From assembly GCA_020722205.1 (NCBI GenBank), contig DYLF01000011.1:1-45301 (forward strand): a DNA stretch of 45,301 nt. Direction: 5' to 3'. The notes under the pieces were generated by a model, which did no database searches, was not told the origin of the DNA, and saw only the letters and a list, made by a program, of their open reading frames with translations. Positions 1 through 45,301 of this stretch are shown here, in pieces (positions within the stretch are counted from its first letter, which is position 1; each line of letters starts with the position of its first letter). A program made the position numbers and the translations under genes. The DNA comes from Desulfobacca acetoxidans (GTDB lineage Bacteria > Desulfobacterota > Desulfobaccia > Desulfobaccales > 0-14-0-80-60-11).

Positions 1-722
1 GGATCAGCGATATCCCCCACCACCATAGCCCCCTGGGAGGCTTCCACGCAAGCCGGCAGCTGGCCTTGGTCCAAACGCTCCACGCACAACAAACATTTCT
101 CCACCACACCCTTTTCCCGGGTGGGATAGGTTTCGTTGGGCTTGGCAATAAATGGCCGCGGATCGCGCCAGTTAAAGCTGCGGGCCCCGTAAGGGCAGCC
201 AGCCATACAGTAGCGGCAGCCGATACAACGGTGCATGTCCATCATCACTATGCCGTCCGGCCGCCGAAAGGTGGCCTGAGTGGGGCACACCCTGACGCAC
301 GGTGGATTATCACAATGATTGCACAACAGCAAAAACGGCAGCTTGTGCAACCTTTCCTGCATATGCTCCTGTTCCTGCCCCGGGAAGGCATGCTCAAAGG
401 TGTCGGTCCAGAGCCACTTCATCTGCCAGCGGTTCTTCTGGTCGTCACTGATGCTCACCTCCGGATCCACCGGTGGTGATGTCATTTGGGGGACGTTATG
501 GAGACTATGGCAGGCCTTGATGCATTTGGCCGCCAACTGCTCCGTCATCTTCCGCATGTCCACCACCATGGCCCAGCGCTTGGCCACCAAGGCCCCGGGC
601 TTCGGTGTATATTGGGCCAGCGCCTGGCCGGGTAAAACCAGTTCCCAGACCGCCTTGCCACCCAATCCCATTAACGTCGACAGTCCAGCAATCCGCAAAA
701 ACTCTCGCCTGTTGATACCCAT
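1..722 (-). CDS. dsrO: DsrO, periplasmic iron-sulfur subunit of DsrMKJOP (partial, C-terminus off left edge)
   Basis: Ferredoxin-like subunit of the DsrMKJOP transmembrane complex, which links the quinone pool and periplasm to cytoplasmic sulfite reduction. I translated it by hand because it runs off the window; about 240 codons are present. The N-terminus carries a twin-arginine signal (NRREFLRIAG, then a hydrophobic stretch), so export by Tat is expected. Cysteine clusters for [4Fe-4S] centres follow: CNHCDNPPCVRVCP, CIGCRYCMAGCPYG and CLLCVERLDQGQLPAC, the usual NrfC/DsrO arrangement. The ATG at 722-720 overlaps the dsrJ stop codon as TGATG, which implies translational coupling. DsrP should follow to the left. 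I see no defect in the visible part. Confidence 0.93.
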   Translation of the reverse strand, partial: MGINRREFLRIAGLSTLMGLGGKAVWELVLPGQALAQYTPKPGALVAKRWAMVVDMRKMTEQLAAKCIKACHSLHNVPQMTSPPVDPEVSISDDQKNRWQMKWLWTDTFEHAFPGQEQEHMQERLHKLPFLLLCNHCDNPPCVRVCPTQATFRRPDGIVMMDMHRCIGCRYCMAGCPYGARSFNWRDPRPFIAKPNETYPTREKGVVEKCLLCVERLDQGQLPACVEASQGAMVVGDIAD

Positions 723-1213
723 CACTTCGCCTCCGCCCGGGCCACCTGTTTCTTCTCCCGATCGAGATGGCAACCCCAACAATTAGGTACGACCGCCGCA
801 TAATTATGGCACTGGTCGCAAAATTTCGTTTTGTTCGAGTGACATTCCAGACAGGTATTCTGCAGACTGATCAGGTATTTCTTGCCGCCGGCCCCGGTGA
901 ACTCCCGGTTGCCGTCGCGCACCACCTGATCCCGCCAGTCATTTAACAGCTGCATATGGCTGGCCCGCATGTACTCCAACTCCATCACACACTTCCGCTC
1001 CTTCTCCGGCAGCTTCATAATGGCCGGGGTGTTCAGATCCGGTTTGGGAGCAGGCACCGACTTGCCCAAATTAGGCACCAGAGGAAGGATGATGACCAAG
1101 AGGAAGATGACCAGCCCCGCCAGCACATATTTGCTGTCGTACAGTTTGCTGGCCACCTGGGGCCGTTCCGCAAAGTAGCCGAATTCGTTCTTGTAATCGC
1201 CGTTTTTACTCAT
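722..1213 (-). CDS. dsrJ: DsrJ, triheme cytochrome c subunit
   Basis: Periplasmic-facing triheme cytochrome c of the Dsr membrane complex, 163 aa. It has one N-terminal transmembrane anchor (about residues 28-48) and three CXXCH heme sites close together near the C-terminus (CLECH, CDQCH, CWGCH). A further cysteine before them (KCVMELEYM) may be the axial ligand of the unusual His/Cys-ligated heme known in this family; that role is inference. I chose the ATG at 1213 over an upstream codon at 1252 because the sequence GGAGGCGGAAG precedes it and the protein then begins MSKNGDYKNE. It overlaps the end of dsrK by 8 nt and the start of dsrO by 1 nt. Confidence 0.93.
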   Translation of the reverse strand: MSKNGDYKNEFGYFAERPQVASKLYDSKYVLAGLVIFLLVIILPLVPNLGKSVPAPKPDLNTPAIMKLPEKERKCVMELEYMRASHMQLLNDWRDQVVRDGNREFTGAGGKKYLISLQNTCLECHSNKTKFCDQCHNYAAVVPNCWGCHLDREKKQVARAEAK

Positions 1214-2849
1214 CTTCCGCCTCTCCCTCCGCTTCCTCGGCCTTCCCCACACCTACCAGGTCGCGATCCCGAAGGTCAGTAGTGCGTTCGATTTCATCAT
1301 CGAAGACCAGAGCATTGCCCACCAGTTCGTGGATGCCGGTGATTTCCATGCCGGGCACCCAATATGCCATCAGAGTCGGTAAAACCGCCCGATCAATGGC
1401 ACAGATGCAACCTAAATGATTTACCCCATATTTGTCATGCACATACCTGACGGCATTGGCCCGGGGAAAGCCCCCCCGCATCCTCATTTCCAGGTATTCG
1501 TCGGCGTTTACCCCGCTGCCGCTGCCGCAGCAGAAGGTCTTCTCCCGGATGGTATTGGGCGGCATCTCAAAAAAATGCCCCTCCGGCAGGACATGGCGGA
1601 TGATATAACGCGGCTCCTCAAAAATGCCCATGGCCCGGCTGGTATTGCAGGAATCATGAAAGGTCAGCTTGAGGTGAGCATTGCGCTGGGGGTCCAACTT
1701 CAACTTGCCGTGATGTATCAGGTCGGCGGTGAACTCGCAGATGTGAACCATTTTATGTTCGCGGGCATGCTCAAATACCGTGCCGGTGATGGGAGACTTG
1801 GGCACTTCCAGGAAGGTCGCCGGTCCGTGCCAAGTGGTCATATACTGGTTACACACCCGCCACATATGACCACACTCGCCCCCCAGGATCCATTTGACCC
1901 CCAGCCTCTTGGCCTCCTCATAAAATTTGGCATTGAGCCTTTTGCCCATTTCATGGGAGATAAAGTACCCGAAGTTACCTCCTTCAGCCGCATAGGTGCT
2001 GATGGTGTAATCGAGACCCAGATATTGAAAGAGGAGCAAATAACCCATATAGGTATATGTCCCCGGGTCTGCGAAATAATCCCCCGAAGGCGCAATGAAT
2101 AGTATCTCGGCTCCTTTACGGTTATAGGTGACTTCCGGCAGGATGCCGGTAATTCGTTCACATTCCTCCGCAAAGAAGTCAATCATATCCTTATAGGCAT
2201 GCGGGGTGGCCCCAATATGTCCAACTTTTTCATAACAACTGGCCACCGAGGCCATCACCCACTCAATATTTATGCCCACGGAACTCAGAAGTTCCCGGCC
2301 GAGAATGGTCATCTCGGCCATGTCAATGCCATAGGGACAGAAAAGGGAACAACGGCGGCACTCGGTGCATTGATAAAGATAGAAAAACCATTCCTTTAGC
2401 ACATCTTCCGTCAGATCCCGGGCACCTGCCACTTCCCCCAGAAGCTTGCCCGCTGTCTTGAAGTATCTCCTATAAACCGACCGCAACAACTCGGCCCGCA
2501 ACACCGGCATGTTCTTGGGATCTCCTGAGCCTAAAAAGTAATGGCACTTATCGGCGCAAGCCCCGCATCTTACACAGATGTCAAAAAAGAGCTTCAAAGT
2601 CCTAAAGCGCTTCAGCCGGTCTTCCATCCCGGCCAAGATTATTTCTTTCCAATCCGGCGGCAGATGCCAGTCCTCATCCGGCACAGACCATTTCCGGGGA
2701 TATGGGTAGCCGATCATTTCCAGCCACTTCGGACTAGGAGCATTCAAATAGACCCCCGGCCGAAACTCCGGTTTGGTATCCATCCAGCTCTTCGCCGGGG
2801 GACGGTAATTGATCCTGGTTAATTCCTTGGGGGTGGGAACTTTAGCCAT
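1206..2849 (-). CDS. dsrK: DsrK, HdrD-like catalytic iron-sulfur subunit
   Basis: Cytoplasmic iron-sulfur protein of the Dsr complex, related to HdrD of heterodisulfide reductase and thought to act on the DsrC trisulfide/disulfide. The protein is 547 aa. Two [4Fe-4S] clusters are visible in the first third (CVRCGACADKC at about residue 92 and CTECRRCSLFC at about 160). Cysteine-rich CCG-type sequence for the noncubane catalytic cluster follows (GGECGH, HDSCNTSRAMG, CCGSGSGVN). The C-terminus ends in an acidic, low-complexity tail. It starts 2 nt after the dsrM stop codon and overlaps dsrJ by 8 nt, so the block is one operon. Confidence 0.95.
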   Translation of the reverse strand: MAKVPTPKELTRINYRPPAKSWMDTKPEFRPGVYLNAPSPKWLEMIGYPYPRKWSVPDEDWHLPPDWKEIILAGMEDRLKRFRTLKLFFDICVRCGACADKCHYFLGSGDPKNMPVLRAELLRSVYRRYFKTAGKLLGEVAGARDLTEDVLKEWFFYLYQCTECRRCSLFCPYGIDMAEMTILGRELLSSVGINIEWVMASVASCYEKVGHIGATPHAYKDMIDFFAEECERITGILPEVTYNRKGAEILFIAPSGDYFADPGTYTYMGYLLLFQYLGLDYTISTYAAEGGNFGYFISHEMGKRLNAKFYEEAKRLGVKWILGGECGHMWRVCNQYMTTWHGPATFLEVPKSPITGTVFEHAREHKMVHICEFTADLIHHGKLKLDPQRNAHLKLTFHDSCNTSRAMGIFEEPRYIIRHVLPEGHFFEMPPNTIREKTFCCGSGSGVNADEYLEMRMRGGFPRANAVRYVHDKYGVNHLGCICAIDRAVLPTLMAYWVPGMEITGIHELVGNALVFDDEIERTTDLRDRDLVGVGKAEEAEGEAEDE

Positions 2850-2851
2850 AA

Positions 2852-3907
2852 TTATTCCTCTTTCTCAGCCGACTCCGGCAAGATTTCCACAGGGAGGCCA
2901 GCTTCATACATGGCTTCCCGGTAAGCTGCTTCATGTTCCAGATAAGGATGGAATTTGACAGGATAATTCCAGGGATTGACATGCATTACGGCCCGATTGT
3001 TGTTAGGCAGGTTCCGCGTGGGGCTTAAAAATACCCCCGGCATGTGCATCAACTTGCTGAAGGGAAAATAAGCAAACAACACACACACCAGAAACAGGTG
3101 GATGTACAAGATCACCCCGATGCCCGGCACCACCTTGGGTTTAAAAGTGGCCAAACCTATGACCAGCTCCTTCACCGCGGTGATGTCCACTTTAATAAAG
3201 TAGCGCATCAGAATGCCCGTAGTGGCGATGCTGATGATCAGCAAAAGCGGGAAATAATCCGCGGCGAGAGAGATATAGCGCAGGGTGGGAGTGTAAATCC
3301 GGCGCAACAGCAGATAAAGCCCGGCAACCACCAGGACTATACCACTCAAATAAACGGTGGGGACATAAAACTGGATGAAACCGTCCACCTCTCCCAGAAG
3401 GTTGACAAAAGCCGGTGCCGGTTCCGTCACAAACCGGAGGTGGCGGAGCAGCACCACCAGAAAGGCATAGTGGAAGGCAATAGCCCCCAGCCACAACCAT
3501 TTATAGGACCAATATACCAGTTTGCCACCTGCATAGGTCTCGGGCATCTCCCGCAGTTCGGCCCGCAGGTTGCGAAAAAGACTACGAAAAGCTAAAATCT
3601 CCAAGGCCATCCGGCCCAGGGTCTGCATGGTGTTGGCGGGATTGTCAAGTTTCTCCCCCAAATCCCGGCTGATCCACCCCAAGCTGCGCTGTTGCCCGGC
3701 CGTAGTAGGTATCCGAAAAGGCACCGGCGACCGGAGCCAGCGGATTATTTGGTAGACCAACCCCTCAATAAAAATCAGGATCGCCAAATACGGTATCACC
3801 ACTCCGAAAAGCAGCTGTAGGTTGGCCTTCACGCCTATAAAGGCAATCACCACCAGGCCTATGACGGCAAGAAAAGCCACGGAGAAATGACGCTTAAAAA
3901 AGTCCAT
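2852..3907 (-). CDS. dsrM: DsrM, membrane cytochrome b subunit
   Basis: Integral membrane diheme cytochrome b (NarI/HdrE type) that exchanges electrons between menaquinol and DsrK. The protein is 351 aa with about six hydrophobic helices (near residues 10-27, 32-52, 135-155, 185-205, 218-236 and 265-285). Candidate heme-ligand histidines lie in FHYAFLVVLLRH and in YIHLFLVCVLFAY. The N-terminal pair of helices before the NarI-like core and the polar C-terminal tail are usual for DsrM of sulfate reducers. The ATG at 3907 has GAGGTG upstream. It lies 79 nt after the RsbRD-N gene and 2 nt before dsrK. Confidence 0.94.
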   Translation of the reverse strand: MDFFKRHFSVAFLAVIGLVVIAFIGVKANLQLLFGVVIPYLAILIFIEGLVYQIIRWLRSPVPFRIPTTAGQQRSLGWISRDLGEKLDNPANTMQTLGRMALEILAFRSLFRNLRAELREMPETYAGGKLVYWSYKWLWLGAIAFHYAFLVVLLRHLRFVTEPAPAFVNLLGEVDGFIQFYVPTVYLSGIVLVVAGLYLLLRRIYTPTLRYISLAADYFPLLLIISIATTGILMRYFIKVDITAVKELVIGLATFKPKVVPGIGVILYIHLFLVCVLFAYFPFSKLMHMPGVFLSPTRNLPNNNRAVMHVNPWNYPVKFHPYLEHEAAYREAMYEAGLPVEILPESAEKEE

Positions 3908-3986
3908 GAATTTTCACCTCATCGTGCTTTTGTGTTATTGATTCTGTGCCGTTACCGGTCGGCTGTCGTCAACCCTCCTTTATTCT

Positions 3987-4496
3987 TTACTCCAATTCCA
4001 TGCCCAAACCGGCTTTCCTCAACAGACCGCTGACCCGACGCTTCACCTCATCGATCCGAATCTCGGATAACTTTTCCCGACACTGCATATAAACCTCAAA
4101 GCCCAGCAGCGCCAGACCATCGATGTGGGATTCAAACTCCAGGCACTGCCGCCCCAACTCTTCATCACACAACTCCGCCGCCAGCTCCTCCCGGATGAGA
4201 CCCTTGAGTAAAAAAATAAAGGCCAACGCCTGGGAGGGGGAAAAATCCTGCACCGCCTTCACCCGAATGATCTCGTCCAGATAACCCTTGAGCTCCTCCT
4301 CCTCCGTCTCCTGCAGCAAGGCCCCGTATAGTCCCTCAATCCCCCGGGATAACCGGTGGGCTACCGGATTCTGAAAGCGATCTTTTTCCTTACGAAAAAA
4401 TTGGCGGGTTTCGAGGGGATAGCTCTCAAAAAGCGCCTCACGCCAGCGCTCGACCAACACGGCCCTTTTCTCTTTTAGAAGCCCATTCAACACCAT
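3987..4496 (-). CDS. RsbRD N-terminal domain-like protein leading the dsrMKJO operon
   Basis: A 169-aa, soluble, all-helical, charge-rich protein with no signal or membrane segment. It resembles the RsbRD N-terminal (RsbR co-antagonist-like) domain, which in sulfate reducers is often encoded just before dsrM. The opening LLKEKRAVLVERWREALFESYP is the conserved start of that domain. The function is not established; a regulatory or assembly role for the Dsr complex is inference from position only. The start follows GGGGGGGAGGGCAGC. It is the first gene after the promoter at 4640-4668, with a leader of about 135 nt, so it is probably co-transcribed with dsrMKJO. Confidence 0.8.
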   Translation of the reverse strand: MVLNGLLKEKRAVLVERWREALFESYPLETRQFFRKEKDRFQNPVAHRLSRGIEGLYGALLQETEEEELKGYLDEIIRVKAVQDFSPSQALAFIFLLKGLIREELAAELCDEELGRQCLEFESHIDGLALLGFEVYMQCREKLSEIRIDEVKRRVSGLLRKAGLGMELE

Positions 4497-4639
4497 GCTG
4501 CCCTCCCCCCCATGCAGCTCCCGGCATCGCCTGAGATCCCCCTAAAGCAGGAACACATACTTCAGGCAAGCACCCAAAATGACACAAGATAATTTTAGAA
4601 ACATTTACACCTGATTACGTGAATTTCATCACAAGACCT

Positions 4640-4668
4640 AACATAAAAAATATACAAAACGGTGTCAA
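4640..4668 (-). promoter_or_regulatory. Sigma70-like promoter of the RsbRD-dsrMKJO operon
   Basis: Reading the minus strand: TTGACA (4668-4663), a 17-nt spacer, then TATGTT (4645-4640). The -35 box is perfect, the spacing is optimal and the -10 matches 4 of 6. Transcription would start near 4633 and give a leader of about 135 nt before the RsbRD gene. The region around it is distinctly AT-rich compared with the coding DNA. Confidence 0.65.
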
Positions 4669-4669
4669 G

Positions 4670-4703
4670 AAAAAAATGGGCCCTCTGCTTCAGCAAATCG
4701 GCC
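4670..4703 (-). terminator. Rho-independent terminator after the small membrane protein gene
   Basis: On the minus strand GGCC-GA-TTTGC-TGAA-GCAGA-G-GGCC can fold into an imperfect hairpin, followed by CA and seven T. It lies 15 nt after the stop codon at 4718 and directly upstream of the dsr -35 box, so it would insulate the dsr operon from read-through. Confidence 0.55.
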
Positions 4704-4717
4704 TCGATAGTTTTGAG

Positions 4718-4951
4718 TCAGGTCTCGGAGTCGCCGGCCTTGCTCTCCGTCAGACCGTGTTTCTGCCGGCGCCGGATATACTTGAACTCCCGATAGTCCA
4801 GAAGATCAAACCAATAAAGATTGGCTAACAACAGGAGGGTTAACATTATCAGATTCCGGACATTGTCCCAGCCGATAAATCTCAGCAAGAACTTTGCCGC
4901 CACCAGACAGATCAACAAGCGCACCGACAGATTAAATACTCTCCTGACCAC
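4718..4951 (-). CDS. Small two-helix membrane protein, unknown function
   Basis: A 77-aa protein that I do not recognise as a named family. Two hydrophobic segments are visible (about residues 8-26 and 33-49), followed by a basic, polar tail with FKYIRRRQKH. The predicted topology is a helical hairpin with a cytoplasmic basic end. It lies on the same strand as the HAD phosphatase gene, 89 nt downstream of it, and is followed by a likely terminator at 4670-4703. The ATG at 4951 has weak purine sequence upstream (GTAAGGGGAGTGG). Composition is like the neighbouring genes, so it is probably real. Confidence 0.55.
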   Translation of the reverse strand: MVRRVFNLSVRLLICLVAAKFLLRFIGWDNVRNLIMLTLLLLANLYWFDLLDYREFKYIRRRQKHGLTESKAGDSET

Positions 4952-5040
4952 TCCCCTTACCCTCTCGGCCCAGGCCGGTCACCAATATCACCAATAACGA
5001 TGGCCAAACCATCTGCCTGAGGCAGATAGCTAATAACCGC

Positions 5041-5709
5041 TCATAAGCCTGATGGCCGGATTCTGCAGCCACCGGTATTGCCTTCCCCCACCAGGCTTAA
5101 GCTCTCGATCAAAGCCGGCCCCTCGGCAAAGGAATCCAAATAATAGGCCGCTTTAAGCCCCGGATTGCGATAAGCCACCAGGGTCACCCCAGCATTGCGC
5201 GCAAACTCCTCGTCCACCAGAGAATCACCGATGTAAATGGCCTCCTCCGGCCGCAGGGCCAAACGCTCCAAAATGACCCAGAAAGATTCCGGATGGGGTT
5301 TGGGCCGGGTCACATCCAAGGCCGAGACCACCACGTCAAAATACTGCCACAGATTGTGCTGCTCGAGTACTGAGCGGGTGGTGGTGGTGCGGTTGGTCGC
5401 CAAGGCGGTCTTGAATCTGGGGCGCAAGAATTCTAAAAAATCCCGTAGATAAGGCTCCTCCAACATCATCGGGATAAATGGTCGGTAGTCAAAGGTGCGC
5501 ACAAATGCCAGCACCTTTTTCAGGTCTTGCGGCTCACTGAACAAATGTTCCAAAGACTGCCGAACGGTGTGGCTGTGCACATAGTCCACCGCCTCGGCCG
5601 CCATGGGCGGCCGGCCAAAGTTCGCCAAAATACTGTTGTAAAATGCTATATTAGCTCCCCGAGAGTCAAACAACACCCCGTCACAATCAAACCCCACCAG
5701 TTTTAACAA
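5041..5709 (-). CDS. HAD-family phosphatase (phosphoglycolate phosphatase-like)
   Basis: Haloacid dehalogenase superfamily hydrolase, 222 aa, probably cytoplasmic and acting on a small phosphorylated metabolite. Motif I is DCDGVLFDS at residues 9-17 (nucleophile and acid/base Asp). Motif II is the threonine in ALATNRTTTT, motif III the lysine in RPKPHPE, and motif IV IGDSLVDEEFA. A helical cap lies between motifs I and II, as in subfamily I phosphoglycolate phosphatases and Gph-like enzymes. The substrate cannot be told from sequence. It precedes the small membrane protein gene and may share a transcript with it. Confidence 0.85.
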   Translation of the reverse strand: MLKLVGFDCDGVLFDSRGANIAFYNSILANFGRPPMAAEAVDYVHSHTVRQSLEHLFSEPQDLKKVLAFVRTFDYRPFIPMMLEEPYLRDFLEFLRPRFKTALATNRTTTTRSVLEQHNLWQYFDVVVSALDVTRPKPHPESFWVILERLALRPEEAIYIGDSLVDEEFARNAGVTLVAYRNPGLKAAYYLDSFAEGPALIESLSLVGEGNTGGCRIRPSGL

Positions 5710-6001
5710 GAACTACCTCCGGAAGCAGATTATCCTTCCCAGGATGGCGCGATTTAATGGCAGGTATCTAAGAAATCGGAGACTGTCATATTCTTTGCCG
5801 GCCAGATGCCGGCTGTCCCCAATCTCATTTACCCGACAGAATTATAACACCAGGAGGCCCCCCCCACCAAGAGCATATTGATCCCCCCCTTTTTTTATCA
5901 GTTCCAGGTCTTATAACGGCTCTCGGTAAGGTGCCAGCGGCGAGGAATTAAGATTGATGGTCTCGAAAAAAGTTAGTTTGCTATCGCTGTTCACAAGATT
6001 A

Positions 6002-7090
<1,089 letters not shown>

Positions 7091-7122
7091 TCAACCGGCA
7101 CATTTCCTTTTCGGCGCTTGGA

Positions 7123-7587
7123 CTATTTGGCCATCCGGTTATTTTGCCCTCCCTGGAGCTTTTCCACAAAAACTTCTAACCCATAGTTGTCCACCGCAAA
7201 TAATAAGTGGGTGGTGTTGGCCCGGAACTGCTGCTCCTCCAGATTCAGGAATTCCGCTTCGGGCGGTAACAGATGAACGGAACCGGGGGCCATCTCCCGC
7301 GTTAAAAACGCCCCGGCCAACATGTTGGCGGCTTCTTTAAAAGCGTCCGTGACCTTGTCGGCATCGATGCTGTCCAGGTCTTCGCCCAAAAGGTTGGCCG
7401 TCATTTCTTCCGCCATCTTCAAGGGCACCGTCAGACCCACCCGGAATAACTGGGGCCCGTTGACCGGCACCCAGGCCCGAATGCCCGGACCCCGAAAAAA
7501 ATCGGCCACCTCCTCCACCGTCTCCGGAAAGAGGAAAAACATGGTCTCCATCACCTCAAAAGTCGCAGCCTTCAAGTTCTGTTGCAT
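7123..7587 (-). CDS. CheX-like CheY-phosphate phosphatase
   Basis: A 154-aa protein resembling the CheX/CheC chemotaxis phosphatase fold, expected to dephosphorylate CheY-P. Asp81, Glu85 and Asn88 (in DAFKEAANMLAG) fit the D/S-x3-E-x2-N active-site pattern of CheC/CheX/FliY. I placed the start at the ATG at 7587, which has GGGGGGCAG directly upstream; an ORF reaching 7809 in this frame is only the shadow of cheY. It overlaps the end of cheY by 32 nt, so translation is probably coupled. I see no CheZ in the operon, so this may be the phosphatase that ends signalling. Confidence 0.82.
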   Translation of the reverse strand: MQQNLKAATFEVMETMFFLFPETVEEVADFFRGPGIRAWVPVNGPQLFRVGLTVPLKMAEEMTANLLGEDLDSIDADKVTDAFKEAANMLAGAFLTREMAPGSVHLLPPEAEFLNLEEQQFRANTTHLLFAVDNYGLEVFVEKLQGGQNNRMAK

Positions 7588-7975
7588 CTGCCCCCCCTGT
7601 TTCACCCAGGATGGTGGTAAGTTTCGCCCTGATTTCTTCCGGCTTAAAAGGTTTCTTAATGTAGCCCTGAATGCCCAGTTGCTCAAAGACCCCCATGACC
7701 TCGCGGCGCCCCTCCGTAGAAACCATGACCACCGGAATGGTGCGCCAGAGGTTATGACTGCGCAAGGCCTGCAACAGAGCCGCCCCGTCCATTTCGGGCA
7801 TGTGGACATCCGAGAGAATAATGTCCACCCAGTTGTTCTCCAGCACCCGCAGAGCCTCTTTGCCGTTGGCCCCTTCGTAAAATTCTCCGATGTTAAAACC
7901 GGAAATCTTCAACACCTTGCGGATGAGAGCCCGCATAGTCGCGGAATCATCAACGATGAGAACATTGTACGCCAT
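7556..7975 (-). CDS. CheY-like single-domain response regulator (second copy)
   Basis: A single receiver domain of 139 aa. The acidic pair is DD at residues 9-10, the phospho-acceptor Asp56 is in LSDVHMPEMDG, the conserved Ser/Thr is in MVSTEG and the lysine is in KKPFKPEE. A short C-terminal tail (GGADATELEGCDF) follows the domain. It overlaps the HDOD gene by 26 nt upstream and the CheX-like gene by 32 nt downstream, which makes a tightly coupled trio. It is less like classical flagellar-motor CheY than the copy at 14787-15188, and could be a phosphate sink or have another output; that is inference. Confidence 0.93.
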   Translation of the reverse strand: MAYNVLIVDDSATMRALIRKVLKISGFNIGEFYEGANGKEALRVLENNWVDIILSDVHMPEMDGAALLQALRSHNLWRTIPVVMVSTEGRREVMGVFEQLGIQGYIKKPFKPEEIRAKLTTILGETGGADATELEGCDF

Positions 7976-8831
7976 TGATATTCCCCATCAGGCCAAAAAA
8001 GGCTTGCGCTTCCTGCCAGGCGCTGCCAAACTGCAGCAGCACCTTCTGCAAATCCCGCTCCCTTAGATGAAAATGCTGCATCACCTCCGGGTAGCCCGTA
8101 TAGGCCAATCCATCTGCGCTCAGATCCTGACCGAACATCAGAACTAATAGATCAGCCAAATAAACCGCCTGCACCAGGTCATCACCAAAGCCTTGACGTT
8201 TGTTAAGGTGATGCAGCATGATGACCAGGCGCAAACGATCGGGAAAATCCCACAGCCGCGCCATCTCCCCCCCTAATTCGGCGTGGTCGACCCCCAATAC
8301 CCTTTTCTCCGCCTCCTGAAAAGACACCCCCTGCCCCAACACCACCTCCATGATCTCCGTGAACTTCTTCTCCACAAACAGCGACAACACCAACTTGCCG
8401 ATATCATGAAGCAGGCCGCCAGTAAAAGCCATCGCCCGGTCTCCCAGAGACAGCTCCCGCGCCAAGAGGTCCGTCATCAGCGCAACGCTCACCGAATGCC
8501 GCCATAAACCCTGACGCTCCGGGAAGTAGCCAGGCGTGGCGCCGGCAAATAACCGGGTGGCCCCACTGGCAATGATAATCTTCAGGAGCTCTTGCGTCCC
8601 CAATAACATCAGCGCCTGGTGTAGAGAGTGAATTTCCCGCCGCAGTCCGAAATAAGCCGAATTGCTGATGCGCAAGATGTTGGCGGTGATGGCCGGATCA
8701 TACTTGACTACTTCCACCATCTCCTGAATGCTCACCTCGGGTTTGCTCAATAACATCAAAGCCCGTTGCGCCACCATGGGAAAGGGGGGCAAGTTCTTCA
8801 GGGACTTAAGTATCTGAGGAATGTAACTCAT
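7950..8831 (-). CDS. HDOD-domain signalling protein
   Basis: A 293-aa cytoplasmic protein made of one HDOD domain (a non-catalytic relative of HD-hydrolase domains common in bacterial signalling). The start LKNLPPFPMVAQRALMLLSKPE is the typical HDOD entry and GLLHDIGKLVLS is the HD-like centre. The family usually lacks phosphodiesterase activity; whether this copy is active is not clear. It sits between cheD and cheY in the operon and overlaps cheY by 26 nt, so it probably works with that receiver, but its exact role is unknown. Confidence 0.88.
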   Translation of the reverse strand: MSYIPQILKSLKNLPPFPMVAQRALMLLSKPEVSIQEMVEVVKYDPAITANILRISNSAYFGLRREIHSLHQALMLLGTQELLKIIIASGATRLFAGATPGYFPERQGLWRHSVSVALMTDLLARELSLGDRAMAFTGGLLHDIGKLVLSLFVEKKFTEIMEVVLGQGVSFQEAEKRVLGVDHAELGGEMARLWDFPDRLRLVIMLHHLNKRQGFGDDLVQAVYLADLLVLMFGQDLSADGLAYTGYPEVMQHFHLRERDLQKVLLQFGSAWQEAQAFFGLMGNINGVQCSHR

Positions 8832-8844
8832 GATCCTGACTCTT

Positions 8845-9324
8845 CTATAATTCTAAATTATCCTGACCAACAGTCTTGACCCACACTCTGCCGCTGGCCA
8901 TCTCCAGAAACATGGTGCGCGCTCTCATACCGCCCACATCTTCTTTATCAATGAGAACATTGTTCTTGAGAAAAATCTTGCGCACCGCCGCATAGTTGCG
9001 ACGCCCTATCTGAAAATGCTCCTCTCCCCCCAGCACCTGACTGCCACCGGCCAACTTCACTTTCAGGCGCGGCTTCTGGGCCCCCAAGGCGTAACAGTCC
9101 CGAAAAAGCTTTGGTATCCCCGTATCGGCAAACATAAAGGGGTTGTCTCTGGCCTTGGCCGGGTCCAGGCTGGAGTCCGGCAACATGAAATGCAACAGTC
9201 CTCCCACCCTGGCCACCGGATCAAATATCGCCACCCCAATACATGATCCCAAGGCATGGGTGACTATCACATCCTCCTCTTTATTGCTCACCTTTAAATC
9301 CGCTACACCCACTACTATCTGCAT
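8845..9324 (-). CDS. cheD: CheD, chemoreceptor glutamine deamidase
   Basis: Deamidase that converts receptor glutamines to methyl-accepting glutamates and is often stimulated or sequestered by CheC/CheX partners. The protein is 159 aa. The catalytic cysteine lies in THALGSCIGVAI (about residue 28) and the catalytic histidine in GLLHFMLP (about 44), with the conserved threonine/serine region later. It starts 8 nt after the cheR stop codon. Its presence beside a CheX-like protein fits the CheC/CheD-type adaptation circuits of many non-enteric bacteria. Confidence 0.94.
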   Translation of the reverse strand: MQIVVGVADLKVSNKEEDVIVTHALGSCIGVAIFDPVARVGGLLHFMLPDSSLDPAKARDNPFMFADTGIPKLFRDCYALGAQKPRLKVKLAGGSQVLGGEEHFQIGRRNYAAVRKIFLKNNVLIDKEDVGGMRARTMFLEMASGRVWVKTVGQDNLEL

Positions 9325-9332
9325 CCCCGCCT

Positions 9333-10151
9333 CTACTTGCGATAAATCGTCGGCTTGACGTAGTTAAAATTATGGGTAATGCTACACAGACTCTCAGAGT
9401 GCCCAATGAACAAGTAACCACCCGGATTTAGACACTGGTAAAACTTGTGCACCAGTTCCGCCTGGGTATTCTTGTCAAAGTAAATCATGACATTGCGGCA
9501 AAAAATGATGTCAAAATTTTCCCCGAATTGAAAAGGCTCCATAAAGTTGAGACGGCGAAACTGCACTAGACTCCTGATTTCCGGCTTCACTCGCACATAC
9601 CCCTCCCATTGATTCACCCCTTTCTGAAAGAAACGCCGCCGCCACTCCACCGGCAAAGGCTCCAGCCTCGCCAGGGGATAGATTCCCCTTTGGGCTTGGG
9701 CCAAGACCTGCGTATTTAAGTCGGTGGCCAGAATCTTTACCCCCGTCAGCTCCGCCGCCGACAAGCCATCCAGTAGCACCATTGCCAGGCTATAAGCCTC
9801 CTCACCGCTGGAACAGCCGGCGCTCCACAATCGCCACCGCCGCCCTTGCCGGTTCCTGCTCCGCCAGGCGGGCAGCACCTCCTGCCCCAGGAACACAAAA
9901 TGGCCCGGCTCTCGCCAAAAAGCCGTCTGGTTGGTGGAAATGGCGTCCAGCAATTGCACCAGCTCCACGCCACTCTGGTCCCGCCGCACCAACTCATAGT
10001 AATCCTGGAATTCACTCAGACCCCGGAGCCGCAATATCTTGGACAGCCGGGCCCGCACCAACTCCTTCTTTTGCGGAGACAAATGAATGCCCGCATGCTG
10101 GTACACCAACTGACAGAAATTGTGAAAATCCCGATCACTCAGCTCCGGCAT
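9333..10151 (-). CDS. cheR: CheR, chemoreceptor methyltransferase
   Basis: SAM-dependent methyltransferase that adds methyl groups to receptor glutamates. The protein is 272 aa. The N-terminal helical domain has the usual KKELVRARLSKILR, followed by the SAM-binding domain with WSAGCSSGEEAYSLAM, ATDLN and the FDIIFCRNVMIYF motif. The length is normal, with no C-terminal TPR extension. It lies between cheW and cheD. Confidence 0.95.
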   Translation of the reverse strand: MPELSDRDFHNFCQLVYQHAGIHLSPQKKELVRARLSKILRLRGLSEFQDYYELVRRDQSGVELVQLLDAISTNQTAFWREPGHFVFLGQEVLPAWRSRNRQGRRWRLWSAGCSSGEEAYSLAMVLLDGLSAAELTGVKILATDLNTQVLAQAQRGIYPLARLEPLPVEWRRRFFQKGVNQWEGYVRVKPEIRSLVQFRRLNFMEPFQFGENFDIIFCRNVMIYFDKNTQAELVHKFYQCLNPGGYLFIGHSESLCSITHNFNYVKPTIYRK

Positions 10152-10243
10152 CGGATAACCAGCAGGTGGCTCCTATTCCACCAGACCTTGCGACACTTCA
10201 CCTAGGCCGTACCCTCCACTTCACCCCCCACCTTTACCTTCCT

Positions 10244-10759
10244 TCAGGAACCCAGACCTTCTATCCCAATGAGCTCCTCCGTGGTTAACACCCGGTCGAT
10301 GTCCAGCAAAATCTTAATCGTTCCCTTGGCCTTGGCGATACCCATGATGTAGTGCGTCTTGATCCGCGCCCCGAAAGCGGGCGGCGGTTCGATGTCCGCC
10401 CCCATAATATTCAACACCTCAGACACCGAATCCACCACCACCCCCATCTGCAACTCTCCCAAGTCGCTGGTCACCTCCACCACAATGATGCAGGTGCGCT
10501 CTCCATACTCCATGGGTGGCAGGCCAAATTTCAGCCGCAAGTCAATCACCGGGATCACCCGCCCCCGCAGGTTGATCACCCCTTTGACGTACTCCGGTGT
10601 CTGGGGAATACTGGTGATCTCCATCATGCCAATGATTTCTCTGACTTTGAGAATCTCCAGACCATAATCTTCATTGGCCAGCATAAAGGTAAGATATTTC
10701 CCCTCTTTTTCCTGCATGCTCTGGCCGGCTTCTTCTATTTTTCTCGCCACCTGCGCCAT
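10244..10759 (-). CDS. cheW: CheW, receptor-kinase coupling protein
   Basis: Scaffold that links the chemoreceptor to CheA. The protein is 171 aa: a short polar N-terminus, then a single CheW/SH3-like domain with YLTFMLANEDYGLEILKVREI and VKGVINLRGRVIPVIDLR, which are diagnostic. It lies 69 nt after the receptor gene on the same strand. Confidence 0.95.
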   Translation of the reverse strand: MAQVARKIEEAGQSMQEKEGKYLTFMLANEDYGLEILKVREIIGMMEITSIPQTPEYVKGVINLRGRVIPVIDLRLKFGLPPMEYGERTCIIVVEVTSDLGELQMGVVVDSVSEVLNIMGADIEPPPAFGARIKTHYIMGIAKAKGTIKILLDIDRVLTTEELIGIEGLGS

Positions 10760-10828
10760 TACTCCCTCTCCTTTTGGGGCCTCAATTCCGGCTTGTCTCA
10801 GCTGTCGTCCCGCCGATTACTGTCTCCC

Positions 10829-12454
10829 TTAAAAGTCCTTGAAATCATCTTCCAGCGGAATGACCTCTTGCGGTTGCACCTGGGCTGCTCTCTCCGGGGA
10901 GAAAAGTGTCTTTTTCCCTTTTCCCGGGCGGGGCAGCAGTTGAGGGCCGGGAGCCGCCGGCGCTCCCAACTTTTTGGGTTTTGTCTGCTCCCTGAGAGCG
11001 GCCCGCTGGCCCCCGTTACCGGACACAATAGCAGCCAGCTCCTTAACAAAACTCTCCATCGTCCTGGCCTGACTGTCCAACTGCGCTGAGGCCGAGGCAG
11101 ACTCCTCGGCGTTGGCCGCCGTCTGCTGGGTCACCTGATTCATCTCCGTCACCGCTTTGTTGATCTGCGTAATCCCCTGGGCCTGCTCGTTGGACGCCGC
11201 CGCAATCTCCGCCACCAGTTCTTTTACTTTGCCAGTGCTCACCGCGACCTGGGAAAAAGCGTCCGCCGTCTTGGTCACCAGACCCCCACCCTCCTGGATC
11301 TTGCTCACCGTGGTCTCAATCAGATTGGCCGTGTTCTTGGCGGCATCCGCGGCCCGCATGGCCAGCGAACGAACTTCATCCGCCACCACCGCAAAACCGG
11401 CCCCGGCTTCCCCGGCCCGCGCTGCCTCCACCGCCGCATTCAAGGCCAATAGATTAGTTTGGAAGGCAATCTCATCAATAGTCTTGATGATCTTGGCCGT
11501 ATCTTCGCTGGCCCGGGAAATCTCCTGCATGGAGGCCGTCAGATTCTTCATGGAAGTATTGGCGCCTTCCACTACCCGGGCCGTTTCCTCCATCATGGCG
11601 TTGGCCGCGGTCGCATGGTCAGCATTCTGGCGGGTCATGGAACTCATCTCCTCCAAAGAGGACGAAGTCTCCTGAATGGCCGCCGCCTGCTCCGTCGCCC
11701 CCTGCGCCAGGTTCTGAGACACCCCCGCCACCTGCCGCGCCGCATTTTTAACCTCTGCCGTGGACTCATCCAATCCCCCGGCCACCTGTAGCAAACGACC
11801 TAAATCCCGCATGGGAATGTAAAGCAGACCCAAAACCACCAGCAATACCGGCACCACTACCAGAAGCAGCTTGTTCCGCAGGGCGGCGACTTGCTCATTG
11901 ACGTCGTTTATATAAATGCCGCTGCCGACAATCCACCCCCAGGGGGCGAAGGCCTTCACAAAGGACAGCTTGGGGACGATGCGGCTCTTGTCGTCCTTCC
12001 ATTGCCACATATAGTCCACAAAGCCTTCCCCTTTCTCCCGGCAGGTCTTGGCAAACTCCACAAACAGGGCCTTGCCGTTGGGATCCTTGAAGTCGCTGAC
12101 GTCTTTGCCGTTCAAATCCGACCGGTATGGATGCATGATCATTTTGGGCCTAAAATCATTGATCCAGAAATAATCCTTGCCTTCCGGCCCGTAGCGCAAG
12201 TGTTTGATGCGCTCCGTAGCCCGGCTCTGAGCCTCCTCCCTGGTCAGTTGGCCTTTTTTCTCCTGGTCATTATACTCCTGCATAATACTGACTGCATTCT
12301 GCACCAGAAACTTGAGGCTGGTCTCCTTCTCTTTATAAACGGCCTGTTTCATGGTGGGCAGGATCCAACCGAACATTAAGGCCACGGTTGCCACACCAAA
12401 GACAATGAAGGTGCCGATAATTTTGCTCCTGATGCCCCAGTTTATTGACTTCAC
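10829..12454 (-). CDS. Methyl-accepting chemotaxis protein with single Cache sensor, no clear HAMP
   Basis: Transmembrane chemoreceptor of 541 aa. Domains in order: TM1 (about 11-31); periplasmic single-Cache-type sensor (about 35-190, with YFWINDF, MIMHPY and [14 protein letters not shown]); TM2 (about 196-214); cytoplasmic signalling domain with hairpin tip [20 protein letters not shown] (about 329-348). Only about 15-20 residues separate TM2 from recognisable signalling helix, so a canonical 50-residue HAMP domain seems absent. The C-terminus has no NWETF-type CheR tether. It lies between cheA (17 nt upstream) and cheW. The ligand is unknown; this Cache class often binds small organic acids. 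Confidence 0.94.
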
Positions 12455-12472
12455 AGCTTGATCCTCCTGATT

Positions 12473-14671
12473 CTATTGGGTATAATTGTGCCCGTCGCCC
12501 CGCCCCAGTTGGAACAGACCCGCCAGGTCAACAATCAACCCCACTCGCCCATCCCCCAAAATGGTACCACCCGCCAGCCCCTGAATCCTTTGAAAGACAT
12601 GTCCCAGAGACTTGATGACAATCTCCTGCTTCCCCAAAATCTCATCCACCAACAGCGCCCGCTGCTCCCCCTCATATTCCACCACCATGACCAACGCCTG
12701 GGTGGGATTAACCTCCGCCCGCTCAATACCGAACAGACGATGCAGACGCATCATGGGCAGAAGCCGGTCTCTCACCCGGATCAACTCACCCTCCCCTTTG
12801 ACGGTAAAATAGTCCTGAGGAAGAGGCCTTAAGGTCTCACGTACGCCCACCGTCGGCATAATGTAGCGCTCCTCCCCCACTTTGACCACCATACCGTCAA
12901 TAATGGCCAGGGTCAGGGGCAGCCGCAGCGTGAAGCAACTCCCCTCCCCCGGCCGGGTGCTGATCTCAATCTTGCCGCGCAGTCGCTCTATGGTCTGCTT
13001 CACCACATCCATCCCCACCCCCCGGCCGGAAACTTCCGTCACCACCTTCGCCGTGCTGAAGCCGGGCTCAAAAATGAGCTGGTCGATCTGGGCGGGAGTC
13101 AACTGCTCCGGAGCGCTCACCAGACCCCGTTCCACCGCCCGGGCCAGAATGGCTTGGCGATCCAACCCCTGACCATCCTCCTCAATTTCAATAATGATAT
13201 TCCCTCCTTTATGATAAGCTCTGAGCCATAACTGACCCTCCGGTGGCTTCCCCCGGGCCTGGCGCCTCTCCGGCGTCTCCAGGCCGTGGTCAACCGCATT
13301 GCGCACCAGGTGCACCAACGGATCATAAATGGCCTCCACCATGTTGCGGTCAATCTCCGTGTCCTCCCCTGCCAGCCGCAAGTTCACCAATTTGCCGGTC
13401 TTATGGGACAGGTCCCGCACCAGGCGCACCATCTTGCGAAAGGTGGCGCCGATGGGAATCATGCGCATAGACATGGAAATCTTTTGCAACTCCGAAGTGA
13501 TGCGGGCCATCTGCCCCAAGTCCCGCTCCAGCCTCTGGTCGTTTAAAGCCGCCACCTTCTGGTTCTGACGCACCTGGCTCTGGACAATGACCAGCTCCCC
13601 CATGAGATCCACTAGATTGTCCACTTTGGCCACATCCACCTTGACCGTCTCGGTCACCTGTTTTTCTGCTACCGGACGCGTTTCCCCCAACTGCTGCACT
13701 AAAGCCTGCGCTACTTTTTGGGGGGTAACCTTGCCCCCCTGCACCAGAATCTCTCCCAACGGCTGTGGAGCAGCCTGACTCTTCTGAGCCGCCAGTGACT
13801 CCGCCAACTCCTCCGGTGCCAGCTCCCCCTTCTCTACCAAGATTTCTCCCACCCGGGGGACGCCATCGGAGGCGCTGGGCAATCTCCTGATCTGTTCTTT
13901 GAGCGGGGTGAGATCAAAGACCGATAAACTGCGTCGGGCCGTCAGGGCCTCGGCCAAGTCCGCCAGCATCATCTTCAGAAGATCCACCGCTCCCAGCACC
14001 AGGTCGATCAATCCCTGACTGACCGGCAGGCGACCGCTCCTCACCTCATCCAGTACTGACTCCACCTCATGGCCCGCCTCCTGAATCTGGCTCAGATTCA
14101 GAAACCCGGCCACCCCCTTGATGGTATGAAATGGCCGAAATATGGCGTTGATGGCCTCCAGCTCCTTCGGATGTTGCTCCAAGTAAACCAGATTGGCCTC
14201 AATGCCCTCCAGATGCTCCCTGGCCTCTTCCAGAAAGTTGGCTACCAGTTCCGGATCTTCAAAATCCAGCTCCTTCCTCTCCACCTCTTCGCTCGTCGCC
14301 GACGCCCCCTCCCGCTTATCTAATCCCAATTCCTGGCAGAGCTGGCGGTATGCCTCCCAGGCCTCACCTTCCCGCGGCACCTGGCCATCCCGCACCCACG
14401 TCAACAAGAGGGTCACCCCATGATTGAGCAATTCCATCGCCTGCGCCGCCTTCTCCACTTCCTGCAGAACCAAACGGGTCCCCACTTCCTCCATCTCCTG
14501 CAGGAATACTCCCACCTCGGCACTGTCCGCCAGGGCAAACCTCTCCTTTAAGCTGTCCAGGTGAGTCAGAAACGAGCCCAACCCCGGCACATCGTCCTCT
14601 GCCAACATCACCACCTTGAGGGCTAACTGCTCCAAGGCCTTCTGCAATTCAACAGGATCGGCAATCGCCAT
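12473..14671 (-). CDS. cheA: CheA, chemotaxis histidine kinase with unusual internal architecture
   Basis: Central sensor kinase, 732 aa from the ATG at 14671 (GGAGAGAG upstream; a GTG at 14680 is too close to that site). Domains: an N-terminal helical region of about 130 residues without an obvious phospho-His; HPt domain with His182 in FHTIKGVAGFL; a linker with two similar units (VGEILVEKGELAPEELAESL and LGEILVQGGKVTPQKVAQAL, about 274-327) resembling the short repeats of GspE/MshE N-termini; dimerisation domain (VDNLVDLMGELVIVQSQV); ATPase with N box HLVRNAVDHGLE, DGQGLD and GRGVGMDVV; C-terminal CheW-like domain. It lies between cheY and the receptor gene. Confidence 0.95.
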   Translation of the reverse strand: MAIADPVELQKALEQLALKVVMLAEDDVPGLGSFLTHLDSLKERFALADSAEVGVFLQEMEEVGTRLVLQEVEKAAQAMELLNHGVTLLLTWVRDGQVPREGEAWEAYRQLCQELGLDKREGASATSEEVERKELDFEDPELVANFLEEAREHLEGIEANLVYLEQHPKELEAINAIFRPFHTIKGVAGFLNLSQIQEAGHEVESVLDEVRSGRLPVSQGLIDLVLGAVDLLKMMLADLAEALTARRSLSVFDLTPLKEQIRRLPSASDGVPRVGEILVEKGELAPEELAESLAAQKSQAAPQPLGEILVQGGKVTPQKVAQALVQQLGETRPVAEKQVTETVKVDVAKVDNLVDLMGELVIVQSQVRQNQKVAALNDQRLERDLGQMARITSELQKISMSMRMIPIGATFRKMVRLVRDLSHKTGKLVNLRLAGEDTEIDRNMVEAIYDPLVHLVRNAVDHGLETPERRQARGKPPEGQLWLRAYHKGGNIIIEIEEDGQGLDRQAILARAVERGLVSAPEQLTPAQIDQLIFEPGFSTAKVVTEVSGRGVGMDVVKQTIERLRGKIEISTRPGEGSCFTLRLPLTLAIIDGMVVKVGEERYIMPTVGVRETLRPLPQDYFTVKGEGELIRVRDRLLPMMRLHRLFGIERAEVNPTQALVMVVEYEGEQRALLVDEILGKQEIVIKSLGHVFQRIQGLAGGTILGDGRVGLIVDLAGLFQLGRGDGHNYTQ

Positions 14672-14786
14672 CGAAATCACTCTCTCCAGAAAGACAGGAA
14701 GGAAGCTTAACGCTAGCGCTCATGGATTATCGGCCGGTTGCCGGTTCTTATTCTTCAAGGCTTTCCGACTCACCGCGCACGATTTT

Positions 14787-15188
14787 CTACGCCCCGGCCA
14801 GTTTCTTAAAGATCTGCTCAATCTTCTCCTGCAGAGTCTCCGCCGTAAACGGCTTGACCACATAGTTGTTGACCCCGGCCTTCACCGCCGCAATGACGTT
14901 ATCTTTCAAACCCTCCGCAGTCACCATCAACACCGGCACGTGCTTGGTCTCGGGATTCTCACGAATCTTCTCCAACAGCTCCAGACCGGACATATTGGGC
15001 ATGTTCCAATCTGTCACCACCAGTCCGATCCGATCCTGCTTGACTATCTGCAACGCGGCCAGACCATCCTCGGCTTCCACGATGTTGTCAAAACCGATCT
15101 GCTTCAAAATATTGCGAACGATCTTCCTCATGGTGGCAAAATCGTCCGCCACCAGGACTTTAATGCCGAAATCGATGTACTTTTCCAT
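14787..15188 (-). CDS. cheY: CheY, chemotaxis response regulator (first gene of operon)
   Basis: Single receiver domain, 133 aa, close to classical CheY. The acidic pair is in VLVADDFATMRKIVRNIL, phospho-acceptor Asp60 is in VVTDWNMPNMSG, Thr is in MVTAEG and Lys is in NNYVVKPFTAETLQEKI. It is probably the regulator that acts on the flagellar switch. The ATG at 15188 follows GGTGGGGT, the same Shine-Dalgarno context as cheB. It is the first gene of the operon. I found no convincing sigma28 or sigma54 promoter in the 278 nt upstream, which separate it from the divergent peptidase gene. Confidence 0.95.
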   Translation of the reverse strand: MEKYIDFGIKVLVADDFATMRKIVRNILKQIGFDNIVEAEDGLAALQIVKQDRIGLVVTDWNMPNMSGLELLEKIRENPETKHVPVLMVTAEGLKDNVIAAVKAGVNNYVVKPFTAETLQEKIEQIFKKLAGA

Positions 15189-15466
15189 ACCCCACCGCTA
15201 TGTTTCCTCCATCCCGCCAGCCTGGCTGATCTCACCACACCGGGCAACCTGCACTCCCCCGGAAAGTGGCCGCTTAAGGAACCCGACTGGCTTTAAATCA
15301 CTCATTCATCTTTTCGACCGCTTCACCTCAATTCTTTAGAGAAATCTTTCAGCTCTGGACGCAAAGGAGGATTTTTCCGCCCCAGCATGAAGAGAGGCCT
15401 TTCTGCCGAGATCTTCCTCTATCTTTTTACTTGCCATGGGAAATCAATTAGCACACAATACCCGCC

Positions 15467-16582
15467 ATGTGCCCTTCAGAGTTTTCTTCCCGCTTGACCG
15501 CCCTGCGCCGGGTGTTGGCCGACCATCACCTCGATGCCTGCCTGGTGGCCGGTCCCGAAAACCGTCGCTACCTGAGCGGCTTCACCGCCCGAGAAGAACT
15601 GCTCACTGAATCCTGCGGCTATCTCTTAATAACCCAGAGCAGCGCCTGGCTCCTTACCGACTTCCGTTATCAGGAATGGGCCCGCCAGGATGCCCCCGAC
15701 TTTCAACTGACAATTTATAAGAACCAGCTAGGCGCCACCCTGGCCGAGCTCCTGCGACCCCTGTCGATCCGCCGGCTGGGCTTTGAATCTGTCTATCTCA
15801 CTTATCGGCAATACCAAAGGCTGACTCAAGAAGTGTCAGAAACCGGCTTGGAACTTGTCTGGCTGCCGCAGGAAGGTCTGGTGGAAGGCTTGCGGGAAGT
15901 GAAATCGCCTCAAGAAGTAACGGCCATCAGGCAGGCCTTAACTCTGACCGAGAAAGTCCTCCTGGAAGTGGCGGCCCTGCTGGCACCAGGGTGGTCCGAA
16001 AGACAGCTTGCCTGGGAGATCGAACGCCGCATCCGGGACGGCGGCGCCGAAGGCCTGGCCTTCTCCCCCATCGTCGCCGCGGGGCTGAACAGCGCCCGAC
16101 CTCACCATCAACCGGGGGATTATCAGATCAAGGTGGGAGACCCTGTCATCATTGACCTGGGCGCCAGGCTCCATGGCTACTGCGCCGACCTGACCCGCAC
16201 CTTCATCCTGGGTCCGCCCCCAGACCGCTTCAAAGAAATCTATACCCTGGTGCGCCGGGCCCAAGAGGCCGCCATTTTAGGGCTGCGGGCGGGCCTGGAC
16301 ACCTGCACCGCCGATGCCCTGGGGCGGGAAGTCATTGCCACCGCCGGGCTCGGGGAGGCCTTCGGTCATTCCCTGGGACACGGGGTAGGTCTGGCGGTGC
16401 ACGAACTCCCCTCCTTAAGTCCTTATAAAGAGAAGGCCACCACCCTCAAGGCCGGCAGCGTGCTCACCGTGGAACCGGGTATCTACCTCCCCGACTGGGG
16501 GGGCGTGCGCCTAGAAAACCTGGTGCTGCTCCACCACACCCACGCCGAAGTACTAAATGAGATAGGATTCTATGACTGGTAA
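15467..16582 (+). CDS. Xaa-Pro aminopeptidase/dipeptidase (M24 family)
   Basis: Metallopeptidase of the pita-bread fold that cleaves N-terminal residues next to proline. The protein is 371 aa. Residues 1-135 form the creatinase-like N-terminal domain (ACLVAGPENRRYLSGF). The catalytic domain keeps the dinuclear metal ligands: Asp in IIDLGARLHGYCADLTRTF (two Asp), His in GHSLGHGVGL, Glu in VEPGIYLP and Glu in RLENLVLLH. No signal peptide. The ATG at 15467 lacks a good ribosome site, but no better start is near. It is divergent from the chemotaxis operon and probably monocistronic. Confidence 0.92.
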   Translation: MCPSEFSSRLTALRRVLADHHLDACLVAGPENRRYLSGFTAREELLTESCGYLLITQSSAWLLTDFRYQEWARQDAPDFQLTIYKNQLGATLAELLRPLSIRRLGFESVYLTYRQYQRLTQEVSETGLELVWLPQEGLVEGLREVKSPQEVTAIRQALTLTEKVLLEVAALLAPGWSERQLAWEIERRIRDGGAEGLAFSPIVAAGLNSARPHHQPGDYQIKVGDPVIIDLGARLHGYCADLTRTFILGPPPDRFKEIYTLVRRAQEAAILGLRAGLDTCTADALGREVIATAGLGEAFGHSLGHGVGLAVHELPSLSPYKEKATTLKAGSVLTVEPGIYLPDWGGVRLENLVLLHHTHAEVLNEIGFYDW

Positions 16583-16689
16583 GGGAAGCCAAGCCCCAGC
16601 CGGCGGCAGGCAAAAAATTCTTGGGGGAAAAAACGAAAGGTTAGCGAATGACTTCTCCCCCGTTTAACTTTTTCGCTTTCCCCCTTTTA

Positions 16690-17130
16690 TCACGCCGCCT
16701 GCTGGGGGATAAGATGAATGTACGTGCACAACCCCTTGGCCACCAGCCGCGGCCCCTGGCGAACCTCCACCTCACCCAAAGAAATTGTGCGGCCCCGTTT
16801 GGCAATATGAGCTTGGGCTTCAATGGCACCGTCCTGCACCGGGGCCAGGAAGTTGATCTTCATCTCCACGGTGCTGATCATCTCCCCCTCCACCACCAGA
16901 CTGAAGAGCGCATAGGCCACCGCTTCATCCGCCAAGGCGGCGATCAACCCTCCTTGCATAAACCCCTGGGAGTTGTGAAACTCCGGCCGAAAAGGCAGGA
17001 CAAAGCGGGCATAGCCCTTCCCCAACTCCGGCACCTCAATGCCTAAAAAATTCAGGACCGGATTCCCTTTGAGGCGCCTCCGGATGCTCTCCTCTAATTC
17101 CGCCGGTAATGGCTCAGACTTCTTGAGCAT
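16690..17130 (-). CDS. PaaI-type hotdog-fold thioesterase
   Basis: Acyl-CoA thioesterase-like protein of the 4HBT/PaaI family, 146 aa, a normal length. The core is HNSQGFMQGGLIAALADEAV, where the usual HGG turn is QGG; the catalytic Asp/Glu is in ALADEA. The second half (TVEMKINFLAPVQDG, GRTISLGEVEVRQG) matches the beta-strand core. The substrate is unknown. It stands alone on the minus strand between two plus-strand genes. Confidence 0.85.
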   Translation of the reverse strand: MLKKSEPLPAELEESIRRRLKGNPVLNFLGIEVPELGKGYARFVLPFRPEFHNSQGFMQGGLIAALADEAVAYALFSLVVEGEMISTVEMKINFLAPVQDGAIEAQAHIAKRGRTISLGEVEVRQGPRLVAKGLCTYIHLIPQQAA

Positions 17131-17474
17131 TCTTTTCTCCCCCTCCCACTAGATCCTCATGGTTCACCTTATCACACCCTGCCGTTCAGAGCCTAAAGTT
17201 TTCCTGCCCCTTGCTATCATCTCTTCCATGCCTTATGTTATGAAGAAATATCGACCATAATATTTCATGGCTCTTAAGCCCATAAGTAAAGCATGAAAAC
17301 CATTTCCCGGGCAAGGCCGGGAGGGGTCAAATCCACCCCCGCGGACCAAAAGAGCGGGGAGCAGGATTTGCCGATTGACCAAGGGGAGAGAAGAAAACAC
17401 CCCGATTCTGCATTCAAAACTGCCACCAGTAATTCTGAAATTTAAAACTTGAAAGTGATAAGGAGCCGAAATTC
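17131..17474. other. Intergenic region between divergent thioesterase and cooC genes
   Basis: 344 nt without a credible gene. It holds an AT-rich part around 17215-17290, two GC-rich hairpins (17306-17370) and a degenerate period-7 repeat (17434-17454) just before the cooC ribosome site (AAGGAG at about 17459). I could not fix a promoter with confidence. Confidence 0.6.
17306..17370 (+). promoter_or_regulatory. Two adjacent GC-rich hairpins upstream of cooC
   Basis: The first is CCCGG-gcaagg-CCGGG (17306-17321). The second is nested: outer CAAATCC (17328-17334) with GGATTTG (17364-17370), inner CCCCGC (17337-17342) with GCGGGG (17354-17359). They end about 105 nt before the cooC ATG and could form a structured leader. 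There is no T-tract, so a simple terminator is less likely. The role is unknown. Confidence 0.4.
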
Positions 17475-18242
17475 ATGAAAATTGCCATCAGCGGCAAAGG
17501 CGGCGTAGGCAAAACCACTCTGGCCGCCCTGTTGATCAACTACTTTCGGGAGCAGGGAAAAAAAGTGTTGGCCGTGGATGCCGACCCGGACGCCAACCTC
17601 GCCCTCGCTTTAGGGGTAACTGATCCCCACACCATCACACCCATCAGCGAAATGAAAGACCTGGTGGCCGAACGCACCGAATCCACCCCTGGCACCATGG
17701 GGGGGTTCTTCAAACTGAATCCCAAGGTGGACGACATCCCCGAAAAATTCTCCCGCCAACTGAACGGCGTCAAATTAATCGTCATGGGCGGCGTCAAAAA
17801 AGGTGGCAGCGGCTGCATCTGCCCGGAAAGCGTCCTTTTGCGCACCCTGGTCACCCATATGGTTCTCCTCCGGGATGAAGTGGTGGTCATGGACATGGAA
17901 GCCGGCATCGAGCATCTCGGGCGAGCCACTGCCAAAGGGGTGGATTGGCTCCTCGTGGTGGTGGAACCGGGCCGCCGCAGCGTCGAAACCGCACTTCATG
18001 TCAAACAATTGGCCGGCGATCTGGGCCTGACCCGAGTAGCCGTGGTGGGCAACAAGATCCGCACCCCCGCCGACCAGGAGTTCCTCAGCCAAAATCTCGC
18101 CAACCTCCCTATTCTGGGTTTTTTGCCGTTCGACGAAAAAATCATCGAAGCTGATCTGCAGGGCCGGCCTCCCTACCTCCTCAGCCCGACCATGGCCGAC
18201 GCCGGCCGCCTCATCGGCGAACAATTGAGCCGAAAGCCCTAA
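17475..18242 (+). CDS. cooC: CooC-type nickel-insertion ATPase
   Basis: MinD/SIMIBI-class P-loop ATPase that helps insert nickel into carbon monoxide dehydrogenase (CooC) or related nickel enzymes. The protein is 255 aa. The deviant Walker A is GKGGVGKTTLAALL (residues 7-20) and DADPDANLALALG follows. The metal-binding Cys-x-Cys of the family is visible as GGSGCICPESVLLR. DMEAGIEHLGRAT matches the conserved CooC region. No CODH gene is in the window, so it is an orphan accessory here. The start has AAGGAGCCGAAATTC upstream. Confidence 0.9.
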   Translation: MKIAISGKGGVGKTTLAALLINYFREQGKKVLAVDADPDANLALALGVTDPHTITPISEMKDLVAERTESTPGTMGGFFKLNPKVDDIPEKFSRQLNGVKLIVMGGVKKGGSGCICPESVLLRTLVTHMVLLRDEVVVMDMEAGIEHLGRATAKGVDWLLVVVEPGRRSVETALHVKQLAGDLGLTRVAVVGNKIRTPADQEFLSQNLANLPILGFLPFDEKIIEADLQGRPPYLLSPTMADAGRLIGEQLSRKP

Positions 18243-18422
18243 CCGGCTCGGGGCTCTGGACCAGCGGCCGCAGGAAAAATGCTGGCAGGCCCCCTGGTCC
18301 CTTGCCGCTGGCCTCTCCTTACTTCTTCATGAGATGATGACCTAAAATCCAGAAAATTTTTTCCAAGGATTTGTTTAAGATTACCACCAAGGAGCCAAAA
18401 CCTTGACCCCTGCACCGCCGGC

Positions 18423-19730
18423 ATGACGCCCATCTCCCGCCATCATTTGTCTTTGCCGATGAAACTCTTGGTCATCGGCGTCCTCTACTTGGCCGAGGGC
18501 ATCCCCTATGGCTTTGTGATCAGCACTTTGTCCTTCTATCTGCGCGGCCAGGGGGTTCCCCTGGAGCACATCGGTTTCTTAAGCCTCCTGGGGCTGGCCT
18601 GGAGCCTAAAACTCCTGTGGAGCCCCCTGGCCGACCGCTTCGGCTCCCGGGCCGCTTGGCTCGCACCGGCCCAGATAACCATCATCCTCTCCCTCCTGGC
18701 CTTGGCCCAATTGGCCGGCCGCCCCGTCACCCCACTCTTTTGGATGCTGGTTGGCCTCCTCTGTCTGGCCTCCGCCACCCAGGACCTGGCGGTGGACGCT
18801 TACTCCATCGATATCCTGGCGACCAAAGAGCTGGGCTTGGCCAACGGCGTGCGCAACGGCGCCTATCGCGTGGGGGCGCTCACCGCCGGCTCCGGACTCC
18901 TGATCGCCAGCGATTGGGTAGGCTGGCGGCCAGCCTTTACCGCGGTGGCGGTCATGATGGCGGCTCTTGCAGTTACCGTCCTGCTGGCCCCCCCCTTTCA
19001 CCTGCCCCGCCCCCTAGACCAAAACCACCACCCTGACCAGGGCGCCGGCTTCCGCCTCATCACCGCAGCCTACCAGGGGCTTCGCCGCCACCCGCACTTC
19101 GGCGCCATCATCCTCTTTACCTTGATCTACAAAGCCGGCGACGCCCTCATGGCCACCATGGTAAGCCCCTTCTGGAAAGACCAGGGCTTCAGCGGCTCAC
19201 AATTCGGCCTGGTCTCCGGCTTCTTGGGATCATTGGCCACCATCCTGGGCGGCCTCCTGGGCGGCTTCCTCACCTCCCGCTGGGGCCTCTTTCACGGCCT
19301 CTGGAGCATGGGCCTGTTCCAGGCCTTCTCCAATCTGGGCTATTGGGCGGCGGCCCTGCCCGGCTGGGGACGGCATGTCCTCTTTACTCTGCCCCTCCCT
19401 TTCCTCCCTCACAGCATCCCCGTCTTCCCCATTTATCTGGCCTCCCAGGGAGAAAGCTTTTCCTCCGGCCTGGGCTCCGCCGCCTTCCTGGCCTTCCTCA
19501 TGTCGCTGTGCGACAAGCGCTTCAGCGCCATGCACTATGCCTTCTTTGCCATGCTCTTCAGCTTCAGTGCCCGCCTCCTGGGATACCTGGGCGGACTGGG
19601 CGCCGCCCACTTCGGTTACGCCACCTTCTTTTTCTTGAGCTTTCTGGCCGCCCTCCCCGGTTTCTTGCTGCTGCCCTGGGTGCGGCCGGCCATCCGCCGG
19701 GTGGAGGCACAGCCTGACGCTTCGGCCTGA
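18423..19730 (+). CDS. AmpG-like MFS permease
   Basis: Major facilitator superfamily inner-membrane transporter, 435 aa with about 12 hydrophobic segments. The opening LYLAEGIPYGFVISTLSFYL and LGLAWSLKLLWSPLADR (cytoplasmic loop 2-3) closely resemble the AmpG muropeptide permease family, which imports cell-wall anhydro-muropeptides. ATQDLAVDAYSIDIL is also typical of AmpG/acetyl-CoA transporter-like proteins. The substrate is therefore likely but not certain. The ATG at 18423 and a later one at 18459 are both possible; neither has a strong ribosome site. It is 180 nt after cooC. Confidence 0.85.
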   Translation: MTPISRHHLSLPMKLLVIGVLYLAEGIPYGFVISTLSFYLRGQGVPLEHIGFLSLLGLAWSLKLLWSPLADRFGSRAAWLAPAQITIILSLLALAQLAGRPVTPLFWMLVGLLCLASATQDLAVDAYSIDILATKELGLANGVRNGAYRVGALTAGSGLLIASDWVGWRPAFTAVAVMMAALAVTVLLAPPFHLPRPLDQNHHPDQGAGFRLITAAYQGLRRHPHFGAIILFTLIYKAGDALMATMVSPFWKDQGFSGSQFGLVSGFLGSLATILGGLLGGFLTSRWGLFHGLWSMGLFQAFSNLGYWAAALPGWGRHVLFTLPLPFLPHSIPVFPIYLASQGESFSSGLGSAAFLAFLMSLCDKRFSAMHYAFFAMLFSFSARLLGYLGGLGAAHFGYATFFFLSFLAALPGFLLLPWVRPAIRRVEAQPDASA

Positions 19731-19845
19731 CCGCCGCCAGACCCGGCCCCGGCTCCAGAGAGGGCAACTTACAGGAGTCGCCGACGGATTTGCTAATCAT
19801 GACACATCCTTAAAAGTCAACCTGAGAAACCAGGAGGGATTCTCC

Positions 19846-20388
19846 ATGTCCCACCCCCAATTACCTTGGCGCATCCTGCTTACCGGCCCGCCCCAGTGCG
19901 GCAAGACCACGGTTATCAAAAAGGTTGTCATGTCGTATTCCGGACAATGCGTCGGATTTTATACAGAGGAGGTGCGTCGGCATGGGCGCCGGCTGGGATT
20001 TGAGATCATCACCCTAAACGGCCGCCGGGGCTGGCTCAGTCACGTCGACTTCCCCGGTCCGCCGCGGGTCGGAAAATACGGAGTGGACCTTAAGAGTCTG
20101 CATCGCCTGGCCCTGCCGGCACTCACCCTCTCAGCCGGGGTTGACTTGGTGATCATTGACGAAATCGGCAAAATGGAGTGCCTCTCCCCGCAATTTATCG
20201 CCGCTGTGGAGCGCCTGTGGTTCGCCCCGGTGCCCATGCTCATGACTGTCGCCGACAGAGGCGGCGGTTTCAGCCAGCAGGTCAAAACCTGGCCCGGAGC
20301 CCTGCTAATTCCCGTCACCCCCAGCAACCGCAACGAACTCCCCACCGAAATTCTCCGCCGGTTGGCTTCCCCTCCCCGACTGCCCTGA
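19846..20388 (+). CDS. THEP1-family nucleoside-triphosphatase
   Basis: A 180-aa P-loop NTPase of the THEP1/NTPCR family, which hydrolyses several NTPs; the cellular role is poorly understood. Walker A is LTGPPQCGKTTVIKKV (about residues 11-26), then GFYTEEVRRHGRRLGFEI, and Walker B IIDEIGKMECLSPQF, all diagnostic. The start follows CAGGAGGGATTCTCC, a strong ribosome site. It is 115 nt after the MFS gene and may be in its own unit with it. Confidence 0.9.
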   Translation: MSHPQLPWRILLTGPPQCGKTTVIKKVVMSYSGQCVGFYTEEVRRHGRRLGFEIITLNGRRGWLSHVDFPGPPRVGKYGVDLKSLHRLALPALTLSAGVDLVIIDEIGKMECLSPQFIAAVERLWFAPVPMLMTVADRGGGFSQQVKTWPGALLIPVTPSNRNELPTEILRRLASPPRLP

Positions 20389-20401
20389 ACCTCTTCCCAT
20401 A

Positions 20402-20430
20402 TTGCAATTCCCCCCGCCGGACACTATAAT
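20402..20430 (+). promoter_or_regulatory. Sigma70-like promoter for prmA
   Basis: TTGCAA (20402-20407), a 17-nt spacer, then a perfect TATAAT (20425-20430). It begins 13 nt after the THEP1 stop codon and would give a leader of about 130 nt before prmA. The downstream PLP-enzyme gene is 16 nt after prmA and would share it. Confidence 0.6.
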
Positions 20431-20570
20431 TTTTGCTAACCTGGTTATCCTTATCCGACGGGCGCAGCCTGTGAGCAAACTCCTTGAGAGCGCCTCTGGC
20501 CTCCCGGCTCTCTGGCCACGAGCTCTTTTGCGTCTGACTACTGACCATTATTAATTAACTGGATAAAACC

Positions 20571-21467
20571 ATGGCCACCCACCACTGGATAGAAATTCGC
20601 CTGTTGATACCATCCGCCATGCAGGAAGAGGCCGCCTGTTACCTTACCGACCTCAGCGGCCGGGGCGTTATCGTGGAAGATGAAGCCGGCGGCGCCGGGA
20701 CGGTCATCCGCGCCTTCTGGCCCCCCGAGGACTTCGGCCCCTGGCTGCAACAGGAACTGCAGGACTATCTGGCCCGTCTCAGCGGGCACAATCTTTTCCC
20801 TTTGGGACTGGAGAGGCGGCAGGTAGCGGCCGAGGATTGGGCCAATGCCTGGAAACAGTATTTCAAGCCGGTGAGAATTACCCCCCGCCTGGTTATCCGG
20901 CCCCCCTGGGAAGACTATCACCCTGCCGCTGATGAAATGGTGCTCACCATCCAACCGGGGATGGCCTTCGGCACCGGCCGTCACCCCACCACGGCGTTGT
21001 GCCTGGAGGCAATGGAGAGGGTATGGGACCATCTCAGTCTGACTCTCGCCCCCCCCGCTTGGGAGGTGCTGGACGTAGGCACGGGCACGGGTATCCTGGC
21101 CCTGGCTGCCGGCCGCCGCGGCGCCAGGGTATTGGCCATCGACGTGGACCCGGAAGCAGTAGCTGCGGCCCTGGATAATGTCCGCCTCAACGCCTTGGAA
21201 GACTTCATCCTGGTGGAGGACACTCCCCTCAACGCCCTGCGCCAGCAGTTCCCGCTGATCTTGGCCAACCTGACGGCGCCGGACCTGCACCACTGGGCCG
21301 CCGCCCTGGCCGGCCGCCTGCTCGCCGGCGGCGCCCTTATTATCTCCGGCTTTCTCACCACTGACCTGCCAGCCGTTTTGAGCCGCTTCCTGGGCTATGG
21401 CCTTCACCAGGCGGGGACGCTGAGTCGGGATGATTGGGTGGCTCTGATCCTGCGGCGGCCCCACTAA
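20571..21467 (+). CDS. prmA: PrmA, ribosomal protein L11 methyltransferase
   Basis: SAM-dependent methyltransferase that trimethylates ribosomal protein L11. The protein is 298 aa. The N-terminal substrate-recognition domain is followed by GMAFGTGRHPTTALCLEAME, the SAM site VLDVGTGTGILALAAGRRG and the post-II motif LILANLTAPDL. These are characteristic of PrmA. Acting on L11 rather than another protein is by homology. It is 16 nt upstream of the PLP-enzyme gene. Confidence 0.93.
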   Translation: MATHHWIEIRLLIPSAMQEEAACYLTDLSGRGVIVEDEAGGAGTVIRAFWPPEDFGPWLQQELQDYLARLSGHNLFPLGLERRQVAAEDWANAWKQYFKPVRITPRLVIRPPWEDYHPAADEMVLTIQPGMAFGTGRHPTTALCLEAMERVWDHLSLTLAPPAWEVLDVGTGTGILALAAGRRGARVLAIDVDPEAVAAALDNVRLNALEDFILVEDTPLNALRQQFPLILANLTAPDLHHWAAALAGRLLAGGALIISGFLTTDLPAVLSRFLGYGLHQAGTLSRDDWVALILRRPH

Positions 21468-21483
21468 AAACAGGACCCCGACC

Positions 21484-22680
21484 ATGAAGAAAAAGCTCCC
21501 CCCTAACCTCGACAAAGCCACCAAGCCCATCCATGCCGGACATTTGACTCACCCCGTTTATGGCGAAGTTTCCGTCCCGATTTTCCAGACTTCCACCTTC
21601 GCCTTCCCCAGCGCTGATGAGGGGGCGGCGCGGTTCTCCGGGGCAGATCCAGGCTATATCTATACCCGCCTGGGCAACCCCACGGTGCACGCCCTGGAAG
21701 AAAACCTGGCGGAACTGGAAAATGGCTACGGCGCCTTGGCCACCGCCACCGGTATGGCCGCCATCACCACCCTTTTTTTAAGTCTGCTTAACCAACATGA
21801 TCATCTGCTGGCCGGCGACTGCCTCTATGGTCCCACTGAAGTGGTGATTGAGGCGGAACTGCCCCGTTTCGGCATTGCCACCACCTTGGTGGATACCTCG
21901 GACCTGAGCGCACTGGCATCGGCCTTGCGGCCCAACACCAGGATGATTTACCTTGAAACGCCCGCCAACCCCACCATGAAGATCACTGACCTTAAGGGGG
22001 CGGCGGCCATCGCTCACCAGCACGGCGCGCTGCTGGCGGTGGACAATACCTTTTGCAGCCCTTATGTGCAAAGGCCTTTGGAACTAGGCGCCGACTTGGT
22101 GGTCCATAGTCTCACCAAATATCTGAGCGGTCACAGCGATGTCCTGGGCGGCATGATCATAGCCAATAATGCAATGCTGTTTCGAAGAATCAAGAAAACT
22201 CTCACCCTGTTCGGCGCCACCATGGACCCCCATCAGGCCTGGCTCATTCTGAGAGGAGTGCGCACCCTGCCCTTGCGCCTGGCAAAGGCCCAGGAAAATG
22301 CCCTCAAGCTGGCAGAGTTTTTAGCCAACCACCCCAAAGTTACCTGGGTGCGCCATCCCGGCTTGCCGCACCACCCTCAACACGCCCTTGCCAAAAAGCA
22401 GATGGACGGCTTTGGGGCCATGCTCTGTTTCGGGGTGGCAAAAGGCCGAGAAGGGGCGAGAATCTTATTGAATCAGGTGCGCCTGATCACGCTGGCAGTG
22501 TCTTTGGGCGGCGTGGAGTCCTTGATCGAGCACCCGGCCTCCATGACCCATGCCTCCCTTTCCCCGCAAAGGCGGGAGCAAGCCGGCATCCGCGATGAAC
22601 TTGTGCGTCTCTCTGTGGGGTGTGAGGATTTCTCTGATCTGCGGGCTGACCTGGATCAGGCCTTAAACAAAATCCCCTGA
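21484..22680 (+). CDS. Cys/Met metabolism PLP enzyme (methionine gamma-lyase / cystathionine gamma-synthase type)
   Basis: Fold-type I PLP enzyme of the trans-sulfuration family, 398 aa. Visible hallmarks are YTRLGNPTVHALEENLAELE, TGMAAITTLFLSL, the PLP-binding aspartate in AVDNTFCSPY and the Schiff-base lysine in VHSLTKYLSGHSDVLGG. The C-terminal part (AVSLGGVESLIEHPASMTHA) is complete. Methionine gamma-lyase, cystathionine gamma-synthase and O-acetylhomoserine sulfhydrylase cannot be separated safely by eye; the sequence is closest in feel to methionine gamma-lyases. It is probably co-transcribed with prmA. Confidence 0.9.
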   Translation: MKKKLPPNLDKATKPIHAGHLTHPVYGEVSVPIFQTSTFAFPSADEGAARFSGADPGYIYTRLGNPTVHALEENLAELENGYGALATATGMAAITTLFLSLLNQHDHLLAGDCLYGPTEVVIEAELPRFGIATTLVDTSDLSALASALRPNTRMIYLETPANPTMKITDLKGAAAIAHQHGALLAVDNTFCSPYVQRPLELGADLVVHSLTKYLSGHSDVLGGMIIANNAMLFRRIKKTLTLFGATMDPHQAWLILRGVRTLPLRLAKAQENALKLAEFLANHPKVTWVRHPGLPHHPQHALAKKQMDGFGAMLCFGVAKGREGARILLNQVRLITLAVSLGGVESLIEHPASMTHASLSPQRREQAGIRDELVRLSVGCEDFSDLRADLDQALNKIP

Positions 22681-22699
22681 CCTGGACTGCGCTCTCTTG

Positions 22700-23434
22700 T
22701 CAAGGCAAATTGCCGTCGAACAATATTGCCTGCAGGTGGGGATGTGAGAGAAGTTCGGGGCCGGGGCCGGAGAGGGTGATCCTGCCCTGTTCTACTAAAA
22801 AGGCCTCGTCGGCCCCCTTTAGAATGCGGGCTACGTGCTGCCCGGCAATGATCAGAGTGAGGCCTTTCGCCATGAGGGCGCGGCAGGTGTCGTGAAAGCG
22901 GGCGGTAAGCCTGGGGCTCAACCCCAAAAAGGGGTCGTCCAGCAACAGCACCCGGGGTCCGCTCATCAGGCTCCGTCCCAGGGTGAGCAGGCGCTGCTGG
23001 CCGCCGCTCAACTGGCCGGCCAGGGTTCGCTTTTTCTCCTGCAGCTCCGGGAAGATGCTGAACACTTCCGCCAGGCGCGACGGTATGCCGGTCTTGTCCA
23101 GATAGCCTCCCACTTCCAGATTTTCCAGCACGCTCATCTGGGGAAAGACTTTCATCCCCTCCGGAACATAGGCGATGCCCCGGCGAACCACCTCCCAGAC
23201 GGGGAGGGTCTCAATGGCCTCCCCCCGAAAGAAAATCCGGCCCGCCACCGGCCGCAGCAAGCCGCCCACCGCCTTCAGCAGAGTGGTCTTGCCGGCCCCG
23301 TTGGGTCCCACCAAGGCCGTGATTTTCCCAGGCCACCACTGAAGGGACAAGTCCTGAATGACCGCTGCCCCGTGATAGCAGACAGCCAAATGCTCCACGG
23401 ACAAAAGAGGCTGCTCGGCACACCGACTATTCAT
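22700..23434 (-). CDS. livF: LivF-like branched-chain amino-acid ABC transporter ATPase
   Basis: Second ATPase of the importer. From the ATG at 23434 it is 244 aa; a GTG at 23482 is an alternative start. Walker A is GPNGAGKTTLLKAVGG and the signature is LSGGQQRLLTLGRSLMS. Walker B reads VLLLDDPFLGLSP, where the usual catalytic glutamate is aspartate. The Q-loop region (GIAYVPEGMKVFPQMSVLENL) is typical of LivF. It is the last gene of the five-gene operon and converges on the PLP-enzyme gene. Confidence 0.92.
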   Translation of the reverse strand: MNSRCAEQPLLSVEHLAVCYHGAAVIQDLSLQWWPGKITALVGPNGAGKTTLLKAVGGLLRPVAGRIFFRGEAIETLPVWEVVRRGIAYVPEGMKVFPQMSVLENLEVGGYLDKTGIPSRLAEVFSIFPELQEKKRTLAGQLSGGQQRLLTLGRSLMSGPRVLLLDDPFLGLSPRLTARFHDTCRALMAKGLTLIIAGQHVARILKGADEAFLVEQGRITLSGPGPELLSHPHLQAILFDGNLP

Positions 23435-23573
23435 GTTCGAGTTGCAAACTCTGCAATTAGGGGGTGGGGGCTTGTCACCCACTTGCTGACACCCCCAGAC
23501 CCAGCTCCAGGTGGCCGGCCTTGTTCCATGCTGGTTGGCTCATCTCTCTTTGGGGAGGCGAAACCCGAAAACA

Positions 23574-24317
23574 TTATTCCCGGGTGCCCAGGTAGGCGGC
23601 CACCACCTCCGGGTGGCGAATCACCTGCCCGGGTTCCCCGGCCATAATGATTTCTCCCTCATCCAGGGCCACCAGACGGTGGCAGACCTTAAGCGTCAGG
23701 TTGAGAAAGTGATCGATGATCATTAAGTTGATGCCTTGGCGGTGCAGCTTCTTCACCAGCCTGGCTACCTGGCCCACCGCCTGAGGGCTTAAACCGGCCG
23801 CAATCTCATCCAACAGCAAAAGATGCGGCCGGGTGGCCAAAGCCCTGGCCACCTCCAGACGGCGCTGTTCGGATAAGGTGAGCTTCCCGGCTGGCGTGTC
23901 CGTCTTGTGGTCCAGCCCCACCAAGGCCAGCAACTCCCCGGCCTGCTCCTTTGCGGCATCAGCGGCCGGGCCATCAATTTTCCCAAACATCAGCCCCAAA
24001 AGCACATTTTCCAGGGCGGTCATCTCTGGAAACGGCCGGGGCACCTGAAAGGTGCGGGCCAGCCCGGCATGGCACAAGCGGTGCGGCGGCCACCTGGTGG
24101 TCTCCTGCCCTCTGTACCTGATACTCCCCTGGCTGGCGTGATAAACTCCGGCGATAAGGTTAAACAGCATGGTCTTGCCGGCTCCGTTGGGCCCGATGAG
24201 ACCCACAATCTCACCTTCCCGCACCACCAGATTGATATCCTTCAGCACCGGTTGGCCGCCGAAGGACATGCTGACCCGGTGCAGCTCTAAACAGACCGGC
24301 GGCGCTTGCTCAAGCAA
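23574..24317 (-). CDS. livG: LivG-like branched-chain amino-acid ABC transporter ATPase
   Basis: First ATPase of the importer, 247 aa. Walker A is GPNGAGKTMLFNLIAGV. The signature region is LTLSEQRRLEVARAL, short and slightly divergent, as LivG proteins tend to be. Walker B is LLLLDEIAAGLSP with the catalytic Glu present. The LivG-specific C-terminal extension (EGEIIMAGEPGQVIRHPEVVAAYLG) is intact. It overlaps livM by 31 nt. Confidence 0.93.
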   Translation of the reverse strand: MLEQAPPVCLELHRVSMSFGGQPVLKDINLVVREGEIVGLIGPNGAGKTMLFNLIAGVYHASQGSIRYRGQETTRWPPHRLCHAGLARTFQVPRPFPEMTALENVLLGLMFGKIDGPAADAAKEQAGELLALVGLDHKTDTPAGKLTLSEQRRLEVARALATRPHLLLLDEIAAGLSPQAVGQVARLVKKLHRQGINLMIIDHFLNLTLKVCHRLVALDEGEIIMAGEPGQVIRHPEVVAAYLGTRE

Positions 24318-25303
24318 GTGGTCAATCCCCTCGGCCAGAAAAAGATGGTGGCAATTATCACCACCCCATAAATAGCCGCGTGTCCCATGGGCAGATACGG
24401 TTGCAAAACCAGTTGGTCCAGGGGATAGAGCAGCAGGGCCCCCAGCAAGGGGCCCAAAAAGTGAAAACGCCCCCCGAATATGCTGAGCACCAGGGGGAGG
24501 GCGGACAGGTGCAGGCTGAACACCAGAGCCGGTTCAATCAACCCCAACAGATGGGCGTAAAGCCCCCCGCACAGGCCCGCCAGAAAGGAGCTGAGCAGCA
24601 AGGCCAAAAAAAAGCTCCGCCGGACATTGACGCCGAGCATGGCGGCAGCCGCTTCGTTTTCCCGGATGGCCCGAAGACCCCAGCCCCAGCGGGAATGCAT
24701 CACCCAGAAGTGCAAAGCGCCGGCCAGACACATCAGTGCCAGGAGGAAATAATAAAGCGCTCTGAGGCTGGCCCCCAGGGAGATCTCGACGGCACCCAGC
24801 CTGAGGTCGGGCAGACCGGGAATTCCCACCAGACCCAGGGAGCCGTAAGTAAAAGACCCCCAGTTGTCAATGATCACCCTGGGGATTTCCACCGCCGCCA
24901 GAGTGGCCAGGCCGAAATACACTCCCCGCAGGCGCTGAAAAAAAATACCCCACAACACGCCGTAACCTGCCCCCACCATCGCCCCTAAAGGTATAGTAAC
25001 GGCCGGCGACCACCCCTGATAATGCGCCAACAAGCCGGACCCATAAGCCCCCAGCCCAAAGAAGGCGGAGTGGCCCAATGAGATGCCACCGGCCAGTGCC
25101 AGGATATTCCAGGCCATGGCCAGCACGCCATAAAAACAGGCCATCCCCAGAACCTGATAATAGAGGTCCGCCTTCGGAAAGCACAATGGCCAAGCCAGCA
25201 GCAGGCCCCCGACCACCGCGGCCAGGGGCCAGGTCTCAGACGCCAGGAAACGGCAGAAGAAATTATTCTGTTTCCTGTATGGCTTACGGCTTATGGTTCC
25301 CAT
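24287..25303 (-). CDS. livM: LivM-like ABC transporter permease
   Basis: Inner-membrane permease, 338 aa with about 8-9 hydrophobic helices. The sequences LALAGGISLGHSAFFGLGAYGSG and GVYFGLATLAAVEIPRVI are typical of LivM. The N-terminal 30 residues are polar and basic (ISRKPYRKQNN) and are partly encoded by a period-7 repeat at 25278-25301. It overlaps livH by 20 nt upstream and livG by 31 nt downstream. It should pair with LivH to form the channel. Confidence 0.93.
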   Translation of the reverse strand: MGTISRKPYRKQNNFFCRFLASETWPLAAVVGGLLLAWPLCFPKADLYYQVLGMACFYGVLAMAWNILALAGGISLGHSAFFGLGAYGSGLLAHYQGWSPAVTIPLGAMVGAGYGVLWGIFFQRLRGVYFGLATLAAVEIPRVIIDNWGSFTYGSLGLVGIPGLPDLRLGAVEISLGASLRALYYFLLALMCLAGALHFWVMHSRWGWGLRAIRENEAAAAMLGVNVRRSFFLALLLSSFLAGLCGGLYAHLLGLIEPALVFSLHLSALPLVLSIFGGRFHFLGPLLGALLLYPLDQLVLQPYLPMGHAAIYGVVIIATIFFWPRGLTTCLSKRRRSV

Positions 25304-26159
25304 CTCTCCCTGCCAGCCCAGAGGGCCTGACCACCAACAGCGTAATCAGCAGGAGCGCGCTGACCAGTTCTTTCCAGCTTCCCCCCAGCCACATGGCAGC
25401 GGCCGCCTCAGCCAACCCCACAAGCCAGCCGCCCAGCAGGAGGCTCCGGGTACGGCCGACGCCGGCGAAAATGGTGATGGTAATGGCGATCAAGGTGGCT
25501 TCCACCCCCCCCGCCGGATAGATATACATGGTCTGACCGTACATGGGCCCGGCCAAGCCGATCAGCAGTCCACCGAAAGCAAAAGCGAGCCAGCCCATGC
25601 GGTTGACATTGATGCCTGCCAGCTCTGCCGCCTCCCGCTCCTGAATGGTGGCCCGCAAGGCTTTCCCGAGAAAGGTGTGTCGCAAGAGAAGGTGCACCAG
25701 CAGCGTGGCGGCCAGCGAAAAGGTCAGCAGGCCGAACTGCTTGTCGGTAATGGTGAGTCCTGTGGCCGGCAGGTGCAAAAACGGGAAGGCTTCAGGCTGA
25801 ATCAGGCGGTAGTCCGCCGAAAACAGCGCCAACATGAGATTCTGCAGCACCAGTGCCAACCCGAAGGTGGCCACCAGGCTGTTGATTTCAAAGGGAGAAC
25901 GCACCCGCCGCAGGAACAGGTGCAATAGCAAGGCCGCACCCGGCATTACTACCAGGCAGACCGGGATAGTCCCATAAAACGGCAGGCCCCAGGATTTCCA
26001 TAAAAAGTAGGCCAGATAACCGCTAAGGAGAATAAACTCCCCATAGGCCAGGTTAAAGGCATGGGTCACCCCGAAGATGAGGGAAAATCCCAGGGCCACC
26101 AAGGCATAAAAGGAACCCAGCGCCCCGCCGGCCACTAATATCTGCGTCCACCGCCACAT
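25284..26159 (-). CDS. livH: LivH-like ABC transporter permease
   Basis: Inner-membrane permease, 291 aa with about 8 hydrophobic helices. LGFSLIFGVTHAFNLAYGEF at the start and LGKALRATIQEREAAELAGI in the cytoplasmic loop are diagnostic of LivH. It begins 12 nt after the stop codon of the substrate-binding protein and overlaps livM by 20 nt. Confidence 0.93.
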   Translation of the reverse strand: MWRWTQILVAGGALGSFYALVALGFSLIFGVTHAFNLAYGEFILLSGYLAYFLWKSWGLPFYGTIPVCLVVMPGAALLLHLFLRRVRSPFEINSLVATFGLALVLQNLMLALFSADYRLIQPEAFPFLHLPATGLTITDKQFGLLTFSLAATLLVHLLLRHTFLGKALRATIQEREAAELAGINVNRMGWLAFAFGGLLIGLAGPMYGQTMYIYPAGGVEATLIAITITIFAGVGRTRSLLLGGWLVGLAEAAAAMWLGGSWKELVSALLLITLLVVRPSGLAGRDGNHKP

Positions 26160-26171
26160 GCCACCGCGGCC

Positions 26172-27386
26172 TCATTCTGCCAAGGACGGGGCAGTCGGTA
26201 ACCAACCCTTGGCCCGTTCCGGTGGATAAACCACCACCATCCTGCCCTGTTGAATCTGCACCACCACCTGACGATAATAGAGAGGATCCCCATACTCATC
26301 GAACTTCAGGTGCTCCATGGGCAAAACCACCTCCAGCTTCCTCAAGGCCTGACTAAGAGCGGGGCCGGTAAGGGGTTCAGCGCGGCTGGCCAACTGCGCC
26401 AGTGCCAGCAGCAGGGCCCGGGCCGAAGTGTAGCCATGCATGGTGGTGGTGTTGGGTTCCTGCCCGAAGCGCTGGCGAAAACCTTGCACGAACCGACAGG
26501 AGGCGGCTTCGGTGCCGGGCCAGGTTATCCCCGGATTCCAGGCGCACATCCCCAAAAGTCCCTCGCTGGCTCTCCCCAGGGTGGAGATAAAGCTCTGATA
26601 GGCCACCCCCCAAGGCGCCACCAGGGCTTTGAGCGGCAAACGCATTTCTCGCCATTGCCGCACCAAAATGAGATTGTCAGGATAAAACCCCCCGGACACC
26701 AGGATGTCCACCCCCGCCTGTTTCACTTTCAGGAGAAATGTGGAAAAATCCCGGCTGCCGGCGCGACACTTCTCCAACAGAGGGACCGCTATCCCGACCT
26801 TGCTGAGATTATCCCGCAAAGAGGCTGCAAACTCAGTGGACCCAGGGGTGGCAATATGTAAGATGGCCACGCGCCTGGCTTTCAGCTTCTCGTCAATAAA
26901 CCGACTCAGGGGTTCCACGATGCCGTCCAGCCGCGAGACCCGAAAAAAATAGGGATTGCGGCGCTGGCGGGTCAGGGCCTGCTGGAGGCTGGCAGAAGCA
27001 ACATAGGGCACCTGATACCTGGCGGCCAGCTCACTGACCGGGGCCACCAAAGAATCCACATAGCCACCCACCAACCCCGCGATCTTCTCCCGAAAAATGA
27101 GCTCTTGGGCTTGGTTTAAGGCGATCTCCGGACGGCTCTGGTCATCCCGGGAGCAAAGTTTCACCGGCCGGCCCTGAATACCTCCCTGAGCGTTGACCTC
27201 TTCCACCGCATAGACCACTCCCTGATGGATCTCCTGGCCGTGCTGGGCCAAATGGCCGGTGAGAGGATTGATTTCGCCCAGCCGGATGACCTCCTTCCCC
27301 CCAGCCCCCACCGACCCCGCGAACATGATCACAAACAGCACCAAGATAATCTGTAAGAGGCCTGACCTCCTAAAAGAAAGCTGCAA
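26172..27386 (-). CDS. Branched-chain amino-acid-type ABC substrate-binding protein
   Basis: Periplasmic type I binding protein (LivJ/AmiC family) and first gene of the importer operon. The mature part starts near VIRLGEINPLTGHLAQHG and contains FREKIAGLVGGYVDSLVAPV, the usual two-lobed fold. The open frame extends to 27584, but the natural start is unclear. I chose TTG at 27386 (404 aa) because it gives a classical signal peptide (QLSFRR, a hydrophobic run, then SVGAGG); GTG codons upstream are alternatives. The substrate could be a branched-chain amino acid, an amide or another small acid. Confidence 0.85.
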   Translation of the reverse strand: MQLSFRRSGLLQIILVLFVIMFAGSVGAGGKEVIRLGEINPLTGHLAQHGQEIHQGVVYAVEEVNAQGGIQGRPVKLCSRDDQSRPEIALNQAQELIFREKIAGLVGGYVDSLVAPVSELAARYQVPYVASASLQQALTRQRRNPYFFRVSRLDGIVEPLSRFIDEKLKARRVAILHIATPGSTEFAASLRDNLSKVGIAVPLLEKCRAGSRDFSTFLLKVKQAGVDILVSGGFYPDNLILVRQWREMRLPLKALVAPWGVAYQSFISTLGRASEGLLGMCAWNPGITWPGTEAASCRFVQGFRQRFGQEPNTTTMHGYTSARALLLALAQLASRAEPLTGPALSQALRKLEVVLPMEHLKFDEYGDPLYYRQVVVQIQQGRMVVVYPPERAKGWLPTAPSLAE

Positions 27387-27749
27387 ACGGCCTGAGTTAA
27401 CTCTAGGCCAGCTCTTGGCCGACCGGCAACCAGGGTTAGCAATTTCCACCAGGGTCCCCCAAGATAATAACCAGGCAGAGTTTAAACTATCTTTACCTGA
27501 ACTGAAAGAACTTCTGCCCAAAATATTGCCAACTCTGAGGCAGTAGCAGTAAAATGCCCAGAAGCAAATCCGCGCCGCCTCCATTTATCCTTTGGGAAAT
27601 GACGTCTGCCGGCGGTGCTTTCGGATATCATTAGCCCGGATGAGCCGCAGCCAGCAGAACCGGGTCGCAAAATGCCAAAGAACCGGCATCCCGGCTCAGT
27701 GGGTGACCCCGGAACGCTGGATTATTTCTTTAAAGAATAGATTATTCCC

Positions 27750-28496
27750 ATGAGAAAGCTTGTCCTGCTCCGGCACGGCGAGAGCGTCTGGAATGAGGAA
27801 AACCGCTTCACCGGTTGGATCGACGTGGGGCTGTCGGCAAAAGGCCTCGCCGAAGCCCGGGCTGCCGGCCAGACCCTGGCCCGGGAGGGCTTTGTCTTTG
27901 ACGTCGCTTATACCAGTGTCCTCAAACGGGCCATCAAGACTCTGTGGCTGGTGCTGGAAGAGATGGACCTGATGTGGATTCCGGTCCACCACCATTGGCG
28001 CCTGAATGAGCGCCACTACGGCGGGTTGCAGGGGTTCAACAAGACCGAAATCGTGACCAAATACGGCCTGGAGCAGGTGAAAATCTGGCGGCGCAGCTAC
28101 AACGTGCCGCCGCCGCCTCTTAAGCCAGATGATCCCTTTCAGCCCGCACAAGACCCGCGCTACGCCAACGTCCCGCCAGAGGAACTGCCTCTTACTGAGT
28201 GTCTGCAGGACGTGGTGGCTCGGTTCCTCCCCTATTGGCACGAGACCATCGCCCCTGCCGTGGCCGCCGGCCAGCGGGCGATCATCGCCGCCCACGGCAA
28301 CAGTCTTAGGGCCCTGGTCAAGTATCTGGATGAAATTTCAGAGCAGGAGATCGTCAGCCTCAACATCCCCACCGGCATTCCCCTGGTCTATGAACTGACT
28401 GAGACCCTTCAGCCCATCCGTCACTACTATCTGGGAGACCCGGAAAAGGTTCAGGCTGCCATTCAATCAGTGGCGGATCAGCTACAACAGAAGTAA
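27750..28496 (+). CDS. gpmA: GpmA, 2,3-bisphosphoglycerate-dependent phosphoglycerate mutase
   Basis: Glycolytic enzyme interconverting 3- and 2-phosphoglycerate, 248 aa, the normal length. The phosphohistidine site is [32 protein letters not shown] is the substrate loop and [14 protein letters not shown] holds the second catalytic histidine. The upstream 20 nt contain a perfect 12-nt palindrome (27726-27737) but no good Shine-Dalgarno sequence. Confidence 0.96.
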
Positions 28497-28570
28497 AGCG
28501 CAAGCAACATCTTTTTCTGAAGAGAAGAAGCAAAATTCCATTTAATAAAAATAATGACATAAAAAAATTA

Positions 28571-28599
28571 TTGCCAATAATTGCTCTCTTTGGTATGGT
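28571..28599 (+). promoter_or_regulatory. Sigma70-like promoter for the L,D-transpeptidase gene
   Basis: TTGCCA (28571-28576), a 17-nt spacer, then TATGGT (28594-28599). The surrounding 28540-28600 is AT-rich. The gene starts 45 nt downstream after GGGGGAGAAAGTAGT. Confidence 0.5.
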
Positions 28600-28643
28600 A
28601 GGCCAAGTTACGTGCTACGCAAATCAAAGGGGGAGAAAGTAGT

Positions 28644-29303
28644 ATGCGTAACTATTTGGTTTATCTGTTTATTATCGCCATTCTACCAACCCTTCTGGGC
28701 TGCGCCGGGGGCAAAGCAACGCCCGTGGAAACCGCCGCCCCTCAGCAAGAGGAAGCGCCCGCCGCCCCACCCACCCCGGCCAGTAACTTTACTCAACCTT
28801 TGTCTCCCGATCAACAACTCGTCAAAGACATCTTGAAAAAAAACGGTTTTCCTTGTAAAGGGCTGGCCCCCACCATTGTGGTGGTCAACAAACTGAGCCG
28901 CAAGTTGACCGTATATCAGGGCCTTACTCCTCTCAAGACTTATCCCGTGGTCTTGGGCGCCGACCCATACAACGACAAGTTATGCCATGGAGACCAGTGC
29001 ACTCCTGAGGGGGTGTATCGGGTGGTGACCAAATTCCCTCACCCCAAATGGTCCCGCTTTATCTTGCTGGATTATCCCAACGATCAAAACTGGCTCAAGT
29101 TCGGACAGGCCAAGAATGCCGGCAAACTGCCCCCTGAGGCGGACATCGGCGGCCAAGTGGGCATCCACGGCACCGCAGACGAATTGAAAAATATTCGGGG
29201 CGAGAACTGGACTAAGGGGTGCATCTCCCTGCTGAACCAACACGTGGAAGAGCTTTATTCACAGATCAACGACAATACCCTGATCATCATCAAGAAGCGC
29301 TAA
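28644..29303 (+). CDS. YkuD-type L,D-transpeptidase lipoprotein
   Basis: Envelope enzyme that forms 3-3 peptidoglycan cross-links or attaches proteins to the wall, 219 aa. A lipoprotein signal is clear: a hydrophobic N-terminus ending in LLGC at residues 17-20, followed by a Pro/Ala/Gln-rich linker. The YkuD domain (about 72-218) has IVVVNKLSRKLTVYQG and the catalytic pair in GIHGTADE and NWTKGCISLLNQHVEEL (His and Cys). An upstream start in another frame at 28612 is a shadow. Confidence 0.92.
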   Translation: MRNYLVYLFIIAILPTLLGCAGGKATPVETAAPQQEEAPAAPPTPASNFTQPLSPDQQLVKDILKKNGFPCKGLAPTIVVVNKLSRKLTVYQGLTPLKTYPVVLGADPYNDKLCHGDQCTPEGVYRVVTKFPHPKWSRFILLDYPNDQNWLKFGQAKNAGKLPPEADIGGQVGIHGTADELKNIRGENWTKGCISLLNQHVEELYSQINDNTLIIIKKR

Positions 29304-29429
29304 TCCCCCTGTTGCCAACATCGACTTCTTATCTGGCAATTCCACTCCCCAAGAGCCATCTTTCCCTCTCTCTGTCCCTGGCGGGAGAATTAGGGGGGGA
29401 GCTTGCATCTTGGGGCGGCAGATTCAGCA

Positions 29430-29708
29430 CTACCTGCAGAATTCCTGAAAGATACGGGCGGGGTATTCTTTGGCCAGGCGAGCGGTCAGGTGATAGTGCA
29501 TCTCCCAGGCTTCGTCAACAGTCTTGGTCTCCACCACTAAATCAGGATTTTTCCAGCGCGCCGGCAGAAACCAGCGCCGGGGCAGATAGAAATAATTCAC
29601 TTCGAAAACCGCGGTTTCAAACCTTCCCTCATCTTTGCGGATGGTGGACACCACAAAACGTCGCCGGCTCGAGCGGTTTTTGACTTTGTTGAACAACCCC
29701 TTCATCAT
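29430..29708 (-). CDS. Small basic protein downstream of dacA, unknown
   Basis: A 92-aa soluble protein that I do not recognise. It is basic at the N-terminus (NKVKNRSSRRRF) and rich in aromatic residues (NYFYLPRRWFLPARW). There is no signal or membrane segment. It begins 24 nt after the dacA stop codon on the same strand with AGGAGG upstream, though 15 nt from the ATG, so co-expression is likely. The next ATG directly follows the first, so the protein may be 91 aa. Confidence 0.6.
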   Translation of the reverse strand: MMKGLFNKVKNRSSRRRFVVSTIRKDEGRFETAVFEVNYFYLPRRWFLPARWKNPDLVVETKTVDEAWEMHYHLTARLAKEYPARIFQEFCR

Positions 29709-29732
29709 GGTGAAAGTTTACTTCCTCCTGGA

Positions 29733-30710
29733 TCACTTGCCTTTGCCCGGCTTACCCTTCTTTTTCCCGGGCAGGGAGGCGACGGAGCCCTGAGCCACCC
29801 GGGGCGGACGTTTCCTCAGCTTCCGCTTTCCTCTGGAGGCGGCGCTTTTACCCAGGTGCCTCTTGGGAAACCACAGTTTCTCCTCATTAGCCTCCATTTT
29901 GGCAATGGCGACACCTTCCAGCTCGAAACCTTTTTCGATCAGTTGCCGCAAGTCCGCCCACTTTTGCGGACTCCCCAGAAGGGCAATGATGATATCTTTG
30001 TCGCCATGATGGAATTGTCCCACATAGGTGTGTCGGGAGGCCCTGGTAAAGCCGGTCTTGCCCGCCACCGCCATGGGGGTGGTGAAGAGAAAACGGTTGT
30101 GGTTGCGCAACTCCCGGTCACCCCGGATGTGGTAGTACTTGGTGCCCATAATCCTGGCCAACTCCGGGTTCGCCATGGCCTTACGGAAAATGATGGCCAA
30201 ATCCTGCGCGGTGGAAAACTGTAAATCCGCCGGCAGGCCATTGCTGTTGGCCAAGATGGTGCGGTAGGCCCCCCAGGTTCTCACCTTCCGGGTGAGCTGC
30301 CGGGCAAACTCCTCTTCACTGCCGCTCACCCTCTCCGCCAAGGCCCGGGCCCCGTCATTAGCCGAAGATAACAGCAATGCATAGAGCAACTCCCGCACAG
30401 TATAGGTTTCACCCGGCTTAAGGCCGATCTTGGAGGGCGGCGCCGCCGCGGCGTAGGTGCTTACCTTGACAATATCATCCATCTGCAATTTTTCCACCAC
30501 ATAGAGGGCGGTCATGACCTTGAGGGTGCTAGCCGGCGGCAGCATGAGCTGATGGTTGTGAGAGAGCAGTATTTCACCGCTATTGGCATCCATGATCACA
30601 AAAGATTTGGCCTTTACCTCGAGGTCTTCCGACCAGGCCGGGAAGCTCGCCCCCCATAATGCCAACCCCGCCAAGACCGCCGCCATCCTGATGATAATCG
30701 CCGCTCGCAT
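29733..30710 (-). CDS. D-alanyl-D-alanine carboxypeptidase (DacA/PBP5-like) with basic tail
   Basis: Penicillin-binding serine peptidase that trims peptidoglycan stems, 325 aa. A signal peptide (residues 1-27) is followed by the S11 domain with SxxK in PPASTLKVMTAL, SxN in LLSSANDGARAL and KTG in VAGKTGFTRAS, all intact. The PBP5 C-terminal beta domain and amphipathic membrane anchor are missing. Instead the last 40 or so residues are Lys/Arg/Gly-rich (RGKRKLRKRPPR, GKKKGKPGKGK), possibly for binding acidic wall polymer or membrane; that is inference. Confidence 0.9.
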   Translation of the reverse strand: MRAAIIIRMAAVLAGLALWGASFPAWSEDLEVKAKSFVIMDANSGEILLSHNHQLMLPPASTLKVMTALYVVEKLQMDDIVKVSTYAAAAPPSKIGLKPGETYTVRELLYALLLSSANDGARALAERVSGSEEEFARQLTRKVRTWGAYRTILANSNGLPADLQFSTAQDLAIIFRKAMANPELARIMGTKYYHIRGDRELRNHNRFLFTTPMAVAGKTGFTRASRHTYVGQFHHGDKDIIIALLGSPQKWADLRQLIEKGFELEGVAIAKMEANEEKLWFPKRHLGKSAASRGKRKLRKRPPRVAQGSVASLPGKKKGKPGKGK

Positions 30711-30849
30711 AATTCCACCTTGTCTGTGGGTAATGAATTGTCAGCCTTAGATCCTGCCGCCGAAAAGGTTGAGACCAAAAAAGAAGCGGGCAAGTCCGGA
30801 TAACCCAGGCTTGCTCTACTATACGCAATTTTCCTGCAGTTATCAAATC

Positions 30850-30883
30850 AAAACCCCCTTTCCTGCTTAAGAAAGGAGGTTTT
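30850..30883 (-). terminator. Terminator after nfnB
   Basis: Arms of 13 nt (30850-30862 and 30871-30883) pair with a single mismatch around an 8-nt loop; on the minus strand the stem ends in GGGGGTTTTGATTTG. It lies 24 nt after the nfnB stop codon. The arms are A-rich and T-rich at opposite ends, so it could act on both strands. Confidence 0.75.
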
Positions 30884-30906
30884 GTCTGCCAAAAATGTCT
30901 TTGGCG

Positions 30907-32322
30907 TTACCAACCGAAGGTCAGGTAATCATGAATCGAATTGGAGGCCTGGCGCCCGGCCCCCATGGCCAGAATAACGGTGGCGGCGCCGGTCACGATG
31001 TCGCCGCCGGCCCACACCCGGGGCTTCATGGTCTTGCCGGTCTTGGGATCGGCCACAATGTAGCCCCGCTTGTTCAGGGCCAGGCCAGGGGTGCTCCTGG
31101 TGAGGAGTGGGTTGGCTCCGGCACCGATGGCGATGACTGCGGTGTCAATTTCTACCTGGAACTCAGAGCCCGGAATGGGCACCGGACGGCGCCGGCCGGA
31201 GGCGTCGGGTTCCCCCAATTCCATGCGCAGGCACTCCACCCCGGTGAGGAAGCCGTCCTTATTGCCCAGAAAGCGCAACGGGTTGCTGAGGAACATGAAC
31301 TCCACGCCCTCCTCCTCGGCATGATGGATTTCCGCCGCCCGGGCGGGCAGCTCGGCCCGGGAGCGGCGGTAGATAATATAAGAATGCTCGGCCCCTAAGC
31401 GCAGCGCGGTGCGGGCCGAGTCCATAGCCACGTTGCCACCGCCGAAGATGGCCACCTTCTTCCCCCGCACCACAGGCGTATCATATTGGGGAAAGTCATA
31501 GGCCTTCATCAGATTGGAACGAGTAAGGTATTCATTTGCCGAGTAAACCCCGATGAAATGCTCCCCTGGAATCTTCAGAAAGATCGGCAGTCCGGCGCCC
31601 ACTCCCAGGTAGACCGCGTCAAAACGCGCCAGCAGCTCATCCACCGTCTCGGACCGGGCGATGACCGTGCTCAACTCGATCTTCACCCCCAAGCGCTCCA
31701 GGTAGTTGCACTCTGAGAAAACGATCTCCTTGGGCAGACGGAACTCAGGGATGCCATAGACCAGGACGCCGCCGGGGGCATGCAGGGCCTCAAAAATAGT
31801 AACTTCATGGCCTTTGAGGATAAGGTCGCCGGCCACCGTCAGACCCGAGGGACCGCTGCCCACCACGGCCACTTTCTTGCCGGTGGGAGGAGCCTTGGGT
31901 GGCAGGATACTCCGGCCGTGCAGACGCTGGTAATCGGCGGCAAACCGCTCCAGATTGCCGATGGCCACCGGTTGATCTTTTTTCCCCAGCACGCACAGAC
32001 CCTCGCACTGATTCTCCTGAGGGCAGACCCGCCCACACACCGCAGGCAGGGCATTCTTTTCCCAGATCTTGCGGATGGCCCCTTCAAAATCGCCTTCTTT
32101 GATGAGCCTGATAAAGGCCGGAATCTCAACCTCTACTGGACAGCCCTGCCGACAGCGCGGGTCCTTACATTGGAGGCAACGCTCGGCTTCCTTCCTGGCC
32201 AATTCCGGGGTGTAGCCAAAGGGCACCTCATCGAAGTTCCGCCGCCGTACTTCAGGTAACTGCTCCGGCATCTGCTGCCGGGGGATCTTCTCTTTCTTGG
32301 GAGCCTTTACTTCTTCGCTCAT
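30907..32322 (-). CDS. nfnB: NfnB, large subunit of NADH-dependent ferredoxin:NADP+ oxidoreductase
   Basis: GltD-like flavoprotein, 471 aa, that with NfnA performs flavin-based electron bifurcation/confurcation between NADH, NADPH and ferredoxin (also described as sulfide dehydrogenase SudA). N-terminal cysteines for two [4Fe-4S] clusters: CLQCKDPRCRQGCPVEVE and CGRVCPQENQCEGLC. The FAD site is VAVVGSGPSGLTVAGDL and the NADP(H) site is VAIFGGGNVAMDSARTA. The C-terminus (VWAGGDIVTGAATVILAMGA) is complete. It begins 42 nt after nfnA. A glutamate-synthase small subunit is the alternative, but the nfnA neighbour argues against it. Confidence 0.93.
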   Translation of the reverse strand: MSEEVKAPKKEKIPRQQMPEQLPEVRRRNFDEVPFGYTPELARKEAERCLQCKDPRCRQGCPVEVEIPAFIRLIKEGDFEGAIRKIWEKNALPAVCGRVCPQENQCEGLCVLGKKDQPVAIGNLERFAADYQRLHGRSILPPKAPPTGKKVAVVGSGPSGLTVAGDLILKGHEVTIFEALHAPGGVLVYGIPEFRLPKEIVFSECNYLERLGVKIELSTVIARSETVDELLARFDAVYLGVGAGLPIFLKIPGEHFIGVYSANEYLTRSNLMKAYDFPQYDTPVVRGKKVAIFGGGNVAMDSARTALRLGAEHSYIIYRRSRAELPARAAEIHHAEEEGVEFMFLSNPLRFLGNKDGFLTGVECLRMELGEPDASGRRRPVPIPGSEFQVEIDTAVIAIGAGANPLLTRSTPGLALNKRGYIVADPKTGKTMKPRVWAGGDIVTGAATVILAMGAGRQASNSIHDYLTFGW

Positions 32323-32364
32323 TAGTTATTTCCTCCCTTATTTTGACCTGGCGGGATAAGTTTC

Positions 32365-33219
32365 TCAGGTGTGGCAGGCGCAATTATGCCCGTGGGCCGC
32401 CTTGAATTGATCGTAGGACAGCTTTTCTTGCGCCAGATAAGAGCGTAAACGCAAAGTGAGCTCGTCAAAATCCACGGCGTGGCCGTCAAATTCCGGCCCG
32501 TCCACACAGGCGAACTTCATCTCGCCGCCTACCCGCACCCGGCAGCAACCGCACATGCCGGTGCCGTCCACCATGATGGGATTCAGGCTCACCAACGTCT
32601 TGACGTTGAATTCCTTAGTCATCAGGCAGCAGAACTTCATCATCGGCACCGGCCCGATGCACACCGCCAGCCCCACGTCTTTGTTTTCGGTGAGAACCTT
32701 TTTGAGCATGTCGGTGACGAACCCCTTGTGACCATAGGTGCCGTCATCGGTGCAGATCAAAAGCTCATCGGACACCGCCCTCATCTTGTCCTCCAAAATG
32801 AGCAGGTCCTTAGAGCGGGCGCCGATGATGGTGATGACGTGGTTGCCGACCTGTCTCAAGCCCCGGGCGATGGGATGCATTACCGCAATGCCTGTGCCGC
32901 CGCCGACACACACCACTTTGCCCACCTTCTCCAAGTGGGTGGGCTGCCCCAGGGGGCCGATGACATCCATATAGCCCTGCCCCACTTGCAGCGTCTTGAA
33001 CAGTGCGGTGCTTTTCCCCACCACCATGTAAATGATATTAATGAGTCCCCTCTCCGGGTCAGTGTCCGCCACGGTCAGGGGGATGCGCTCCCCCTTCTCA
33101 TTGGCCCGGAGGATAACAAACTGGCCTGGCAACGCCTTCTTGGCAATCTTGGGGGCCCTCAGCCAATTGCTGATGATGGTGCCCTGGGCCATCTCGCTGC
33201 GTTCCACTATTTCAAACAT
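32365..33219 (-). CDS. nfnA: NfnA, small subunit of NADH-dependent ferredoxin:NADP+ oxidoreductase
   Basis: FAD- and [2Fe-2S]-containing subunit (SudB-like), 284 aa, related to dihydroorotate dehydrogenase electron-transfer PyrK. FAD-binding barrel with PGQFVILRANEKGERIPLTV, NAD-binding region VVCVGGGTGIAVMHPIARGL and C-terminal cysteines in GMCGCCRV with Cys and Asp in FACVDGPEFDGH for the [2Fe-2S] cluster. I placed the start at the ATG at 33219 (AAGGAG upstream) rather than 33246. It is first in the nfnAB operon. Confidence 0.93.
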   Translation of the reverse strand: MFEIVERSEMAQGTIISNWLRAPKIAKKALPGQFVILRANEKGERIPLTVADTDPERGLINIIYMVVGKSTALFKTLQVGQGYMDVIGPLGQPTHLEKVGKVVCVGGGTGIAVMHPIARGLRQVGNHVITIIGARSKDLLILEDKMRAVSDELLICTDDGTYGHKGFVTDMLKKVLTENKDVGLAVCIGPVPMMKFCCLMTKEFNVKTLVSLNPIMVDGTGMCGCCRVRVGGEMKFACVDGPEFDGHAVDFDELTLRLRSYLAQEKLSYDQFKAAHGHNCACHT

Positions 33220-33348
33220 AGGCACAGCTCTCCTTACTTCGTGCAAATTTTTACAACCCTGTTTTCTCCCCAGCCTGCGGCCAGCTGGCTCTCCTTCTCT
33301 TATTCCTATAACAAAGGTTTTTTACCACGGCCCCGGGCAAAGATGCAA

Positions 33349-33362
33349 GTGATAATTATCAC
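33349..33362. promoter_or_regulatory. CRP/FNR-type palindrome upstream of nfnAB
   Basis: GTGATAATTATCAC is a perfect inverted repeat. Read on the minus strand with its flanks it is TTGTGA-TAATTA-TCACTT, which fits the TGTGA-N6-TCACA pattern of CRP/FNR-family sites, including those of HcpR-type regulators of sulfate reducers. It lies about 130 nt upstream of the nfnA start. The regulator is not known from this window. Confidence 0.5.
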
Positions 33363-33443
33363 AAATTTCAATTCGACATAATAAGGGCAGACTTTAGCCT
33401 TTCAGACCTACTTCCTAAAAATATGCGAAAATGGCTCTGAGCC

Positions 33444-33464
33444 TTGAACTTTTAACTTTTAAAG
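33444..33464. repeat. Degenerate 7-nt tandem repeat
   Basis: Three units in register: TTGAACT, TTTAACT, TTTAAAG. The register can be extended to the left with weaker units (TGGCTCT GAGCCTT). Part of a recurring pattern in this window. Confidence 0.5.
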
Positions 33465-33652
33465 GCAGGATCAGTGACAATTGTCTTATTTTTCTCATAT
33501 GTTCTTCCTTAGCTGCCTGATCTCAGATAATAATCCGCCCAGACTAGCGCCGTCCATCTCGGCATGATCATGACTGCGGGCGGCGGCGCTCTGCCGGCCA
33601 ACTTTGGCAGCCGCCCCATCGCCCACGGAAAGCAAGATAGGAGAGCAAGCAC

Positions 33653-34129
33653 ATGAAGAAAAAAAAGAAACGGTCATCACGTCCTACCGCCGCCGGCCAG
33701 TTGCGCGCTGACCTTAAGGCAGTCCGCGGCCTGGAGAAAGACATCCATGAGCAGGTGAGCGGCCTGGAAGAGGCCTTGGCTGCTCGAGACCACCAGCCCC
33801 AAACTCGTCCCCAAAAGCCGTCGGCCCCTTTCCCCCAAGCCCTGGGGCGACACCTTCTCCATCGACTCCTGGCCCTGGAGGCGGCGGCCGACCGCTTGGC
33901 CGCCCAAGCCGAAAAGCAGGGCGACCACAAGACGGCCCTGCGGGCGGTCCAGGTGAGTGTCAGGCTGGTGAACACCGTCGTCAGACTGGTGGACAAACAT
34001 CCACACTTGGCCGCCGACTGGCAGCCTGAGAGCCAAGAATGTCAGACGGTGACCGCCGCCGGCCCCCCAGCAATAATTTCCCATCCCGGTCTTTACGAGG
34101 CAGACACGAGGGCGGCGGGCTTGACTTAG
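33653..34129 (+). CDS. Small hypothetical protein upstream of aor
   Basis: A 158-aa protein that I do not recognise. It has a strongly basic start (MKKKKKRSSRP), then a helical, possibly coiled-coil region (about 15-50, LRADLKAVRGLEKDIHEQV) and a second helical region (HLLHRLLALEAAADRLAAQA, about 67-86). There is no signal or membrane segment. AGGAGAGCAAGCAC precedes the ATG. Minus-strand frames over the same bases lack start context, so I prefer this strand. It lies 139 nt upstream of aor on the same strand. Confidence 0.5.
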   Translation: MKKKKKRSSRPTAAGQLRADLKAVRGLEKDIHEQVSGLEEALAARDHQPQTRPQKPSAPFPQALGRHLLHRLLALEAAADRLAAQAEKQGDHKTALRAVQVSVRLVNTVVRLVDKHPHLAADWQPESQECQTVTAAGPPAIISHPGLYEADTRAAGLT

Positions 34130-34268
34130 TGGTTGACATAGCTTCTCACAGGTTATATGTAGAAATTGCAAACAGCAGGTGTGGCGCCACACCGAGCCTC
34201 CTCCACGGAGACCAGCGACATTCTTGTGCTAACCTCTTTCCGCTCACACCTTTGGTAAGGAGATTATC

Positions 34269-35999
34269 ATGGCCAGGATTTTACGCCTTAACATGGCAGA
34301 GAAGAGTTATGTCTGGGAAGAGGTCAAGGCCCCCTACGCCGGGTTGGGCGGCCGGGCTATGACGTCCCGCCTCATCCGGCAGGAGGTCTCCCCCACCTGC
34401 CACCCTTTGAGCGCCGCCAACAAGCTGGTGCTGGCTCCGGGTCTGCTCACCGGCGCCACCGTCGCCAGCTCCGGTCGCATCTCCGTGGGTGGCAAGTCCC
34501 CCCTGACCGGCGGCATCAAGGAAAGCAACTCCGGCGGTCTCCTTTCCCAAAAACTGGCCCGGTTAGGAGTCCAGGCAGTGGTGGTGGAAGGCCGGCCAGA
34601 CGACGGTGAGTTTTCCGTGGTGCGGCTCACCAAAGACGGGGTGGAATTTTTCCCGGCCACAGAGTATGCGGGGTTGGGGAATTACGAGACCATGGCCCGC
34701 CTGTGGGAGCGCTTCGGCAAAGGAGTCGGGGTCATGAGCATCGGCCAGGCGGGGGAAAAGCGGCTCACCACAGCCAGCATCCATTTCGCCGACCCCTGGG
34801 GGCGGCCCGGCCGGGCCGCCGGCCGCGGCGGGCTGGGAGCACTCATGGGCTCCAAAAAGCTCAAGGCCCTGGTGGTGGATGACAAAGGTGCCCCGCCGGT
34901 GCCACTGGCTCGATCGGAGGAGTTCAAATTAGCCGCACACAAATGGGCCAAGATACTGCTGGCCCACCCGATAAGCGGGCAGGCCCTGCCGACTTACGGC
35001 ACCGCCGTGCTGATCAATATCGTCAACGAAGCCGGTGCCCTGCCCACCCAGAATTTCCGGCGCGGGCGCTTTGAGTTCGCCGAAGACCTCAGCGGCGAAC
35101 GTATGGCCGAGTTGATCAAACAACGGGGCGGCAAGACCAAGGAAGGCTGCCACCCGGGTTGTGTCATCCAGTGCTCCCAAACTTACCATGACGCGGCCGG
35201 CAACTACCTGACCTCCGGCTTTGAATATGAAAGCATCTGGGCCATGGGGGCCAACACCCTGATCAGAAACCTGGATGAGGTGGCCCTCATGGACCGTCTG
35301 TGCGATGATTTCGGCCTGGATACCATCGAATGGGGCGTCACCCTGGGGGTCTTGATGGAAGGCGGGGTCATCCCCTGGGGGGACGGCCCGGCGGCCATCG
35401 CCATGCTCAAGAAGGTGCCCACCGACGATGTCTGGGGGCGCATTGTGGGCAATGGGTCGGCTTTCACCGGCCAAGCCCTGGGAGTGGACCGCATCCCGGC
35501 GGTGAAGCGCCAAGGCTTGCCGGCCTACGACCCGCGCGCCGAAAAAGGCATTGGCCTAACCTATGCCACCAGCCCCATGGGCGGGGACCACACCGCCGGT
35601 TACACTGTGGCCACCAATATCCTGGGTTGTGGCGGCCAAGCCAACCCTTTGGTCAAAGGAGGCAACCTGAAATTGTCCCACGACCTGCAGGTGGCCACGG
35701 CGGCCATCGACTCCACCGGCCTGTGCCTCTTCACGGCCTTTGCGGTGCTGGACAATCCCGAGGCCCTGCCTTGTATTGTGGACATGATCAACGCCCGCTA
35801 CGGCTTGGCCCTTACTGCCGATGACGTGGTCAGCCTGGGACAGGCGGTGTTGCGGGACGAAGTAAGCTTCAACCGGGACGCCGGTTTCACCACGGCCCAG
35901 GACCGGCTGCCGGACTTCTTCCAGGAAAAACTGCCCCCGCATAATACCACCTGGGACTTCAGCCCTGAGGAGATCGATCAGATGTGGAAGGGTCTGTGA
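34269..35999 (+). CDS. aor: Aldehyde:ferredoxin oxidoreductase (tungsten, AOR family)
   Basis: Tungsten-bispyranopterin enzyme that interconverts aldehydes and acids using ferredoxin, 576 aa. The N-terminal domain has YAGLGGRAMTSRLIRQEV and SPLTGGIKESNSGG, which bind the cofactor. DPWGRPGRAAGRGGLGALMG is typical. The [4Fe-4S] ligands are CHPGCVIQC (Cys-x3-Cys-x3-Cys, about 294-302) and a distant Cys in DSTGLCLF (about 486). The start has AAGGAGATTATC upstream. No ferredoxin gene or MoaD/cofactor genes are adjacent. Confidence 0.94.
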   Translation: MARILRLNMAEKSYVWEEVKAPYAGLGGRAMTSRLIRQEVSPTCHPLSAANKLVLAPGLLTGATVASSGRISVGGKSPLTGGIKESNSGGLLSQKLARLGVQAVVVEGRPDDGEFSVVRLTKDGVEFFPATEYAGLGNYETMARLWERFGKGVGVMSIGQAGEKRLTTASIHFADPWGRPGRAAGRGGLGALMGSKKLKALVVDDKGAPPVPLARSEEFKLAAHKWAKILLAHPISGQALPTYGTAVLINIVNEAGALPTQNFRRGRFEFAEDLSGERMAELIKQRGGKTKEGCHPGCVIQCSQTYHDAAGNYLTSGFEYESIWAMGANTLIRNLDEVALMDRLCDDFGLDTIEWGVTLGVLMEGGVIPWGDGPAAIAMLKKVPTDDVWGRIVGNGSAFTGQALGVDRIPAVKRQGLPAYDPRAEKGIGLTYATSPMGGDHTAGYTVATNILGCGGQANPLVKGGNLKLSHDLQVATAAIDSTGLCLFTAFAVLDNPEALPCIVDMINARYGLALTADDVVSLGQAVLRDEVSFNRDAGFTTAQDRLPDFFQEKLPPHNTTWDFSPEEIDQMWKGL

Positions 36000-36330
36000 G
36001 CCTGGTCGTTGAGCAGTGATCTGCGAACAGTGTCCACCCGCCGACAGCCAACTTTCCTCCTGGCCGGTCAGGAACGCCTCGGCCTCTTTCCCCCCATCGG
36101 TGGGGGCTGAGTTTGCAGCCTGCCATAACCCTGCGGTCATTCTATAGAGTTGTAGCAGCGCCCACCTTACCCCCACCATCTGGGTTTCAACCGCCGGCCG
36201 CGGTTAGCTCCAAGGTGCAATGGGGGCAGCGCCCGGCCGGCAAAGGAAGGGCGAAATAACAAAAGGGACCTTTCCCCTCTCTTCACGTCCCCTCGTCCCA
36301 CACTCTTCAGCTCCCTGCTCTGCTTGCGGC
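36000..36330. other. Intergenic region between aor and UPF0182 (convergent)
   Basis: 331 nt. No gene, terminator with a T-tract, or promoter is evident. The last 25 nt enter a period-7 repeat tract that continues into the UPF0182 gene. Confidence 0.6.
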
Positions 36331-36368
36331 TCACGGCTCACGCTCAACGGCTCCCGGCTCCCTCTTCA
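36306..36368. repeat. Degenerate 7-nt tandem repeat over the 3' end of the UPF0182 gene
   Basis: The core 36327-36361 has five units: CGGCTCA, CGGCTCA, CGCTCAA, CGGCTCC, CGGCTCC. Weaker units in the same register extend on both sides. The UPF0182 stop codon (36331-36333) lies inside, so the repeat encodes its final residues. Confidence 0.75.
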
Positions 36369-38916
36369 CCTCTCCTCCCCGGAACCCCTCGAGGCGGCGT
36401 TTCAGGCGCTCCGTGTCAACCTGAATCTTCTGACTCAGCTTGGCAAAACCTTCTTCCAGCGAAGCTTCCATGACCACCAACTCTCCCCGGCTGATGATCA
36501 GCCGCTTGAGTTGGGGGATTTGCAACTGCCCGGCGGCCTTGAGAAACACGGACTGGATATAGTAAACGCCGCCTTCGATGGGCACCACCAGCAGGCGGCC
36601 GCGCTCCACCTGAGAGCCCAATTGGTTCCAGAGGGAGAACTGCTGGGAGATCACCGTATCCTGATCAATGATGGCGTTGACCTGAGAAGGGCCATAGACC
36701 AGAGCGCCTTTGGGAAAGCTGTAGACCATGATCTTCCCATAATTGGGCGGGTCACAGCCCACCCCCACCAAGGCCCGCAAGTTGGCCCGGCCCTTGGGCA
36801 CCATGGGCGTCAGCAGGATAAATTCAGCTTTGCGGTAATCGAAGAAATTAAGGGTGAGGTAATACGAATCCATGCGGACGCGGGCCTCGCCCTGCTGAAT
36901 CTCCGGCCATTCCCACAGGTCCTCCTGCTTGTAGAAGATTTCCGGGTCGGTCTGATGATACCGGACATAGATGTTCATTTGGATGTCAAAGAGGTCCTTG
37001 GGGTAACGCAAGTGGTCCTGCAAGACCTGAGGCATCTGCTGCAGATCCTTGAAAAGGCCCGGATAAATGCGCTGCCAGGCCCGGATGATGGGGTCGGCGG
37101 GATCAGCCACATAATAGTCCACGCTGCCGTTATAGGCATCCACCACGATCTTGACTGCATTGCGGATATAATTGAAACCTTCCTCTGAGGGTTGGGCGCA
37201 GGGATAATAAGGCGAAGTGGTGTAGGCGTCCTGAAGCCAAAAAAGGCCCTGGGGGGTGACTACGATATAGGGATCCCGGTCCAGTTTGAGAGCGGGGGTG
37301 AGGTATTTTATGCGTTCCACGATATGGCGGCGGAACAGCAAGCGGCTTTGCGGGTTGGTCTTGGTGGTGAAAAAGATGTCCTTCTCCTTAAAATACATGG
37401 CAAAGATGAGCTTGCGGAAGAGGGAATTGACAGGAATGCCGCCTTTGCCCTGATAGTCTGTGAGGGTGTGCCCCTCGGCGGTGGGATAGCCCACTTCCCG
37501 GCTGTCATTAGGGGCAATGGCCGGCTCATAAGAACCCAGGCCGTAATAGATGGCCGGCTGCAAAAGCTCCAGGCCGTAATCCGAGCGAGGCGGCAAATCT
37601 TCCAGGAACCAGACCATGGGCTCATCACCGCCCTGGGCCGCGGGGGTCATCACGGCGCCGTAGCCGTGAGTGTACTTGAGGCGCTTGTTGACCCAGTTTT
37701 GAGCGGCAGCCGGCAGTTTCTGGAGGTTCAACTCCCGGGCGGCCAGGAACACCTGCTGACGGGAGCCGCCCAAGGAGTAGCGATCCACGTCCACCTTGGC
37801 AAAATCGTAATAAGGCCGCAACCCCTGGAGTTCTTTGTACACCGGCCCCAGCATGTCCTTATCCCACACCGGGATATTGCGCCAGAGGCCGGGAAACTCC
37901 AGGGCCTCTCCCCTCTCCTGACTGTGCGCTTTGCTCCGATACTCCCTGGTCTCCACCTGATTAAGGCCGTAGGCCGCCAGCGTGGCCTGAATGTTCCAGA
38001 TCAGGTAAGGGCGCTCCCGACTGATTTCATCCGGCTTGACCAAATATTTTTGCGTCAGCTCCGGCAGCGCCTGGGAATAGCGGGCGGCACCGGACAAGAT
38101 CAGAAGCAGGCCGAAGACCACCACCCCCCTGAGGTAGCGTCCGGTGAGGAGGTATCCGACCAGAGAAAATGTCAAGCCGGCCAGAAAGACCAGCATGAGC
38201 CAGATAATGGGCAGGATCACCCACCTCTCCACAAAGCCCGGCCCGAAAAACAGCGGGGTGTGGGCGGTGGTGAATAGCAGTAAATGGCGCTGATACAGCA
38301 AGTACTTGAACCCCACGGCCGCCAGGCCCACCAGAATGACGCTCAGATGAATCCTGGCGCCTCGGGGCAGAGAGAGCTCTTCTTTGGCCAGCAGGCGCTT
38401 CTCCAGCCAGTAGAGCAGGGCCAGGCCCAGAAACAGCAGGGTCAGGGCAATGGCCAGTTCCCGCACGAGCAACCGGTAGATGGGCAGTCTGAAGAAATAG
38501 TAGCTGATGTCCACCCCGAAGGCTGGGTCGGCCACGTTTGCCCGGCCTCCGAACAGAAAAAGGAGGGTGGTCTCCCACTCCCGATAAAGCGGATAGGCCA
38601 CCAACAACCCCAAGAACAGGGAAAAGGGCAGATAAACCCTGAGGGAACCCTGGCGAAACTGGCGCAAGAGACGCCGCCGGCGCTTTTTCTCTGGCTCGTC
38701 TGCGGTCTGCGGTGAGGAAGTGCTGCCCAAAAACCGGGAAGCCACCCAAAAGTTCAGAAAAAAGACCAAAAAGAAGCCCAAGGTAAAGACCGCAAAGACC
38801 ACATAGCGATAAACCAGGCGCTGCCAGAAGTACCACTCATAACCCAAAGAGCGGAACCACCAGAGGTCCACCAGGAAATCGACGCCCAACATTATATATA
38901 GGGACGTTGTTGACAT
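36331..38916 (-). CDS. UPF0182-family large membrane protein
   Basis: An 861-aa conserved membrane protein of unknown function (UPF0182/COG1615). The first 300 residues have about seven hydrophobic helices; the rest is a large, mostly extracytoplasmic domain with WNIQATLAAYGLNQVETREY, TYTHGYGAV-like KYTHGYGAVMTP and GKIMVYSFPKGALVYGPSQV, typical of the family. The N-terminal eight residues (MSTTSLYI) and the C-terminal tail (KREPGAVEREP) are encoded by repeated DNA, so the ancestral ends may differ. An alternative ATG is at 38892. Neither start has a good ribosome site. Confidence 0.9.
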   Translation of the reverse strand: MSTTSLYIMLGVDFLVDLWWFRSLGYEWYFWQRLVYRYVVFAVFTLGFFLVFFLNFWVASRFLGSTSSPQTADEPEKKRRRRLLRQFRQGSLRVYLPFSLFLGLLVAYPLYREWETTLLFLFGGRANVADPAFGVDISYYFFRLPIYRLLVRELAIALTLLFLGLALLYWLEKRLLAKEELSLPRGARIHLSVILVGLAAVGFKYLLYQRHLLLFTTAHTPLFFGPGFVERWVILPIIWLMLVFLAGLTFSLVGYLLTGRYLRGVVVFGLLLILSGAARYSQALPELTQKYLVKPDEISRERPYLIWNIQATLAAYGLNQVETREYRSKAHSQERGEALEFPGLWRNIPVWDKDMLGPVYKELQGLRPYYDFAKVDVDRYSLGGSRQQVFLAARELNLQKLPAAAQNWVNKRLKYTHGYGAVMTPAAQGGDEPMVWFLEDLPPRSDYGLELLQPAIYYGLGSYEPAIAPNDSREVGYPTAEGHTLTDYQGKGGIPVNSLFRKLIFAMYFKEKDIFFTTKTNPQSRLLFRRHIVERIKYLTPALKLDRDPYIVVTPQGLFWLQDAYTTSPYYPCAQPSEEGFNYIRNAVKIVVDAYNGSVDYYVADPADPIIRAWQRIYPGLFKDLQQMPQVLQDHLRYPKDLFDIQMNIYVRYHQTDPEIFYKQEDLWEWPEIQQGEARVRMDSYYLTLNFFDYRKAEFILLTPMVPKGRANLRALVGVGCDPPNYGKIMVYSFPKGALVYGPSQVNAIIDQDTVISQQFSLWNQLGSQVERGRLLVVPIEGGVYYIQSVFLKAAGQLQIPQLKRLIISRGELVVMEASLEEGFAKLSQKIQVDTERLKRRLEGFRGGEVKREPGAVEREP

Positions 38917-38960
38917 ATTGACATTCTGGCGGGAGAAAGTAAATATTTCAACAACGTCCC
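38901..38960. mobile_element. 60-bp inverted-repeat element at the gene junction (MITE- or REP-like)
   Basis: The arms GGGACGTTGTTGA (38901-38913) and TCAACAACGTCCC (38948-38960) are perfect 13-nt inverted repeats, and pairing continues inward for six more positions with one mismatch. The 22-nt loop has no gene. The right arm holds the stop codon of the DHOD-like gene; the left arm lies next to and inside the first codons of the UPF0182 gene. No transposase gene is nearby and no target duplication is obvious. It could instead be a regulatory hairpin. Confidence 0.6.
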
Positions 38961-39850
38961 CTCCTTACAATCGCCTCGGCCTCCCGGGGGTGGCGCAGGG
39001 CCAGGGTGCAGAGGCTGACGGCGTCGGCCCCCAAATCAAAGTAGCGGTGCACATCCTCGCGGCAGGTGACGCCGCCGCCCATGATGAGGGGGACTTTGAC
39101 ATAGGTGCGCAGCCCAGCGTTGTAAGCACAGGCCTGGCGGAAGGCCGGACCGCCGGAGACCCCACCGCCTCCCGCCTGCCATAGAGGGGAGCGCCTTCCC
39201 GGAAAGACCAGTTCATATGGAATGCTGTTCACGGCGTGGAGGGCCGACACCCCAAGCGCCTCCAACTCCTGGGCAAACTCATAGGGGTGCACCACACTCA
39301 GCTTGACCACCAGATAGAGGTTAGGGTAACACTCCCGGAGGCGTCGCGTCAAGGTCAATCCCTGGATAATGTTATCACGGATGGCCTCCTGGGAGTTGGG
39401 GCAGGAGAAGTTTAGTTCCAGGGCCGAGAAGGCGGGACCCAGGTTTTGGCGGTAGATTTCTATGGCCTGAAGAGTTTCCTTGGCGGCCGTTTCCAGGCCT
39501 TTGGCAAACTCCGGATAGAAATTGGGTATCACCCGCCAGCCCCGCCGCAGGGACTTGGCGATCTGGCGGGCCAGGGCTTCCACCCCGCGGTTGGTTAGGC
39601 CGTAAGCGTTGAGCATCCCCATCCGGGGCAGGCGCTGTATATATTTCCAGGTGAAGGGGTTGGCCGGACGGAAATTCCCGCCGCGGCGGAAGCGGGTGGC
39701 CGATTTGGTGAACACCGTGGTGCCGGTGGCCCTGACGGCCCGCAGGAACCTGAGATAATCGGGCCACAGGGTGTAGGGAAAGATGCCCCGCCCCGCCGGC
39801 CCCAAGGCCGTGGAGATAACAATCCTGGAAAGATGGTGGGCCTGTTTCAA
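38948..39850 (-). CDS. Dihydroorotate dehydrogenase-like flavoprotein
   Basis: FMN-dependent TIM-barrel protein of the PyrD family, 300 aa. The core is ELNFSCPNSQEAIRDN (the SCPN loop), the FMN-contact lysine in LVVKLSVVHPYEFA, and the C-terminal phosphate-binding region IMGGGVTCREDVHRYFDLGA. The N-terminal half is less conserved than in normal PyrD, so pyrimidine synthesis is possible but not sure. The start codon appears to be TTG at 39850 inside a repeat. The last residues (GRC and stop) are encoded by the inverted-repeat element, so the C-terminus may have been altered. Confidence 0.78.
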   Translation of the reverse strand: MKQAHHLSRIVISTALGPAGRGIFPYTLWPDYLRFLRAVRATGTTVFTKSATRFRRGGNFRPANPFTWKYIQRLPRMGMLNAYGLTNRGVEALARQIAKSLRRGWRVIPNFYPEFAKGLETAAKETLQAIEIYRQNLGPAFSALELNFSCPNSQEAIRDNIIQGLTLTRRLRECYPNLYLVVKLSVVHPYEFAQELEALGVSALHAVNSIPYELVFPGRRSPLWQAGGGGVSGGPAFRQACAYNAGLRTYVKVPLIMGGGVTCREDVHRYFDLGADAVSLCTLALRHPREAEAIVRRGRC

Positions 39851-39864
39851 AGTTTCAAGTTTCC
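39844..39864. repeat. Short tandem repeat at the start of the DHOD-like gene
   Basis: GTTTCAA-A-GTTTCAA-GTTTCCA: units separated by 8 and then 7 nt. The TTG start codon (39848-39850, read on the minus strand) falls within it. Confidence 0.5.
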
Positions 39865-39932
39865 AATCTCTGGGTCCAGATCATGATTTAAAGGTCCCTG
39901 ATCATATATCCTGAGATCCGAACCTCATACCG

Positions 39933-40670
39933 CTAACCCCAAACCTGCAACCACTTCTCCGCCCGAGCCGCGTCCGCCGGGGTATCCACTTCGAGAGTGT
40001 CTTCTTCGGTTTCCACCAGGTGGATGGGGAAGCCGTATTCCAAGGCCCGCAGCTGCTCCAGTTTCTCCGCCGTTTCCCATCGTCCGGGGGGCAGGGTGAC
40101 GAATTTTTGCAGGAAGCCCAGCCGATATACATAGAGGCCGATGTGCTTGAAGAAGAAGGGCCGGCCGCCGTCCCGCCAGTAAGGCAGGAGACTGCGGGAA
40201 AAGTACAGGGCCCTCCCCTCTTGGTCAAAGACCACCTTGACCACGTTGGGGTCAGCGGCGGATTCCAGGTCCAAAAGGCGGCGCACCGGGGTGGCCATGA
40301 CAGCCCCCTCCTGCTCTTTCAGGAGCGTGATCAGGCGGTTGACCAGCTCCGGGGGAAAAACCACCTGATCCCCCTGAAGGTTGACGATGATATCCTCCTC
40401 CTGCAGGCCCAGAAGCTCAGCCGCCTCCGCCAGCCGGTCGCTGCCGCTCAGATGATCCCCCCGGGTCATCACCGCCCGCCCCCCGAACCCTTCCACGCAC
40501 TGGAGGATGCGCCGATCATCGGTGGCCACCCACAAGCCATCCACCCCGGCCACCTGTTGGGCCCGGTGGTAAACCCAGGCAATCAGCGGCCGACCGGCAA
40601 TAAGCGCCAAGGGCTTGCCCGGAAAGCGGCTGGACCCATAACGGGCCGGGATGAGAATCACTACTCGCAC
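39933..40670 (-). CDS. kdsB: KdsB, 3-deoxy-manno-octulosonate cytidylyltransferase
   Basis: Activates Kdo to CMP-Kdo for lipopolysaccharide core synthesis, so the cell has a Gram-negative outer membrane. The protein is 245 aa, the normal length. VILIPARYGSSRFPGKPLA is the nucleotide-binding start; ATDDRRIL, NLQGDQVVFPPELV and FFKHIGLYVYR are conserved. The C-terminal part (ETEEDTLEVDTPADAARAEKWL) is complete. The start is GTG at 40670 with repeat sequence upstream. It lies 82 nt upstream of the DHOD-like gene. Confidence 0.95.
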   Translation of the reverse strand: MRVVILIPARYGSSRFPGKPLALIAGRPLIAWVYHRAQQVAGVDGLWVATDDRRILQCVEGFGGRAVMTRGDHLSGSDRLAEAAELLGLQEEDIIVNLQGDQVVFPPELVNRLITLLKEQEGAVMATPVRRLLDLESAADPNVVKVVFDQEGRALYFSRSLLPYWRDGGRPFFFKHIGLYVYRLGFLQKFVTLPPGRWETAEKLEQLRALEYGFPIHLVETEEDTLEVDTPADAARAEKWLQVWG

Positions 40671-40672
40671 CG

Positions 40673-40693
40673 GTTTCAGCTTTCAGCTTGCAG
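40673..40693. repeat. Degenerate 7-nt tandem repeat upstream of kdsB
   Basis: Three units in register: GTTTCAG, CTTTCAG, CTTGCAG. It ends 2 nt before the GTG start codon on the minus strand. Confidence 0.6.
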
Positions 40694-40934
40694 TTCTGCC
40701 AACCAATATTGAACCCTTAGTCATTGTTGCATATTATACTCGATTCTTAAGCGCTGGTGACCTGCCCACCCACTGGGAAGTGCAATTTTCTTGTCTTTGT
40801 CGTTAAAAAATCACTATCGGAGGCGGCAGCACCACCGAAAAAAAATCTTTGCCGATGGACATCCCATTTTCCTCCCTTGGCCACCCCTCTTGATTCCTGC
40901 CATTGCCCAAAATTCAATTTCTTTCGCCCTTCTC

Positions 40935-40962
40935 TTGACACCATCTCATATGTGGTTAAAAT
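40935..40962 (+). promoter_or_regulatory. Sigma70-like promoter of clpB
   Basis: TTGACA (40935-40940), a 16-nt spacer, then TAAAAT (40957-40962). The ribosome site GGAGG (40997-41001) and ATG (41012) follow. No sigma32-like box is clear, so how heat stress reaches this gene is open. Confidence 0.65.
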
Positions 40963-41011
40963 TTAAATGATTACCAAGCGTTAGACAAATATTGGCGGAG
41001 GCTTCTTAGAT

Positions 41012-43597
41012 ATGCAAGCGGATAAATTCACTTATAAGGCTCAGGAGGCTCTGCAGGGCGCCCATGAACTGGCCCGGCGTTTGAGCCACCCCCAGATTGA
41101 ACCGGCGCACCTGCTGCGCGTTCTGGTGGCCCAGGAGGAAGGCCTGGTCCGCCCTCTCCTGAAAAAGCTGGAAGTTGACCCTCAATCCCTGATGAAGGGG
41201 GTGGAGGACCTGCTCACCCGGCTGCCCCGGGTGGGAGGAGATGTTCAGGTCTATGTGTCGCCCGCCCTGCACCGGGTCCTGGACCAGTCCTTTAAGCAGG
41301 CTACCCAGATGCGGGACGAGTTTGTGTCCACCGAGCATCTGTTTTTGGCCCTGGCCGCGGACCAGGACTCGGACACCGGCCGCCTGCTGGCCAAGTCCGG
41401 CCTGACCCCGGAGGCCATTCTGAAGGTGTTGGCGGAGCTCCGGGGGGCCACCCGCATTACTGACCAGGCCCCGGAAGAAAAATTCCAGCCCTTGGAGAAG
41501 TATGCCCGAGACCTCACCGCCATGGCCCGGGCCGGGAAGCTTGATCCGGTCATCGGCCGGGACAGCGAAATCCGCCGCATCATTCAGGTGCTGTCCCGGC
41601 GCACCAAGAACAATCCGGTGCTCATCGGCGAGGCCGGAGTGGGCAAAACCGCCATCGTGGAAGGGCTGGCCCAACGCATCGTCAACGGCGACGTCCCCGA
41701 AACCCTCAAAGACAAGCGCCTGGTGGCCCTGGATCTGGGGGCTTTGATCGCCGGCACCAAGTACCGCGGTGAATTTGAAGACCGTCTCAAGGCCGTGCTC
41801 AAGGAGGTCAGCGAATCCGACGGCCAGATCATCATGTTTATTGACGAGCTGCACACCCTGGTGGGGGCCGGGGCCGCCGAAGGGGCGGTGGACGCCTCCA
41901 ACATGCTCAAGCCGGCCTTGGCCCGGGGCGAACTCCATTGCGTCGGGGCCACCACCTTAAGCGAATACCGCAAATATATCGAAAAAGACGCCGCCTTGGA
42001 GCGGCGCTTCCAACCCATCTTCGTGGGCGAACCCTCGGTGGAGGACACCATCGCCATCCTGCGGGGCCTGAAGGAACGTTATGAGGTGCACCACGGGGTG
42101 CGCATCAAGGACAGCGCCATCGTGGCCGCCGCCACCTTAAGCCACCGCTACATCACCGACCGGCACCTGCCGGACAAGGCGGTGGACCTAATAGACGAAG
42201 CGGCCAGCAAGCTGCGGATGGAAATCGACAGCCGCCCGGCCGAAATCGACGAAGTGGAGCGCAGGGTCATCCAGGAAGAGATCGAGCGTGAGGCCTTAAA
42301 GCGGGAGGAAGACCCGGCTGCCAGGGAGCGTTTGGCCAAGATTGAGAAAAACCTCGCTGCTCTGAAAGAACAGAGCGCGGCGCTGAAAGCCCGCTGGAGC
42401 AAGGAAAAGGAGATCATCAGCCGCCTCAGGGCCATCAAGGAGGCCATGGAGAAGGCCAAAATCGAAGAGGCCCAGGCGGAACGCCAGGGAGAGCTGGCCA
42501 AGGCCGCGGAGCTGCGCTACGGCACCCTGCTGAACCTGCAAAAAGAATTGGCGGCGGAAAACCAGAAACTGGCCGACCTCCAGCAAGAGGGCGCCATGCT
42601 CAAGGAAGAGGTGGAGGCCGAAGACATCGCGGAAGTGGTCTGCAAGTGGACCGGCATCCCGGTGAGCCGCCTGTTGGAGGGTGAAAAACAAAAGCTTCTG
42701 CACATGGAGGAGCGCCTGGGGCAAAGGGTCATCGGCCAGGAAGAGGCGGTGCAGGCGGTGTCTAATGCGGTGCGCCGGGCCCGCTCGGGTCTGCAGGACC
42801 CCAACCGGCCTCTGGGCTCCTTTATATTTTTGGGGCCCACCGGCGTGGGCAAGACCGAGTTGGCCCGGGCCCTGGCGGAATTTCTCTTCGACTCCGAGCA
42901 GGCCATGGTGCGCCTGGACATGAGCGAATATATGGAGAAGCACACAGTCTCCCGTCTTTTAGGCGCTCCCCCTGGCTATGTGGGCTATGAGGAAGGCGGC
43001 CAGCTCACCGAAGCCGTGCGCCGCCGCCCCTACTCCGTGGTGCTCTTTGATGAAATCGAAAAGGCCCACCCGGAAGTCTTCAACGCCCTGTTGCAGATTC
43101 TGGACGACGGCCGTTTGACGGACGGCCACGGCCGCACCGTGGACTTCAAGAACACCATTGTCATCATGACCTCCAACCTCGGCAGCCAGTACATCGCCGA
43201 AGCCATGGGCGAAGAGCAGATGAGGGAACGGGTGATGGAGGCCCTCAGGTTGCACTTCAAGCCGGAGTTCCTGAACCGGGTGGATGACATCCTGATTTTC
43301 CACCGCCTGACCATGGAGCAGTTGCGCCGCATTGTGGACCTCCAGGCCGACAGGCTGCGGAAGCTTTTGGCCGACAGACAGATCTCCTTGGAGTTCACCG
43401 AGCGGGCCCGGGACTTCCTGGCGGAGGCGGGCTACGACCCGGTTTATGGTGCCAGGCCGCTGCGCCGCGCCTTACAGCGCCACGTCCAGGACAAGCTGGC
43501 CCCCATGATCCTGGCCGGTCAGTTCAAAGACGGCGACACCATTGTGGTGGACGCCGACAGCGGCGGTCTGACCTTTAATAGCAAAGACAGGGAATAA
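41012..43597 (+). CDS. clpB: ClpB, protein disaggregase
   Basis: Hexameric AAA+ chaperone that rescues aggregated proteins with DnaK, 861 aa, full length. Domains: double Clp_N repeat (1-145), NBD1 with Walker [16 protein letters not shown] (about 206) and [11 protein letters not shown], long coiled-coil middle domain (about 400-535, rich in Glu/Lys/Ala), NBD2 with Walker [20 protein letters not shown] (about 608) and [20 protein letters not shown], and the C-terminal domain with [14 protein letters not shown]. Nothing is missing. It appears to be monocistronic. Confidence 0.97.
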
Positions 43598-43625
43598 GGA
43601 GCCGGGGCTGGGGGTTGGAAGGCAA

Positions 43626-43652
43626 GGGGAGAGGGATGAAAGGGAGAAGGGG
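43626..43652 (+). other. Canonical G-quadruplex motif after clpB
   Basis: Runs of 4, 3, 3 and 4 G separated by AGA, ATGAAA and AGAA meet the G3+N1-7 rule on the plus strand. It starts 29 nt after the clpB stop codon within a purine-rich stretch (43597-43652) and would be in the clpB mRNA 3' end. Confidence 0.6.
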
Positions 43653-43704
43653 TTCTTTCTTGTGAGCTAATGTTTTTATATTAACATTGGGTTGTGGGGA
43701 GGTA

Positions 43705-43727
43705 GGGGCGGGATTAAGACCCGCCCC
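43705..43727. repeat. GC-rich palindrome after clpB
   Basis: GGGGCGGG-attaaga-CCCGCCCC, a perfect 8-bp stem with a 7-nt loop, between clpB and the PEP-CTERM remnant. There is no strong T-tract, but it could help terminate either convergent transcript. Such elements are often dispersed repeats. Confidence 0.6.
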
Positions 43728-43769
43728 GACAGTGGGTTTATATTAGACAGAGTGGAGGGGATTATTCTT

Positions 43770-44300
43770 TTACCTCTGCCGGCTCAGTCCCAGCAGCCCC
43801 AACAGGCCGGAGCCCAACATCAGGATAGTTCCTGGTAAGGGGATAACAGTGACCTGCACATTGTCCAGCCCCCAGCCCTCATCATTCCAACCCTGCCAAC
43901 CCTGGAGGTGATCCCCCTGGAAGTTGATGACCAGCAGGCCGCCGGCATGGGGGTAGTTCTTGGTGATGTGGTAAACGGAATCGCCCCAATAGCCTGTCCC
44001 ATAGCCCAGGGTGTCGTTCTCCACCGCCCCGGTACGGGGAGAATTGGAGGTATAATAGTCGCCGGGGTAAGACTGGCTGCCGCCGAAACCATTGCTGAAG
44101 GTGGTATGCATCAGGGTCTGGCTGCCGGCGGACAAGTTCCAGTAATCAGGCCCATAATCGGTTCCGTTGCCATCCCAGGAGCGCAGGATAAAGAGATCGA
44201 ACTCCACGCTCACCGGCGCCCCGGCCCCAAAGCTGGGCAGCGTCAGGGTGGCAGTATCATTGGCGAAAACGCCCAGAAACTTGCGCCCTCCCGTAGGCCA
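43770..44300 (-). pseudogene. 5'-truncated PEP-CTERM-type exported protein
   Basis: The C-terminus PLPGTILMLGSGLLGLLGLSRQR has the form of a PEP-CTERM/VPLPA-type sorting signal (short Pro motif, hydrophobic helix, basic end). The reading frame is open back to 44300 and reads, above any usable start, GRKFLGVFANDTATLTLPSF, which is normal interior sequence for such proteins and not a signal peptide. A TAA at 44303-44301 stops it. The first start is GTG at 44213, which leaves a 147-aa piece without export signal. I therefore call it a remnant. The parent protein would have been a surface or matrix protein. Confidence 0.7.
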
Positions 44301-44481
44301 TTATGCTCAACACCCAATATTATTATAAAAAAACATCTTTAATTAGAATTTCTGGCAGTATTTCTTCCCCTTTTGCCCCCTTCTTGTTTCAAAATATGAA
44401 CCTATTTTTCTGGCAAAAGGAAATTTTATGGTCAACATCGGGGAGCATTTTCTCTAAACATAATAATTAGAAAGGGTTATC

Positions 44482-45301
44482 ATGGGTTTGCTAACAGTTG
44501 GTTGGGACAGGTTCAGGCCCTCCGGTCCCCTCCTTCGTCGTCCGGGCATCGTCCTCCTCGTTTGCCTGACGCTGGCCGGCGCGGTGCTGGTGGCCTATCT
44601 CCAGGTCAAGGACTTTGAGTTCATCACCTGCGATGATGACATGTATGTCTTTGAAAACGCCATGGTGCGCGGGGGGCTGTCCTGGGCCGGGGTGAGGTGG
44701 GCCTTCACTGCTTTCCATGCCGCCAACTGGCACCCCTTGACCTGGCTCTCCCACCAACTGGACTGCCAGCTATTTGGACTTAAGCCCGGCGGTCACCACC
44801 TGACCAATCTTTTCTTTCATATCATCAATACCATTCTGCTGTTCCTGTTTTTGGCCCACACCACCCGGGAGGTGTGGCCCAGCGTGCTGGCAGCGGCCCT
44901 TTTCGGTCTGCACCCCATGCACGTGGAGTCCGTGGCCTGGGTGGCGGAGAGAAAGGATGTCCTCAGCACCTTTTTCTGGCTGACCGTCATGTGGGCATAT
45001 GCCTGGTATGTGGCGGCCCCGTCCGGGCGGCGCTATCTGTCTGTACTGCTGCTCTTCGCCCTGGGGCTCATGGCCAAGCCCATGCTGGTCACCCTGCCTC
45101 TGGTGTTGTTGCTGCTGGACTGGTGGCCCTTTAGGCGGCTGACGGCCACCGCCGCCCCGAAGGCAAAGCCAAGGGGCAAGAAAACTCTTTACCGGCCGAC
45201 CCTTAAGGATTACCGGCCCCTGGTGGTGGAAAAGCTCCCCCTGCTGGCCCTAACTGTCCTCTCCTGCCTTGTGACCTTATGGGCGCAAAAGAGCGGCGGG
45301 G
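44482..45301 (+). CDS. Large multi-spanning TMTC/GT-C-like membrane protein (partial, runs off right edge)
   Basis: Translated by hand from the ATG at 44482; 273 codons to the edge. The first hydrophobic helix is about residues 21-41. Then ITCDDDMYVFEN (acidic motif of GT-C-type transferases after TM1), HPLTWLSHQLDCQLFGLKPG, HHLTNLFFHIINTILLFLFL and LFGLHPMHVESVAWVAERKD are typical of the bacterial TMTC-like proteins that usually end in TPR repeats. They may transfer sugars to proteins or lipids; the exact reaction is unknown. Only the N-terminal part is visible. The upstream 140 nt are AT-rich and could hold its promoter. Confidence 0.8.
   Translation, partial: MGLLTVGWDRFRPSGPLLRRPGIVLLVCLTLAGAVLVAYLQVKDFEFITCDDDMYVFENAMVRGGLSWAGVRWAFTAFHAANWHPLTWLSHQLDCQLFGLKPGGHHLTNLFFHIINTILLFLFLAHTTREVWPSVLAAALFGLHPMHVESVAWVAERKDVLSTFFWLTVMWAYAWYVAAPSGRRYLSVLLLFALGLMAKPMLVTLPLVLLLLDWWPFRRLTATAAPKAKPRGKKTLYRPTLKDYRPLVVEKLPLLALTVLSCLVTLWAQKSGG

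Follow-up and report, generated by a model that had tools for sequence, protein, structure and literature searches.

A 60-bp hairpin, almost certainly derived from a TIR-type RAYT element, joins the end of a DHOD-like gene to the predicted start of a probably 5'-truncated UPF0182 gene in Desulfobacca acetoxidans

The window is a 45,301-nt stretch of Desulfobacca acetoxidans DNA (GenBank assembly GCA_020722205.1, contig DYLF01000011.1), part of a draft assembly of 2.64 Mb in 180 contigs. On its minus strand, a gene encoding a DHOD-like protein is followed by a gene encoding a UPF0182 protein, and the end of one and the predicted start of the other lie within a single short hairpin. The features at and around this junction are listed below.

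36331-38916, minus strand: UPF0182 gene, 861 aa predicted, without the native N-terminal hydrophobic segment
38890-38892, minus strand: a second possible ATG in the UPF0182 frame, 8 nt past the hairpin
38901-38960, minus strand: hairpin, interpreted as a non-autonomous element of 60 bp, with its left-type end at 38901-38927, its loop at 38928-38933 and its right-type end at 38934-38960
38914-38916, minus strand: in-frame ATG of UPF0182, created by a C at 38914, a position occupied by A in 16 other full-length ends
38948-38959, minus strand: last three codons of the DHOD-like gene (Gly-Arg-Cys) and its TGA stop, inside the right end
38948-39850, minus strand: DHOD-like gene, 300 aa, Pfam DHO_dh
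38960-38967, minus strand: UAAGGAGG, Shine-Dalgarno-like, at the foot of the hairpin
38961: outermost G of the right end, directly beyond the 60-bp element

The initial annotation had described the hairpin as two perfect 13-nt arms around a 22-nt loop. The arms, GGGACGTTGTTGA and TCAACAACGTCCC, are indeed perfectly matched, but the loop was overestimated and the symmetry understated: taken without gaps, 38901-38927 and 38934-38960 form arms of 27 nt each that are 89% complementary and leave a loop of 6 nt. Folded as minus-strand RNA, the hairpin reaches -31.2 kcal/mol, whereas shuffled sequences average -13.1 (z -6.4) and none of 200 equals its stability. Reading the codons directly bears out the claim that one arm encodes the last residues and the stop of the DHOD-like protein and the other residues 2-5 of the UPF0182 protein. 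The minus strand reads GGA CGT TGT TGA at 38959-38948, i.e. Gly-Arg-Cys-stop inside the right end, and ATG TCA ACA ACG TCC at 38916-38902, which are residues 1-5 of the UPF0182 ORF, the perfect arm accounting for residues 2-5. The plus strand of the element also contains, at 38918-38947, a TTGACA-18-AATATT sequence that faces the DHOD-like gene in the antisense direction.

When the 60-mer was compared by BLAST with its own genome, further copies were found (E 2e-12 and weaker), 64, 53, and 120 nt in length, together with single ends. A model of the 28-bp end detected 18-19 copies, 17 at E <= 2.4e-6 and two weaker; the model spans 28 positions and was built from 12 of these ends, which therefore match by construction, and five (C23, C31, C150, C156, and C27) lie outside its training set. 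Since BLAST copies and 17 modelled ends are present in the same genome, the inverted repeat is more than a chance arrangement. A search of 39 relatives gave no more than a single marginal hit (E 0.002), which makes the expansion of these ends particular to the lineage of the window among the genomes searched. A pattern for similar short dimers matched none in the genomes G036-G038, the pattern being shaped on the family of the own genome.

One pair of ends encloses a transposase gene. At C29:2500-3584, an element of 1085 bp, two inverted ends of the same type enclose a 337-aa ORF, so that the gene is surrounded by long terminal inverted repeats. Its product passes the Pfam Y1_Tnp threshold (31.9 bits, cut-off 23) and carries the NHVH (HUH) and YIHLNP (catalytic-tyrosine) motifs. 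It scores 62 bits against NCBIfam REP_Tyr_transpos, under the cut-off of 80, and its C terminus has a Bac_DnaA_C match at E 3.6e-5 (24.2 bits, below the Pfam cut-off of 31.5). Transposase homologues in G036-G038 are 45-53% identical and have inverted repeats of the (G)GGGACG form at their flanks. By published description, the C29 element matches the TIRtrons or TIRYTs (Di Nocera et al. 2013, PMC3733652), with which subclass 2.1 of TnpA_REP has been equated (PMC6006769). At its left end (L027:1019-1054, G000:C29), TTGACA is followed after 17 nt by TATTAT and, 7 nt further, by the transposase ATG; because this distance is so short, the transposase mRNA may be leaderless. A second Y1 transposase gene, only distantly related, lies at a contig edge of the same genome (C93:99-353 in G000; L039, L089).

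Comparison of the copies suggests how the one in the window arose. The ends are of two types, left (...TTGACATTCT) and right (...TTAACTTTCTC), and the window copy consists of a left end fused to a right end. It shares both with the full element and is without the transposase gene. Of 28 positions in its right arm, 27 agree with the 3' end of the full element; the last transposase codons lie in this stretch, and their retention points to a derivative formed by internal deletion. The 120-nt copy at C32 still has two distinct pieces of the transposase between its ends, the 3' one clear and the inner one narrowly supported (score 27, where 300 shuffles gave at most 26). As far as can be judged from these sequences, both the window and the C32 copies are best explained by internal deletion. 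The latter (G000:C32:16949-17070; L029:1050-1171) is placed between two convergent genes, and two copies at C152 resemble left-left dimers. The proposal that the hairpin is a non-autonomous, RAYT-type element is thus upheld by other copies and by a transposase gene bounded by the same inverted ends in its own genome, and the hairpin is almost certainly a derivative of a TIRYT element. Shared ends and dispersed copies suggest that the window copy may have been mobilised in trans by the transposase.

The DHOD-like gene is not alone in ending within one of these ends. Host genes that stop inside other copies encode SelA (GTLLKY*), an NT5C-like protein (GDVLEILT*), a DUF1015 protein (GTFVKY*), and a GGDEF protein; shorter ORFs without a Pfam match do likewise, and additional genes end a few bases from an element end. 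At least nine of 17 ends lie near gene 3' ends where about 3.6% would be expected at random, with P about 2e-9, a rough value that assumes 2400 genes and independent ends and uses a manual count. Such a supply of stops has precedent, since GTAG REPs are located at gene 3' ends and provide stop codons to flanking ORFs (PMC3116915, PMC3733652). Several of the ends at C27, C146, C150, and C156 are preceded by TAG (TAG|GGGACG), and the outermost bases may therefore form or favour stop codons. Read directly, the arm entered from the DHOD-like gene gives Gly-Arg-Cys-stop, in line with the earlier claim that the element supplies a stop. A substitution specific to this copy and absent from 16 other ends, C in place of A at 38914, creates the ATG at 38916 in frame with UPF0182 and gives that gene a candidate start codon.

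The initial annotation had also proposed that the element landed in the junction of the two genes. Gene order does not support this, the DHOD-UPF0182 neighbourhood being absent in the relatives examined. G007 has the order AOR, MoaD-like, ThiF-like, DUF1353-like, DHOD, KdsB, ClpB, and G001 keeps MoaD-like, DHOD, KdsB, ClpB, neither with UPF0182 there; apart from DHOD and UPF0182, these names were read from translations, without profile matches. In the window, UPF0182 occupies the interval between the AOR/MoaD side and DHOD-KdsB-ClpB. After AOR, at 36039-36107, lies a remnant (last 23 codons) of a MoaD/ThiS-like gene that is whole at this place in G007. A conserved neighbour of UPF0182 across all relatives was not found, leaving its former place untraceable.

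The protein ends at the junction differ from those of orthologues, so the refutation that the initial annotation had itself set does not apply. UPF0182 orthologues from the same family and order are 52-57% identical to the window protein; in each of four orthologues the WWF motif comes after 36 residues that include a strongly hydrophobic segment (19-residue mean 2.2-2.7), whereas the window protein has 18 residues there and lacks such a segment (1.2). An orthologue N terminus used as query against the own genome matches the window gene alone, from query residue 21, so the missing N terminus was not found elsewhere in the assembly. In DHOD orthologues the C terminus falls at nearly the same point, a few residues apart at most, and the final residues are not the same. 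On synteny and the missing UPF0182 N terminus, we rejected the idea that the element had inserted cleanly into an ancestral operon of DHOD and UPF0182. Nor is there support for UPF0182 having been carried in whole between a pair of ends, the sequence TTCACGTCCCC at 36282-36292 being within chance. Because the two genes are not adjacent in the relatives examined and UPF0182 has lost its native 5' end, the element probably marks the breakpoint of a rearrangement or deletion, and this reading remains likely when taken jointly with the TIRYT-derivative identity. Such an event would have fused the DHOD-like gene at its 3' end to a 5'-truncated UPF0182 and, judging from the orthologues, removed the native last codons of DHOD together with the native start and first hydrophobic segment of UPF0182.

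The most likely present mode of working would be translational. DHOD translation would terminate within the hairpin and UPF0182 translation would start on the same mRNA, either at ATG 38892 or by re-initiation at ATG 38916. There is no Shine-Dalgarno sequence immediately before either ATG. The AAGGAG at the foot of the hairpin lies 68 nt from ATG 38892 in linear distance and 8 nt from it once the hairpin is folded. In a local fold, the arms pair with a probability of 0.90 or more and opening the Shine-Dalgarno core costs about 1.3 kcal/mol; opening the region around ATG 38892 costs about 8.9, and this partly paired state counts against use of the bridge. The hairpin possibly couples translation of DHOD and UPF0182, and we regard active use of the element in UPF0182 translation only as a tentative proposal. 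Still more doubtful is the complete scenario, in which a miniature element of RAYT type was taken over as a full linker that would provide the DHOD stop, a UPF0182 start created by a mutation specific to this copy, and a hairpin bridging the Shine-Dalgarno sequence over 60 nt, thereby keeping the truncated gene translated.

A serious competitor to any such use, with somewhat less than an even chance of being right, is that the element is a neutral scar, which ended DHOD in a tolerant C-terminal tail and left a truncated UPF0182 that is poorly expressed or becoming a pseudogene. DHOD tails are variable among orthologues, UPF0182 is without its first hydrophobic segment, and the missing Shine-Dalgarno sequences fit this reading. 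Yet the UPF0182 reading frame stays open for 861 codons and scores 811 bits in Pfam, and ATG 38916 is due solely to a copy-specific substitution, even if ATG 38892 is independent of that change. Alternatively, the element could supply both promoter and start, with TTGAAA-17-CAGAAT on the minus strand (38951-38923) placing the RNA start at or beside ATG 38916 and yielding a leaderless UPF0182 mRNA. The similar arrangement before the transposase gene, TTGACA-17-TATTAT with an ATG 7 nt on, speaks for this, but the argument is a consensus match alone, weak at 9 of 12 positions, and the consensus may not be that of this organism; we consider it improbable. Neither alternative is exclusive of the identity of the element or of the breakpoint, since both concern only its present working.

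A dispersed repeat in a draft genome of 180 contigs could have led to a misjoin of two element copies that brought DHOD beside UPF0182. This is disfavoured because both flanks, AOR with the MoaD remnant and DHOD-KdsB-ClpB, have a gene order that fits relatives; moreover, no other copy in the own genome is identical over the 60 bp, and the lost UPF0182 start was not found on another contig. We therefore regard an assembly artefact as very unlikely. A strong hairpin between two genes might also be an ordinary intrinsic terminator or attenuator unconnected to mobile DNA, but dispersed homologous copies, together with a transposase gene lying between such ends, leave this next to no likelihood. 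An intrinsic terminator was rejected in its own right, a T-run and a terminator-like site being absent at the hairpin.

The reading of the hairpin as a TIRYT derivative at a breakpoint connects a tiny coding hairpin with one particular, little-studied group of transposases and gives a sequence-level view of how miniature copies may arise via internal deletion. It also presents a family whose ends, read in any of the three frames, were turned into host protein ends. Were the linker scenario true, the junction would offer a concrete, testable example in which a mobile hairpin separates a Shine-Dalgarno sequence from a start codon.

Several known systems resemble parts of this arrangement. REPINs and GTAG REPs mobilised by RAYTs (PMC3116915, PMC3733652) are likewise short inverted dimers with a related transposase class, prefer gene 3' ends, and give stops to flanking ORFs. 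They differ in that copies are few here and the window-family arms are not seen as REP hairpins of their own; a GTAG-type REP or REPIN was rejected, there being no GTAG/GTGG tag beside the palindrome and the ends of aligned copies reading GGGGACG. CGTC REPs share CGTC near the window-family end (CGTCCCC), but their stems of 8-9 bp stand next to an unpaired CGTC tag and they lack a dedicated transposase (PMC3733652), whereas the CGTC of the window sits inside a paired 27-nt arm and a transposase is linked, which excludes this class. In phage T4 genes 38 and 25, RNA structure shortens the Shine-Dalgarno-AUG spacing from 22 to 5 and from 27 to 11, respectively (PMC3014915). The likeness is in working only, as the window hairpin would cut the spacing from 68 to 8 nt; unlike the T4 structures, it is a mobile element, and its bridging is a proposal. 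The closest match is with TIRtrons/TIRYTs (PMC3733652, PMC6006769), which share the Y1/HUH transposase with NHVH and YIHLNP motifs, the DnaA-type C-terminal domain, inverted repeats starting GGGG, and dimers and single ends dispersed in the genome. Their GGGGWSAS motif, present in most members but not all, is fitted by GGGGACGT at six of eight positions (GGGGWS, without the last two). The window copy, a derivative of such elements, departs from them in joining a left to a right end within 60 bp and in its unusual place at the junction of two genes.
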